This document shows positions 1 to 44,733 of a stretch of DNA of 44,733 nucleotides, piece by piece. How positions within the stretch are numbered: position 1 is the stretch's first letter; every line of letters starts with the position of its first letter. The notes below the pieces were generated by a model. It was given only the letters and a program-made list of their open reading frames with translations, made no database searches and had not been told where the DNA came from. The position numbers and the translations under genes were made by a program. The DNA lies in the NCBI GenBank assembly GCA_029245025.1, contig JAQWQC010000008.1, positions 1 through 44,733 of the forward strand, read 5' to 3'. This stretch comes from Rhodospirillaceae bacterium (GTDB taxonomy: Bacteria; Pseudomonadota; Alphaproteobacteria; Rhodospirillales; Rhodospirillaceae).

Positions 1-2309
1 TCAACAACCGCATCCGAATCTATACCTAATTCAGTATACAGTTGTGCAATATTGCCTGATTGACCGAAGCGATCGACACCCAGGGCTTCACATCTGTGTC
101 CCATAACCGAACCCATCCATCCCAGGGCGAGGGGGTGGCCATCTTGCAACGTGACGAGGGTTGCGTCTGGCGAGAGGCCCGACAAAAGACTCTCTATTGG
201 ACTGCGAGCCCCCCGTCGCCCAGCTTTTCGAGCTTGGGCGGCGGCCGTCCAACTGGAATAGAGTCGGTCTGGTGAAGTTATGGCAAGTAGCCCGGTGCCG
301 GGCATATCTTCCCTAATAATATCGAACGCAGCCTTAGCTTCCGGTGCAACTACACCGCTATATGCAATCGCTAATTCTGTACCCGGCTCAGGTTCTACCG
401 CCCAATAGGCGCCTGTAAGAATACCGGATTTGAGATCGTTGGTCATGTCGCGGTCTGGTTGTTCGAGAGGTCGTGTCGATAAGCGCAAATAGACCGAACT
501 ACCGTCCGGCTTCTGCATGTAATCAAACCCCCATTCCATGATCGTTGCCAATTCGTCAGCATATGCAGGTTCAAATGACGCAAGATTGGCATGGCCGATC
601 CCGATCAGTGGTGTGAAGATCGATTGATGCGCACCACCTTCCGGTCCAAGAGAGATACCGCTTGGCGTAGCGACGAGCATAAAACGAGCATCCTGATAGC
701 AGGCGTATGTCATGGCATCTAAGCCGCGAGCAATGAAGGGGTCGTACAAAGTGCCAACCGGCAACAAGCGCTGTTCAAAAAGGTCATGGGAAAGGCCGAG
801 GGCGCCTAGCAATAGAAACAGATTGTTCTCGGCAATTCCTAATTCAATGTGTTGTCCCTTGGGTTGCTGACTCCATTTCTGCGGCGACGGCACGTGCATC
901 TGACGGAAAATATCTTCCCGTTTCTTGGTGTGGAATGGACTGCGTTGATTGACCCAACCACCTAGATTGGTCGATACGGTCACATCGGGTGATGTGGTCA
1001 CCACACGCTTTGCCATTTCAGACGTGCCTCGCCCTAGCACGTTCATAATTTTACCAAATGCTTCTTGGGTGGATTGGGAGGCGCCTTCGGGTGCAGGCAA
1101 ATCAGGTACCGGCAGCGTTGGGACAGCCTTAGTTTTTTGTTCCCGCGTCACTCTTTGGGCAAAAGGGACATCGGTAAGAAACGCTTCTAGTTCATTGGCA
1201 GGGATATCCATTCCAGAAAATTTGTCCCACTCCTCACCGTCTTTGACGCCCAGCTCGGCTTGATACTGTTTGATTTGCACTTCATTCAGGATGCCTGCGT
1301 GGTTGTCTTTGTGGCCCGCTAAAGGCAAGCCGTACCCTTTAATGGTGTAGGCAATGAAGCAGTGCGGTTGATCTTTTCCCTCTGCTTCTCCAAATGCTTG
1401 CAGGATTGCCTCCATGTCATGACCACCAAGATTGGTCATGAGGGAGTGCAAGCTTTCATTATCATGTTGGTTGAGAAAGGGTTTGAGACCTTTGGCTCCT
1501 TTGAGATTTTTTTGAAGTGCTTCACGCCATGCTTTGCCGCCTTGAAAGGTGAGGGCGGAGTAAATCTGGTTAGGGCAGTCGTCGATCCATTTTTTTAGGG
1601 CTGGCCCGATTGGTGTTTTAAAGGCAGCCTGAAGTTTGACGCCATACTTGATGGCAACAACGTTCCAATTCACCGTACGGAAGAAGCCGGTGATTCGATT
1701 AAATAGGCGGTCGTTTACTACGCCGTCCAAACTCTGCCGGTTATAGTCAACAATCCACCAGCAGTTGCGGACTTCGTGCTTCCAGCCCTCAAGCAAAGCT
1801 TCAAAGATATTGCCTTCGTCTAACTCAGCATCGCCAAGTAGCCCGATCATGCGTCCCTTGGGTGTGTCAGCATCGACCAAATCATGGGAATAGATATAAT
1901 CCTGAACGAGTGACGCAAACAGCGTTTCGGCAACGCCCAGTCCCACCGAGCCGGTAGAAAAGTCGACGTCTGCTTTGTCTTTTGTTCTCGACGGATAGGG
2001 TTGCACGCCCCCGAAGCCACGGAAGTTCTTCAGACGCCCCAACGATTGATTACCAAGAAGATATTGGATGGCGTGGAATACCGGACCAGCATGAGGCTTC
2101 ACCGCAACACGATCCTCCGCCCGCAGGGTGTGTAAAAAAAGTGCCGTCATCACAGACACAAGAGAAGCGCAAGATGACTGATGCCCGCCGACTTTTACGC
2201 CATCTGCTTTGGACCTCGTCGTGTTGGCCTGGTGAATCATCCATGTGGCCAGCCATAGAATTTTCTTTTCCAGGCTTTGCAGGGTCGTGATATCAGCGGA
2301 TTTGGTCAT
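1..2309 (-). CDS. Homodimeric pyruvate dehydrogenase E1-like / transketolase-family enzyme, C-terminus off the left edge
   Basis: Reading the minus strand from ATG 2307-2309 gives one open frame of about 769 codons to the window edge with no stop. The start has a GGAG Shine-Dalgarno about 7 bases upstream. The N-terminal third carries the thiamine-diphosphate motif: GDAELDEGN (residues 159-167) and about 20 residues later WWIVDYNRQSLDG. The middle has the pyrimidine-binding half (HIELGIAENNLF, then LGPEGGAHQSIFTPL). Length and order match AceE-type homodimeric E1 of 2-oxoacid dehydrogenase complexes rather than classical transketolase (about 660 residues). Family knowledge: it decarboxylates a 2-oxoacid and passes the acyl group to a lipoyl E2. 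No E2 or E3 gene is in view. The divergent Lrp-type gene resembles the Pseudomonas putida mdeR/mdeB arrangement, where MdeB is an E1-like protein for 2-oxobutyrate; that substrate is only an inference here. At least about 100 residues are missing. Confidence 0.85.
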   Translation of the reverse strand, partial: MTKSADITTLQSLEKKILWLATWMIHQANTTRSKADGVKVGGHQSSCASLVSVMTALFLHTLRAEDRVAVKPHAGPVFHAIQYLLGNQSLGRLKNFRGFGGVQPYPSRTKDKADVDFSTGSVGLGVAETLFASLVQDYIYSHDLVDADTPKGRMIGLLGDAELDEGNIFEALLEGWKHEVRNCWWIVDYNRQSLDGVVNDRLFNRITGFFRTVNWNVVAIKYGVKLQAAFKTPIGPALKKWIDDCPNQIYSALTFQGGKAWREALQKNLKGAKGLKPFLNQHDNESLHSLMTNLGGHDMEAILQAFGEAEGKDQPHCFIAYTIKGYGLPLAGHKDNHAGILNEVQIKQYQAELGVKDGEEWDKFSGMDIPANELEAFLTDVPFAQRVTREQKTKAVPTLPVPDLPAPEGASQSTQEAFGKIMNVLGRGTSEMAKRVVTTSPDVTVSTNLGGWVNQRSPFHTKKREDIFRQMHVPSPQKWSQQPKGQHIELGIAENNLFLLLGALGLSHDLFEQRLLPVGTLYDPFIARGLDAMTYACYQDARFMLVATPSGISLGPEGGAHQSIFTPLIGIGHANLASFEPAYADELATIMEWGFDYMQKPDGSSVYLRLSTRPLEQPDRDMTNDLKSGILTGAYWAVEPEPGTELAIAYSGVVAPEAKAAFDIIREDMPGTGLLAITSPDRLYSSWTAAAQARKAGRRGARSPIESLLSGLSPDATLVTLQDGHPLALGWMGSVMGHRCEALGVDRFGQSGNIAQLYTELGIDSDAVV

Positions 2310-2432
2310 CTCACGCTCCAAATTTGAACCGGAACTGTACAGCAGGCCCCCCGGCAGGTCCTTGCGAACCCTTGCTATAAAACGGAGTTTCGAGCAACTA
2401 TTCACCTATTTAATACTAAAAAGAGGTGAAAT
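2310..2432. promoter_or_regulatory. Divergent promoter region with inverted repeat over the Lrp-gene ribosome site
   Basis: This 123-base spacer separates the divergent E1-like and Lrp-type genes and must hold both promoters. Its clearest element is a perfect inverted repeat, TTCACCT (2401-2407) and AGGTGAA (2424-2430), with a 16-base A/T-rich spacer. The right arm contains the Shine-Dalgarno AGAGGTGA of the Lrp gene. A TATAAA at about 2376-2381 may be a -10 box for rightward transcription. Lrp-family proteins commonly bind their own divergent promoter, so self-regulation is likely, but that is inference. Confidence 0.5.
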
Positions 2433-2921
2433 ATGTTAAGTTTAGGTCTAGATGAGATTGACCTGCGGCTTCTAAATCACATGCAGGCAGACGCCCGTTT
2501 AACCAATGTCGAGTTGGCGGAGCGGATTGGGTTGTCTCCCTCGCCCTGTCTTCGGCGTTTGCGCAAGCTTGAAAACGATGGCGTCATCCAGGGTTACATG
2601 ACCTTTGTAGATCAAACCAAGGTCGGGCTGCCGGTAAGTGTGTTTGTAAGTGTAGCCTTAAAGGAGCAATCAGAAACGGCGCTTGAAGAATTTGAAGCCG
2701 CTGTTACGGCGCTACCTGAAGTTATGGAGTGCTACCTCATGACGGGCACCAGCGATTATCATATGCGTGTGGTAACTCGGGACCTTGCTGACTATGAGCG
2801 ATTCCTCAAAAATCACCTCACAAGAATTCCGGCTATTGCCAGCATCCAGTCCAGCTTTGCTCTGAAGCAGGTGACTTATCGGACAGCCCTGCCGTTGGAT
2901 AAAGAAAGTGCGATTTCGTAA
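2433..2921 (+). CDS. Lrp/AsnC family transcriptional regulator
   Basis: The 162-residue product has the two-part Lrp/AsnC layout. An N-terminal winged helix-turn-helix (about residues 5-60) reads LDEIDLRLLNHMQADARLTN followed by ELAERIGLSPSPCLRRLRKLE. A C-terminal RAM/AsnC ligand domain (about 68-145) contains EVMECYLMTGTSDYHMRVV. The length is normal for the family. The start ATG 2433 has a strong AGAGGTGA site 4-5 bases upstream, inside an inverted repeat. Regulators of this family sense amino acids or their 2-oxoacid relatives and often control the adjacent divergent gene, so the E1-like gene at 1-2309 is the best target candidate. The acyl-CoA ligase follows 73 bases downstream on the same strand. 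Confidence 0.93.
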   Translation: MLSLGLDEIDLRLLNHMQADARLTNVELAERIGLSPSPCLRRLRKLENDGVIQGYMTFVDQTKVGLPVSVFVSVALKEQSETALEEFEAAVTALPEVMECYLMTGTSDYHMRVVTRDLADYERFLKNHLTRIPAIASIQSSFALKQVTYRTALPLDKESAIS

Positions 2922-2994
2922 GTCCATGGTGGATGCTGGAGGCGCTAGCTTCTAACATGCAGGCAGACACGCCTAATCTGTTGCGAGGGATGCG

Positions 2995-4614
2995 ATGCAA
3001 GGCCTGATGATGAACACGCCTTTACTGATCACGTCGCTGATTCAGTTCGCGGCGCAGTATCATGGCGATACGTCAATTGTAACGCGCAGCACCGAAGGGC
3101 CAGTTCGCCATAGTTCCTACGGAGAGGTGTTTGCCAGGGCGCAACGCCTCGCCAACGCACTGATCGATTTTGGGATCAAGCCCGGAGATCGTATTGCAAC
3201 TGTCGCTTGGAATACTGATCGGCATATCGAATTGTACTATGCCATTTCTGGCATTGGCGCGATTTGTCATACGGTCAACCTTAGGCTTGCAGATGCGGAA
3301 CTGGTCTATATTCTCAATCATGCGGAAGACCGTATGGTCTTTTTTGATACGGATATGTCAGAGACCCTGGCAAGGATTCAAACGCAAACCAAAACTGTCG
3401 ACCGCTTTGTCGCGATGACCGATGCGGCTCACTTGCTTGATAATGGTCCTGAAGGCACCATCGATTACGAGAGCTTCATCGCGTCGGCGTCTCCACATCA
3501 TGACTGGGCAATATTCGACGAAAACACGGCAGCATCCATGTGTTACACGTCGGGCACGACGGGTGATCCCAAAGGCGTGCTCTACAGTCACCGGGCGACA
3601 GTGCTGCATGCGATGGCCAGCTGCTACGCAAGCACGCTCAATTTACGAACGGAAGATGTCGTTCTGCCGGTTGTGCCAATGTTTCATGTAAATGCATGGG
3701 GCGTTCCGTACTCCGCGCCGATCGCCGGTACGCCACTGGTGATGCCTGGGCCAAAGCTCGATGGCCAAAGTTTATTCGAATTTATGGATGCGGAATGTGT
3801 GACCAAAGCGCTCGGCGTGCCGACGGTTTGGATGAGCTTGCTTGATCATATGGACAAGGTCGGACGTAAACCGGCCGGGCTAAATAGTGTCGTTATTGGT
3901 GGTGCTGCGGCATCGGAAGCGATCATCAATCGTTTTGAATTGGATCATGGAGTTGCCGTCAATCATGCTTGGGGCATGACCGAGATGAGTCCTCTCGGCG
4001 TGGTCAACACTCTTAAGACAAAGTACCAAAGCCTGCCGCGCGATCAGCAGATGCCGACCAAACTCAAACAGGGCCGGGCGATCTACGGCGTTGATTTGTG
4101 TATCGTCGACGACGATGGCCAGGAGTTGCCGCGGGATGGAGACACTTCTGGACGCCTACTCGTCAAAGGACCTTGGATTGTCAGTGAATATTTCAAGGCT
4201 GGCGAAAGCGCCTTGAACCCCGAAGGTTGGTTTGACACCGGCGACATAGCCACCCTTGATCCAGACGGATACATGATGATCACTGATCGGGCTAAAGACA
4301 TCATTAAATCAGGTGGTGAGTGGATTAGTTCAGTCGGTCTTGAAAATGCTGCCGTCGGCCACCCTGTAATTAAACAAGCGGCGGTTATTGGGGTTGCCCA
4401 TCCTAAGTGGCTGGAACGGCCCTTGCTGGTCTGCGTTCCAGAAGGGGAGAATCAACCCGACTTGGCAGAGATCAGAGAGTATTTGGCCGAAAAGGTACCT
4501 AAGCTCTGGTTGCCAGATGCCATTGAATGGGTTGAGTCATTGCCCATTGGCGCAACGGGGAAGGTGCTCAAGGCCGAATTGCGTAACCGTTTTGCGGGCT
4601 ATACCGTTGGATAA
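2995..4614 (+). CDS. AMP-forming acyl-CoA synthetase (AlkK/FadD/DmdB-like)
   Basis: A 539-residue ANL-superfamily adenylating enzyme. The P-loop-like A3 motif [11 protein letters not shown] lies at about residues 184-194, followed by the A5 motif [10 protein letters not shown]. The hinge region is [16 protein letters not shown] and the catalytic A10 lysine is in [10 protein letters not shown] near the C-terminus. The MTEMSPLG and IKSGGEWIS signatures are those of medium/long-chain acyl-CoA ligases of the AlkK group, which also includes DmdB (methylmercaptopropionyl-CoA ligase); sequence alone does not separate these substrates. Start ATG 2995 has GAGGG 5 bases upstream; ATG 3007 or 3010 are alternatives. 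It may belong to the same catabolic unit as the Lrp and E1-like genes, feeding acyl-CoAs, but no direct link is visible. Confidence 0.9.
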
Positions 4615-4795
4615 ATCGGCACTTTTAAGGGCGTTTGCGATAAACGAACGCGCCGTATTTGAATGTTGCGCGCCTCTGGCCCGTAATTTAAGCAATTCCT
4701 TACGAAATTAAGGCAAAAAAACAACGGGGAGCCTTGTTGAGTGTCAAAAAGGCACCTGTAAGGCCATCAGGGAACGCCGGAGTAATCGCGACACC

Positions 4796-4915
4796 ATGTT
4801 TGGACGCGCCACATTCGAAATGCAGCTATTCAAGGATGGCCGGTGGGCCATCAGTGAGGTTGTGAAAAGCGAGGCCGTAGCTCGTAAGAAGGCTGGTGAT
4901 TCTGGAAGTCAGTGA
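4796..4915 (+). pseudogene. 39-codon ORF resembling the N-terminus of a larger alphaproteobacterial protein
   Basis: In the 348-base gap between two convergent genes (4615-4962), ATG 4796 opens a 39-codon frame ending at TGA 4915. Its start contains ATFEMQLFKDGRWAISEV, which resembles the opening of an alphaproteobacterial protein family that begins with a short [FY]EMQ-F-DGRW segment and continues much further. Here the frame stops right after a lysine-rich stretch, so it may be a 5' remnant or a genuine small protein. There is no convincing Shine-Dalgarno. The rest of the gap shows only weak hairpins (for example CCTT-N8-AAGG at about 4698-4713 followed by an A-run) and no clear terminator. 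Confidence 0.3.
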
Positions 4916-4962
4916 TTGAGAGTCGGTCATGGCAAAAAGTCCTTTATCCGCGTGTCGTATCT

Positions 4963-5724
4963 TTAAAGGTAGAATTCAGTAAACGTGCCGTCTGCCAGGT
5001 GCTGACGAAGCGTGTTTTGCAAATCGAACGTGTTCTCATGGGTTAGGGCTAGCTCTGTTGCTGTGCCCAGGGTTTCACCGGATGTAAGGGCGCGGAGCCA
5101 TATCAATGTTTCCAATGGTACAACGCGCTGCATCACTGTGTGAGCCGGGCGCAATACAAACCCGCTTTCGGGATGCGAGAAGTCGACCTCAGGTACACGA
5201 TCCTGATCTGGCTGATTGACGTGCCATATGGTGAAAATAGGGACGTCGGATTCAAGCAATCGAAGGGTCGGGGATACTGAAAACTTTATGTCAGCTATCT
5301 GTTCCGCCGGAACCTCAGCTAATCTTTCAGGGTTCAGGGCGGCGCTGTCGGCGGCAAAATAAGCTTCGACCCGGGTCCATTCCAGGCGTGCAACGTCGGG
5401 CAGATATGGCAAATCATTGGCGGGTGCAAAAGAACTAATAAAATCTGGCAACACGTCGCCATACCGAAACAGGGCCGGCTGTTGTGGCGGATGGGTTGTG
5501 ATGAAGTCCTTCGCTAAGGCCTGAAAGAATCGATCTCCGACTATGCGCTGAATTACTGGATAGGCAGCAGATAAAACATCGATCAAGCTGTTCAGAGTAT
5601 TGGCATGGTAAACACCCAATCGGCGTTCTATGGCACCGCGCGGTGTGGCAACATGTGGCAGCAAGGCCTCCACCGAATTGGTCAAGGCAACGTCTGCGAA
5701 GCTTTTCTGAAGGTCATGCAACAC
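4963..5724 (-). CDS. bufC: BufC-like DUF2063 protein, bufferin maturation partner
   Basis: This 253-residue protein has the DUF2063 N-terminal layout (LQKSFADV, then RRLGVYHANTLNSLIDVLSAAYP and FFQALAKDFITTHPP) and a less conserved C-terminal half. Family knowledge: DUF2063 proteins pair with DUF692 (MNIO) enzymes and are thought to deliver the precursor peptide, acting as the recognition subunit. The start ATG 5724 lies 11 bases inside the upstream MNIO gene, so the two are translationally coupled. The order precursor, MNIO, DUF2063 on the minus strand is the core bufferin operon. Nothing in the sequence shows truncation. Function as BufC is inferred from the family and the locus. Confidence 0.87.
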   Translation of the reverse strand: MLHDLQKSFADVALTNSVEALLPHVATPRGAIERRLGVYHANTLNSLIDVLSAAYPVIQRIVGDRFFQALAKDFITTHPPQQPALFRYGDVLPDFISSFAPANDLPYLPDVARLEWTRVEAYFAADSAALNPERLAEVPAEQIADIKFSVSPTLRLLESDVPIFTIWHVNQPDQDRVPEVDFSHPESGFVLRPAHTVMQRVVPLETLIWLRALTSGETLGTATELALTHENTFDLQNTLRQHLADGTFTEFYL

Positions 5725-6619
5725 GGGATGAGCCTTCAGATGAAGAGACCGAATCGATGTGACGCTGCGCGGTCTCAGCTTCGCCTAAGAGGACCTCAAG
5801 GTCAGGGATGTCTGTGTCCCACTCGATCAAAGTTGGTCGTGGTCCGAGTTTTTCCAACGCCAGCTGATATAGAGACCAAACTGGATCTGCGACGTTGTCT
5901 CCATGGGTATCAATTAAAAGACGATCTTCTCCATCCCCTTCTAAGGAGTGGCCGGCGAGGTGAATTTCACCCACGGCGTCTCCTGGGATTCCGTCGAGAT
6001 AGGCGGTCGTATCAAACCCGTTGTTTTCCGCGCTGACATAAATGTTGTTGACATCGAGCAGCAGTCCGCAGCCGGTTCTTTGGGATAGCGCGGTTAAAAA
6101 GTCCCACTCGGTCAAAACTGAGTCCACGAACGTCAGATAGGAGGATGGATTTTCAACCAGTATTTGCTGTCCTAAGCGCTCCTGAGTCTGGTCCACGTTT
6201 TGGGCAACAGTGACTAGAGCCTCTTCGGTGTAGGGAAGTGGCAGTAAGTCGTTCACGTATATGTCGTCGACAACGCTAAAAGATAGGTGTTCGGATACCA
6301 GCCCAGGCTCGAAGCGATCGACCAGGGTGCGCAACGTAGAGAGATGGTCCGCGTCAACGCCCTGCGCAGACCCTAACGATAAACCAACACCGTGGCAGCT
6401 GATCGCATAATGCTCACGCACTTGCTCTAGTTGCGCTATGCGTGGTCCACCAGCGGCAAAAAAATTCTCGCTATGGATTTCTACCCATGCCGCTGACGGC
6501 GTTCCAGACGCGAAATCAGACATGTGAGGATGACGAAGCCCGACTCCTGCTCGCGCAGAAATCGGGCCTGGCCGTACAGAGCGTGTCGAAGGCTGGTCCT
6601 GGGGAGGGGGAGAGGTCAC
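5714..6619 (-). CDS. bufB: BufB-like MNIO (DUF692) multinuclear iron oxidative enzyme
   Basis: A 301-residue DUF692/MNIO protein with a TIM-barrel pattern of metal ligands in order: GVGLRHPH, EIHSENFF, SCHGVGLSLGS, EHLSFS, LLDVNNIYVSAENNG, GEIHLAGHS, DTHGDNV and IEWDTDIP. These His/Asp/Glu/Asn clusters hold the multinuclear iron centre in the family. MNIO enzymes modify cysteines in peptide precursors; in bufferins they produce thiooxazole-type groups that bind metal. The annotated start is GTG 6617-6619, 35 bases after the precursor stop. The first about 24 residues are Pro/Ser/Arg-rich and not conserved in the family, and the Shine-Dalgarno is poor, so the true start could be further in. 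It overlaps the DUF2063 gene by 11 bases. Confidence 0.9.
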   Translation of the reverse strand: MTSPPPQDQPSTRSVRPGPISARAGVGLRHPHMSDFASGTPSAAWVEIHSENFFAAGGPRIAQLEQVREHYAISCHGVGLSLGSAQGVDADHLSTLRTLVDRFEPGLVSEHLSFSVVDDIYVNDLLPLPYTEEALVTVAQNVDQTQERLGQQILVENPSSYLTFVDSVLTEWDFLTALSQRTGCGLLLDVNNIYVSAENNGFDTTAYLDGIPGDAVGEIHLAGHSLEGDGEDRLLIDTHGDNVADPVWSLYQLALEKLGPRPTLIEWDTDIPDLEVLLGEAETAQRHIDSVSSSEGSSRVA

Positions 6620-6650
6620 CTTCGACGCTCGGTCAAAACGAAGGGTCGGC

Positions 6651-6956
6651 TTAGCCGGCCTTCATCTTGGCTTCTTCGTTTACGCCTTCGCCGGGCTCAA
6701 GATTGCCGCCCATTTCAACGCAGGTGCCTTCAGCAACAAGTTTCCATTCGCCTTTGTCGAATGCCACCGTGGATTGCCCCGCGCAGGAATGTGTTCCCGC
6801 CGCATTGGCGCATCCGTTCTCACCAGCTTTGGCGACGCCGTAGCATTTTTCTTTTCCGGCGGCTGACGCTGTCGAAGGAACAGTCATGGCGGCCATTGAA
6901 ACCGCACCGGCAACGGCGGCGGCAAGTGAAAGCGTAGAGAGCTTGCTGTCTGACAT
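6651..6956 (-). CDS. bufA1: Bufferin precursor peptide (BufA1, DUF2282), secreted cysteine-containing RiPP
   Basis: The product (about 101 residues) has a Sec-type signal peptide: SKLS, a hydrophobic alanine-rich core, then ASAAG at the likely cleavage site. The mature part has four conserved cysteines in KCYGVAKAGENGC, THSCAG and EGTCVEMGG, the DUF2282 signature. Family knowledge: BufA1 peptides are modified by the MNIO/DUF2063 pair and bind and buffer copper-like metals outside the cytoplasm. Start ATG 6956 is chosen because GGAG sits 7 bases upstream; an ATG four codons earlier lacks this. The enzyme genes follow directly on the same strand, and a palindromic upstream region may control expression. 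No DoxX-type BufD gene is visible. Confidence 0.9.
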   Translation of the reverse strand: MSDSKLSTLSLAAAVAGAVSMAAMTVPSTASAAGKEKCYGVAKAGENGCANAAGTHSCAGQSTVAFDKGEWKLVAEGTCVEMGGNLEPGEGVNEEAKMKAG

Positions 6957-7031
6957 AGTGTACTCCATCTATGGTGCCGCAAAGGCGCGGCCTGAAAAGG
7001 GGTCTCCTGATCGACGGGTGCTTAGTGACCC

Positions 7032-7065
7032 TCTCGACGTGACCATAATAGAAACGCCGTCGAGA
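7032..7065. promoter_or_regulatory. Perfect 8-bp inverted repeat upstream of bufA1 (candidate operator)
   Basis: TCTCGACG (7032-7039) and CGTCGAGA (7058-7065) form a perfect inverted repeat with an 18-base spacer, so the half-site centres are 26 bp apart. It lies 76-109 bases upstream of the chosen bufA1 start in the gap between the DUF427 gene and bufA1. That position and spacing suit a dimeric DNA-binding regulator of the bufferin operon. No regulator gene sits beside it, so the cognate protein is unknown. Confidence 0.5.
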
Positions 7066-7076
7066 TTCGCCAATCA

Positions 7077-7109
7077 CACGCGCGTGAAACGGTCTCACAG
7101 ACGTGTGAG
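7077..7109. terminator. Two short palindromes between the DUF427 gene and bufA1
   Basis: CACGCGCGTG (7077-7086) is a perfect 10-base palindrome, and CTCACA (7094-7099) with TGTGAG (7104-7109) form a hairpin with a GACG loop. They lie 34-66 bases past the stop of the leftward DUF427 gene. They could end its transcript, although no T-run follows, or serve as further sites in the bufA1 promoter region. Both roles are inference. Confidence 0.3.
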
Positions 7110-7142
7110 GAGGTTGGGTAGCGACGGATAACGTGTTGGGGA

Positions 7143-7595
7143 TCAATCGGTTTCGAGATTCAACCCAAAGTTCTTACCCATACTATCCAGGTAAAAGGCC
7201 ATATAACCTTTGATGCCCAACATAGCTGGGATCGGCCACTCGTAAGCCCACACAGCATTTTCTGCCGACGTGCCATCGATGCTGAGCGACCAGTAAGATG
7301 CGTCGCCTTTGTAGGGGCAATGTGTGGCGTTGTCTGTCCGCGTTAGTAAATCGGTTTTGACGTCGTCCGTCGGAAAGTAAAACACGGGCTCGTGTTTGCG
7401 CTCATGTAGTTCAACTGCAGCCGCGCTCTCAGCGATGATGGTGTCATTCCAAAGCACACGAGCGGTCCCTTCATGAGTATGCAACTTTATTGTATGGGCC
7501 GGATCCAATGTGTAATCAGCGAAACGGGCACGCTGCTCTGCCGTATTTTCTTTCCAGCGATGCATAATGTCTGAGTCTGTAGGCTGGTCATTCAC
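7143..7595 (-). CDS. DUF427 domain protein
   Basis: About 150 residues from GTG 7595, chosen because AAGGAGA sits about 8 bases upstream. A longer reading from TTG 7694 would almost meet the divergent gene at 7700 and lacks a ribosome site. The core shows the DUF427 (NTP_transf_9-like) pattern: RVLWNDTIIAES, LHERKHEPVFYFP, THCPYKGDASYW and AVWAYEWPIPAM. Family members are small beta-rich proteins of unknown biochemical role, common beside oxidoreductases and stress genes. It ends 186 bases before bufA1 on the same strand. The intervening palindromes make cotranscription with the bufferin genes unlikely. Confidence 0.85.
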   Translation of the reverse strand: MNDQPTDSDIMHRWKENTAEQRARFADYTLDPAHTIKLHTHEGTARVLWNDTIIAESAAAVELHERKHEPVFYFPTDDVKTDLLTRTDNATHCPYKGDASYWSLSIDGTSAENAVWAYEWPIPAMLGIKGYMAFYLDSMGKNFGLNLETD

Positions 7596-7699
7596 AGTGA
7601 AGTCTCCTTGATCGAAGGTGAATTCAACTTTAACACCATTTGAAGCAGTTTGCGCCGCTTTGCGCCAATAGCTGAAAGAATGGAACAAAGGCAAAGAGT

Positions 7700-8275
7700 A
7701 TGCCGAAGCGATTGAGATTTATTGTTTACAGTGTGTTGCTCGGCCTCTCGGTCTATATGTACACCCTATCAGGACAACGTCCGGTAGAGACCCAGCCACA
7801 ATCTTCTAGTACGGAGTCTCAACAGACCATTCGTGTTGATCCCTTACGCCATACGGCGAGCCTCGGAATCGATCGGGCTGATCTGACTCGGTTTTTTGAG
7901 AGATCACCGTTCGAGTTGAGATTCGACTTTGTTCCTCTTGCTGACGGTCGTTCACGAGTTATTGGCCGGTCGGAAGACGGCCGAACAACTCTCGAACTTA
8001 TCGGTCCTCCTGAGGGCGTTACGTCTGCCCATTTGATGACCGCGTTGCCTGAGGATAGCCCACTGGTGCGCTTGCGGAATCTCAACGCAGTTTCGCTCCT
8101 GGTCGAAATTGCATTAGCGGATTGGGCGGACGCTCCCGACTGGGTTGGCACAAATATTGACCGCGCTTTCGGTGGTAATAGTGTGAGCACCCAGACAGGC
8201 GGCAAAACAGTGACTATGTCGCGAACGCCGCAGACTGAAACGCTAGTTGTTACGATTGCAGGTCCGCCACTGTAG
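7700..8275 (+). CDS. Uncharacterised membrane-anchored protein
   Basis: A 191-residue product that I do not recognise. Residues about 4-24 (RLRFIVYSVLLGLSVYMYTL) form one membrane segment after two basic residues, so it is probably a signal anchor with the rest in the periplasm. The remainder is soluble and ends with TLVVTIAGPPL. It contains no cysteine or obvious catalytic motif. The start ATG 7700 has only a weak GGCAAAGAG site. It is divergent from DUF427 and converges on the alpha/beta-hydrolase gene with a 4-base gap. The frame is long and has alphaproteobacterial codon usage, so the gene is likely real, but no function can be assigned. Confidence 0.65.
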   Translation: MPKRLRFIVYSVLLGLSVYMYTLSGQRPVETQPQSSSTESQQTIRVDPLRHTASLGIDRADLTRFFERSPFELRFDFVPLADGRSRVIGRSEDGRTTLELIGPPEGVTSAHLMTALPEDSPLVRLRNLNAVSLLVEIALADWADAPDWVGTNIDRAFGGNSVSTQTGGKTVTMSRTPQTETLVVTIAGPPL

Positions 8276-8279
8276 CTGT

Positions 8280-9131
8280 CTAAGGACTATCCAGAAATTC
8301 GACGATAGCTGCAGCCTTGGCCGCCACCTCTTCGGCAGTTCGCTCCCCAGGTAGAATGGCCTTAACCGAATCTGGGACGAGAGCGGCAGCCTCATCGACG
8401 CCGTCTTTAAGTGGATCGGTTTCAGACGCCGCGCATAAGGTGCGGTGTTGGATAAGCGGCAAACGGTCTCTGTCTGGGTGGCGGAAAGCTGCGCGATATC
8501 CCTTGTGGTAGGTGGTCAAACCTTTGAGCACCTCGACAACGATTTTTTGGATGGCTTCAGGGGGAGGCATGGATGCCGTCGGCTGGCGGAATTCTGGTGA
8601 CCGCCTGAAATACGGAAAATGCAGAACTTGATCACGTACAAAGTTCCAAGCCCAGATTAAATGTTGACCAAATTCATCCGGCTGAACGTCCGGAGCATAG
8701 TTTTCTAAGAAATCTTTCTTGTCTTCTGGAGAGAACATGCCGATGCCGTCGAAGACGAGACGGCGTACGCGATCTGGATAGTGAATGGCCAACTCGCACG
8801 CAATGTGTGCGCCGGTGTGGCTGCCGTACAGGTCGCATGACTCTATACGCAAAGCATCCATCACTCTGATCACGCTCTCGGCGTAGTCATCGGCGTTCGG
8901 TATGTCCTGACTCGGAGGTGGTGAGTCGCCAAAGCCCAGTGTGTCTGGTGCAATGACGTGTCGTGTTTTGCCTAGTTCTTCCATCAAAGGCACTAAATTG
9001 ACCGACGACGAAGGTGATGCGTGGATCATGTACAATGTGTTGGTTGAGGCATTCGATGTGGTGCCACATTTGCGGTAATGTACTTGCCCTTCGGCAATGC
9101 GAACGAATGCGCGATCGACGGGTGCGGTCAT
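8280..9131 (-). CDS. Alpha/beta-hydrolase-fold protein lacking the usual Ser and His
   Basis: A 283-residue protein with the alpha/beta-hydrolase layout: oxyanion strand YMIHASPSSS (about 34-43), then HVIAPDTLGFGDS, then the nucleophile elbow and a lid region. At the elbow, where G-x-S-x-G is expected, it reads LYGSHTGAHIACELA, so His takes the nucleophile position. The C-terminal block that normally carries the catalytic His reads ILPGERTAEEVAAKA and has none. I recall G-x-H-T-G elbows as a recurring variant in this superfamily. Either it uses another mechanism or it is a binding protein. Start ATG 9129-9131. A same-strand pseudogene lies just upstream (9174-9462). Confidence 0.8.
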   Translation of the reverse strand: MTAPVDRAFVRIAEGQVHYRKCGTTSNASTNTLYMIHASPSSSVNLVPLMEELGKTRHVIAPDTLGFGDSPPPSQDIPNADDYAESVIRVMDALRIESCDLYGSHTGAHIACELAIHYPDRVRRLVFDGIGMFSPEDKKDFLENYAPDVQPDEFGQHLIWAWNFVRDQVLHFPYFRRSPEFRQPTASMPPPEAIQKIVVEVLKGLTTYHKGYRAAFRHPDRDRLPLIQHRTLCAASETDPLKDGVDEAAALVPDSVKAILPGERTAEEVAAKAAAIVEFLDSP

Positions 9132-9173
9132 GACTGGCCTTTTTTGTTGGTTTATCTTTGTATCCTACAGACC

Positions 9174-9462
9174 CTAGGGTAATCCGAAAGTGAAGGTTTT
9201 TACGATGCTCATGGGGTCCTTGTGTAAATTTTGCATAAGAATGGTAAACGCACGGATATGAACCGGATGTCTGATGGCTGGTTTAGACAACTTCGCAAAT
9301 ACCGCAGCGATATCTGCTAGTTCGTTCTCATCCTCAATGCGATCTTTTAGCGGAATAAAAAAACCGCAACTCTTCCATCACGTAGGCGCACCCCCAATGT
9401 TTCAGACTGCGATTCTGATACACCGTTAACTTCTAGGAGTGAAACCTCTTATCCGCATTCAC
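9174..9462 (-). pseudogene. Frameshifted remnant of an unknown small protein gene
   Basis: Minus-strand reading recovers protein-like sequence in pieces. One frame gives LLEVNGVSESQSETLGVRLR then DGRVAVF. After a run of seven T (forward A-run 9357-9363) the frame changes and continues IPLKDRIEDENELADIAAVF, then KLSKPAIRHPVHIRAFT and a final stop at 9174-9176. One added T would join them as AVFFIPLKD. A second one-base shift near 9448 is needed to reach GTG 9462. The joined product would be about 95 residues; I do not recognise the family. The homopolymer break could be a sequencing or assembly error, but the second shift favours real decay. Confidence 0.55.
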
Positions 9463-9524
9463 TGATATTTCCCCGTAAAAGTCGTGTTGTGCGATGTGAT
9501 CGCCCGTACTAGTTTAGATTGCAT

Positions 9525-9554
9525 AAAAAGGGCCTAGACTGTGGGTCTGGGCCC
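9525..9554 (-). terminator. Strong intrinsic terminator with no obvious leftward gene
   Basis: GGGCCTAGAC (9530-9539) pairs with GTCTGGGCCC (9545-9554) over ten base pairs with one G-U, around a TGTGG loop. On the minus strand the stem is followed directly by five T (forward A-run at 9525-9529), a textbook intrinsic terminator. Transcripts ending here would come from 9555-9823, where no convincing gene is seen. On the plus strand, overlapping bases can also pair with GGGCC (9577-9581) followed by five T, giving a weaker opposite-direction terminator. Confidence 0.6.
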
Positions 9555-9823
9555 ATAGCTATATCCGGCTGAGACGGGGCCTTTTTCAGACGTGTCGAGA
9601 TCAGGTCGGTTAATGCGTTGACGAATTTGACCGTTTAACGATTCTCACTGTTTCATCTTCAACCCGCGCCTTAAAATCACGACCACGAGAAAGGTGGGGC
9701 GCTCCGCCAGATGAGCAATAGCGTGATGTTATGAAAGACTTGTTGCAAAGCTTGATTTGACCACATTGTGATCGCGTGTAGACAGGTACCAGTTCAGTTT
9801 TCACGGTTCCCGTCGGACCTGCT
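9555..9823. other. Gene-poor leader region before the sphingolipid locus
   Basis: I find no credible protein gene here. A leftward 78-codon frame (9610-9846) overlaps the start of the acyl-AMP ligase gene and has no domain-like features. The stretch must include the promoter of the rightward sphingolipid genes and whatever leftward transcript uses the terminator at 9525-9554. A T-run preceded by GGGGCC (9576-9586) may be a rightward terminator or attenuator. Confidence 0.4.
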
Positions 9824-11557
9824 ATGTCCTCACCAACCCCTACCAAAAATACCAGCTTGCCAAAAAGATTGGCAGATTTTCCAACTCTTCCAGACGCTCT
9901 TGATTATGCGGCGCAGGGAGAAACCGGGTTTAATTTTTACTCTTCGCGGGGTCATTTAAACGAGGTTTTGCCGTTCGCTGATTTGAGGACAAAAGCCCGG
10001 GACGTGGCCAGAAACCTCTGTGGCGCAGGCGTTGTGTCCGGTGACCGTGTTGCACTTCTTGCAGAAACGGCACCTGCGTTTCTCATCGCTTTTTTTGCTT
10101 GCCAATATGCTGGTGCTATTCCGGTGCCAATGCCCACGCCTGTCGCGTTTGGCCGGCGCGATGCATATGTTGGCCAAATTCGCAACCAAATCACTTCATC
10201 TGGCGCGGTCATGGTGATTACGCCGTTGGAATTTATGCCCTTTGTTAAAGAGGCTGCTGACGGACTAGATTTGTTATTGGTCGGGACTTTAGATGATCTC
10301 AGGGCGCAGCCGCAGGCTGATGACCTTAATACTGGCGGGCCCGATGATCTCTGCTATCTGCAATACAGTTCTGGAAGTACGCGGTTTCCAAAAGGTGTTG
10401 CGGTAACTCACGACAACCTTATGGCCAATTGTACTGCTATGAACGTGGCGGTCAACGTATCAACTGAGGATCGGGGTGTATCTTGGTTGCCGTTTTACCA
10501 TGACATGGGTTTGGTGGGTTTCATGCTCGGTTGCCTCACCTCTCAAACAACTGTCGACTTTATTCCAACGGAAGAATTCGCTCGTCGCCCGCTCGCATGG
10601 CTCCGGGTCATCAGCGAGAACCGAGGTACGATGTCCTACGGCCCTAGTTTTGGGTACGAGCTATGTTGTCGAAGATTCTCATCATCAAATGCTGCTGCGC
10701 CTAACCTAGATTTATCCAGCTGGCGAGTTGCTGGGATAGGCGGTGAGATGATTAAGCCGCAGGTCATGCGCGCGTTTGCAAAAGTATTTAAGTCGTGTGG
10801 GTTTGCAGATAAGGCCTTTAACGCATCATATGGCTTAGCCGAATGCGTGCTTGGTGTCAGTTTTAGTACGCCAGGACATGGCATGTTGCTTGACCATATT
10901 TCCAAGCAGGAGTTAGGGGGTGACCATCGGGCAGTTCCGATTGATGACGATGGATCGGGAACCGGTCGTACCTTTGTGGCCTGTGGTGTCGTGATTGACG
11001 GTCATACGGTCGAGATTCGAGACGACGATGGTGCGGTTATGGCAGAACGGGAAATTGGCCGCGTCTTTTTCTCTGGCCCAAGCGTCATGCAGGGATACTT
11101 CGGTGATCAAGAAGCAACGGATGCTTGCCTTCAAGATGGGTGGCTGGATACGGGCGATCTCGGGTATTTCTGGGGAGACCAGTTAGTTATTGTTGGGCGA
11201 TCAAAAGATATGATGATCGTTAATGGCCGTAATTATTGGCCGCAGGATATTGAATGGACCGTTGAACATATGGACGGCATGCGGTCTGGCGATGCCGCGG
11301 CATTCACTCTTGAGCAAGACGACGGTAGTGAAAAACCAACCATACTGGTGCAATGTAGACCATCTGCTGCTGACATTCGCGAGGCATTGGTAGATAACGT
11401 GCGCTCACGTGTCCAGAATCAAGTTGGATTGGCGTGTGACGTAATTTTGGTTCCGCCGCGAACCTTGCCGAAAACGTCATCTGGGAAATTAGCGCGTGGC
11501 AAGACCAAGGCGAACTTTCTCAGCGGCGAAATCCAGCCCTTAGCCGCGGGCGCGTAG
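9824..11557 (+). CDS. Fatty acyl-AMP ligase / acyl-ACP synthetase of the sphingolipid locus (AcsR-like)
   Basis: A 577-residue ANL enzyme of the fatty acyl-AMP ligase group. Motifs include LQYSSGSTRFPKGVAVTH (about 179-196), WLPFYHDMGLVG, ASYGLAEC, DTGDLGYFWGDQLVIVGRSK and GRNYWPQDIEW; YHDMGL and NYWPQDIE are typical of FAALs, which usually load acyl groups on carrier proteins rather than CoA. The A10 lysine is in LPKTSSGKLARGK. In Caulobacter-type loci an acyl-CoA/ACP synthetase sits next to ceramide reductase, acyl carrier protein and serine palmitoyltransferase, the same set and order as here. Its likely job is to load a fatty acid onto the ACP at 12617. Start ATG 9824 has no strong Shine-Dalgarno. 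The next gene follows by 10 bases. Confidence 0.88.
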   Translation: MSSPTPTKNTSLPKRLADFPTLPDALDYAAQGETGFNFYSSRGHLNEVLPFADLRTKARDVARNLCGAGVVSGDRVALLAETAPAFLIAFFACQYAGAIPVPMPTPVAFGRRDAYVGQIRNQITSSGAVMVITPLEFMPFVKEAADGLDLLLVGTLDDLRAQPQADDLNTGGPDDLCYLQYSSGSTRFPKGVAVTHDNLMANCTAMNVAVNVSTEDRGVSWLPFYHDMGLVGFMLGCLTSQTTVDFIPTEEFARRPLAWLRVISENRGTMSYGPSFGYELCCRRFSSSNAAAPNLDLSSWRVAGIGGEMIKPQVMRAFAKVFKSCGFADKAFNASYGLAECVLGVSFSTPGHGMLLDHISKQELGGDHRAVPIDDDGSGTGRTFVACGVVIDGHTVEIRDDDGAVMAEREIGRVFFSGPSVMQGYFGDQEATDACLQDGWLDTGDLGYFWGDQLVIVGRSKDMMIVNGRNYWPQDIEWTVEHMDGMRSGDAAAFTLEQDDGSEKPTILVQCRPSAADIREALVDNVRSRVQNQVGLACDVILVPPRTLPKTSSGKLARGKTKANFLSGEIQPLAAGA

Positions 11558-11567
11558 CGCACTGGCC

Positions 11568-12512
11568 GTGACCGACCCACTGACCATCGCAATCACAGGT
11601 GCTACCGGATTTCTCGGTGGTCACCTAGTGGCGCAAGCACGGAGTGCTGGCCACCGTGTTCGTGCCTTGTCACGCAAGCCGGTGAACACTGACTCTAACC
11701 AAGATATCGTATGGATCACTGGCGCATTGAACGAACAAGCCGCGCTTGAGGCTTTAGTTACCGGTGCGGATATTGTGGTGCATGCGGCGGGAGCGATCAA
11801 AGCGCTGTCTCGATTTGAATTTTTTCAAATCAATAAGGGGGGAACAGAGGCCGTTGTTCGTGCTGCGTGTGCCCAAGGGGTGAAAAGCTTTGTGTTGATC
11901 TCGTCTCTGGCCGCGCGCGAACCAACCTTGTCACCCTATGCGGCAAGTAAACGAGCTGCGGAGTTGGTGGTTGATGACCACGCCGGTCAGTTGAACTCGA
12001 TCATACTTCGCCCGCCTGCCATATATGGACCAGGCGATGAGGAGACTATGGGCCTGTTCCAGATGGCTGTGAATGGATTCATGCTCGCCCCTGGGCATTC
12101 CTCGGCACGATTATCATTGGTTCATGTTAGCGATGTCGCCTCAGCTATTTTGGCGTGTTGTGAACAGCCCCAATCCGAGGTCCTTTTTGAAATCGATGAT
12201 GGCAAAGCTGACGGATACCAATGGCGCGAACTGGCAGATGCCGCAGGTCTGTGTGTCGGTCGCCCAATTAAATTTGCTCACTTAGCGAGCACTGTTGTCT
12301 GGATTATGGGGTTTCTGGGCACGTCAAAGGGTTTGCTGACCCGATCGCCCGCTATGTTGACATTGGCGAAAGTGCCAGAGCTTCGCCATCGTGACTGGGT
12401 GGCGAACGCCAAGTGTCCATCTGGCTGGACCCCAAAGTGGTCTCTAAAAGACGGCTTTAAAGACGCAATCGATTGGTATTCCTCACAAAATGTTTTGAAA
12501 CGTTACTTTTAA
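11568..12512 (+). CDS. cerR: Extended SDR, ceramide (3-keto) reductase-like
   Basis: A 314-residue extended short-chain dehydrogenase. The nucleotide-binding motif is TGATGFLGG (residues 10-18), the HAAG motif follows at about 72, and the catalytic Tyr124/Lys128 pair is in SPYAASK with an upstream VLISS serine. ILRPPAIYGPGD is the extended-SDR substrate motif. GTG start at 11568, 10 bases after the acyl ligase. In Caulobacter an epimerase-like SDR in the same position (CerR) reduces the 3-keto group after N-acylation. The neighbours here are the same kinds of genes, so that role is the best inference. The C-terminal 60 residues contain a hydrophobic stretch (VVWIMGFLG) that may touch the membrane. 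Confidence 0.85.
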   Translation: MTDPLTIAITGATGFLGGHLVAQARSAGHRVRALSRKPVNTDSNQDIVWITGALNEQAALEALVTGADIVVHAAGAIKALSRFEFFQINKGGTEAVVRAACAQGVKSFVLISSLAAREPTLSPYAASKRAAELVVDDHAGQLNSIILRPPAIYGPGDEETMGLFQMAVNGFMLAPGHSSARLSLVHVSDVASAILACCEQPQSEVLFEIDDGKADGYQWRELADAAGLCVGRPIKFAHLASTVVWIMGFLGTSKGLLTRSPAMLTLAKVPELRHRDWVANAKCPSGWTPKWSLKDGFKDAIDWYSSQNVLKRYF

Positions 12513-12616
12513 AGTTACTTGTCACTCTTCTGTCACACATCTTAAGACTAAGACGGAAGAGGAGCGGGATGTGAGACTCAGGACGTCAACTGTCCCCATA
12601 TTGAAGGGCAAAATAA

Positions 12617-12889
12617 ATGTCGGCTGAGCCTAGCGAAGGCGCGTCGCAAGACGTACGAGCTGCGGTTCTGGAGGTTTTGCAAACTTTCAATAAGACCAGC
12701 GTGAACCTTGAGGATGGGACTCGGTTTACGGAAGACCTGAATTTCGACTCACTTTTGGTTATGGAGTTCATCGCAGCTCTTGAGGACCGTCTGGATATAT
12801 CGGTGCCGCTAAACGTGCTCCCAGATATCGAAACCGTGGGGCAATTGGTGGTCGCGACCGAACAAATTGTTAGGGAAGAATATGGCTGA
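12617..12889 (+). CDS. acpR: Dedicated acyl carrier protein of the sphingolipid locus
   Basis: A 90-residue acyl carrier protein. The phosphopantetheine serine is Ser45 in LNFDSLLVMEFIAALE, a variant of the DSL motif, and the helix-rich length is right for a PP-binding domain. GAAGGG lies 8-9 bases before ATG 12617. The last bases of the gene (ATGGCTGA) overlap the start of the next gene, so the two are coupled. Sphingolipid loci in Alphaproteobacteria carry such a dedicated ACP beside serine palmitoyltransferase, which can use acyl-ACP instead of acyl-CoA. A 104-base gap from the upstream reductase contains direct TGTCAC repeats (about 12520-12537) but no clear promoter. Confidence 0.92.
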   Translation: MSAEPSEGASQDVRAAVLEVLQTFNKTSVNLEDGTRFTEDLNFDSLLVMEFIAALEDRLDISVPLNVLPDIETVGQLVVATEQIVREEYG

Positions 12890-14114
12890 CTTATTTGATC
12901 GATTTGAGTCACTGTTGGCACGCCGAGACTCTTTAGTCGGCGATGGGGGTCGCGATCCGTTTCAAGTTGAGATGGATGAAGTGCTGTCACAGACCGAAGC
13001 CATGATCGGCAATCGTCGCATCATCTTGGCCGGCACCAACAATTATCTTGGACTGACGTTTGCGCCAGAGTCATTGCAAGCCGCACATGATGCTCTTGAT
13101 GCGGCAGGTACGGGCACCACTGGCAGTCGTGTCGCCAACGGCACTTATAGTGGTCACAAGGCATTGGAGCAGGCGTTGTGTTCCTTTCTTGGTAAGGACC
13201 ACGCCATCGTTTTCTCAACCGGTTATTTGGCCAACCTCAGTGTCTTGTCGACGTTGGTCGGTCCTGAAGATTACATCCTTATGGATGCAGATTGTCACGC
13301 AAGCATTTATGATGGCGTGAGAATGGGTGACGCTCAGATCATTCGATTTAAGCACAACGATGCGGCGGATTTAGATAAACGCTTGGCGCGCCTCGCGAAG
13401 AAGCCGGGCAACAAGCTGATAGTCATCGAAGGTATTTATTCCATGCTTGGGGATAAGGCTCCCTTGGACGAGATCGTTGCTGTTAAGAAAAAATACGAAA
13501 ACGTATATCTTCTTAGTGATGAAGCGCATTCGCTCGGGGTTCTCGGTCGTTATGGTCGGGGATTGCCAGAGGAAGCCGACCTAGAAGACGATGTTGATTT
13601 TATTGTTGGCACTTTCTCCAAGAGTGTCGGTACCGTTGGCGGTTTTTGTGTTTCCAGCCATCCACAGTTTGATTTGCTGCGTTTAGCTTGTCGTCCATAC
13701 ATCTTCACAGCCTCTTTGCCGCCATCTGTTGTGGCGTCCGCCAAAGCGTCTCTAGAGTTAGTTGAAAAAGGTGGCGCGCTGCGCAAACGATTGATTCGTA
13801 ATGCGGAGCGACTTCATTCAGGGCTCTCTGCTCTCGGCTTTACGCTTGGAGGAGAAGTAAGCCCGGTGGTTGCTGTAGTGGCTCCGGAGGTGGAAATCGG
13901 TGTGGCGTTTTGGCGCGGACTGATTGACGGTGGCGTTTACGTCAACCTTGCCCTTCCTCCCGCCACGCCACAGAACTTTACGTTGTTGCGGTGTAGTCTC
14001 TGTGCGGCTCACACGACTGAGCAGGTTGACCACATCATCGAAGTCTTTGCAGAGGTGGCCGACTCTTTGGGCATACTGCCGGAGCAACCTAAGAAGAAAG
14101 TCGCGCTCGGCTAA
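12882..14114 (+). CDS. spt: Serine palmitoyltransferase-like alpha-oxoamine synthase
   Basis: A 410-residue PLP enzyme of the alpha-oxoamine synthase family (KBL/BioF/ALAS/SPT). The PLP lysine is Lys247 in GTFSKSVG; the pyridine-binding Asp and His are in LLSDEAHSLG (about 211-220), and the stacking His139 is in DADCHASIYDG. The family signature GTGTTGSRVANGTYSGHKALE is at about 76-96 (in two overlapping halves). These motifs alone do not separate SPT from BioF or KBL. The adjoining ACP, acyl-ACP ligase, SDR, lipid kinase and ceramide-synthase-like genes make serine (or another amino acid) plus acyl-ACP to 3-keto-sphinganine the most likely reaction. ATG 12882 overlaps the ACP stop; AGGGAAGAAT precedes it. 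It converges on the next gene with a 21-base gap. Confidence 0.9.
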   Translation: MADLFDRFESLLARRDSLVGDGGRDPFQVEMDEVLSQTEAMIGNRRIILAGTNNYLGLTFAPESLQAAHDALDAAGTGTTGSRVANGTYSGHKALEQALCSFLGKDHAIVFSTGYLANLSVLSTLVGPEDYILMDADCHASIYDGVRMGDAQIIRFKHNDAADLDKRLARLAKKPGNKLIVIEGIYSMLGDKAPLDEIVAVKKKYENVYLLSDEAHSLGVLGRYGRGLPEEADLEDDVDFIVGTFSKSVGTVGGFCVSSHPQFDLLRLACRPYIFTASLPPSVVASAKASLELVEKGGALRKRLIRNAERLHSGLSALGFTLGGEVSPVVAVVAPEVEIGVAFWRGLIDGGVYVNLALPPATPQNFTLLRCSLCAAHTTEQVDHIIEVFAEVADSLGILPEQPKKKVALG

Positions 14115-14135
14115 CATCGTTCGTGGACTGTAAGT

Positions 14136-15038
14136 TTAGTTCAGCCCCCCCCGCTGTTTCACTCGGAATAACAAGCGTAGACCAGTGAGAACCGGGTGCG
14201 CGCGATCCCGTTCTGTCAGTTCGACCGTCACGCCGGTATGGCGTTCAATCTTCCAAGCCGCATAGTCCAGGCCACCGCGGAATGTGAAAGCGGCTTTGAT
14301 TAGACGTAAAACGTTGAGAAACCGCCCCCAACAGCGTCGTGCACGCCAAGCCCAAACCGCGCCTGTATCTGGTTTCGCTTCTGCCGTTTGATCTAGGCCA
14401 AGCATTTCAATGGCGGCTGCGCCAATGCGAATGAATCTATCACGTTGGTTGTTCACCAACGCTTTCGCTTTAGACGGCAGCTCAGGCCGGAGTTCCGCAC
14501 GGTAGGTTTCTTGAAAGGCGGTGGTCCATAAGTCTTCAATCGCATAGGGACCGGCCATCAGCGGTGCCGTTTTGCTAAGGAGTGTTGTCACAGCGCGCGC
14601 CAGAGCGTATTCAACAGTCGCGCAGGCGACGTCATCATTGGCGTAAACAATGGTGGCTGGCTGTGCAAAGCGGGCCCATAGGGCTGATGCAAAGCAGGTC
14701 TCCGCTGTGCCGTGGGCAAAACCACCGAGAGTCATTACTGCGACTTTGGCGCGGACTACCCGCCCGTCGAAGTCGCACTCGTGATAATAGACATTGGGTG
14801 GCAACAGCGCACCAAAGGTGGCGCTGATCGGATTTTTAATTGCGTCTCTCAGGTTGTCAACTAACACGTAGAAGTCGAGTATCAAGTTTTCGTCCGTGCC
14901 GAGGCGAAGGCAGGACCCATAAAACACAACAGCGCGCACGCCGCTTCCATAGGTATTTTTTAGATGATCGACCATTGTCGTTGCGGCGGGAAAGGCTGCG
15001 ACCTGGCTTTCAGATTGAATAAGTGAGATGAGAGCCAT
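14136..15038 (-). CDS. Tam41-like nucleotidyltransferase, candidate CDP-ceramide or CDP-lipid synthase
   Basis: About 300 residues. Read against my memory of mitochondrial Tam41 (CTP:phosphatidate cytidylyltransferase), blocks line up in order. VVFYGSCLRLG matches the YGSG motif, LDFYVLVD the IDLIFGV metal site, and NVYYHE the VYFNPF block. RAKVAVMTLGGF matches KYGVVSMETL, ALWARFAQPATIVY matches FYLAGRLQKPV, and AFQETYRAELRPE matches ALSYAGDIR. The second acidic residue of the usual D-x-D pair is Tyr here. The start ATG 15038 follows the lipid kinase stop (TAG 15041-15043) by two bases, so the genes are coupled. A kinase plus a Tam41-like enzyme suggests ceramide-1-phosphate to CDP-ceramide, which is inference. 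A link to the Cpg ceramide-phosphoglycerate genes of Caulobacter is likely. Confidence 0.7.
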   Translation of the reverse strand: MALISLIQSESQVAAFPAATTMVDHLKNTYGSGVRAVVFYGSCLRLGTDENLILDFYVLVDNLRDAIKNPISATFGALLPPNVYYHECDFDGRVVRAKVAVMTLGGFAHGTAETCFASALWARFAQPATIVYANDDVACATVEYALARAVTTLLSKTAPLMAGPYAIEDLWTTAFQETYRAELRPELPSKAKALVNNQRDRFIRIGAAAIEMLGLDQTAEAKPDTGAVWAWRARRCWGRFLNVLRLIKAAFTFRGGLDYAAWKIERHTGVTVELTERDRAHPVLTGLRLLFRVKQRGGLN

Positions 15039-15040
15039 GG

Positions 15041-16075
15041 CTACCACCGCACAAAGCGAAGTGTTTGATGGCCATTAATGGTGAGTGGATTGTCCTCGCT
15101 GGCATTGTAAAGTTCGCCATCAAGCGTGTAGCTGCCGTCGAAGGTTAGGGTGACGGAGGTGGTGCGCCGAACCGTCCGCTTGTTGCTTTGTTTTAGTCGG
15201 CGTCTCAGCATATTAGGGACGGTCGAGAGGACTGCGCCTGCGCCTGGTCGAAGACTGATGTAATGGACCGGGCCATCACCAACTTTCGGATCGGGGCGCG
15301 TGCCTAGAAGCATTTTGTCCATGGTGGTTGCCATCACGACATAGAAGCGCCCGTCTTGTTGCCACCTACCCTGTTCGCCGGTCACTTTGATGGTTCCGCC
15401 TTGTTTGCCACCCGTCATTGCACGCCAGAACAAGATGGCCACTGCAGCTACATGAGATACTGTATTTGGCCAACCGCGGGGGTAAATGTTTTTACGGCAG
15501 TAAAGAATGCCTTCAACCACATCGGCCCCACCGAAGAATGCGCCGTGGCGCGTCGGCACCCCCTCTTGGTGCAGCGTAAGTACGGACTGAGTGTGAATGG
15601 CATTGGCCAGGTTGCCGTTGGCATTCTTTCTGAGTAGAGCTGTGAGGGCTTTGCGCCGATCTCCAGACAGGCTCCAGGCGGTTGCTGTCATATTCGTTTT
15701 CCCTGACGGCAGCAACGCCAAGACCGGTGGGGAGGTGTATGGGGCATGGTTGAGGAGGCCAGAGAACACCAACCCGGCGGTGCCGTCTCCGCCATCGACC
15801 ACGAGGGTTTCAATCTCACTGGCAGCACATTTGGCAAGAATCGCAGGCACATCGGTGATTTTATCGATGATGAAATGTTGAACACAGTCATGAGAGGCCA
15901 CAATATCGTTCAGCCACCCGCGGTCTTGTTGATTGCGGGTGCTCATGTGATTACTGAGAATGGCGACCGTTGGTGGGGGCAAATCGCAGGACCTGAGACA
16001 GATGAAGAGACGCTCTACTATGCTTACATAATGTTTCAAAAGCTTTGATTTGACGATCTTGTACTTGGTCGCCAT
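15041..16075 (-). CDS. Diacylglycerol-kinase-fold lipid kinase, likely ceramide kinase (CpgB-like)
   Basis: A 344-residue DAGK_cat-family protein. The nucleotide motif GGDGT is at about residues 95-99 in LVVDGGDGTAGLVFSG, and LLPSGKTNMTA at about 121-131 is the matching second block (usual form P-x-G-T-x-N). The C-terminal domain ends with DGSYTLDGELYNAS. Family members phosphorylate diacylglycerol, sphingosine or ceramide. In Caulobacter a kinase of this family in the sphingolipid locus (CpgB) phosphorylates ceramide, and the neighbours here support the same. The start is uncertain. ATG 16075 adds about 30 residues before the conserved PPTVAILSNH and would overlap the divergent region; a TTG just before it is possible. 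The Tam41-like gene follows immediately. Confidence 0.83.
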   Translation of the reverse strand: MATKYKIVKSKLLKHYVSIVERLFICLRSCDLPPPTVAILSNHMSTRNQQDRGWLNDIVASHDCVQHFIIDKITDVPAILAKCAASEIETLVVDGGDGTAGLVFSGLLNHAPYTSPPVLALLPSGKTNMTATAWSLSGDRRKALTALLRKNANGNLANAIHTQSVLTLHQEGVPTRHGAFFGGADVVEGILYCRKNIYPRGWPNTVSHVAAVAILFWRAMTGGKQGGTIKVTGEQGRWQQDGRFYVVMATTMDKMLLGTRPDPKVGDGPVHYISLRPGAGAVLSTVPNMLRRRLKQSNKRTVRRTTSVTLTFDGSYTLDGELYNASEDNPLTINGHQTLRFVRW

Positions 16076-16193
16076 GCTGGGCTCGCTTGGAGAAATCCCT
16101 CAAAAGTGTCTTGAAAACGGGCCTAGAGGGCGACTGAGCGCTGACTCAGGGACCCAAAGGATGGCCGCTGCAAATGTGGTGGCTTCGAGATGG

Positions 16194-17438
16194 ATGTTCA
16201 AAGCTCTCGACCTCTACCTCTTGCGGCAGATCATGCCGACACTGCTCGTCACCCTACTGGTTGCAGCTATAATTTTGCTGCTCGAGCGGATGTTGCGGCT
16301 GCTCGATATAGCCGTGGGCAATGGTGTCTCGACCTTGGTAGTGTTTCAGATGCTCTTTAATCTGATTCCCCACTACATCGGTTTGGCGCTGCCCGCCGCT
16401 TTGTTTCTCGGGGTTCTGCTGGCGTTCCGCAAGCTTTCGTCTCAATCTGAACTAGATGCGATTCAATCGTCAGGAATTGGTTTAAGCCGACTCATCCGGT
16501 GGGCCGTAATCTTGGGGCTCTTGATGATGATCTTTAATCTGATTCTTGTCGGCTACCTGCAACCGATCAGCCGCTACGCCTATCGTGCTCTTTTGTTCAA
16601 TGTGACCAGCGGTGTTTTAGAGTCTGGTATTGGCGAGGGCGTGTTTATGGACCTTCCCAATGGTTACACCCTGCGGGTTGAAGAATCTCGGGGCGCCGGT
16701 CGTGAGCTGTATGGAGTCTTTGCCCATCAACAAAAAGAAGATGGCACCATCATCACGTTAACTGCAGAGCGAGGGCGTCTTGTCACAGGTGGCGCGGAGC
16801 GTGCAACCAGGCTCCGTTTATTTCAAGGCAATCGATCAGAGTGGTCGCCGGGCGCAACCTCGGCCGACACAGTAAGCTTCGATGTGTTTGACTGGCCTCT
16901 AAATCTACAAGATCTGATTCGGTTCCGCGTGAGGGGCGGTGATGAACGCGAGTTGACCTTGGATGAACTGTTGCGGGGTTATGTCGCCAATATAAAGGCA
17001 GAAAGCACTGGCATCAGACCTGTGGTTGTGAACAACCCACAATACAGTCCTGAGCGACTGGTGCCAGCGGCTGCGGTTGCGGCGGAGCTCCATGGGCGTA
17101 TTGTTTTTTCGCTATCAATTTTGTTCTTGCCGATGCTGGCGGCCCCACTCGGCGTTATGACCCACAGGGCGAGCAAATCTTTTGGACTGGTTCTCGGCCT
17201 ATTAACTTTGGTCGTCTATCACAAGATTCTGGAGTTTAGTGAAGCCTACGCAACGGTCGGGGGCATATCGGCCGGGCCAGCCTTATGGGTGCCCTTTGCT
17301 CTCTTTATTGGCGGGACATCATATCTTTTTCTCAGGACCGAAGCTGTCGCTGGGGCAACCCCAATGCAACGGCTCGAAGGCCGATGGACCAATATGACCG
17401 GCGTTCTCATTCGACTATTCCGCGGCAGCCACGATTAG
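16194..17438 (+). CDS. lptF: LptF/YjgP-family permease (first of the pair)
   Basis: About 414 residues from ATG 16194 (GAG 5-7 bases before). An upstream frame from TTG 16050 adds 48 residues that look unlike the family; the natural family start is MFKALDLYLLRQIMPT. Topology is that of LptF/LptG: three N-terminal membrane segments (about residues 12-120), a periplasmic beta-jellyroll domain (about 130-290), then three C-terminal membrane segments from HGRIVFSLSILFLPML. Family knowledge: LptF and LptG form the permease of the LptB2FGC lipopolysaccharide extractor. This copy lies inside a sphingolipid locus, divergent from the lipid kinase. It could be the cell's LPS exporter or a second pair devoted to anionic sphingolipid. 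LptA, LptB and LptC are not in view. Confidence 0.88.
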   Translation: MFKALDLYLLRQIMPTLLVTLLVAAIILLLERMLRLLDIAVGNGVSTLVVFQMLFNLIPHYIGLALPAALFLGVLLAFRKLSSQSELDAIQSSGIGLSRLIRWAVILGLLMMIFNLILVGYLQPISRYAYRALLFNVTSGVLESGIGEGVFMDLPNGYTLRVEESRGAGRELYGVFAHQQKEDGTIITLTAERGRLVTGGAERATRLRLFQGNRSEWSPGATSADTVSFDVFDWPLNLQDLIRFRVRGGDERELTLDELLRGYVANIKAESTGIRPVVVNNPQYSPERLVPAAAVAAELHGRIVFSLSILFLPMLAAPLGVMTHRASKSFGLVLGLLTLVVYHKILEFSEAYATVGGISAGPALWVPFALFIGGTSYLFLRTEAVAGATPMQRLEGRWTNMTGVLIRLFRGSHD

Positions 17439-17450
17439 TAGTCTGTACTC

Positions 17451-18521
17451 ATGATTTTATCTTGGTATCTCACGAAGGCCTACCTGTCGCGATTCTTCGC
17501 ATTGCTGCTGGGCTTGGTCGTATTTCTGCAAATGCTCGACCTGCTGGCCAATGCGGATTCTGTGTTGGAAGGTGGCGGTGACCCGCTCGACTCATTAACG
17601 CGCTACATCGTGTTGCGGGTGCCGTCGATCATTGAAACCGTTGCACCATTGGCTGCGTTGCTCGGCGGGCTAACGGCGCTGGTTGTTCTGGCCCGCAACA
17701 GCGAGATCATTGCTATGCGTGCGGCAGGCCGGTCTGTGCTTAGTCTAGTCGGTGGCCTAGTGGTCGTTGGTATTGCGTTGGCACTAATGCTGTTTGTCTT
17801 CTCCGACGGTATAGTCGTACGTTTTAACGCACAGCTCGAGGATTGGAAAAGCACAGGCTACAAGCCTGGCGGTGAAATCATTGATGGCAGTGAAGCGTGG
17901 GTGATTGAAGGTGACACCATCATCCGGGTTGGGCACGTCCTGCAGAACGGCGCCGTGCTCAATGACATTCGCTTGTTTCACCAAGGCGACAAAGCGGCGG
18001 TCTCAGACATTATTAATATTCGTCTCGCGATTTGGGAAGATGCTGGTTGGAACTTATTTGAGGTGGCGCGTGTCGGTGGTAACGCTGTCGCAACCCATTT
18101 AGGTCAACCGACGTGGGAAACAAATCTTACACCTGAAGATTTTAACAAGCTTGCCAATCCACCCAGTGAATTGACCTTCGACGAACTAGAGCATTACGTG
18201 CGCGAGCTCGCTCTTGGGACCCGTCCCGAATACTATTACGACACATGGCTACAACGAAAACTGGCTGGACCGGCGGTTTTGGCTCTGATGCCCTTGCTAG
18301 CCGCTATCGCGGCTTTTGCCCACCACCGTCAAGGCAGCGCGATCATGGTTGTGGTCTATGGGATCTCGCTCGGTTTCGTTTTCATCATCACAGACAATAT
18401 TTTACTGGCGATGGGGCAGTTCGGCGCTCTGCCACCGGTTGTGGCGGCCTGGCTGCCTTTGGCGCTGTTCGGCACCATAGGTCTGTGGATTGTGGTAAAC
18501 TTAGAAAACAGAGGCGCTTGA
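17451..18521 (+). CDS. lptG: LptG/YjgQ-family permease (second of the pair)
   Basis: A 356-residue partner of the preceding gene, 12 bases downstream. It has the same six-segment layout: N-terminal segments (FALLLGLVVFLQMLDLL; the IIETVAPLAALLGGLTALVV block near residue 70; VLSLVGGLVVVGIALALML), a periplasmic jellyroll domain (about 125-265), then three C-terminal segments starting at GPAVLALMPLLAAIAAF. NSEIIAMRAAGRS in the first cytoplasmic loop is the LptB coupling-helix region. The length is typical of LptG. As for its partner, the sphingolipid neighbourhood raises the question of substrate. No frameshift or missing segment was seen. Confidence 0.9.
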   Translation: MILSWYLTKAYLSRFFALLLGLVVFLQMLDLLANADSVLEGGGDPLDSLTRYIVLRVPSIIETVAPLAALLGGLTALVVLARNSEIIAMRAAGRSVLSLVGGLVVVGIALALMLFVFSDGIVVRFNAQLEDWKSTGYKPGGEIIDGSEAWVIEGDTIIRVGHVLQNGAVLNDIRLFHQGDKAAVSDIINIRLAIWEDAGWNLFEVARVGGNAVATHLGQPTWETNLTPEDFNKLANPPSELTFDELEHYVRELALGTRPEYYYDTWLQRKLAGPAVLALMPLLAAIAAFAHHRQGSAIMVVVYGISLGFVFIITDNILLAMGQFGALPPVVAAWLPLALFGTIGLWIVVNLENRGA

Positions 18522-18608
18522 TCATCTACCTGATTTAGTCAGGGGCTTGCGTTTATGCCAAACCGCGTTAGATAAAATTGTATAAAGCGCTACAAATAAG
18601 GAAAGAAC

Positions 18609-19424
18609 ATGGCATTAAAGATCGGCTTTTGGTCCGACCGGGAATACCACTTAGACCGAATGAATCTAGGTGATCTCGCTGCTGCGTACTTTCAGTATTA
18701 CGCCATTGCCGCGTATTTCGCGTTGGCTGCGGTGACAGGCGCCTATGCGACTTGGGCTTGGATGAACGGTCTCGCGACCCTGACTGGAATTGCGGGCGCC
18801 GTTGTCGCGACAATTCTGATTTATCCATTGGTTTGGTATGTGTTGCACCGGTGGATTCTGCATTCCAAGTGGATGTGGAGATCCAAGCTTACCGCACCGG
18901 TCTGGAAGCGCATTCACTACGATCATCATTCCGACCCCAATAACCTCAAGGTTTTGTTCGGTGCTCTCTATACGACCTTGCCAACCGTCGCTTTGGCTAC
19001 GGTCCCTGTCGGATTTGCTCTGGCTGGTTGGCCTGGTGCTGCTGCGGCTTTAAGCGCAGGTGTACTGCAAACGTGTTTCTACGAGTTTATCCATTGCATT
19101 CAGCACTTGGGGTATGTCCCCGAATGGGGCTGGGTCAAGAGTATGAAGAGGCTGCATATGGCCCACCACTTTCATAACGAGACGGGTAATTTCGGGATTA
19201 CTAATTATTTGTGGGATCGCGTGCTCGGAACGAAGTACGAGCAAATTAAATTTCGACCCCGGTCAGAAACGGTGTTTAACCTTGGGTACGATGAAGAGGT
19301 GGCAAAGCATTATCCCTATGTGGCCGAGTTAACGCCTAACTGGCCGCATACTGCTAATCCGGTTCATCGTCAGCGTGAATATGCGCAAAAGTCTGACGAT
19401 GGCGAACTCGCCCCCTCATCCTAA
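18609..19424 (+). CDS. Fatty-acid hydroxylase / sterol desaturase family membrane enzyme
   Basis: A 271-residue membrane protein with the eight-histidine pattern of the family: HRWILH (H80, H85), HYDHH (H103, H106, H107), FIHCIQH (H162, H166) and HMAHHFHNE (H183, H186, H187, H189). At least four hydrophobic segments surround them. Such enzymes use a di-iron centre to hydroxylate or desaturate lipids; eukaryotic relatives include sphingoid-base C4 hydroxylase and fatty-acid 2-hydroxylase. Its place between LptG and the ceramide-synthase-like gene suggests it modifies the sphingoid base or the amide-linked acyl chain. Which carbon is attacked cannot be told. AAGGA precedes ATG 18609 by about 8 bases. 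The next gene follows after 28 bases. Confidence 0.86.
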   Translation: MALKIGFWSDREYHLDRMNLGDLAAAYFQYYAIAAYFALAAVTGAYATWAWMNGLATLTGIAGAVVATILIYPLVWYVLHRWILHSKWMWRSKLTAPVWKRIHYDHHSDPNNLKVLFGALYTTLPTVALATVPVGFALAGWPGAAAALSAGVLQTCFYEFIHCIQHLGYVPEWGWVKSMKRLHMAHHFHNETGNFGITNYLWDRVLGTKYEQIKFRPRSETVFNLGYDEEVAKHYPYVAELTPNWPHTANPVHRQREYAQKSDDGELAPSS

Positions 19425-19452
19425 CCGGGCCTAACTAGTCGCAGCGTTTTTT

Positions 19453-20604
19453 ATGACAGCATCAGACATTACTGTTCGGCCGGTCGCCACGCGTGCGGAT
19501 CAGGAAGCTTTCTTGGCGTTGCCAGACGCCTTGTTCAGCGATGATCCAGTGTGGGTGCCGCCGTTGAGAATGATGGTGCGGGACCAATTGAACCCAAAGA
19601 AGAATCCCTGGTTCAGTCACGGCGAAGCACAGTTATTTCTGGCCGAACGTAATGGCGCAGTGCTGGGACGAATCTCAGCCCAGGTCGACCGCAGTCATCT
19701 CGAGCAACACAATGATGCGACCGGCTTCTTTGGCTTTTTTGACAGTGTGGATGAGCAACCTGTTGCAGACGCGTTGTTTGCGGCAGCTGGGAGTTGGCTG
19801 AAGGAGCGGAGCATGTCCCGCGTTCGTGGGCCATTCAGCCTTAACATCAATGAAGAATCCGGATTATTGGTCGAAGGTTTCAAAAGTCCACCGCGTGTCG
19901 CCATGGGCCATGGTCACCCATTTTACCAGAAACTGGTGGAAAAAGCTGGGTTTGAGAAAGTACGCGACCTATTCGCGTTCCTAACGCCCATGGATAACGC
20001 GCTGCCCTATAAACATATGAAGTTGTTGCAACGCTTCATTGACCGTAACCCGGGGCTCACGTTCCGCCATCTCGATCTCAATCACTACGACGACGACATT
20101 CGCATTCTCGTTGACCTGTTCAATGAAGCCTGGGCTGAAAATTGGGGGTTTATTCCCCTAACAGAAGCGGATGCCCAGCATATGGCTAATCAGTTCAAAA
20201 TGATCCTAATTCCAGAGTTGGTCTGGTTTGCGTTCTACGAAGGAAAACCGGCCGCAATGGCCGTGGCGTTGCCTGACCTCAACGAAATGATCCGCGATCT
20301 CGGCGGTAACTTGTGGCCTAAGGGATGGATGAAGCTGGCGTGGCGGGTTCTCACCCGCCGCGCCTGGTCATCTGGGACGCGGGTTCCACTCATGGGCGTT
20401 GCCGCGCGTTTTAAAAACAAACCCCTTGGATCGGTGTTGGCCTTTATGGTGATGGGCGCGATCCGTCGTGAATCTCTTAAACTTAATATGCCGATCTGTG
20501 AAATGAGTTGGGTGCTGGAAAACAACACCCAAACCCGCCGGTCTCTCGAAACCATCGGCGGCCTAGTCTACAAAACCTACCGGATATACGAAAAAGTGCT
20601 GTAA
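19453..20604 (+). CDS. bcerS: GNAT-fold N-acyltransferase resembling bacterial ceramide synthase
   Basis: A 383-residue protein with two GNAT-like halves. The first contains DDPVWVPPLRMMVRDQLNPK and FLAERNGAVLGRISAQVD; the middle has GPFSLNINEESGLLVEGF and GHPFYQKLVEKAGFEKVRDL; the C-terminus carries CEMSWVLENNTQTRRSLETI then GGLVYKTYRIYEK. I recognise this as the family of the Caulobacter bacterial ceramide synthase (bCerS), which N-acylates the 3-keto sphingoid base. The presence of all the other sphingolipid enzymes within 10 kb supports that reading. The reaction is inferred from family and locus. Start ATG 19453 has a weak ribosome site (GCAGCG). A 79-base gap then separates it from the next operon. 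Confidence 0.85.
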   Translation: MTASDITVRPVATRADQEAFLALPDALFSDDPVWVPPLRMMVRDQLNPKKNPWFSHGEAQLFLAERNGAVLGRISAQVDRSHLEQHNDATGFFGFFDSVDEQPVADALFAAAGSWLKERSMSRVRGPFSLNINEESGLLVEGFKSPPRVAMGHGHPFYQKLVEKAGFEKVRDLFAFLTPMDNALPYKHMKLLQRFIDRNPGLTFRHLDLNHYDDDIRILVDLFNEAWAENWGFIPLTEADAQHMANQFKMILIPELVWFAFYEGKPAAMAVALPDLNEMIRDLGGNLWPKGWMKLAWRVLTRRAWSSGTRVPLMGVAARFKNKPLGSVLAFMVMGAIRRESLKLNMPICEMSWVLENNTQTRRSLETIGGLVYKTYRIYEKVL

Positions 20605-20683
20605 ATCGACAGCCAGACTAGACTATCAGCTGAATTGTCCGTACAAATTATCTGAAGTAAGACATGCCATTTGGGAGGGCGCC

Positions 20684-21532
20684 ATGGCCTTCGAAGTCCG
20701 GAAACTCAATCCCACGTTTGGGGTGGAAGTGCTGGGGATTGACCTCACCAAAGAGATCACCGCTGATATTTTGGACGAGGTCAAAAGCCTCTGGGCTGAA
20801 CATCAGTTGCTGCTGTTTCGCGGTCAACCCTTGGAAGAAAAAGATGCGGTGGCGTTCAGCGGGCTGCTAGGGGAGTTGGAAATCCATGTGCGCCGCGAGT
20901 ATCTCTCACCTGAGAACCCGGAGATCCTTTATGTCTCCAATATGAAGGTTGATGGCAAAGCCATTGGCATTTTGTCCGATACGGAAGTGGGCTGGCACTA
21001 CGATCAAATTTACCTCCCGCGTCCAGCCTTGGGCTCGTTGCTCTATGCGGTGACACTGCCGACCAATGGCGGACAAACCTCCTTTGCCGATATGTCTGCG
21101 GCTTATGAGTCTTTGTCCGACGACATCAAAGCTACGTTGAAGGGTCGGAAGGCCATTCAATCCTACGAAGCGTTCAACAACCAATACAGTGTGCCAACCG
21201 ACTCGGATCAGAAAAAGCGCACCCCTGATATTAAACAGCCAGTCATTCGAACTCACCCGATCAGTGGCCGCAAGGCTTTGTATATTTGTCCAGGCATGAC
21301 CACGCAGATTGTTGGTTTACCAGAGGACGAGAGCCGCGATTTGCTTGATTACTTGTTTGACTGGAGTGTTAAAACCGAGTTCGTCTACACCCATAATTGG
21401 GTACATGACGATGCTGTGCTCTGGGATAATGCAGCAACCATGCACCGCCGCGAGCCCTTCGACGGCAAAGAGGAGCGTTTGATGAAACGCACCACCATTT
21501 TGCCGCCCGCTGACCTAGCAGTTCCGGTTTAG
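20684..21532 (+). CDS. TauD/TfdA-family Fe(II)/2-oxoglutarate dioxygenase
   Basis: A 282-residue dioxygenase with the 2-His-1-carboxylate facial triad: H105 and D107 in GWHYDQIY, and H254 in NAATMHRREPFDG. The 2-oxoglutarate-binding Arg is in RLMKRTT near residue 269. GGAGG sits 6 bases before ATG 20684. TauD-type enzymes oxidise small acids next to a sulfonate, ether or other group; the substrate cannot be read here. It begins a tight run with a CitE-like lyase (3-base gap) and an HpaB-family protein, so it probably opens a short catabolic route. Lineage-typical alternatives include alpha-ketoglutarate-dependent 2,4-D-like ether cleavage. Confidence 0.9.
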   Translation: MAFEVRKLNPTFGVEVLGIDLTKEITADILDEVKSLWAEHQLLLFRGQPLEEKDAVAFSGLLGELEIHVRREYLSPENPEILYVSNMKVDGKAIGILSDTEVGWHYDQIYLPRPALGSLLYAVTLPTNGGQTSFADMSAAYESLSDDIKATLKGRKAIQSYEAFNNQYSVPTDSDQKKRTPDIKQPVIRTHPISGRKALYICPGMTTQIVGLPEDESRDLLDYLFDWSVKTEFVYTHNWVHDDAVLWDNAATMHRREPFDGKEERLMKRTTILPPADLAVPV

Positions 21533-21535
21533 CCG

Positions 21536-22420
21536 ATGAGACCGCACGCCAATCGCACCTATTTGTTCACCCCCGGCAATCATGCCCGCCGGGTCGAGAA
21601 GGCACTTCAATTGAACGCTGATGTAGTGATTCTCGACCTTGAAGACGCCGTGGCGGTCGCGGAAAAAGTCGCCACCCGTACCATCATCAAAGAGACCCTA
21701 GCCCTTCCGAAGCGGTGTGCGGTTTATGTGCGCGTTAATTCGTACGACACAGAATTTTGCTATGGCGATCTAAGTGGCGTGTTCGGTAAAAATCTCGACG
21801 GCATCGTGTTGCCAAAATTGGAAAGTGTTACCGACTTAAAATCAGTCGACAGTATTATAACTGATCTTGAGCATGAGCATGGCCTCGAGCCAGGATCGGT
21901 TGATCTCATGCCCATTATCGAAACCGCCAAAGGCGCAGCGGCGGTGCGTGACATCGCCCAGGCGGATTCGCGCGTTAAACGCTTGTCGCTCGGGGGTGGG
22001 GATTACACCCGTGATCTTGGTATCGAGTGGACCCACGACGAACTGGCGTTGTTGCCAGTGCGGTCTGAAATGGTTTTGGCATCTCGATTGGGGGAGCTTG
22101 AGCCGCCTATCGATACCGTGTTTCTTCACATCAAAGAGCATGACGCGTATCGAGAATCGTGTATTCGCGCGCATGGGCTCGGTTTTCAGGGTAAGCTCTG
22201 CATACACCCGGATCAGGTCGATCCGACCAATGATGTGTTTACACCGACAGACGAAGTCGTGACCTGGTCTCGGAAAATTGTCGCTGAATTTGAGAAGGCC
22301 GAGAAAGACGGAGTCGCATCCATTCAAGTAGACGGCTACTTTGTCGATTATCCTATAGTTGAGAAGGCCCAGCGCGCGTTGAACATAATTGATGTGCTGA
22401 AATCTCTCGGTAAGGCATGA
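21536..22420 (+). CDS. CitE/HpcH-family CoA-ester lyase-like protein
   Basis: A 294-residue TIM-barrel protein of the HpcH/HpaI/CitE family. LFTPGNHARRVEKALQ is the N-terminal signature, VVILDLEDAV (about 31-39) has the Asp/Glu used with Mg2+, LMPIIETAKGA carries the second acidic ligand, and GGGDYTRDLG and GKLCIHPDQV complete the barrel. Members cleave citryl-, malyl- or methylmalyl-CoA and similar thioesters; the exact substrate is not readable. The gene starts 3 bases after the dioxygenase stop, which implies coupled translation. The HpaB-like gene follows after 49 bases. Confidence 0.9.
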   Translation: MRPHANRTYLFTPGNHARRVEKALQLNADVVILDLEDAVAVAEKVATRTIIKETLALPKRCAVYVRVNSYDTEFCYGDLSGVFGKNLDGIVLPKLESVTDLKSVDSIITDLEHEHGLEPGSVDLMPIIETAKGAAAVRDIAQADSRVKRLSLGGGDYTRDLGIEWTHDELALLPVRSEMVLASRLGELEPPIDTVFLHIKEHDAYRESCIRAHGLGFQGKLCIHPDQVDPTNDVFTPTDEVVTWSRKIVAEFEKAEKDGVASIQVDGYFVDYPIVEKAQRALNIIDVLKSLGKA

Positions 22421-22469
22421 GTATCTTCGTTTATCCTGTGTTTAATCCAGTTCCGGCAGGGCTCCAGCT

Positions 22470-24023
22470 ATGATCATTGAGTCGACCGCTGCCTACAGGG
22501 AGAGCTTGCGGGCTTTTAAGCCTCGTGTGTTCGTCAACGGTGCTTTGGTGTCGTCGGTAGCCGATGAGCCTTCATTGCAGCCGGGCATCAATGCCATTGG
22601 TGTGACGTACGATCTTGCTCAAGACCCCAGTCACGTCCCGCTTATGTCGGCGGTTGAGCAAGAAACTGGCAAGCGCGTAAATCGCAATTTGCACATCGAC
22701 CGCACCAGTGACGACCTTCTGGCGAAATTAGAGGCCGTGCGCATCATGTGTCGCGAGGCGGGCTGTGCGCAACGCTACCTGGTTCATGACGCATTCAATG
22801 GGTTGTATCAGGCGACCCAGCGCTGTGATGCCGAACATGGCACTGAATATTTTTCTCGCTTTCTAAACTTCATGACCGAAGTCCAGGATGGCGACCAGAC
22901 CTATGGTGTTGCCATGACCGACGCCAAAGGCGACCGGTCGCAAAAACCACACAATCAAAAAATCACGGACAGTTACATCCACGTCGTTGAGAGCCGTGCC
23001 GACGGTATTGTCATATCCGGGGCCAAGGCCATCGTCACCGGCGCACCCTATGTGCATGGCTTTATCGTTATGCCGTGTCGGGCGATGACGCCGGACGACG
23101 ATGCATTTGCAGTTTGTTGCGCCGTGCCGATTGATGCTGAGGGCATCACGGTTGTCGCACGAGCGGCGGGGCGTCCCGGCGAAGAGGCGGCGGTTTTTTC
23201 AAAACACTATGGCCAGACCACAGGCGTTGTGCTGTTCGAAAATGTGTTCGTGCCTCATGACCGGGTATTTCTAAATGGCGAAACAGAGTCCGCTGGAGAT
23301 ATCGCGCAAACCTATGCCACCCATCACCGGCATTCATGTATCGGCGCGCGAGCCGGGTTTGGTGATTTGTTGATTGGCGCCGGCGCGTTGATGATTGAAT
23401 CCAACGGTCTTGATCCAGAACGCCATACACACCTTCAAGATGACATGGTCGAGCTGATTAAAATTGTCGAAGGGTTTTATGCCACTGGTGTTGCGGCGTC
23501 GGCCTATGGCGAAAAAGATGGCACTGGCAATATTATGCCTGAACCGGTCTTTTCTAATATCGGCAAGTTGTTGCTGGCGACCCAGATTTATGACATGCAC
23601 CGATTGGCACATACGGTTTCAGGCGGGTTGATCGTTGCCCTACCGGGCCCTGATGAAGATCACAATCCAGACACTGCGGGTTCGTTGGATGCAGTTTGGC
23701 AAAGCAATCCGAGTGTACCAGCAAAGCAACGACGACAAACCGCCCGCCTGATTGAAGATCTCACAGCCTCCCATCAAGGCGGGTGGTACTCGGTCATCTC
23801 CTTACATGGCGGCGGCTCACCAGCAGCGATGAAGCGCGCGATTTGGCGTAACTATCCAATCGGTGAAAAGAAAGAGATCGTACAGCAGCTGATGGATCGC
23901 GATCTGATGGAACGTAAAGACGGCAAGCCCGCCGACCGCCAGCCAGGGCGGTGCTGTATTGTTGGCTGCCGTGTACCTGACTTTTTGCTAGCTGATTCGT
24001 CAGACGAAGACTCCGCCTCCTAG
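22470..24023 (+). CDS. HpaB / 4-hydroxybutyryl-CoA dehydratase-family flavoprotein without the Fe-S ligands
   Basis: A 517-residue protein of the HpaB superfamily. GEEAAVFSKHYGQTTGVVLF and VFVPHDRVFLNGE are family blocks, and the HRHSCIGARAGFGD region aligns with the HRQSYGGCKVGVGD region I recall from clostridial 4-hydroxybutyryl-CoA dehydratase. Of that enzyme's cluster ligands (Cys99, Cys103, His292, Cys299), the equivalents here are Cys, Tyr, His and Ala. Two of four are therefore missing, and a [4Fe-4S] dehydratase is unlikely. An FADH2-dependent hydroxylase is the better guess. The C-terminus has an unusual GRCCIVGC cysteine cluster. GCAGGG precedes ATG 22470 by 8 bases. It follows the CitE-like gene. 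Confidence 0.82.
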   Translation: MIIESTAAYRESLRAFKPRVFVNGALVSSVADEPSLQPGINAIGVTYDLAQDPSHVPLMSAVEQETGKRVNRNLHIDRTSDDLLAKLEAVRIMCREAGCAQRYLVHDAFNGLYQATQRCDAEHGTEYFSRFLNFMTEVQDGDQTYGVAMTDAKGDRSQKPHNQKITDSYIHVVESRADGIVISGAKAIVTGAPYVHGFIVMPCRAMTPDDDAFAVCCAVPIDAEGITVVARAAGRPGEEAAVFSKHYGQTTGVVLFENVFVPHDRVFLNGETESAGDIAQTYATHHRHSCIGARAGFGDLLIGAGALMIESNGLDPERHTHLQDDMVELIKIVEGFYATGVAASAYGEKDGTGNIMPEPVFSNIGKLLLATQIYDMHRLAHTVSGGLIVALPGPDEDHNPDTAGSLDAVWQSNPSVPAKQRRQTARLIEDLTASHQGGWYSVISLHGGGSPAAMKRAIWRNYPIGEKKEIVQQLMDRDLMERKDGKPADRQPGRCCIVGCRVPDFLLADSSDEDSAS

Positions 24024-24062
24024 GCTGGACTTCCGACTTATTTCGCCGCACAACGACGCTTC

Positions 24063-24878
24063 ATGGAAGAGATTTGGATTCCTTTGATCATTCGGATGAT
24101 CGTTACTGCGGCTGTGGTCATAGCGGCGACTGCGGTGGCTGAACGGGTTAGTCCGTTCTACGCCTCGCTTATCGGCGCCTTCCCTACCTCTGCAGGTCCG
24201 GCTTACGTCATGTTAGCCCTTAAAGAAGAAGCGGCGTTTGTTGCCGCAAGCGCTGTATACAGCATGGCGAGCCTTGCGGCTGTCGCGCCATTTGTAAGCA
24301 TGGTGGTTTGGCTTGCACCCCGGAGTTCGGCGTTTGTAACGGTCGGGGGCGGCTTTCTAACCTGGACCGTGTTTGCCGTGCCGATCAGTTTGGTGTCATG
24401 GACGCCGATGACCGCGCTACTGATCAATTTGGTTGCCTATCCCATTTGTTTTTGGCTGACACGCAATCTCGGTCAGGTACCGCCGACCCAACTACGTAAG
24501 CCAGCACAATGGTATGAACTACCTGTGCGCGCCTTTGTCGTGGGCTTGTTTGTTGCGGCTGTAGTGACGGCGTCCAATTTGCTCGGCCCTGTGGCGACCG
24601 GATTAGGGGCGGTCTTCCCTATTGTGTTTTTGAGTCTTACCGCGATTTTGCACATCCGCTTGGGTGGCGCGGCGACAGCGGCGACCATGCATAGTGCATT
24701 GCGGGTTGTATCTGGCATGACGTTGGCGCTGATGTTGTTGCACTACGGCGTGGTGTGGTGGGGAGAGGCTATCGGTCTCAGTTTATCGCTGGTGGCATCT
24801 ATCCTTTGGGCGCTCGCCATGGTCGCGCTTAACATTCGTCGGACCAATGCAGCGTCAACTACCCGGCTTGTATGTTAA
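24063..24878 (+). CDS. Uncharacterised multi-pass membrane protein
   Basis: A 271-residue integral membrane protein with about eight hydrophobic segments. Two parts look related: ERVSPFYASLIGAFPTSAGP in the first half and LLGPVATGLGAVFPIVFL in the second both follow a VVxAAT/VVTAS helix and end in a GAFP/GAVFP turn, which suggests an internal duplication as in many transporters. I do not recognise the family. It lies 39 bases after the HpaB-like gene on the same strand and is probably the permease or exporter of that operon, which is inference. The last 24 bases overlap the minus-strand RibD_C remnant. Confidence 0.72.
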   Translation: MEEIWIPLIIRMIVTAAVVIAATAVAERVSPFYASLIGAFPTSAGPAYVMLALKEEAAFVAASAVYSMASLAAVAPFVSMVVWLAPRSSAFVTVGGGFLTWTVFAVPISLVSWTPMTALLINLVAYPICFWLTRNLGQVPPTQLRKPAQWYELPVRAFVVGLFVAAVVTASNLLGPVATGLGAVFPIVFLSLTAILHIRLGGAATAATMHSALRVVSGMTLALMLLHYGVVWWGEAIGLSLSLVASILWALAMVALNIRRTNAASTTRLVC

Positions 24879-25091
24879 TCGCACGACGCCATCGGCGTAG
24901 GTCTGGTTGTCCACAAGACTCATGGCCGCGAATGTCGCCTTGCCGGGAAATAATTAAATCCCGATGCCCAATGCCTCCGGCATCATAAATAAGTCGAGTT
25001 GATTAACCGCCCTTGCATCCAAGAATATACGTTGGGCAACGCCGCCGCCGACCATCCAGACGTCACCGTCTTCGATCATTTCTTCGGCATG
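24855..25091 (-). pseudogene. 5'-truncated, nonsense-mutated RibD_C/dihydrofolate-reductase-fold remnant
   Basis: Minus-strand reading from about 25091 gives AEEMIEDGDVWMVGGGVAQR, then FLDARAVNQLDLFMMPEALG and IGI, then TAA at 24954-24956. The same frame goes on LFPGKATFAAMSLVDNQTYA, then DGVVRLTYKPGS and TGA (24855-24857). VWMVGGG, LDLFMMPEALG-GI and SLVDNQTYADGVVRL are the C-terminal blocks of the RibD_C (deaminase-reductase) fold. The N-terminal half is absent and a stop precedes the segment (25092-25094). A missing half and an internal stop show a decayed gene. The stop falls where family members have a residue before LFPG. Confidence 0.75.
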
Positions 25092-25125
25092 TCAGTATAC
25101 TAACGCGAGAGCGGGGAAGGGGTTA

Positions 25126-27471
25126 CTAGAGAATTTCCGGCGGCTCAAACACCCGAACGGGCGGGGCGTCGCCCTGAAGTTTCTCAATTTGCACCAAACA
25201 GGTTTGGGCGCTGGTGCCTTGAGCGATGGTTGAGGTGCCGGAGTCGTGGGTTAACACATTGGGATTGCCGTGCACGCAGGTCGTGCCAATTTCGCCTGGC
25301 ACCTCCGGGTCGTACCACGCTCCGGTCGACAATTGCAGTACACCGCTCCGCACCTGTTCCGTGACGATAGCACCCGCCAAACAGGCGCCGCGATCGTTAA
25401 ATAGGCGCACGATATCGCCATCGGCGATTCCGCGAGCGTCTGCATCTGCGGGGTTGATCCAGACCGGCTCGCGCTCTTGGACCTTTGAGGCTTGGGAATA
25501 ACCGCCGTTGTCATACTGGCTATGCAGCCGGGTCGCCGGTTGATTGGAAATCAAATGCAGTGGATATGTTTTAGCAGTGTCACCGCCAAGCCATTCGCTC
25601 GGTTCGTGCCACACCGCATGGCCGGGTTGATCTGGGTCGTTCCATCCTGCGATGGTCTCTGAAAACAATTCCAGTTTGCTGGACGGGGTTGCCAGTGGAT
25701 CAGACTTCGGGTTGTCACGGAAGGCCCCGAACATGGTGCGTTCTGGGTTTGACGGCCATTCCAGCATGCCGTCCTCCCAAAAGGTCTCGAAGTCGGGCGT
25801 GTTGATGCCTTTGTTGGCGGCGCGACTACAGGTGTCCTCGTACAGCCAGCGCACCCACTCCATTTCTGTACGGCCTTCGGTAAATGCGTCCGCCACTCCA
25901 ACCCGTTCGGCCACCCCTTTGAAAATGTCGTGATCGTTGCGCGCCTCGCCAAAAGGTTCTGCCGCTTTGTGCATGGCCATGATTTGAAGCGATAAACCAG
26001 ACGCTGTGACGTCGTTGCGCTCTAGCGTCGTTGTTGCCGGCAACACAATGTCGGCGTGGCGTGCCATCGGGTTCCACCAGGCTTCGTTGACGATAATGGT
26101 TTCTGGTTTTTGCCAGGCCCGCAGCATGCGGTTGAGATCTTGGTGATGATGGAACGGATTACCGCCGCACCAATACACTAAACGGATGTCAGGGTAGGTG
26201 ATCGCCTGGCCATTGAATCGCACGGTGCCACCGGGATTGAGCAGCAGGTCTGAGATGCGCGACACAGGTATAAAAGTGCTAACCGGATTTTCACCCTTGG
26301 GTAGATGGGCTGGCGCCACCGGCGTGCCCGGACCACCCATTGCTGCCGCACCGGCGTAGGCACAGCCGAAGCCGCCACCGTGCAGGCCGATCTGCCCAAG
26401 GATCGCGGCTAATGTTAACGCCATCCAGTAAGTCTGCTCACCGTGATCGGCCCGCTGCATCGACCAACTCACTGTCACTAGGGTGCGATGTGCCGCCATC
26501 TTGCGGGCGAGGGTCTTGATGGTGTTGGCATCCAGTCCTGAAATTTGCGCCGCCCAGTCCGAATCTTTGGCTATGCCATCGTCTTGCCCGAGGATGTAGG
26601 CGATAACTTTCTCGCTGCCGGTGCAGTGGGTCTTTAAAAATTCAGCGTCGTGCAGGTCTTCCACGAGCAAGGTGTGGGCGAGGCCAAGCATCACCGCCAC
26701 ATCACTGCCTGGGTGAGGCGTTAGCCAGGCCGCGTTTAAGAAATCTGCAGCGTCAGTGCTAATCGGACTGACGTTGACGATTTCAACGCCGCTGTCTTTG
26801 CAACGTTGCAACGCGTCGCGGGCGATATGCCGTCCCAACCCGCCGCCGTGAACCTGCGAGTTCTTCAATGCCAGCCCGCCAAAGGCAACGACCAATTCAG
26901 AATGGTCGGCGATGGTGCCCCAAGTGGTGTTCGCGTTGTAGCAGACGTCGGCCCAACTGCCGGCGATGTGGGGAACGATAATTTCTGCTGCGCCCGACGA
27001 ATAGGTGCCGACGGAATAGGTGTTGCCGCCGAATAAATTGAGGAAACGGCGCATCTGGCTTTGGGCATGGTGAAAGCGCCCTGCCGACGCCCATCCATAA
27101 GAGCCCGCGTAAATCGCCTCATTGCCATGGGTGTCTTTCACCCGGGTCAGTTCATTGGCGACAATGTCCAACGCTTCGTCCCAGGGCAATGCTACGAACG
27201 GTTCGGCGCCGCGCCCAGTCACGTCTTTATTCGGGCCACCGTTTTTGAGGCCGTCGAGCCAGCCTTTGCGGACCATTGGTTTGGCGATCCGCACGGCATC
27301 GTCCTGGGCCTGGGGCATGCCGGAACCGATTGGCGAGGGGTCCGGATCGCCGGAAAACGGCTTCATCGCTGTCACTCTGCCGTTAGCGACCGTGACGGTA
27401 TACGCGCCCCAGTGGGTCGCGGTGGGCAGATGTTTCTCGGCTTTGTTCTCGTGGTTCACTTCGTCTGGCAT
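25126..27471 (-). CDS. BisC/TorA-like molybdopterin S/N-oxide reductase, predicted cytoplasmic
   Basis: A 781-residue molybdoenzyme of the DMSO/TMAO/biotin-sulfoxide reductase group. The Mo-ligating serine is Ser129 in GSYGWASAGRFHHAQSQMRR. Further blocks are YSSGAAEIIVPHIAG, GLGRHIARD, GGGFGCAYAG, VYWCGGNPFHHHQDLNR and the molydopterin-binding C-terminus (THDSGTSTIAQGTSAQ). It lacks both the N-terminal Cys motif for [4Fe-4S] and a twin-arginine signal. That fits cytoplasmic BisC (about 777 residues) rather than periplasmic TorA or DorA. ATG 27471 is used; TTG 27477 is just upstream. A typical role is recycling oxidised biotin or methionine sulfoxide, but substrate is not determined. The divergent gene is a small exported VOC protein. 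Confidence 0.88.
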   Translation of the reverse strand: MPDEVNHENKAEKHLPTATHWGAYTVTVANGRVTAMKPFSGDPDPSPIGSGMPQAQDDAVRIAKPMVRKGWLDGLKNGGPNKDVTGRGAEPFVALPWDEALDIVANELTRVKDTHGNEAIYAGSYGWASAGRFHHAQSQMRRFLNLFGGNTYSVGTYSSGAAEIIVPHIAGSWADVCYNANTTWGTIADHSELVVAFGGLALKNSQVHGGGLGRHIARDALQRCKDSGVEIVNVSPISTDAADFLNAAWLTPHPGSDVAVMLGLAHTLLVEDLHDAEFLKTHCTGSEKVIAYILGQDDGIAKDSDWAAQISGLDANTIKTLARKMAAHRTLVTVSWSMQRADHGEQTYWMALTLAAILGQIGLHGGGFGCAYAGAAAMGGPGTPVAPAHLPKGENPVSTFIPVSRISDLLLNPGGTVRFNGQAITYPDIRLVYWCGGNPFHHHQDLNRMLRAWQKPETIIVNEAWWNPMARHADIVLPATTTLERNDVTASGLSLQIMAMHKAAEPFGEARNDHDIFKGVAERVGVADAFTEGRTEMEWVRWLYEDTCSRAANKGINTPDFETFWEDGMLEWPSNPERTMFGAFRDNPKSDPLATPSSKLELFSETIAGWNDPDQPGHAVWHEPSEWLGGDTAKTYPLHLISNQPATRLHSQYDNGGYSQASKVQEREPVWINPADADARGIADGDIVRLFNDRGACLAGAIVTEQVRSGVLQLSTGAWYDPEVPGEIGTTCVHGNPNVLTHDSGTSTIAQGTSAQTCLVQIEKLQGDAPPVRVFEPPEIL

Positions 27472-27536
27472 GGCCAAGTTATAGCGAGTCTCGCCGAACC
27501 CGCCTATGCTGTTGGAAATTAATACGGAGGTTTCCC

Positions 27537-28076
27537 ATGCGCAGATTCATCGCTGTTCTTGCCGTTTTATTGCTGCCCGCACCCGCGGTTGCTGATAGTC
27601 ATGAAACGGAACCTGGCTACGCCAGCTTCGCCCGCACAACGATTCTTGCTCGTTATGCTGATCTGGAACCGTCGATCACTTTTTGGCGAGATGTGATGGG
27701 ATTCACCTATGCCGGTAACCCGAGGCCGACCACGGGTAGCTCTAGTCCAATTGGTTGGGATGAGGAGGCGGTTCGTTATTTCACGGCGTTTTCGTCTAAA
27801 GGTGGATCGACTGTTGCCTTGTTGATGGTTGAGGACGACCCAGATTTTCCGGCTGTTACGTTGCCAGTGTCCGGCGCGGCCATTGGTGGATCGGTCTTGG
27901 TGCATACGGCAAAGAATCTTGAAGACCTATACAACCGAGCCGTTGCCAACGACGTGACCATTCTCAAACCCTACGGACCTTCGGTCACCGGACGTTCCAT
28001 GCAAATTTATCTGCGTGCGCCAACCGGTCAGCTTGTCGAAATTTATGAGATGATTCCGCAGCCGGCGGAAGACTGA
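27537..28076 (+). CDS. Exported VOC (glyoxalase-fold) protein
   Basis: A 179-residue protein with a clear signal peptide: MRRFIAVLAVLLLPAPAVAD, probable cleavage after AVA. The mature part has the vicinal-oxygen-chelate pattern: ILARYADLEPSITFWRDVMG, then FTYAG in the first module, and SVLVHTAKNLEDLYNRAVAN then APTGQLVEIYEM in the second. The second-module Glu in VEIYEM is a typical metal ligand. VOC proteins are mostly cytosolic glyoxalases or dioxygenases, so an exported one is unusual. GGAGG sits 7 bases before ATG 27537. Nothing in the neighbours fixes its substrate. Confidence 0.82.
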   Translation: MRRFIAVLAVLLLPAPAVADSHETEPGYASFARTTILARYADLEPSITFWRDVMGFTYAGNPRPTTGSSSPIGWDEEAVRYFTAFSSKGGSTVALLMVEDDPDFPAVTLPVSGAAIGGSVLVHTAKNLEDLYNRAVANDVTILKPYGPSVTGRSMQIYLRAPTGQLVEIYEMIPQPAED

Positions 28077-28091
28077 CACGGGAGTCGAGTG

Positions 28092-28447
28092 ATGTCTGAT
28101 GACGCTCGTGCAGCGGTTCATAAAAGTTTCTAGGTGATCGGTGCCTTTGCACTGGTTTAAAACGGCTTGGGGTCAGTCAATTACCTCATTCAAGTGACAG
28201 CGGAGTCAATTGTTGCGTCTTGCGCGGTCGAGCAAGTGCGATCCTGCTGCTTCTGGGAAAGTCTGCATCGTTCCACGTGTTTATCGTTTCCCTCATCGGC
28301 GCCGTGGTGACCACAGTGCATACGGTGAGTTTGGGTCTAGAGTTCGGTATAGGTGAGATGGTGGTTATTGTCGCAATGCCGACCGCGGTGGATCTTTTGT
28401 TCGCTTGGTATGCCAAGTATGCCGAAGGCAAGGGCGGGGTGAATTAG
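28092..28447 (+). pseudogene. Decayed small membrane-protein gene with two in-frame stops and a frame change
   Basis: From ATG 28092 (GGGAG about 8 bases upstream) the frame reads MSDDARAAVHKSF, stop TAG (28131-28133), VIGAFALV, stop TAA (28158-28160), then NGLGSVNYLIQVTAESIVAS. A different frame then gives ASILLLLGKSASFHVFIVSL-like sequence ending AKYAEGKGGVN at 28447. Joined, this follows a known type of small four-helix membrane protein. That family starts with an x-W-x-(hydrophobic)-W-N-x-x-G segment and ends with a R-K-x-A-x-x-x-F-x-x-S-L-x-G helix and a YAxxA-x-G-W tail. Both stops fall where tryptophan is expected, and the central PAW helix seems deleted. The 3' half alone is an open 75-codon frame that could be mistaken for a gene. 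Confidence 0.6.
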
Positions 28448-28520
28448 AAAGCGGTGGTTCTGAACTAATCCTGAGGTGGTGCGTATACAGAGAGCAATCG
28501 ATTTTAAAAAGGATTCCGGC

Positions 28521-29264
28521 ATGCGAATCACCTCTTTCGGCTTCATTTTTCTGCTTTTTGCTTGTGACGTGCAGTCATCAATCAATGCCCAGGAGTCTGA
28601 TGATGTTTACACCTACGGTCGGGCAAATCGAGACGGCATCGGCAAATTCTATATGGGCCGGGAGATTTCTCATGTTATGGGCCATCTTGGCGCAGGATGG
28701 TTGGAACGCATCGAGCGGGTGCGCGAGGAACGCACCGACCTGTTGATCTTCAATTTGGGTCTTGAGCCTGATTATGTGGTCGCCGACATCGGCGCGGGGA
28801 CGGGTTATTTTACATTTCCTGTCAGTGGACGGGTGCCAGACGGCAAGGTATTGGCGGTCGATATCCAGCTCGAGATGCTGTCGATCATCGAACAGCGCAA
28901 GGCGGCAGGGTTAACGGAGGCCAGCTGGCAAAACATCGAGACCGTGCTCGGCACCGAGGACAATCCCAATCTGCCAGAGAATACCGTCGATTTGATTTTC
29001 ATGGTCGACGCCTATCACGAGTTTGCTTACCCACGCGAGATGGGTGAAGCCTTGGTGCGGGCTTTAAAGCCGGGTGGGCGCATTGCTTTGGTAGAATACC
29101 GGGCGGAAGATCGTAATGTGCCGATCAAACGGCTGCATAAAATGTCGGAGGCTCAGGCGCGTAAAGAGATGGAAGCGCTTGGCCTCACCTGGATAGAAAC
29201 TAAGGATGTATTGCCGCAGCAGCACCTGATGTTTTTTGAGAAACTGGTCCAGCCCAGTGGTTAG
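28521..29264 (+). CDS. SAM-dependent methyltransferase with an export/lipoprotein signal
   Basis: From ATG 28521 (AAGGA 8 bases before) the product is 247 residues. It starts with ITSFGFIFLLFACD, a short hydrophobic stretch ending in a lipobox-like LFAC, which predicts a lipoprotein or signal peptide. The body is a class I methyltransferase: motif I VVADIGAGTGYFTFP, motif II KVLAVDIQLEM, a DAYHEF motif in place of the acidic post II site, and motif post III ALKPGGRIALVEYRA. An exported SAM enzyme is odd since SAM is not normally available outside the cytoplasm. A longer GTG start at 28476 is possible but has no ribosome site. The gene converges on the TonB receptor with a 4-base overlap. Confidence 0.83.
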   Translation: MRITSFGFIFLLFACDVQSSINAQESDDVYTYGRANRDGIGKFYMGREISHVMGHLGAGWLERIERVREERTDLLIFNLGLEPDYVVADIGAGTGYFTFPVSGRVPDGKVLAVDIQLEMLSIIEQRKAAGLTEASWQNIETVLGTEDNPNLPENTVDLIFMVDAYHEFAYPREMGEALVRALKPGGRIALVEYRAEDRNVPIKRLHKMSEAQARKEMEALGLTWIETKDVLPQQHLMFFEKLVQPSG

Positions 29265-31642
29265 AATTCCAACTTTAAGCCAATTTGCGGGAATACACTG
29301 AGGTCGCCAAAAACATTGATGCCCCGCCGTTCATCAAACTCCAAAGAGTCGATGTTGGTGCGTCCATAGGCGTTGATCACATCTAGGAACGTAATGACGC
29401 TTACACCGCCGATGCGACGGCGATAATCGATTCTCAAGTTGAGGGCGTGGAAATCCCTAAGTCGTTCGGTGTTGTTGGTGGTGATCTCTTTCGAGAATCT
29501 CAGATTATTGGGGTCGTTAAAGATATCCGCGTTGATGATAAATCCATCTGTCGGCCGTCCAGTCGCATACTTCCATTTTGCTGCCACGGCCCAGCGATCA
29601 TTAGGTTGCCAGGAAGCCGCGAGAGTGAGGACGTGAGGGCGATGGAAATCTGCGTCATATTCTCCTTCGCCAAAGTTGTCGTCGCGTTTTGCCCTGGAAT
29701 AGGAGTAGGCCAATGAGGTCGACCACTCATTCGACATCCGTTTCTGCACACTGATATCTATTCCAGCGCTATCCCCTGTGCCGTTGTTGAAGGCCACACC
29801 AGAGGTTGCGTCACCGGGCACAATCAGATTGTCTAGGTCTTGGTAGTAGACTTCACCAGCAAGTTTCAGGTCTGGCGTCAGATAGTGCTCCAGGCCCAGA
29901 CTAATCTGCTTGGTACGCTCGTTTTCTAGCTGACTGTTGGTGGGGTCGGCCGCTAAATCTAACACCCGAGGAGTTTGATAGAAAATACCGGTGGTTGCCG
30001 ACATTCGGGTGGCGCTGCCAGCCTGCCAATCAACGGACAGGCGCGGTGACCATAAAGATTCACCAGAAAGACCATCTCGATCAAATCGCAGTCCGGGGCG
30101 TAGCGTTAGATCGCCAAAGAAAAACGCGTGATCAATATACGCGGAGACGCGCGACTCCTTCGCGATAAAAGCTGAATCAATCCGGCCTGGAGTTAGCACC
30201 ACGAACTTTTGACTCGAGTCGGCTCTAAAGTCATCCTGGTCATAAACGTACCGAATCCAGTCGCCCTCCAAACGCGTATCAAAGTCCAGTTCTATGCGGG
30301 AGTAGCGTGCGCCCAGCGAGAGTGAGCCCCAGGGCGTAGGTGTGGCGTAGTCAACGCGCCACCCAATCTCACGCTCATTCTCTGTGAGATTCAAAATGTT
30401 CTCGCGGACCAACACATCTTCTGGATCTTGTTCGACTCCGGTCAAGTCGGGGAAGGCTTCGCCCAATCGGCTGGTCTTGTCGCTGTCTCTCAGGAACACA
30501 GCATTGGTCAATCGCCCCTCATTACCGACCAGCCAGTTCCAGGTTAGGCCCAACAACATGCTGTCTTGCTCGGTGGTCAGAATCGATGTGTCCTCGAAAT
30601 CGTCTGATTCCAATACGTTCTCAACGTCGCGGCTATAATCTTCGGGTGAATAGATGGCGAGCAGGGAAACGCTGTGCCGGTCGTTCAAATCGGTAACGGA
30701 TTTAAACAACACGTCGGCCAATTCGGGATCGCCTATATCCTTTTGGCCAATCACTTTAAATAAATTTCCGAAATCAAAGTAACGCGCTGAAAGCAACACG
30801 CTGGTGTTGCTTGCCACGTAACTGGGACCGTCGTAGGTCAACTCGCCTCCGGCGATATCGACGCGGGCGCTGATGACCGGCGTGTCTGGATTGCCTTCCG
30901 CGATATCTAACTTGAGGAGAGACCCGCTACGCCCACTGTAGGCGGCTTCCCATCCCCCGGCTTGAAACTCTGCACCGCCGATAATGTTGGGGGCGAATAT
31001 GGAAAACCGCCCACCACCACCGATGTCTTCTTCCTCACCAAGGCTGCGATCAAAGTGAACAACCTTGTCAAATGGAATGCCGTCTATAAGGATCAAGTTG
31101 TCACGAGGTCCTCGACCACGCACTGTGAAATTCGAGAACTCACCAGTGTTAGCAATGCCAGGCAGGACGTCAAGGCCACGAAAGATATCGCCCGCTGTCC
31201 CCGCGCCGCGACGAATTTCTTCCCGTCCTAGACGTGTTGCTGTCACCGATCCGAATTGAGTGGCGCCGACAGCTTTGGTGGTTACCAGTATTTCATCCAA
31301 GGCCAAAGGTTGACGAGCCATTTGAAAGTCGGTGCGCGTGGTTCGTCCGGTAACGGCGCGCACATCAATTTCGAGAGCGTCTAAATACCCTGGCCGTGTC
31401 ACACCAAGAGTGTAGAGTCCCTCAGGGACTCTCGTGAACGCAAAGCTGCCGTCGCTTTCCGTTGTGAGCACAATCATTGTGGGCTTATCGACATCTGCCA
31501 ACGTAACCTCGGCCTCGGAAATACTGCGGCCGGATAGACTGTCGACTATCGTTCCACGAATAACGCCGCCCGGGCGCTCTTGGGCTTGGGCAGGGGTAAA
31601 AAGAAGCGCGAGGCAAAGTGCCCAGGCGCGAAAAACAAACAT
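29261..31642 (-). CDS. TonB-dependent receptor with carboxypeptidase-regulatory-like N-domain
   Basis: About 793 residues. A signal peptide (ALCLALLFTPAQAQ) precedes a CarboxypepD_reg-like beta-sandwich (GVIRGTIVDSLSGRSISEAE, then FAFTRVPEGLYTLGVTRPGY), a TonB box (DEILVTTKAVG) and the plug (GDIFRGLDVLPGIAN, LILIDGIPFD). The barrel ends IGLKLEF with the usual terminal Phe. This SusC-like N-domain is often found in receptors for oligosaccharides, peptides or unusual metal complexes. Start ATG 31642 is used (GTGAG about 8 bases before). The substrate is unknown. No outer-membrane partner such as SusD is present. It overlaps the methyltransferase stop by four bases. Confidence 0.9.
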   Translation of the reverse strand: MFVFRAWALCLALLFTPAQAQERPGGVIRGTIVDSLSGRSISEAEVTLADVDKPTMIVLTTESDGSFAFTRVPEGLYTLGVTRPGYLDALEIDVRAVTGRTTRTDFQMARQPLALDEILVTTKAVGATQFGSVTATRLGREEIRRGAGTAGDIFRGLDVLPGIANTGEFSNFTVRGRGPRDNLILIDGIPFDKVVHFDRSLGEEEDIGGGGRFSIFAPNIIGGAEFQAGGWEAAYSGRSGSLLKLDIAEGNPDTPVISARVDIAGGELTYDGPSYVASNTSVLLSARYFDFGNLFKVIGQKDIGDPELADVLFKSVTDLNDRHSVSLLAIYSPEDYSRDVENVLESDDFEDTSILTTEQDSMLLGLTWNWLVGNEGRLTNAVFLRDSDKTSRLGEAFPDLTGVEQDPEDVLVRENILNLTENEREIGWRVDYATPTPWGSLSLGARYSRIELDFDTRLEGDWIRYVYDQDDFRADSSQKFVVLTPGRIDSAFIAKESRVSAYIDHAFFFGDLTLRPGLRFDRDGLSGESLWSPRLSVDWQAGSATRMSATTGIFYQTPRVLDLAADPTNSQLENERTKQISLGLEHYLTPDLKLAGEVYYQDLDNLIVPGDATSGVAFNNGTGDSAGIDISVQKRMSNEWSTSLAYSYSRAKRDDNFGEGEYDADFHRPHVLTLAASWQPNDRWAVAAKWKYATGRPTDGFIINADIFNDPNNLRFSKEITTNNTERLRDFHALNLRIDYRRRIGGVSVITFLDVINAYGRTNIDSLEFDERRGINVFGDLSVFPQIGLKLEF

Positions 31643-31812
31643 ATAAAATCTCACTTTGGCCGATGAGCTCGCTAACAGCCGACAGGCTGTAGCGGATGAT
31701 CAGTATTAGACCACGCTCCCAGGTCAACCTTTAACTTGTCTCAATGTTACGACCACCTCTCGGTCTAGATCGCTAAAAGTATCTCGAGTTCTAATCCAAC
31801 TCAGAGCTTGTG

Positions 31813-31830
31813 GCAGGTGGGTTCACCTGC
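31813..31830. repeat. Perfect 7-bp inverted repeat directly before ATG 31831
   Basis: GCAGGTG (31813-31819) and CACCTGC (31824-31830) form a perfect hairpin with a GGTT loop, ending one base before the candidate start ATG 31831. It would occlude ribosome access or serve as a protein site. Function is inference. Confidence 0.35.
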
Positions 31831-32145
31831 ATGATCCTGGCGCAGAACCCGTCACTCGACGACCGGTTTGAGCGTTACGCCGACATCAGACCACATGATC
31901 AAGGCGGCACATTTGATATTTCAACCCGGCACACTCCACTCAAGGATTTGCATGTGCGGTTGCTCAAGATCATCCCGCCGGCGGGACCTAGTCGTCACAC
32001 CTTGATTATGCAGTTGACCGAAAAGAATGATTTGTTCTCAACCGCTATGGCCTTTGTCGCGCCAGGTGCGCCCCGCGTGGCGATCAGTATTGCGGGGGTC
32101 GAAGCCAACTGCACGGCTGACGATGGCGAGGCGGCGCGTTTCTAG
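31831..32145 (+). CDS. Small uncharacterised protein
   Basis: About 104 residues from ATG 31831; GTG 31810 gives a seven-residue longer form. I do not recognise it. It is soluble and begins MILAQNPSLDDRFERYADIR, with a GTFDISTRHTPLKDLHVRLL strand region and a C-terminal SIAGVEANCTADDGEAARF. There is no transmembrane segment or clear motif. The ribosome site is poor and partly inside a hairpin. It ends 10 bases before the stop of the convergent MDR gene. The frame is long relative to its AT/GC context and may be a real gene, but evidence is thin. Confidence 0.4.
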   Translation: MILAQNPSLDDRFERYADIRPHDQGGTFDISTRHTPLKDLHVRLLKIIPPAGPSRHTLIMQLTEKNDLFSTAMAFVAPGAPRVAISIAGVEANCTADDGEAARF

Positions 32146-32155
32146 CCGGAGGCGT

Positions 32156-33154
32156 TTAGCCGTTGGGCAGAAAGATGACTTTACCCTTGCGGTCTTCCCC
32201 TGTTCGAACGGCGTGGGCGAATGCTTCGGCATATTGATCGAGGGTATAGGTGCCCGCAATTGCGGCTTTCAATTCACCGCTGCTGATTTTCCCAGCGAGC
32301 ATTTCATAGATTCGCGTGATCTCGTTCATGTCCCGTTTGGCTAGGCCACGGCCAGTGCTCATGCCCGTGAGTGTGATGTTGTTGAAGAACAAGTCGTGGA
32401 AGGGAATGCTGCATGGCTCGCCAGAGATGAACCCGTAGTTCACCACTTTGCCGCCGTAATTTAAGCAGCGGGCGATGCGCGTGGTGCCGTCTCCAGCCAC
32501 CAAATCAAGGCCGAGCATGAGGTCGGCACCGCCTGTTGCCTCTTTGACTGCAGCAGACAACGTATCGGCGTCGCTCGCATCAACCACGCAGGCATCGGCG
32601 CCCAGCGCATTTAGTTCATCAAACAAATTTTCGCGCCGCACTACGTTACACGTTTTTATGCCACGTTCCTTGGCCAATACGATGAGGTAGCGGCCGCAAC
32701 TGGAGTTGGCACCGTTCTGAACAATCCAATCGCCTTCTTTTAGTTCAGAAAAATCTTCTAGAAGGCAGACTGACGTCATGCCGTTGACCATCATCAGAGC
32801 TAGTTGTTCCCGGTCGCCTTCAGGCGCGGGCAGGGTGGTGTCGGCTTTGACGCAGACTTTTTGGGCGAAGGTGCCGGCCCCCCACCAAGGGAACGCGCGA
32901 TCACCAACTTTGAAATTTGCAACCTCTGACCCGACTTCAACAACGCGCCCCACGCCTTCGTACCCTGGTTGCTTGGGGAGGTCGTCATGCTTGAAACCTT
33001 CATCGCCGCGAAAAAGTTTGATGTCGGCTAGGTGGAGGGCCGAGGCTTCAAGCTCAATTACGACCTCATCGCCAGCGGGTTCCGGTTCTGGCAGGTCAAT
33101 GAGTTTGACGACTTCACCAGGGTCGCCATGGGCGACATGTTGCAACGCTTTCAT
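32156..33154 (-). CDS. MDR-family (quinone reductase / enoyl reductase-like) zinc-less oxidoreductase
   Basis: About 332 residues from ATG 33154, chosen because GGAG lies 6 bases before; a longer frame from 33196 is also open. An N-terminal GroES-like half contains PGYEGVGRVVEVGSEV and DRAFPWWGAGTFAQ. The Rossmann half contains WIVQNGANSSCGRYLIVLAK then RGIKTCNVVRR. The NGANSSCG stretch and NVVR recall mitochondrial-type 2-enoyl thioester reductase (MECR/Etr1), which reads N-A-N-S-G-V-G. I see no catalytic zinc ligands in place. It is an NAD(P)H-dependent reductase of an enone, quinone or enoyl thioester; the specific substrate is open. Confidence 0.85.
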   Translation of the reverse strand: MKALQHVAHGDPGEVVKLIDLPEPEPAGDEVVIELEASALHLADIKLFRGDEGFKHDDLPKQPGYEGVGRVVEVGSEVANFKVGDRAFPWWGAGTFAQKVCVKADTTLPAPEGDREQLALMMVNGMTSVCLLEDFSELKEGDWIVQNGANSSCGRYLIVLAKERGIKTCNVVRRENLFDELNALGADACVVDASDADTLSAAVKEATGGADLMLGLDLVAGDGTTRIARCLNYGGKVVNYGFISGEPCSIPFHDLFFNNITLTGMSTGRGLAKRDMNEITRIYEMLAGKISSGELKAAIAGTYTLDQYAEAFAHAVRTGEDRKGKVIFLPNG

Positions 33155-33226
33155 TACGACTCCGGAGTTTAGGTTTCTGATATTAGCGAAAGCCATAGCA
33201 CGATATGTGCGATGACCAGTAATCCC

Positions 33227-34219
33227 TTATGGGTTGGCCGACAGACGAGCCAAGGCTTGGTTGAAGGTGTCGTCGTCTACGTTACCCCCAGACAACACCA
33301 GAGCAACGGTTCTGCCCTTGGCATCGTGAGAGGCGTTGAGCAGAGCTGCGAGAGTAATGGCGCCGCCTGGCTCTAAGCGAATGCCAAAGACGCGGTGAGC
33401 AAAAGAGATGGCATCCATAACATCGTCGTCACACACGGCATATCCCCCGGCTAGGTGTTTGCTGTTTATCTGCCAAGTCAGTTTTCCCGGTGTGGGGGCG
33501 AGTAAGGCGTCACAGATCGAGCCAGCCCGTTTGGAGTTGACGACGCATTGGTCGTTTCCCAAGGACCGGTGGTGGTCATCGAAGCCCTTTGGCTCGACAA
33601 CATAAATCTGAGACTCTGGAAAACGTTTGTGTGCAGCCAGGCTGACGCCAGCGAGAAGGCCGCCCCCGGAGGCAGGAACCAGAACGTCATCCAGTATCTT
33701 TTCTGACTCCACAATTTGGTCAGCCATTTCCAGCCCCGCGGTGCCTTGGCCGCAGATGATGTCGAAGTCGTCATAAGGTGGTACGACAACCCGGCTTTCT
33801 TCATTTGCAATACGTCGCCCTATTTCCTCCCGGTCATCGGTCTCACGATCGTAGAACACAATCTCCGCCCCATAAGCGCGTGTGCCATCGAGTTTCGCCT
33901 TTGGTGCGTCCGCTGGCATAACAATTTTTGCAGATATGTTGAGGGCTTTGGCTGCTGCCGCTACGCCCTGGGCATGATTGCCGGTCGACCAGGCGACTAC
34001 TCCCGCCATCTGCTCGGATTTGGTAAGTTGTCTGAGTTTGTTCGTCGCGCCGCGGAATTTAAATGAACCAGTCTCTTGTAGGCATTCCGCTTTGAGGAAA
34101 ATAGCTCCGCCGGTGCGATCATCTAACTCTTGGCTGGTGAGCAACGGCGTTTTTATTAGAGATGAAGCGAGTCTGGCGGCAGCGTCGCGAACATCATCAA
34201 AGGTTGGAAGGCGTGTCAT
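33227..34219 (-). CDS. PLP-dependent threonine/serine dehydratase-like enzyme
   Basis: A 330-residue fold-type II PLP enzyme. The Schiff-base lysine is Lys54 in GSFKFRGATNKL, the phosphate-binding glycine loop is SGGGLLAG near residue 180, and ALVLSGGNVDDD closes the domain. There is no C-terminal ACT regulatory domain, so it resembles catabolic threonine dehydratase, serine racemase/dehydratase or threo-3-hydroxyaspartate ammonia-lyase, which are all this length. The products would be 2-oxobutyrate or pyruvate. A 2-oxobutyrate role would fit the E1-like gene at the left edge, but they are 32 kb apart. ATG 34219. It lies upstream of the MDR gene on the same strand (72 bases). Confidence 0.88.
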   Translation of the reverse strand: MTRLPTFDDVRDAAARLASSLIKTPLLTSQELDDRTGGAIFLKAECLQETGSFKFRGATNKLRQLTKSEQMAGVVAWSTGNHAQGVAAAAKALNISAKIVMPADAPKAKLDGTRAYGAEIVFYDRETDDREEIGRRIANEESRVVVPPYDDFDIICGQGTAGLEMADQIVESEKILDDVLVPASGGGLLAGVSLAAHKRFPESQIYVVEPKGFDDHHRSLGNDQCVVNSKRAGSICDALLAPTPGKLTWQINSKHLAGGYAVCDDDVMDAISFAHRVFGIRLEPGGAITLAALLNASHDAKGRTVALVLSGGNVDDDTFNQALARLSANP

Positions 34220-34257
34220 GGCTCCAGCATATCTCCCCTCTCCAACTCTCCGCTACC

Positions 34258-34286
34258 TTGACGGACTCCGGGTGCGGCGGTAGGAA
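34258..34286 (+). promoter_or_regulatory. Candidate promoter of the cobalamin uptake operon
   Basis: TTGACG (34258-34263), a 17-base spacer and TAGGAA (34281-34286) give a plausible sigma-70-type promoter. A start site near 34293 would place the riboswitch at the very 5' end of the transcript. The -10 box deviates from consensus. It lies in the 70-base spacer between the divergent dehydratase gene and the riboswitch. Confidence 0.45.
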
Positions 34287-34288
34287 GG

Positions 34289-34470
34289 GTTGAAGTGAAG
34301 GTGTGCTCAGTAATGCATTTGTGTGAATGAGCCAAAAGGGAATTCGGTGCGATGCCGAAACTGCCCCCGCAACTGTAAGCGGTGAGCCTTCCACCAAGAA
34401 TGCCACTGGGGTTACGGCCCTGGGAAGGTAGGTGGAGTGGCTATGACCCGCGAGTCAGGAGACCTGCCCT
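34289..34470 (+). ncRNA. Cobalamin (adenosylcobalamin) riboswitch
   Basis: The region holds the cobalamin riboswitch core in order. AAAAGGGAATTCGGTGCGA (about 34335-34353) matches the GGGAA-x-x-x-GGTG element, CTGCCCCCGCAACTGTAAGC (34361-34380) is the B12 box itself, and GGGAAGGTAGGTGGAGTGG (about 34422-34440) followed by GACCCGCGAGTCAGGAGACC (34445-34464) closes the fold. It sits about 180 bases upstream of btuB and would switch the operon off when cobalamin is bound, most likely by masking the ribosome site of btuB. The exact ends were placed by eye. Confidence 0.93.
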
Positions 34471-34643
34471 CACAGCGTCATCTATCCAGTGGGCGGGGTG
34501 TTCCAGTGGAGCGGTAATCCGTAGCGGTGACGCGCTTGTGTGGTGTCGTCGTACCGACTGCGGTCTTGGTCTTTTTCGTCCAACGATCTCTGTCCCGGTG
34601 TTTCGGCGGCGCCTTGAGCGTTATACCGAAACGGAGACAGACT

Positions 34644-36587
34644 ATGCCTCGTAGACCTATTTTTACTTTCGCTTTTGTCGGCGCATCTTTGGCGTCCGCC
34701 GCCGCATATGCACAAAATCAATCACTTGATATTCAAGATGAAATCATCGTCACAGCTAGTCGTGTGCCGCAGGTTAGGCTTGCGGTTGGCAGCGCAGTCG
34801 ATGTGCTCAGCGAGTCGGATATCAAATCGCGGCAGGAGGCGTTTCTAGGCGATTTGTTGCGCGACTTGCCTGGTTTGGCGGTGAATCGTTCCGGCCCAGC
34901 CGGCGCGTTTACCCAGGTCCGACTGCGGGGGGCCGAGGCCAATCACACTCTCGTCATCATCGATGGCATCGAAGCGGGGGATCCGTTCAACGCAGGTGAA
35001 TTTGAATTCGCGCATCTGATGTCAGGAGGTGTGTCACGGGTTGAAGTGTTGCGTGGACCGCAAAGTGCCCTTTGGGGATCAGAAGCGATAGGCGGTGTGA
35101 TCAATGTAACCACGGGGCCGTCAAACATTCCTCCAGGTCCATGGGCTGAAGGACTCGCCGAGGGAGGCTCTTTTAGTACGTGGCAGGGTCGTGCGAGTGC
35201 AGGGTCTGGCGGAGCCTGGGGGTCTATCCGCGGTAGTCTCGCTTATGCCGATATTGGAGGCATTTCGGCCTCTCCGTCAGGCTCAGAGAAAGACGATTAC
35301 GACAATTTCACAGGATCCTTGTTCGCGACGTTCAAAATCAATGAAGCGCTTTCGGTTTCGTTGTCCGGTCGACATCTTGCTGCGACGGCGTCAGAAGATG
35401 CGCAGGATTTTATATTTGGATCACCGACTCAAGGCCTAGTGATTGATTCTGACGGAGAGCGTATATCTGATCGCTGGTATGGCCGGGCGATTGCGGAATT
35501 ATCCTTGTTGGACGGGCGGTGGGACCATCAATTGAGTGCTAATTTCACGGACACCCAGAACGAGTCCTTCTCGGGTGGTTTGTTTAGCTTTGGGTCTGAG
35601 GGGCAGAAATGGGATTTGGAGTATCAGACAAACTACGCGTTTGAGTCAGGCGACTCCAACACGCACGCGCTCAGTGCGTTGATTGAGTACGAAGATCTTT
35701 CGTATGAGAATCGTAGCCCCGGAAGCGGACCAGAGAATCAAAGTCAAACCGGAAAACAAACGTCTGCGGCATTGGAATACAGACTCGGTCTCGCTGATCA
35801 AATTTTCCTGAGTGGTGCTTTTCGCTATGACGACAATGATCGGTTTGATGATGAGGTGACCTACCGGGTAACGGCCGCTTGGGCTGTCCCAAATTCGCGG
35901 CTTAAGTTGCGCGGAAGTTACGGGACCGGTGTCGCCCAACCCAGCTTCCTCGAGTTGTTCGGGTTTAATCCCAACTTCTTTGTTGGAAATCCAGACCTTC
36001 AGCCAGAGTCTTCTGAGGGATGGGACGTCGGAGTTGACTATAGATTTGCCAATGGACACGGCCTAGCGTCTTTGACCTATTTCGACTCAAACTTGAAAGA
36101 TGAAATATTCACCGACTTCGGTGTTTTCCCGTTTACGGTCGATAATCGGACGGGCACCAGTAGCCGCGATGGTATTGAGATTTCGGTCAGAGTTGATCCG
36201 ATTGATGAGGTGTCACTATCCGCGTCATATAGCTACACAGACGCGAAAGATGACAGCGGTATCAGAGAGCTTCGTCGACCACGTCATATAGCGATTCTCA
36301 ATGCGACCTACCGTTTTCTTGATGACCGCGCGGTCATTGATTTCGGCGTCAACTACAACGGCAAGATGCACGACAGTGAGTTCATTTTTGCAACGCCAGA
36401 AACGTCTGTGACTCTTGACGATTACATTCTTGGAACTGTTGCCGCCTCTTATGATTTAACGGACCGCGTGCAACTCATAGGCCGGGTCGAGAATTTGTTT
36501 GATGAGGAATACCAAGAGGTCTTCGGTTTTGCGTCGCCTGGAATAGGCGCGTATGCGGGTATTCGCATTCGACTTGAACAAGGATAA
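34644..36587 (+). CDS. btuB: BtuB-like TonB-dependent cobalamin receptor
   Basis: About 647 residues from ATG 34644, chosen because GGAG lies about 8 bases upstream and a signal peptide follows (FVGASLASAAAYAQ). An upstream frame to 34527 overlaps the riboswitch tail and is not natural. The TonB box DEIIVTASR follows the cleavage site. The plug (GDLLRDLPGLAVNRSG, LVIIDGIEAGD, SRVEVLRGPQSALWGSEAIG) is of BtuB type. The barrel ends IRIRLEQG, so the usual terminal aromatic residue is absent. It is an outer-membrane vitamin B12 receptor, controlled by the riboswitch and followed by the matching ABC transporter. Confidence 0.92.
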   Translation: MPRRPIFTFAFVGASLASAAAYAQNQSLDIQDEIIVTASRVPQVRLAVGSAVDVLSESDIKSRQEAFLGDLLRDLPGLAVNRSGPAGAFTQVRLRGAEANHTLVIIDGIEAGDPFNAGEFEFAHLMSGGVSRVEVLRGPQSALWGSEAIGGVINVTTGPSNIPPGPWAEGLAEGGSFSTWQGRASAGSGGAWGSIRGSLAYADIGGISASPSGSEKDDYDNFTGSLFATFKINEALSVSLSGRHLAATASEDAQDFIFGSPTQGLVIDSDGERISDRWYGRAIAELSLLDGRWDHQLSANFTDTQNESFSGGLFSFGSEGQKWDLEYQTNYAFESGDSNTHALSALIEYEDLSYENRSPGSGPENQSQTGKQTSAALEYRLGLADQIFLSGAFRYDDNDRFDDEVTYRVTAAWAVPNSRLKLRGSYGTGVAQPSFLELFGFNPNFFVGNPDLQPESSEGWDVGVDYRFANGHGLASLTYFDSNLKDEIFTDFGVFPFTVDNRTGTSSRDGIEISVRVDPIDEVSLSASYSYTDAKDDSGIRELRRPRHIAILNATYRFLDDRAVIDFGVNYNGKMHDSEFIFATPETSVTLDDYILGTVAASYDLTDRVQLIGRVENLFDEEYQEVFGFASPGIGAYAGIRIRLEQG

Positions 36588-36593
36588 GTAAGT

Positions 36594-37439
36594 ATGACTT
36601 TGGCGCGCGGCCTTACGATTCTAACACTACTGTTCTGCACGTCGGTGCAGGCGGACGCCCCGCGTCGGGTCATCTCAATGAATCTTTGCGCCGACCAAAT
36701 GGTTTTGCTGCTTGCGGAACCTGGAACAGTCGCATCTGTCAGTTTTTTAACTGCCGATTCACAAGAGTCCCCTGTCGCCCACTTGGTAGGTGACGCTGTG
36801 TTGAATCATGGCCAAGCGGAGGAAATCATCGCCCTAGAGCCTGATTTGGTGGTTGCTGGGCGCTTTACCACGAGTGCTGCAAAAGTTTTATTGCGCCGTC
36901 TAGGGTATGAGGTCGTGGAGGTTGATCTCCCGCCTAGTCTTGATGGTGTGCGGGAGGCATTCCTCTCCTTGGGAGAAGTTCTTGGCAGGCAGCAAAGGGC
37001 CAGAGACATTATTGGCAACATCGATCAAAGATTCTCTAAGCTTGATGAAAGAATCGCCGGTCGCTCATTCGGGTCAGTCCTAATTCTTGATGCAAATGGA
37101 TTCACCGTAGGCCGACCAAGCTTGGTTGATCAGATGTTGAGCCGAATTGGCTTGCACAATGTGGCGGCAGACCTGGGTGTCGGTGATTTTGGCCAGCTCA
37201 GTTTAGAGGCGGTGATACTGGCCCGGCCAAAATACATTGTAAGGTTATCGTATCGAACTAACTCACCGTCTCTTGCGAACCAAACGCTATCTCATCCGGC
37301 GTTGATAAAATTCTTTGGTGATCAGCCAATGATTTCGATACCGCAGTCATGGGTGAATTGCGGCGGCCCATATTTGGTTGATGCTGCGTCTCACGTTCTC
37401 GATGCAGTCAATGCACAGCAAGTCAGGTTTGAGCCATGA
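36594..37439 (+). CDS. btuF: Periplasmic cobalamin-binding protein (BtuF-like)
   Basis: A 281-residue class III (helical-backbone) substrate-binding protein. The signal peptide is ARGLTILTLLFCTSVQADAP and the mature start RRVISMNLCADQMVLLL is the family signature. Further blocks are IIALEPDLVVAGRFTTS and MISIPQSWVNCGGPYLVDAA. It captures cobalamin handed over by the receptor and delivers it to the BtuCD permease. The gene starts 6 bases after btuB and its stop overlaps the start of btuC (ATGAC). The neighbourhood of riboswitch, receptor and permease supports cobalamin over a siderophore or haem. Confidence 0.9.
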   Translation: MTLARGLTILTLLFCTSVQADAPRRVISMNLCADQMVLLLAEPGTVASVSFLTADSQESPVAHLVGDAVLNHGQAEEIIALEPDLVVAGRFTTSAAKVLLRRLGYEVVEVDLPPSLDGVREAFLSLGEVLGRQQRARDIIGNIDQRFSKLDERIAGRSFGSVLILDANGFTVGRPSLVDQMLSRIGLHNVAADLGVGDFGQLSLEAVILARPKYIVRLSYRTNSPSLANQTLSHPALIKFFGDQPMISIPQSWVNCGGPYLVDAASHVLDAVNAQQVRFEP

Positions 37440-38467
37440 CGGGTATACCTGTTTTAAGGCAAGCCCGGTCGCGAGAGGCTTCCTTTGTTTATCTTCTCTT
37501 AGGGTTGGGCGCTTTAGTTCTTGCTTTGGCTGTGGCTTCTTTATTCATTGGTCGTCTCGGGATTGGTGGCGTCGCCGATCTAATTACGGTTCGCGGACAG
37601 GACCCAGAAACCTTCCGGACTCTTTTGGTCGAAGTCCGGCTACCGCGCACTGTCTTGGCGCTGACAGTTGGCGCGACGTTGGGGTTGTCGGGCGCCGTGC
37701 TGCAAGGTTTGTTGCGCAATCCCTTGGCGGAACCCTTTATTCTTGGAGCGTCGAGTTCAGCCGCGCTGGGCGCGGTTATTGTGTTTTACTTTGGTGTGGC
37801 CGGTGGCGTTGCTCTCGCGACGCCTTTGGGCGGGGTTGCCGGGACAATGGTAGCGACAGCCGCGCTGCTTGCGCTTGGTGGTAGAGCGCAAGAACCGCTC
37901 ACCTTAATCCTAGCTGGGGTCGCCTTAAATACTTTGGCAGCTGCGTTAACCTCTCTCGCACTCAACTTGGCGCCTAGTCCTTACGCTGCCCTTGAGATCG
38001 TGTTCTGGATTCTTGGCTCTTTTGCTGACCGCAGTCTTGATCATCTCGTCTTAGCTTTGCCGTTGATGACACTCGGATGGGCACTATTGTTTTCGACATG
38101 GCGGGCTCTCGATGCCCTTACATTGGGAGAAGATGCTGCCGCATCACTGGGGTTCAATCTTGCTTCGGTCAAAATTCGTGCCATTCTTGGGTGCGCCTTT
38201 GCGGTAGGTGCGGCCGTCGCGACAACAGGAGTCATTAGTTTTGTGGGGCTGGTTGTGCCTCACGTGTTGCGACCATTTGTTGGGTACAGGCCAAGCCGCC
38301 TTCTTCCGGTAAGCCTTCTCGGCGGGGCTGCTTTAATGCTCGCCGCTGATATTGGTGTGCGTTTAATCGACACCCAACTTGAGCTCAAGATTGGTGTGGT
38401 AACGGCGCTTATTGGCACACCGTTCTTTTTCCACCTACTCCTTGTCATGCGACGGAGTGGCCAATGA
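37436..38467 (+). CDS. btuC: Cobalamin ABC transporter permease (BtuC-like, FecCD family)
   Basis: A 343-residue FecCD-type permease with about ten hydrophobic segments. Family blocks are VRLPRTVLALTVGATLGLSG, then AVLQGLLRNPLAEPFILGAS and FVGLVVPHVLRPFVGYRPSR near the C-terminal coupling region. ATG 37436 overlaps the btuF stop by four bases, and its own stop overlaps the next gene in the same way (ATGA). It forms the inner-membrane channel that transports cobalamin powered by BtuD. Confidence 0.93.
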   Translation: MTGIPVLRQARSREASFVYLLLGLGALVLALAVASLFIGRLGIGGVADLITVRGQDPETFRTLLVEVRLPRTVLALTVGATLGLSGAVLQGLLRNPLAEPFILGASSSAALGAVIVFYFGVAGGVALATPLGGVAGTMVATAALLALGGRAQEPLTLILAGVALNTLAAALTSLALNLAPSPYAALEIVFWILGSFADRSLDHLVLALPLMTLGWALLFSTWRALDALTLGEDAAASLGFNLASVKIRAILGCAFAVGAAVATTGVISFVGLVVPHVLRPFVGYRPSRLLPVSLLGGAALMLAADIGVRLIDTQLELKIGVVTALIGTPFFFHLLLVMRRSGQ

Positions 38468-39246
38468 TCGCCACGCCTCTCTATGACGTCGACGGCCTTA
38501 GCGTTACCTATGGTGATGCGCATGTGCTCAATCAGGTGACGTTCTCTGCAACTGGTGGCGCGATGATCGGCCTTGTCGGGCCCAATGGTGCGGGCAAGAC
38601 GACTTTGATCAAGGCGATGGCTGGGTTGTTGCCAGCGACCAGTGGTACGCTAAACCTTGATTCCAAACAGCTAAGCGCCTGGCCGCTAGACGTTCTTGCG
38701 CAGAAAATCGGTTACTTGTCTCAAAGTAGAGCCGTGCATTGGCCTGTGACCGTAGACCGGCTGCTCTATTTGGGCCGCTTGCCACATCGTAGTCCCTGGG
38801 GCGGTGTATCTGAAAAGGATCAAGAAGCGATAGATACGGCGCTTACGCTGACTGACGTTAAAGGCCTCCGGACGCGCGCGGTGACAAACCTGTCAGGCGG
38901 TGAATTGGCGCGTGTACTTTTGGCGCGGGTATTGGCGGGAGAACCTCAGATTGTTCTGGCCGATGAGCCTGTTTCAGGCCTTGATCCAGGCCATAGACTG
39001 CAGGTGTTGAGTGGACTCAAAAAAATGTCGAATGACGGTCGCCTGGTTATTGTTGTGCTTCACGATCTGACATTGGCATCTCGATTCTGTGACAGATTGA
39101 TTCTTTTAAATGAAGGTCGCGTCGCCGCCGACGGAACGCCCACCGATGTTTTGACCAAGAAAGCGCTAGCCGCAGTTTATGGGGTCGAGGCAGTTACGGT
39201 ATCCCAAGGTGATGATATAGCCGTTTTACCTTGGTCGTATGTTTAG
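38464..39246 (+). CDS. btuD: Cobalamin ABC transporter ATPase (BtuD-like)
   Basis: A 260-residue ABC ATPase. Walker A is GPNGAGKTT (about 39-47), the signature is NLSGGELARVLLA, Walker B is IVLADEPVSGLDP and the switch His is in VIVVLHDLTLA. ATG 38464 overlaps the btuC stop by four bases. It energises the BtuC permease. It is the last gene of the riboswitch-controlled operon; no terminator with a clear T-run follows in the next 80 bases. Confidence 0.93.
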   Translation: MIATPLYDVDGLSVTYGDAHVLNQVTFSATGGAMIGLVGPNGAGKTTLIKAMAGLLPATSGTLNLDSKQLSAWPLDVLAQKIGYLSQSRAVHWPVTVDRLLYLGRLPHRSPWGGVSEKDQEAIDTALTLTDVKGLRTRAVTNLSGGELARVLLARVLAGEPQIVLADEPVSGLDPGHRLQVLSGLKKMSNDGRLVIVVLHDLTLASRFCDRLILLNEGRVAADGTPTDVLTKKALAAVYGVEAVTVSQGDDIAVLPWSYV

Positions 39247-39324
39247 ATAAGCCATTGGTCTTGGGCGCTACCCGCAACGGATTCGCGCAAAGGGGGGGAG
39301 AAAGCACCGATTAGAGGTTTTTTC

Positions 39325-39438
39325 ATGGACTACAGCGAAAAATTTGCATCAGGAAAGAAGTCTAAATCTGCTTCCGTAGTGCTTCCGAAAGCCAAAACGC
39401 CCTTGGCCGAAAAATCCGGAAATCTTATAATTCATTGA
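39325..39438 (+). CDS. Possible 37-residue basic peptide
   Basis: ATG 39325 with AGAGG about 8 bases upstream opens a 37-codon frame ending at TGA 39438. The peptide is rich in Lys and Ser (GKKSKSASVVLPKAK) and ends SGNLIIH. I do not recognise it. It fills the gap between btuD and the tRNA gene, which is on the other strand and ends 14 bases away. The good ribosome site supports it; the short length and lack of family do not. Confidence 0.3.
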   Translation: MDYSEKFASGKKSKSASVVLPKAKTPLAEKSGNLIIH

Positions 39439-39452
39439 TTTTATTGGGTTTT

Positions 39453-39528
<76 letters not shown>

Positions 39529-39560
39529 ATGTATGCTTGGTTTGTGCGGTATGATGGGAA

Positions 39561-39587
39561 GGTGTCCGCCCGAGCGGGGCGGACCTT
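39561..39587. other. GC-rich hairpin between tRNA-Ala and the zinc-ribbon gene
   Basis: GTCCGCCC (39564-39571) pairs perfectly with GGGCGGAC (39577-39584) around a five-base loop, flanked by AAGG and CTT that can extend the stem. It lies in the 160-base spacer between the tRNA and the TIGR02300-type gene, both leftward. No T-run follows on either strand, so it may be a transcript end, processing site or protein site. Confidence 0.35.
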
Positions 39588-39688
39588 ATGCAGTTCGCCC
39601 TGACCCTTCAAGGGAAAAATACCGAAGCAGACCGACACCCCATGCTTAGTGAGAGACGAGCAGCTCCTGCATGCTGCAAAGGGAGGTT

Positions 39689-40012
39689 TTAGGTGTCCGT
39701 GTCGTTTTCGGAGTCGATGGGTCCAATAACACTATCAACATCATCATCGTCATCATCTAAATCATCGTCGTCGTCGATCAGGTCATCTTCATCATCATCT
39801 TCGAGATTATCTGTATCGTCGTCTGCAGCCGCTACTTTAGACGCTTCCTTCTCAGGTTTAGGCGCAGTCTCGACCTTCTTGGCCTTAGTGACTTTAGGGC
39901 GCTGATTCTCCGCACCACACTTGGGGCAAATTGCGGGCGTTTTACTAAGATCGTAGAAGCGTGCCTCACAACTTGAGCAGGTCAGTTTTTCGCCTAGATC
40001 AACCTTACCCAA
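39689..40012 (-). CDS. TIGR02300-family zinc-ribbon protein with acidic tail
   Basis: A 107-residue protein starting at TTG 40012 (GGAG and AGGA upstream). The N-terminus reads [20 protein letters not shown] then [15 protein letters not shown], two CxxC pairs forming a zinc ribbon with the FYDL-K-P-x-CP signature of TIGR02300. The C-terminal half is a low-complexity Asp/Glu run, typical of the family in Alphaproteobacteria. Function is unknown; it is a lineage marker and usually neighbours aroA and a tRNA-Ala. It is divergent from aroA across 263 bases. Confidence 0.9.
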
Positions 40013-40275
40013 TTCCTAAACTCCTATCTGTATTCCGGCTCCATTGCTGTCGCCAGGGTCACACAAAAACTAATTATGAAAGCGCATTTGCCAAATTCGA
40101 GCGGCGCTGTCAAAACCTAATATGCGTTCGGCCAAAACTAACTGGTTTCCTGCGGTGGTGAAGAAGGACCGTGGCTAGGTTTGACGACCTCGCTGTGGTA
40201 TGACCCCGCGCCACTACATATTGCGCTTAAAGACCTACAAACTAACGAAAAACAAAGACATTCGAGCTTCGATTG

Positions 40276-41661
40276 ATGAATAAGTCCACCGCTCAATTAG
40301 CACAGACAGCCCAATCTGATGGCTTAAGCGGGTCCGTGCGTGTGCCGGGGGATAAGTCGATCTCACACCGGGCTCTCATGTTTGGATCACTCGCAATTGG
40401 GGAAACGCGGATCACCGGCCTGCTCGAAGGGGAGGATGTCTTAAATACAGCTAATGCTATGCGAGCCCTTGGCGCCTCCGTTGAGCGACAACTGAGCGCT
40501 GATGGATCCATGACTTGGGTTGTGCATGGGCGCGGTGTTGGTGGGCTGGTTGAACCCGAAAGTGTGCTTGATTTGGGGAACTCTGGAACAGGGGCGAGAT
40601 TACTCGCGGGGCTTCTTGCCAGTCATCCTATGACGGCGGTAATGACCGGAGATGCATCGCTTAGGTGTCGACCGATGGATCGCGTGGTCACGCCACTTGC
40701 CCTCGTTGGTGCTCGGTTTGAATCTCCCGGTGGAAATCGACTACCCCTAACCGTGATCGGAACTGGAGAGCCTGTTCCGATGGTTTATGAAAGCCCGGTA
40801 GCATCCGCCCAAGTAAAATCCGCTGTCTTGTTGGCTGGTTTGCAGGCGCGCGGTGCGACGACGGTGATTGAACCAGCTGCAACCCGCGATCACACAGAAC
40901 GTATGTTGCGCCATTTTGGCGCAGAGGTGCGAACGGAGGCTGTGACTGATAAACCGGGTGCAGTCTCAGTTACGGTAGTTGGCCAGCCCGAGCTTACGGG
41001 TGCGGGGATTATTGTTCCCGGTGACCCGTCTTCAGCTGCATTTCTAATTGTTGCGGCTCTTATTACCCAGAATTCAGAAGTATCGCTCCCCAACGTCGGG
41101 CTCAATCCCCATCGCACAGGTCTGTTTGATACGTTGAAGGACATGGGTGCGTATTTGGTTGTTGAGAATGAGCGAGTAGAAGGCGGGGAGCCAGTCGGAG
41201 ACCTGGTGGTGCGCTCGAGCCGGTTGAAGGGAGTGGTTGTGCCCGCGTCTAGGGCGCCATCAATGATTGATGAATACCCGGTGCTCGCTATGGCAGCGGC
41301 TTGTGCGGAAGGGGAGACCCGGATGGAAGGTCTGGGCGAACTTCGGGTTAAGGAAAGCGATCGCCTTGCCGCCATTGCGGATGGTCTGATGGCCTGTGGT
41401 GTTAAAGTTGAAATTGATGGCGATGCACTTGTCGTAACAGGGTGCAGCGGACTTGTGCCCGGAGGTGCTGTCGCCAAGGTTCATTTGGACCATCGGATTG
41501 CCATGTCGTTCCTGGTGCTCGGACTCGCCGCTGATAAGCCCATAGGTGCGGATGATGCTGCTGCCATTGCGACGAGCTACCCAGGTTTCTTGGACGATAT
41601 GGTGAATTTGGGGGCAAAAATTGAAAAAGGGCTAGATTCGAACGGGACCTCTGTGTCGTGA
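40276..41661 (+). CDS. aroA: 3-phosphoshikimate 1-carboxyvinyltransferase (EPSP synthase)
   Basis: A 461-residue EPSP synthase of the shikimate pathway, joining shikimate-3-phosphate and PEP. Motifs include [67 protein letters not shown] and [25 protein letters not shown] and RDHTE match three class II (CP4-like) motifs; the fourth, N-x-T-R, reads NPHR. The G in NSGTGAR is Gly where CP4 has Ala. ATG 40276 is preferred to TTG 40273; the Shine-Dalgarno is poor. Its stop overlaps the start of cmk (GTGA). A usual alphaproteobacterial operon head. Confidence 0.96.
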
Positions 41662-42314
41662 GCAAATCAGCCAATTTGATTGTTGCGATCGACGGTCCTG
41701 CAGCGTCAGGCAAAGGCACTTTGGCCCGCAGACTGGCTGAAATCTTAAATCTCCGCTATCTGGATACCGGTAGCTTATATCGGGCGACAGGCTTATCGGT
41801 TCTCAGGGCGGAAGGTGATCCGACCAATGAGGATGAAGCGGTGAAAGCCGCAAAGAACCTGGATTTATCGATGTTCTCGGCCGAAGACTTGCGGAGTGAA
41901 GAAGCCGGCATGGCGGCCTCTCATGTTGCCTTCTTACCGTCTGTAAGGGCTGTATTACTTGAGTTTCAGCGCTCTGTTGCCGCCAACCCAGGGGATCAGT
42001 TTGCCGGGGCAATACTAGATGGCCGCGATATCGGAACCGTCGTTTGCCCCGACGCAGATGCCAAGATATTCGTCAACGCCAATCTAGAAGTCCGGATAAA
42101 AAGGCGCCTCCAGGAGTTGAAGGGCCGGGGTGAACCCGTTATAGAGAGCCGCGTTCGTGAAGATATGATGGCTCGTGACCAACGAGACAGAGACAGATCA
42201 GTCTCGCCGCTTAAGAAGGCGGACGATGCGTGGGAGCTCGATACGTCGAAGATGAACGCAGCTGAGGCTCTAGCGGCAACGCTAAGCCATATTAGGGGAA
42301 CCGGTCCCCAATAA
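41658..42314 (+). CDS. cmk: Cytidylate kinase
   Basis: A 218-residue (d)CMP kinase. The P-loop is [16 protein letters not shown] (about 12-27), the CMP-binding block is [12 protein letters not shown], and [20 protein letters not shown] plus [20 protein letters not shown] complete the family set. GTG start 41658 overlaps the aroA stop by four bases (GTGA), so the two are coupled. It phosphorylates CMP and dCMP with ATP. Length and motifs are normal. Confidence 0.96.
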
Positions 42315-42388
42315 GTTTGTTTTCCATCGCAACACCGGCTGACCAAAGATGCGGAGAACGCATAGGCTGCCGTTTGTGATGTTTTAAA

Positions 42389-42477
42389 GCGCGCCTCTAA
42401 AGGGCGCGCATATTGAGAAATGCGGCAAACCCAGAATGGTCTGGGCCCGCATGAAAAGACCGCCGGATCCAACCGGC
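42389..42477 (+). promoter_or_regulatory. Structured rpsA leader with three consecutive hairpins
   Basis: The 167-base cmk-rpsA spacer has three perfect stems. GCGCGCC/GGCGCGC spans 42389-42409 with a 7-base loop. CCCAGA/TCTGGG spans 42430-42445 with an ATGG loop, extendable by GCGG/CCGC. GCCGG/CCGGC spans 42462-42477 with a 6-base loop. The last ends 4 bases before ATG 42482. In E. coli S1 protein represses its own mRNA through a structured leader lacking a strong Shine-Dalgarno; the same layout here suggests similar control, by inference. Confidence 0.5.
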
Positions 42478-42511
42478 AGGCATGGCGCAGAACGAAAGGA
42501 ACGCTCCTACA

Positions 42512-44254
42512 ATGTCTGAACCAGCTCTCGCAGCGGCAAGCGAGGATTTTGCCGCACTCCTAGAAGAATCATTCCAAGGTAACGAAACAATCGAAGGTGC
42601 TGTGCTTAAAGGCACGGTGCTCCGAGTCGATGGTGATTATGCTTTGGTCGACGTTGGCCTGAAGTCTGAGGGTCGGGTGCCGTTGCGCGAATTTGGTCGC
42701 GGCAATGAAGATGCACCGGCTAAAGGTGAAGCCGTTGACGTCTACGTAGAACGCTATGAAGACAAAGATGGCATGATCCTCTTGTCCCGTGACAAAGCAC
42801 GGCGCGAGGAAGCTTGGGACGTTCTGGAGAAACAGTTCGAAAAAGGCAGTACCGTCGAGGGTGTCATTTTTGGCCGCGTCAAAGGTGGTTTTACGGTCGA
42901 CCTTAATGGTGCGGTAGCCTTCTTGCCGGGCAGTCAAGTCGACATTCGTCCGGTGCGCGATGCAAACCATCTCATGGGCGATCCGCATGAATTTCAAATT
43001 CTGAAAATGGACCGGGCACGCGGAAACATTGTCGTGTCCCGTCGCGCTGTCCTCGAGGAAACCCGCGCAGCAGAACGATCCAAGTTGATGGAAGATTTGG
43101 CCGAAGGTCAGGTCCTCGAAGGTGTAGTGAAAAATATCACCGACTACGGCGCGTTTGTGGATCTCGGAGGTGTCGACGGCTTGTTGCACGTGACCGATAT
43201 TTCTTGGAAGCGTGTCAATCATCCAACTGAAGCGCTGTCAGTTGGGCAGACCGTCAAAGTTCAAGTAATTCGTTTCAACGCAGAGACCCAAAGAATTTCC
43301 CTGGGCATGAAGCAACTCGAAACGGATCCTTGGGATGGCGTTGCTGCTAAGTATCCAATGGGGACAAAGTTCGTAGGCCGTGTGACTAACATCACTGACT
43401 ACGGTGCCTTTGTTGAACTGGAAGCTGGCGTCGAAGGTCTCGTCCATGTCTCTGAAATGAGCTGGACCAAGAAGAACGTCCATCCAGGCAAAATCGTTTC
43501 AACCAGCCAAGAAGTCGAGGTCATGGTCCTCGATGTGGATCAAGAAAAGCGTCGTATCTCGCTTGGTCTGAAGCAGTGTATGGATAACCCATGGACAGCA
43601 TTCAAAGACAAGTTCCAGGTGGATACGATCGTCGAAGGCGAGGTCAAGAACATCACCGAATTTGGTTTGTTTGTTGGTCTAGATGGCGAGATCGACGGCA
43701 TGGTTCATCTGTCTGACCTCTCCTGGGAAAAGGACGGCGAAGAAGCTGTAGCCGGCTTTAATAAGGGTGACATGGTCAAGGCGAAGATCCTTGACGTGGA
43801 TATTGAAAAGGAACGTATCAGTCTTGGCATCAAACAGCTCACGGATGATCCGTTCGCCGAGGCGATGGGTGATTTGAAGCGTGGCCAAGTTGTGACCTGC
43901 GTCGTGCAGACTGTGATGGATGCAGGCCTCGAGGTCACGATCAGTGAGGGCATTACTGGCTTCATTAAGAAAAATGACCTTGCCCGGGAGCGATCAGAAC
44001 AGCGTGCAGATCGATTCGCTGTTGGTGAAAAAGTCGATGCGCGGATCACCAGCATTGATAGCAAAACCCGCAAGCTCAACCTCTCGATCAAAGCCCGTGA
44101 GGTTGCGGAAGAAAAACAAGCAATGGCTGCTTTTGGTTCAGCCGACTCGGGTGCGTCCCTCGGGGATATTCTTGGTGCTGCGCTCAAGCGCAAGGAATCC
44201 TCAGGGGAAGAGGACGTGGGCGATGATCCTGAATCCGAGGAAAAGAGCGAGTAA
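42512..44254 (+). CDS. rpsA: 30S ribosomal protein S1
   Basis: About 580 residues with six S1 (OB-fold) repeats. They begin at GAVLKGTVLRVDGDYALVDV, GVIFGRVKGGFTVDLNG, GVVKNITDYGAFVDLGG, VGRVTNITDYGAFVELEAG, GEVKNITEFGLFVGLDG and VTCVVQTVMDAGLEVTISEG. A charged tail follows. The start is uncertain: ATG 42512 (SEPALAAASEDFAALLEES) has AAAGGA about 12 bases before, while ATG 42482 adds ten residues (AQNERNAPT) and has almost no Shine-Dalgarno. S1 binds mRNA on the small subunit and is essential. It is the usual third gene of the aroA-cmk-rpsA block. Confidence 0.95.
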   Translation: MSEPALAAASEDFAALLEESFQGNETIEGAVLKGTVLRVDGDYALVDVGLKSEGRVPLREFGRGNEDAPAKGEAVDVYVERYEDKDGMILLSRDKARREEAWDVLEKQFEKGSTVEGVIFGRVKGGFTVDLNGAVAFLPGSQVDIRPVRDANHLMGDPHEFQILKMDRARGNIVVSRRAVLEETRAAERSKLMEDLAEGQVLEGVVKNITDYGAFVDLGGVDGLLHVTDISWKRVNHPTEALSVGQTVKVQVIRFNAETQRISLGMKQLETDPWDGVAAKYPMGTKFVGRVTNITDYGAFVELEAGVEGLVHVSEMSWTKKNVHPGKIVSTSQEVEVMVLDVDQEKRRISLGLKQCMDNPWTAFKDKFQVDTIVEGEVKNITEFGLFVGLDGEIDGMVHLSDLSWEKDGEEAVAGFNKGDMVKAKILDVDIEKERISLGIKQLTDDPFAEAMGDLKRGQVVTCVVQTVMDAGLEVTISEGITGFIKKNDLARERSEQRADRFAVGEKVDARITSIDSKTRKLNLSIKAREVAEEKQAMAAFGSADSGASLGDILGAALKRKESSGEEDVGDDPESEEKSE

Positions 44255-44285
44255 GATAGTACGCTAAACACTGTGCTACTGTGAC

Positions 44286-44314
44286 AAACGCGCCTCCATG
44301 TGGGGCGCGTTTTT
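44286..44314 (+). terminator. Intrinsic terminator after rpsA
   Basis: AAACGCGCC (44286-44294) pairs with GGCGCGTTT (44304-44312) around a nine-base loop, and the right arm runs into a T-rich stretch (TTTTTCTTT). It lies 32 bases after the rpsA stop and is a standard rightward terminator separating rpsA from ihfB. Confidence 0.9.
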
Positions 44315-44357
44315 CTTTATGAAATTGGAAAAACGAAGTCATATGAAAGGGTTAGGC

Positions 44358-44386
44358 TTGACTCCGGTTGTTGCACTTCGCATGCT
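44358..44386 (+). promoter_or_regulatory. Candidate ihfB promoter
   Basis: TTGACT (44358-44363), a 17-base spacer and CATGCT (44381-44386) form a -35/-10 pair between the rpsA terminator and ihfB. The -35 is close to consensus and the -10 is weak. Since the terminator cuts off readthrough, a promoter is expected here. Confidence 0.4.
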
Positions 44387-44443
44387 CCAACACAGTTAAG
44401 GGTCACAAAGGCCGGACGGGTAGGCAGACAAGGATGCCAGGGG

Positions 44444-44733
44444 ATGACCAAGTCTGAACTCATTGCACGCATTGCGGAAAGAAATCCGCACCTCTTTCAG
44501 CGTGATGTAGAGCGGATTGTTAGCACAATTTTCGACCAAATATCGGCGGCATTGACGCGCGGTGACCGGGTTGAGTTGCGTGGCTTTGGCGCATTTTCTG
44601 TTAAGCACCGTGATTCTCGTATTGGCCGCAACCCGCGCACCGGGGAGGCGGTTGAGGTGTCTGAAAAAACTGTGCCCTATTTTAAGACTGGCAAGCAGTT
44701 ACGAGATTTGTTGAATGATTCGCCGTCACACGA
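44444..44733 (+). CDS. ihfB: Integration host factor beta subunit, right end cut by the window
   Basis: The frame from ATG 44444 stays open to the window edge (96 codons plus two bases). It reads [20 protein letters not shown], then [20 protein letters not shown] and [20 protein letters not shown], a bacterial DNA-bending HU/IHF protein. The R[12 protein letters not shown] arm with the intercalating proline and the start MTKSELI are characteristic of IHF beta. IHF bends specific DNA sites with its alpha subunit. AGGA sits about 10 bases upstream. Only the last few residues could be missing. Confidence 0.94.

Follow-up and report, generated by a model that had tools for sequence, protein, structure and literature searches.

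Ceramide loci have been described in Caulobacter crescentus (CC_1152-CC_1168; PMC11324152) and in Escherichia coli BL21(DE3) (NC_012971; PMC9386255), and the SPT, AcpR and AasR proteins of the latter have been studied (PMC9386255). For the sphingolipid route to the outer membrane, neither a flippase nor a transporter had been identified according to PMC11087976, and LptC2F2G2 acting with a flippase is a proposal of PMC11324152. A PI-dihydroceramide-like lipid is reported from Novosphingobium acidiphilum, its genes not being known (PMC9246714); the same paper uses an m/z 241 fragment as marker. An alternative inositol-lipid cluster in Bacteroidetes is proposed, but not tested, with an NTP transferase as the proposed CDP-inositol maker and an HAD hydrolase as the proposed PI-DHC synthase (PMC9246714).

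The window, by which we mean the whole stretch of 44,733 nucleotides analyzed here, comes from an uncultured alphaproteobacterium and carries a compact gene set for making, hydroxylating, phosphorylating and probably exporting a ceramide-type membrane lipid. The set varies the Rhodobacterial ceramide locus already described and is not a new kind (PMC9386255, PMC11324152): a putative ceramide kinase and a CpgC-type gene are kept, the second-headgroup genes of Caulobacter are missing from the cluster, and a candidate hydroxylase is added. As in Caulobacter, an aasR-cerR-acpR-spt series is accompanied by putative CpgC- and CpgB-type genes, then by LptF2-LptG2 and CerS. Unlike in Caulobacter, lptG2 and cerS are separated by an SCS7-type hydroxylase gene, and the CpgC and kinase genes occupy the opposite strand; both are on the minus strand and the remaining eight genes on the plus strand. 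The BL21 locus likewise has CerS (YghO), AasR, CerR, AcpR, SPT and an adjoining LptF/LptG pair, but its neighborhood annotation holds no kinase, Tam41-like protein or hydroxylase, and its LptF/G pair is placed elsewhere in the tree than the pair in the window.

Ceramide core genes and their conservation

The initial annotation had read ten genes as a sphingolipid locus. All ten appear in the ORF list of the window at the positions it gave. Eight proteins match curated families (FAAL, epimerase-type reductase, PP-binding ACP, AOS, DAGK_cat, LptF, LptG and FA_hydroxylase), and the other two were assigned by predicted fold. The sphingolipid reading is supported. Gene content, family assignment, folds, phylogeny and synteny were established directly. 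In our reading, which we consider very probable, the locus produces and modifies a ceramide-type lipid of the outer membrane and probably exports it.

The series opens with an AasR-type fatty acyl-AMP ligase/acyl-ACP synthetase (9824..11557, plus strand; PRK09192, 781 bits against a cutoff of 600), 44% identical to its BL21 orthologue. It is followed on the same strand by a CerR-type ceramide reductase of the epimerase/dehydratase family (11568..12512; PF01370, 3.4e-29; 33% identical to the BL21 orthologue) and by an AcpR-type dedicated acyl carrier protein (12617..12889; PF00550 (PP-binding), 3.1e-9; 36% identity to BL21 AcpR across 66 aa). The serine palmitoyltransferase gene, spt (12882..14114, plus strand), starts at ATG 12882 and overlaps acpR, directly upstream, by 8 bases. 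CerS (19453..20604, plus strand), a bacterial ceramide synthase, is 39% identical to BL21 YghO, and its predicted fold is a tandem GNAT (7q3a, E 2.8e-14). Identity to the BL21 set across the five ceramide proteins is 33-53%. The features expected of a Rhodobacterial ceramide locus are thus present: an AOS-family SPT, a dedicated ACP gene directly 5′ of spt, a nearby FAAL-type AasR and homologues of CerR and CerS. Such a locus would be expected to yield dihydroceramide.

Enzymes of the alpha-oxoamine synthase (AOS) group share one common fold, and Spt scores 315 bits with the BioF model and 279-310 bits with the KBL models. Its gene might on these grounds encode BioF, KBL or another alpha-oxoamine synthase, with a different operon product, a reading that we consider extremely improbable. 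The BioF and KBL scores fall below their cutoffs (426, and 460 and 493, respectively), whereas Spt reaches 622 bits with NF047599 (cutoff 500). With the alphaproteobacterial SPT equivalog it obtains 529 of 670 bits, short of the cutoff; the betaproteobacterial equivalog is reached. In the tree, Spt and its E. coli BL21 counterpart form a 100/100 clade that leaves BioF and Kbl outside, and its closest PDB match is the SPT 2x8u (503 bits). Scores, tree and structure match thus rule out BioF and KBL, the clades that the initial annotation had named as the alternative, and the dedicated ACP, CerR and CerS neighbors also argue against another AOS activity.

By analogy with characterized relatives, from which we infer the enzymatic steps, the localization and the product, AasR would adenylate a free fatty acid and load it onto AcpR, and Spt would condense serine with acyl-AcpR to 3-ketosphinganine. 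CerS would then N-acylate 3-ketosphinganine, after which CerR would reduce the ketone.

The gene order of the locus was found again in many alphaproteobacterial genomes. Synteny was counted over 46 (L009-L054) of the 76 loci found; in those left out (L055-L084), the SPT-like gene has no partner or at most two weak neighbors. AasR, CerR and AcpR all occur with SPT in 35 of the 37 related loci with at least 3 kb of upstream room, and all nine SPT partners are present in 13 of the 28 loci having room on both sides. The arrangement is not due to chance, and the neighbors are conserved with the AOS gene in relatives, as the initial annotation had expected. The Caulobacter match, L047, is a stand-alone SPT-like gene distinct from the CC_1162 cluster. 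Searched against plasmids, the complete locus gave no match.

Putative kinase, cytidylyltransferase and hydroxylase, and the permeases

Two genes in the window are candidates for the step to ceramide phosphoglycerate (CPG): a lipid kinase (15041..16075, minus strand; PF00781 (DAGK_cat), 2e-11; GGDGT motif in the translation) and a Tam41-fold putative cytidylyltransferase (14136..15047, minus strand), here termed CpgB-type and CpgC-type, respectively. The AlphaFold model of the Tam41-like protein (pLDDT 91.7) has Tam41 (6ig2) as its best PDB match, with E 9.3e-8, probability 1.00 and TM 0.47/0.50, but an rmsd of 9.3. Neither this protein nor CerS matches Pfam or NCBIfam at E <= 0.001, and by sequence neither CerS nor the Tam41-like profile found a useful relative in the PDB; the two folds, 6ig2 and 7q3a, bear out the Tam41-like and GNAT-type assignments made at the outset. 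PADLOC matched neither the Tam41-like protein nor the kinase. The Tam41-like profile A1 matches 15 of 16 SPT-positive and none of 4 SPT-negative relatives tested, and kinase and CpgC occur as a pair in every one of the 23 loci with room where at least one of them is present, the kinase being just 22-31% identical to the kinases of other genomes of the class. The kinase would convert ceramide to ceramide 1-phosphate, on which CpgC would use CTP in a CDP-ceramide-type activation; CpgC may make CDP-ceramide or may join glycerate directly. CpgC activity is unproven in Caulobacter too (PMC11324152).

The hydroxylase candidate, of the SCS7/FA2H family (18609..19424, plus strand; PF04116, 7.8e-21), resembles the yeast ceramide hydroxylase SCS7 (PDB 4zr0, 4.2e-9). 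Of the 35 related loci with room, 25 have its gene, as do 12 of 20 further loci of the class, where it adjoins cerS in all 12. A DesA-type enzyme has been proposed as the hydroxylase in Caulobacter; the window instead encodes an SCS7-family enzyme as candidate ceramide hydroxylase. It would add a hydroxyl, more likely to the amide-linked acyl chain than to the base.

The permease genes encode LptF2 (16197..17438, plus strand; PF03739, 9.6e-73), whose TIGR04407 score of 229.6 is 0.4 bit below the cutoff of 230, and LptG2 (17451..18521, plus strand; TIGR04408, 271 against 240). The lptF2 start is most likely ATG 16197; the mechanical ORF begins at TTG 16050, within the divergent kinase gene. This is not the housekeeping pair, since a housekeeping LptF is encoded beside LptD on contig C10 and a housekeeping LptG on contig C22. 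LptF2 and LptG2 each form a clade separate from the housekeeping protein, so that a distinct second pair adjoins the sphingolipid genes, as in an Lpt-type export branch. No second LptC is annotated within the cluster. With a shared LptB, LptF2/LptG2 would extract the product and send it to the outer membrane. Full replacement of LPS by sphingolipids was rejected because LpxC and LptD are present in the genome; LPS is therefore probably made.

An inositol-type cassette on a second contig

The initial annotation had called the locus nearly complete. The description fits the ceramide, its phosphorylation and the inner-membrane permeases. It does not fit the final headgroup, which probably differs from that of the Caulobacter CPG2 pathway: the cluster contains no CpgA-, CpgD-, CC_1153- or CC_1158-type gene, and an inositol-type cassette lies on another contig, C26. 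Searched for by profile across the genome, CpgA gave only the inositol-type transferase, at E 5.2e-7, whereas the positive controls, G058 and G271, scored E < 1e-180. The C26 cassette encodes an LptF paralogue (LptF3), the inositol-phosphate synthase MIPS, a CDP-inositol-type cytidylyltransferase, a CDP-alcohol transferase and a Wzx-like flippase; MIPS and the two transferases fit a CDP-inositol-dependent inositol-lipid cassette. The cytidylyltransferase is a relative of CpgD that scores as an inositol-1-phosphate cytidylyltransferase (IPCT), and we rejected its reading as a plain CpgD orthologue.

MIPS, an NTP transferase and a CDP-alcohol transferase are shared with the Bacteroidetes cluster (PMC9246714), and the C26 transferase gives 21-30% tblastn matches to Bacteroidota transferases of that cluster type. 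A trio of transferase, MIPS and NTP transferase genes is also present in Sphingomonas parapaucimobilis. C26 differs in having an LptF paralogue and a Wzx-like flippase in place of the HAD hydrolase, none being recognized when ORFs of at least 130 aa were read across the surrounding 14 kb. At E 1e-8, the C26 NTP transferase matches the IPCT model and the Parabacteroides one does not.

These genes hint that the second locus supplies an inositol headgroup. Going by gene content, we tentatively propose, at just under an even chance, that the window cluster and the C26 cassette form a two-locus system that finishes and exports an inositol-phosphorylated ceramide. The window cluster would make and hydroxylate the ceramide, MIPS would make inositol phosphate, and IPCT would activate it to CDP-inositol. 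InoPT would move phosphoinositol onto ceramide or phosphorylated ceramide, replacing CpgD/CpgA; the Wzx-like protein would flip the product, and LptF3, as an alternative permease pairing with LptG2, would export it.

Possible as well, though somewhat below an even chance, is an ordinary Caulobacter-type phosphosphingolipid locus ending at CPG; the cassette would then be unrelated, its product being an inositol glycerolipid or a soluble di-inositol phosphate, or its role the decoration of LPS or an exopolysaccharide. CpgB and CpgC alone are genetically enough for CPG in Caulobacter (PMC11324152), the cassette and the sphingolipid cluster are on different contigs, a genome of the same genus (G294) lacks the cassette and carries the complete sphingolipid cluster, and LPS is probably made. 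Against it, 9 of the 16 SPT-positive relatives carry the cassette and none of the 45 SPT-negative ones does (Fisher p 6.6e-7 over 61 relatives, or 4.4e-6 with the decayed G293 copy uncounted), six of the nine cassette genomes belonging to one genus. Counted by genus, all 3 genera with the cassette are among the 8 that have SPT, out of 47 genera (p 0.0035). The transferase cut behind these counts was chosen after a gap was seen between true transferase matches (E 2.2e-16 or lower) and CDP-alcohol transferases of the generic kind (E 2.9e-11 or weaker); at E <= 0.001, the transferase matches 47 of 61 genomes.

LptF3 and one further genome also speak against an unrelated cassette. LptF3 is nested inside the sphingolipid LptF2 clade, and in two genomes (G295 and G317) the cassette LptF is the only spare LptF for pairing with the sphingolipid LptG. 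In G246, the inositol genes sit within the SPT cluster itself; the transferase is found in 1 of 5 genomes of the G246 family. Comparative genomics thereby yields export candidates, namely LptF2/LptG2, LptF3 as sole spare LptG2 partner in two genomes, and a linked flippase, together with a candidate inositol-sphingolipid route in Alphaproteobacteria. If the two-locus proposal is true, it would describe an alphaproteobacterial gene set for inositol sphingolipids. MIPS and the cytidylyltransferase are fused in both G312 and G246.

Gene content of the ceramide locus

All ten ORFs that the initial annotation had read as a near-complete ceramide synthesis and export locus (9824-20604) were found there, and by Pfam and NCBIfam they include a fatty acyl-AMP ligase, an NAD-dependent epimerase-type reductase, an acyl carrier protein, an alpha-oxoamine synthase (AOS)-family enzyme, a DAGK_cat lipid kinase, LptF, LptG, and a PF04116 fatty-acid hydroxylase. 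Two of the ten, the Tam41-like protein and CerS, matched no Pfam or NCBIfam model at E ≤ 0.001; for them the proposed families were borne out by predicted folds. The AlphaFold model of the Tam41-like protein (22 sequences, mean pLDDT 91.7) has the mitochondrial CDP-DAG synthase Tam41 as its top PDB match (6ig2; E 9.3e-8, probability 1.00, TM 0.47/0.50, rmsd 9.3), and the CerS model (15 sequences, mean pLDDT 81.5) matches tandem GNAT proteins (7q3a, E 2.8e-14).

The AOS enzyme is a serine palmitoyltransferase (SPT), as had been proposed, rather than BioF or KBL. Its score on NF047599, the SPT equivalog, was 622 bits against a cutoff of 500; the alphaproteobacterial SPT model (529; cutoff 670), the BioF model (315; cutoff 426), and the KBL models (310 and 279; cutoffs 460 and 493) all gave sub-cutoff scores. 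Its top PDB sequence match was the serine palmitoyltransferase 2x8u (503 bits), against 227 bits for the best KBL and 179 bits for the best BioF-only entry. A maximum-likelihood tree built from 55 proteins, in which several outer branches are long and unsurely placed, puts it in a 100/100 clade with the SPTs of E. coli BL21(DE3), Nitrosomonas, and Alphaproteobacteria; E. coli BioF and Kbl fall outside. Identity to the BL21 proteins is 53% for SPT, 44% for AasR, 39% for CerS, 36% for AcpR, and 33% for CerR; SPT, AcpR, and AasR of BL21 were studied in PMC9386255. The locus is real and its sphingolipid reading right; we infer its enzymatic steps and products.

In Caulobacter crescentus, PMC11324152 describes ceramide synthesis by five genes, formation of ceramide phosphoglycerate that requires CC_1160 (CpgB, the ceramide kinase; PMC10331486) and CC_1161 (CpgC, which carries a domain of the CDP-DAG synthase type), efficient formation of CPG2 that requires CC_1159, CC_1158, CC_1153, and CC_1152 (CpgD, a phosphoglycerate cytidylyltransferase; PMC12275187), and LptC2, LptF2, LptG2, and a flippase as proposed transporters. 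As in Caulobacter, a pair of CpgC/CpgB-type genes lies next to spt in the window, with LptF2-LptG2-CerS downstream, but the cluster contains none of the CPG2 genes. The ceramide locus belongs to a known kind and varies in its make-up. For C. crescentus, PMC11324152 proposes a DesA-family hydroxylase encoded elsewhere (CC_0202), the only hydroxylase that a term search recovers from the main text of that paper. Yeast SCS7 entries are the only PDB sequence relatives of the window's hydroxylase (18609-19424) below E 1e-5 (4zr0, 4.2e-9; 4zr1, 3e-8); its target would be the acyl chain or the base.

Conservation of the neighborhood

Scanning one genome per species yielded 76 loci that carry a relative of the window SPT, and 46 of these (L009-L054) were counted for synteny. 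Many are from metagenome-assembled genomes (MAGs) labeled Rhodospirillaceae, Alphaproteobacteria, or 'Candidatus Marinimicrobia'; judging from the SPT tree, the Marinimicrobia labels are probably wrong. The neighbors are conserved with spt. Where at least 3 kb upstream was present, AasR, CerR, and AcpR each occurred in 35 of 37 loci; in the 35 loci that extend 7.5 kb or more downstream, we found the Tam41-like protein in 23, the kinase in 23, LptF2 in 19, LptG2 in 23, the hydroxylase in 25, and CerS in 26. Of the 28 loci with room both upstream and downstream, 13 have all nine partners. Another 20 loci, from genomes of the class, were picked for high SPT score; the hydroxylase was present in 12 of them and adjoined cerS in every one of these (12/12).

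The closest named record (L009) has an identical SPT. It belongs to the MAG A_MB309, which holds a second copy of the cluster on another contig (L040; SPT 92% identical to that of the window), reflecting either a mixed-strain bin or a genuine duplication. An SPT-like gene of Caulobacter sp. 602-1 (L047:9884-11212) stands alone, with no window partner genes in the 21 kb covered. Ignavibacteria and Acidobacteria loci have SPT with CerR- and CerS-like neighbors, and a Syntrophobacteraceae locus has SPT with a CerS-like one (L059, L060, L069; 28-36% identity to the window's CerR and CerS); these may represent ceramide loci outside Pseudomonadota or in distant phyla. At 4963-6968, upstream of the sphingolipid genes, lie DUF2063, MbnB/TglH/ChrH-type RiPP-modifying enzyme, and DUF2282 genes, with homologs in 26, 27, and 25 of 71 clustered sequences (window included); a possible RiPP operon therefore often accompanies the locus.

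An inositol cassette elsewhere in the genome

The genome encodes five LptF/LptG homologs: the window pair, an LptF beside LptD (contig C10), an LptG (C22), and an LptF on contig C26 (LptF3). At this last locus (L142), LptF3 is divergent from four genes, encoding an inositol-phosphate synthase (PF01658), a nucleotidyltransferase, a CDP-alcohol transferase, and a Wzx-like flippase. The top NCBIfam model of the nucleotidyltransferase is inositol-1-phosphate cytidylyltransferase/DIPP synthase, at 125.9 bits over residues 1-236, far below the cutoff of this two-domain model, and its closest PDB relatives are 4jd0, 2xme, and 4mnd. CpgD-like proteins of three other clusters reached 49-67 bits on this NCBIfam model, and they preferred a sugar nucleotidyltransferase model. 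The C26 transferase is one of three CDP-alcohol transferases in the genome, with PgsA (C10; 157 bits, cutoff 109) and a PssA-type enzyme (C34; 106.9 bits, cutoff 107), and is the only genome-wide match to a CpgA profile (E 5.2e-7). CpgA-like genes at E < 1e-100 occur in two SPT-positive relatives without the cassette (G310 and G318); that of a third genome, G312, is divergent (E 6.5e-23).

Association of the cassette with sphingolipid genes

SPT was above cutoff in 16 of 61 relatives, and strong transferase matches occurred in nine of these (the G293 copy decayed) and in none of the other 45. Six of the nine cassette genomes belong to one genus; counted by genus, p = 0.0035. In the class sample, the transferase was found in two of 289 genomes, the window's own and G246, both among the 40 in which the SPT model matched at E ≤ 1e-100 (hand count). 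Against the link, the cassette is missing from seven of the 16 SPT-positive relatives, including G294 of the same genus, and is therefore unnecessary for the core lipid.

In G295 and G317, the SPT cluster contains LptG2 and lacks LptF2; each genome has four LptF/LptG homologs, and the fourth is an LptF encoded with the inositol genes (L199, L200). Together with these two, the other LptF3 proteins form a 100/99 clade inside the family's LptF2 clade (100/100), away from housekeeping LptF. The synthase at the G295 locus is of a different subfamily (22% identity), a gene replacement with the function retained. G312, which has SPT and inositol genes, lacks CpgC genome-wide. Its synthase and cytidylyltransferase are fused in one polypeptide (608 aa), as in G246 (625 aa), a fusion that links the cytidylyltransferase to inositol phosphate. 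One G246 contig carries SPT, hydroxylase, CerS, and then the fused gene; another has the transferase between AasR and an LptG-LptF pair that falls with the BL21 cluster pair in the tree rather than with LptF2/LptG2. Both contigs end within SPT. Against the link, G246 was the only genome in which the inositol genes were seen within the cluster (one of five in its family). The second locus suggests an inositol headgroup, and its flippase and permease are candidate partners in the export of sphingolipids.

In G293 (L202:6764-9893), the synthase and transferase are in fragments, the cytidylyltransferase had no match, and LptF3 and the flippase persist as long ORFs. An Asp_Arg_Hydrox (PF05118) protein, of the family that includes the lipid A acyl hydroxylase LpxO, adjoins the G295 cassette (L199:10708-11490).

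An alternative Bacteroidetes cluster proposed in PMC9246714 comprises MIPS (inositol-phosphate synthase), an NTP transferase (CDP-inositol), a CDP-alcohol transferase, and a HAD hydrolase. Two findings on this cluster also count against the link: no such hydrolase was recognized beside the C26 cassette, and the Parabacteroides NTP transferase did not match the inositol-1-phosphate cytidylyltransferase model at E 1e-8. Relatives of the C26 transferase lie on Bacteroidota plasmids in MIPS/NTP transferase-type surroundings (two of five such matches inspected). The titles and abstracts searched, which covered few subscription papers, contained no alphaproteobacterial gene set for inositol sphingolipids. 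N. acidiphilum is described as having a lipid consistent with PI-dihydroceramide, yet lacking both known clusters (PMC9246714). A further relative of the transferase lies on a Sphingomonas parapaucimobilis plasmid (L229:8974-11641), in a trio with inositol-3-phosphate synthase and NTP transferase; this trio may supply sphingomonads with inositol-type headgroups.
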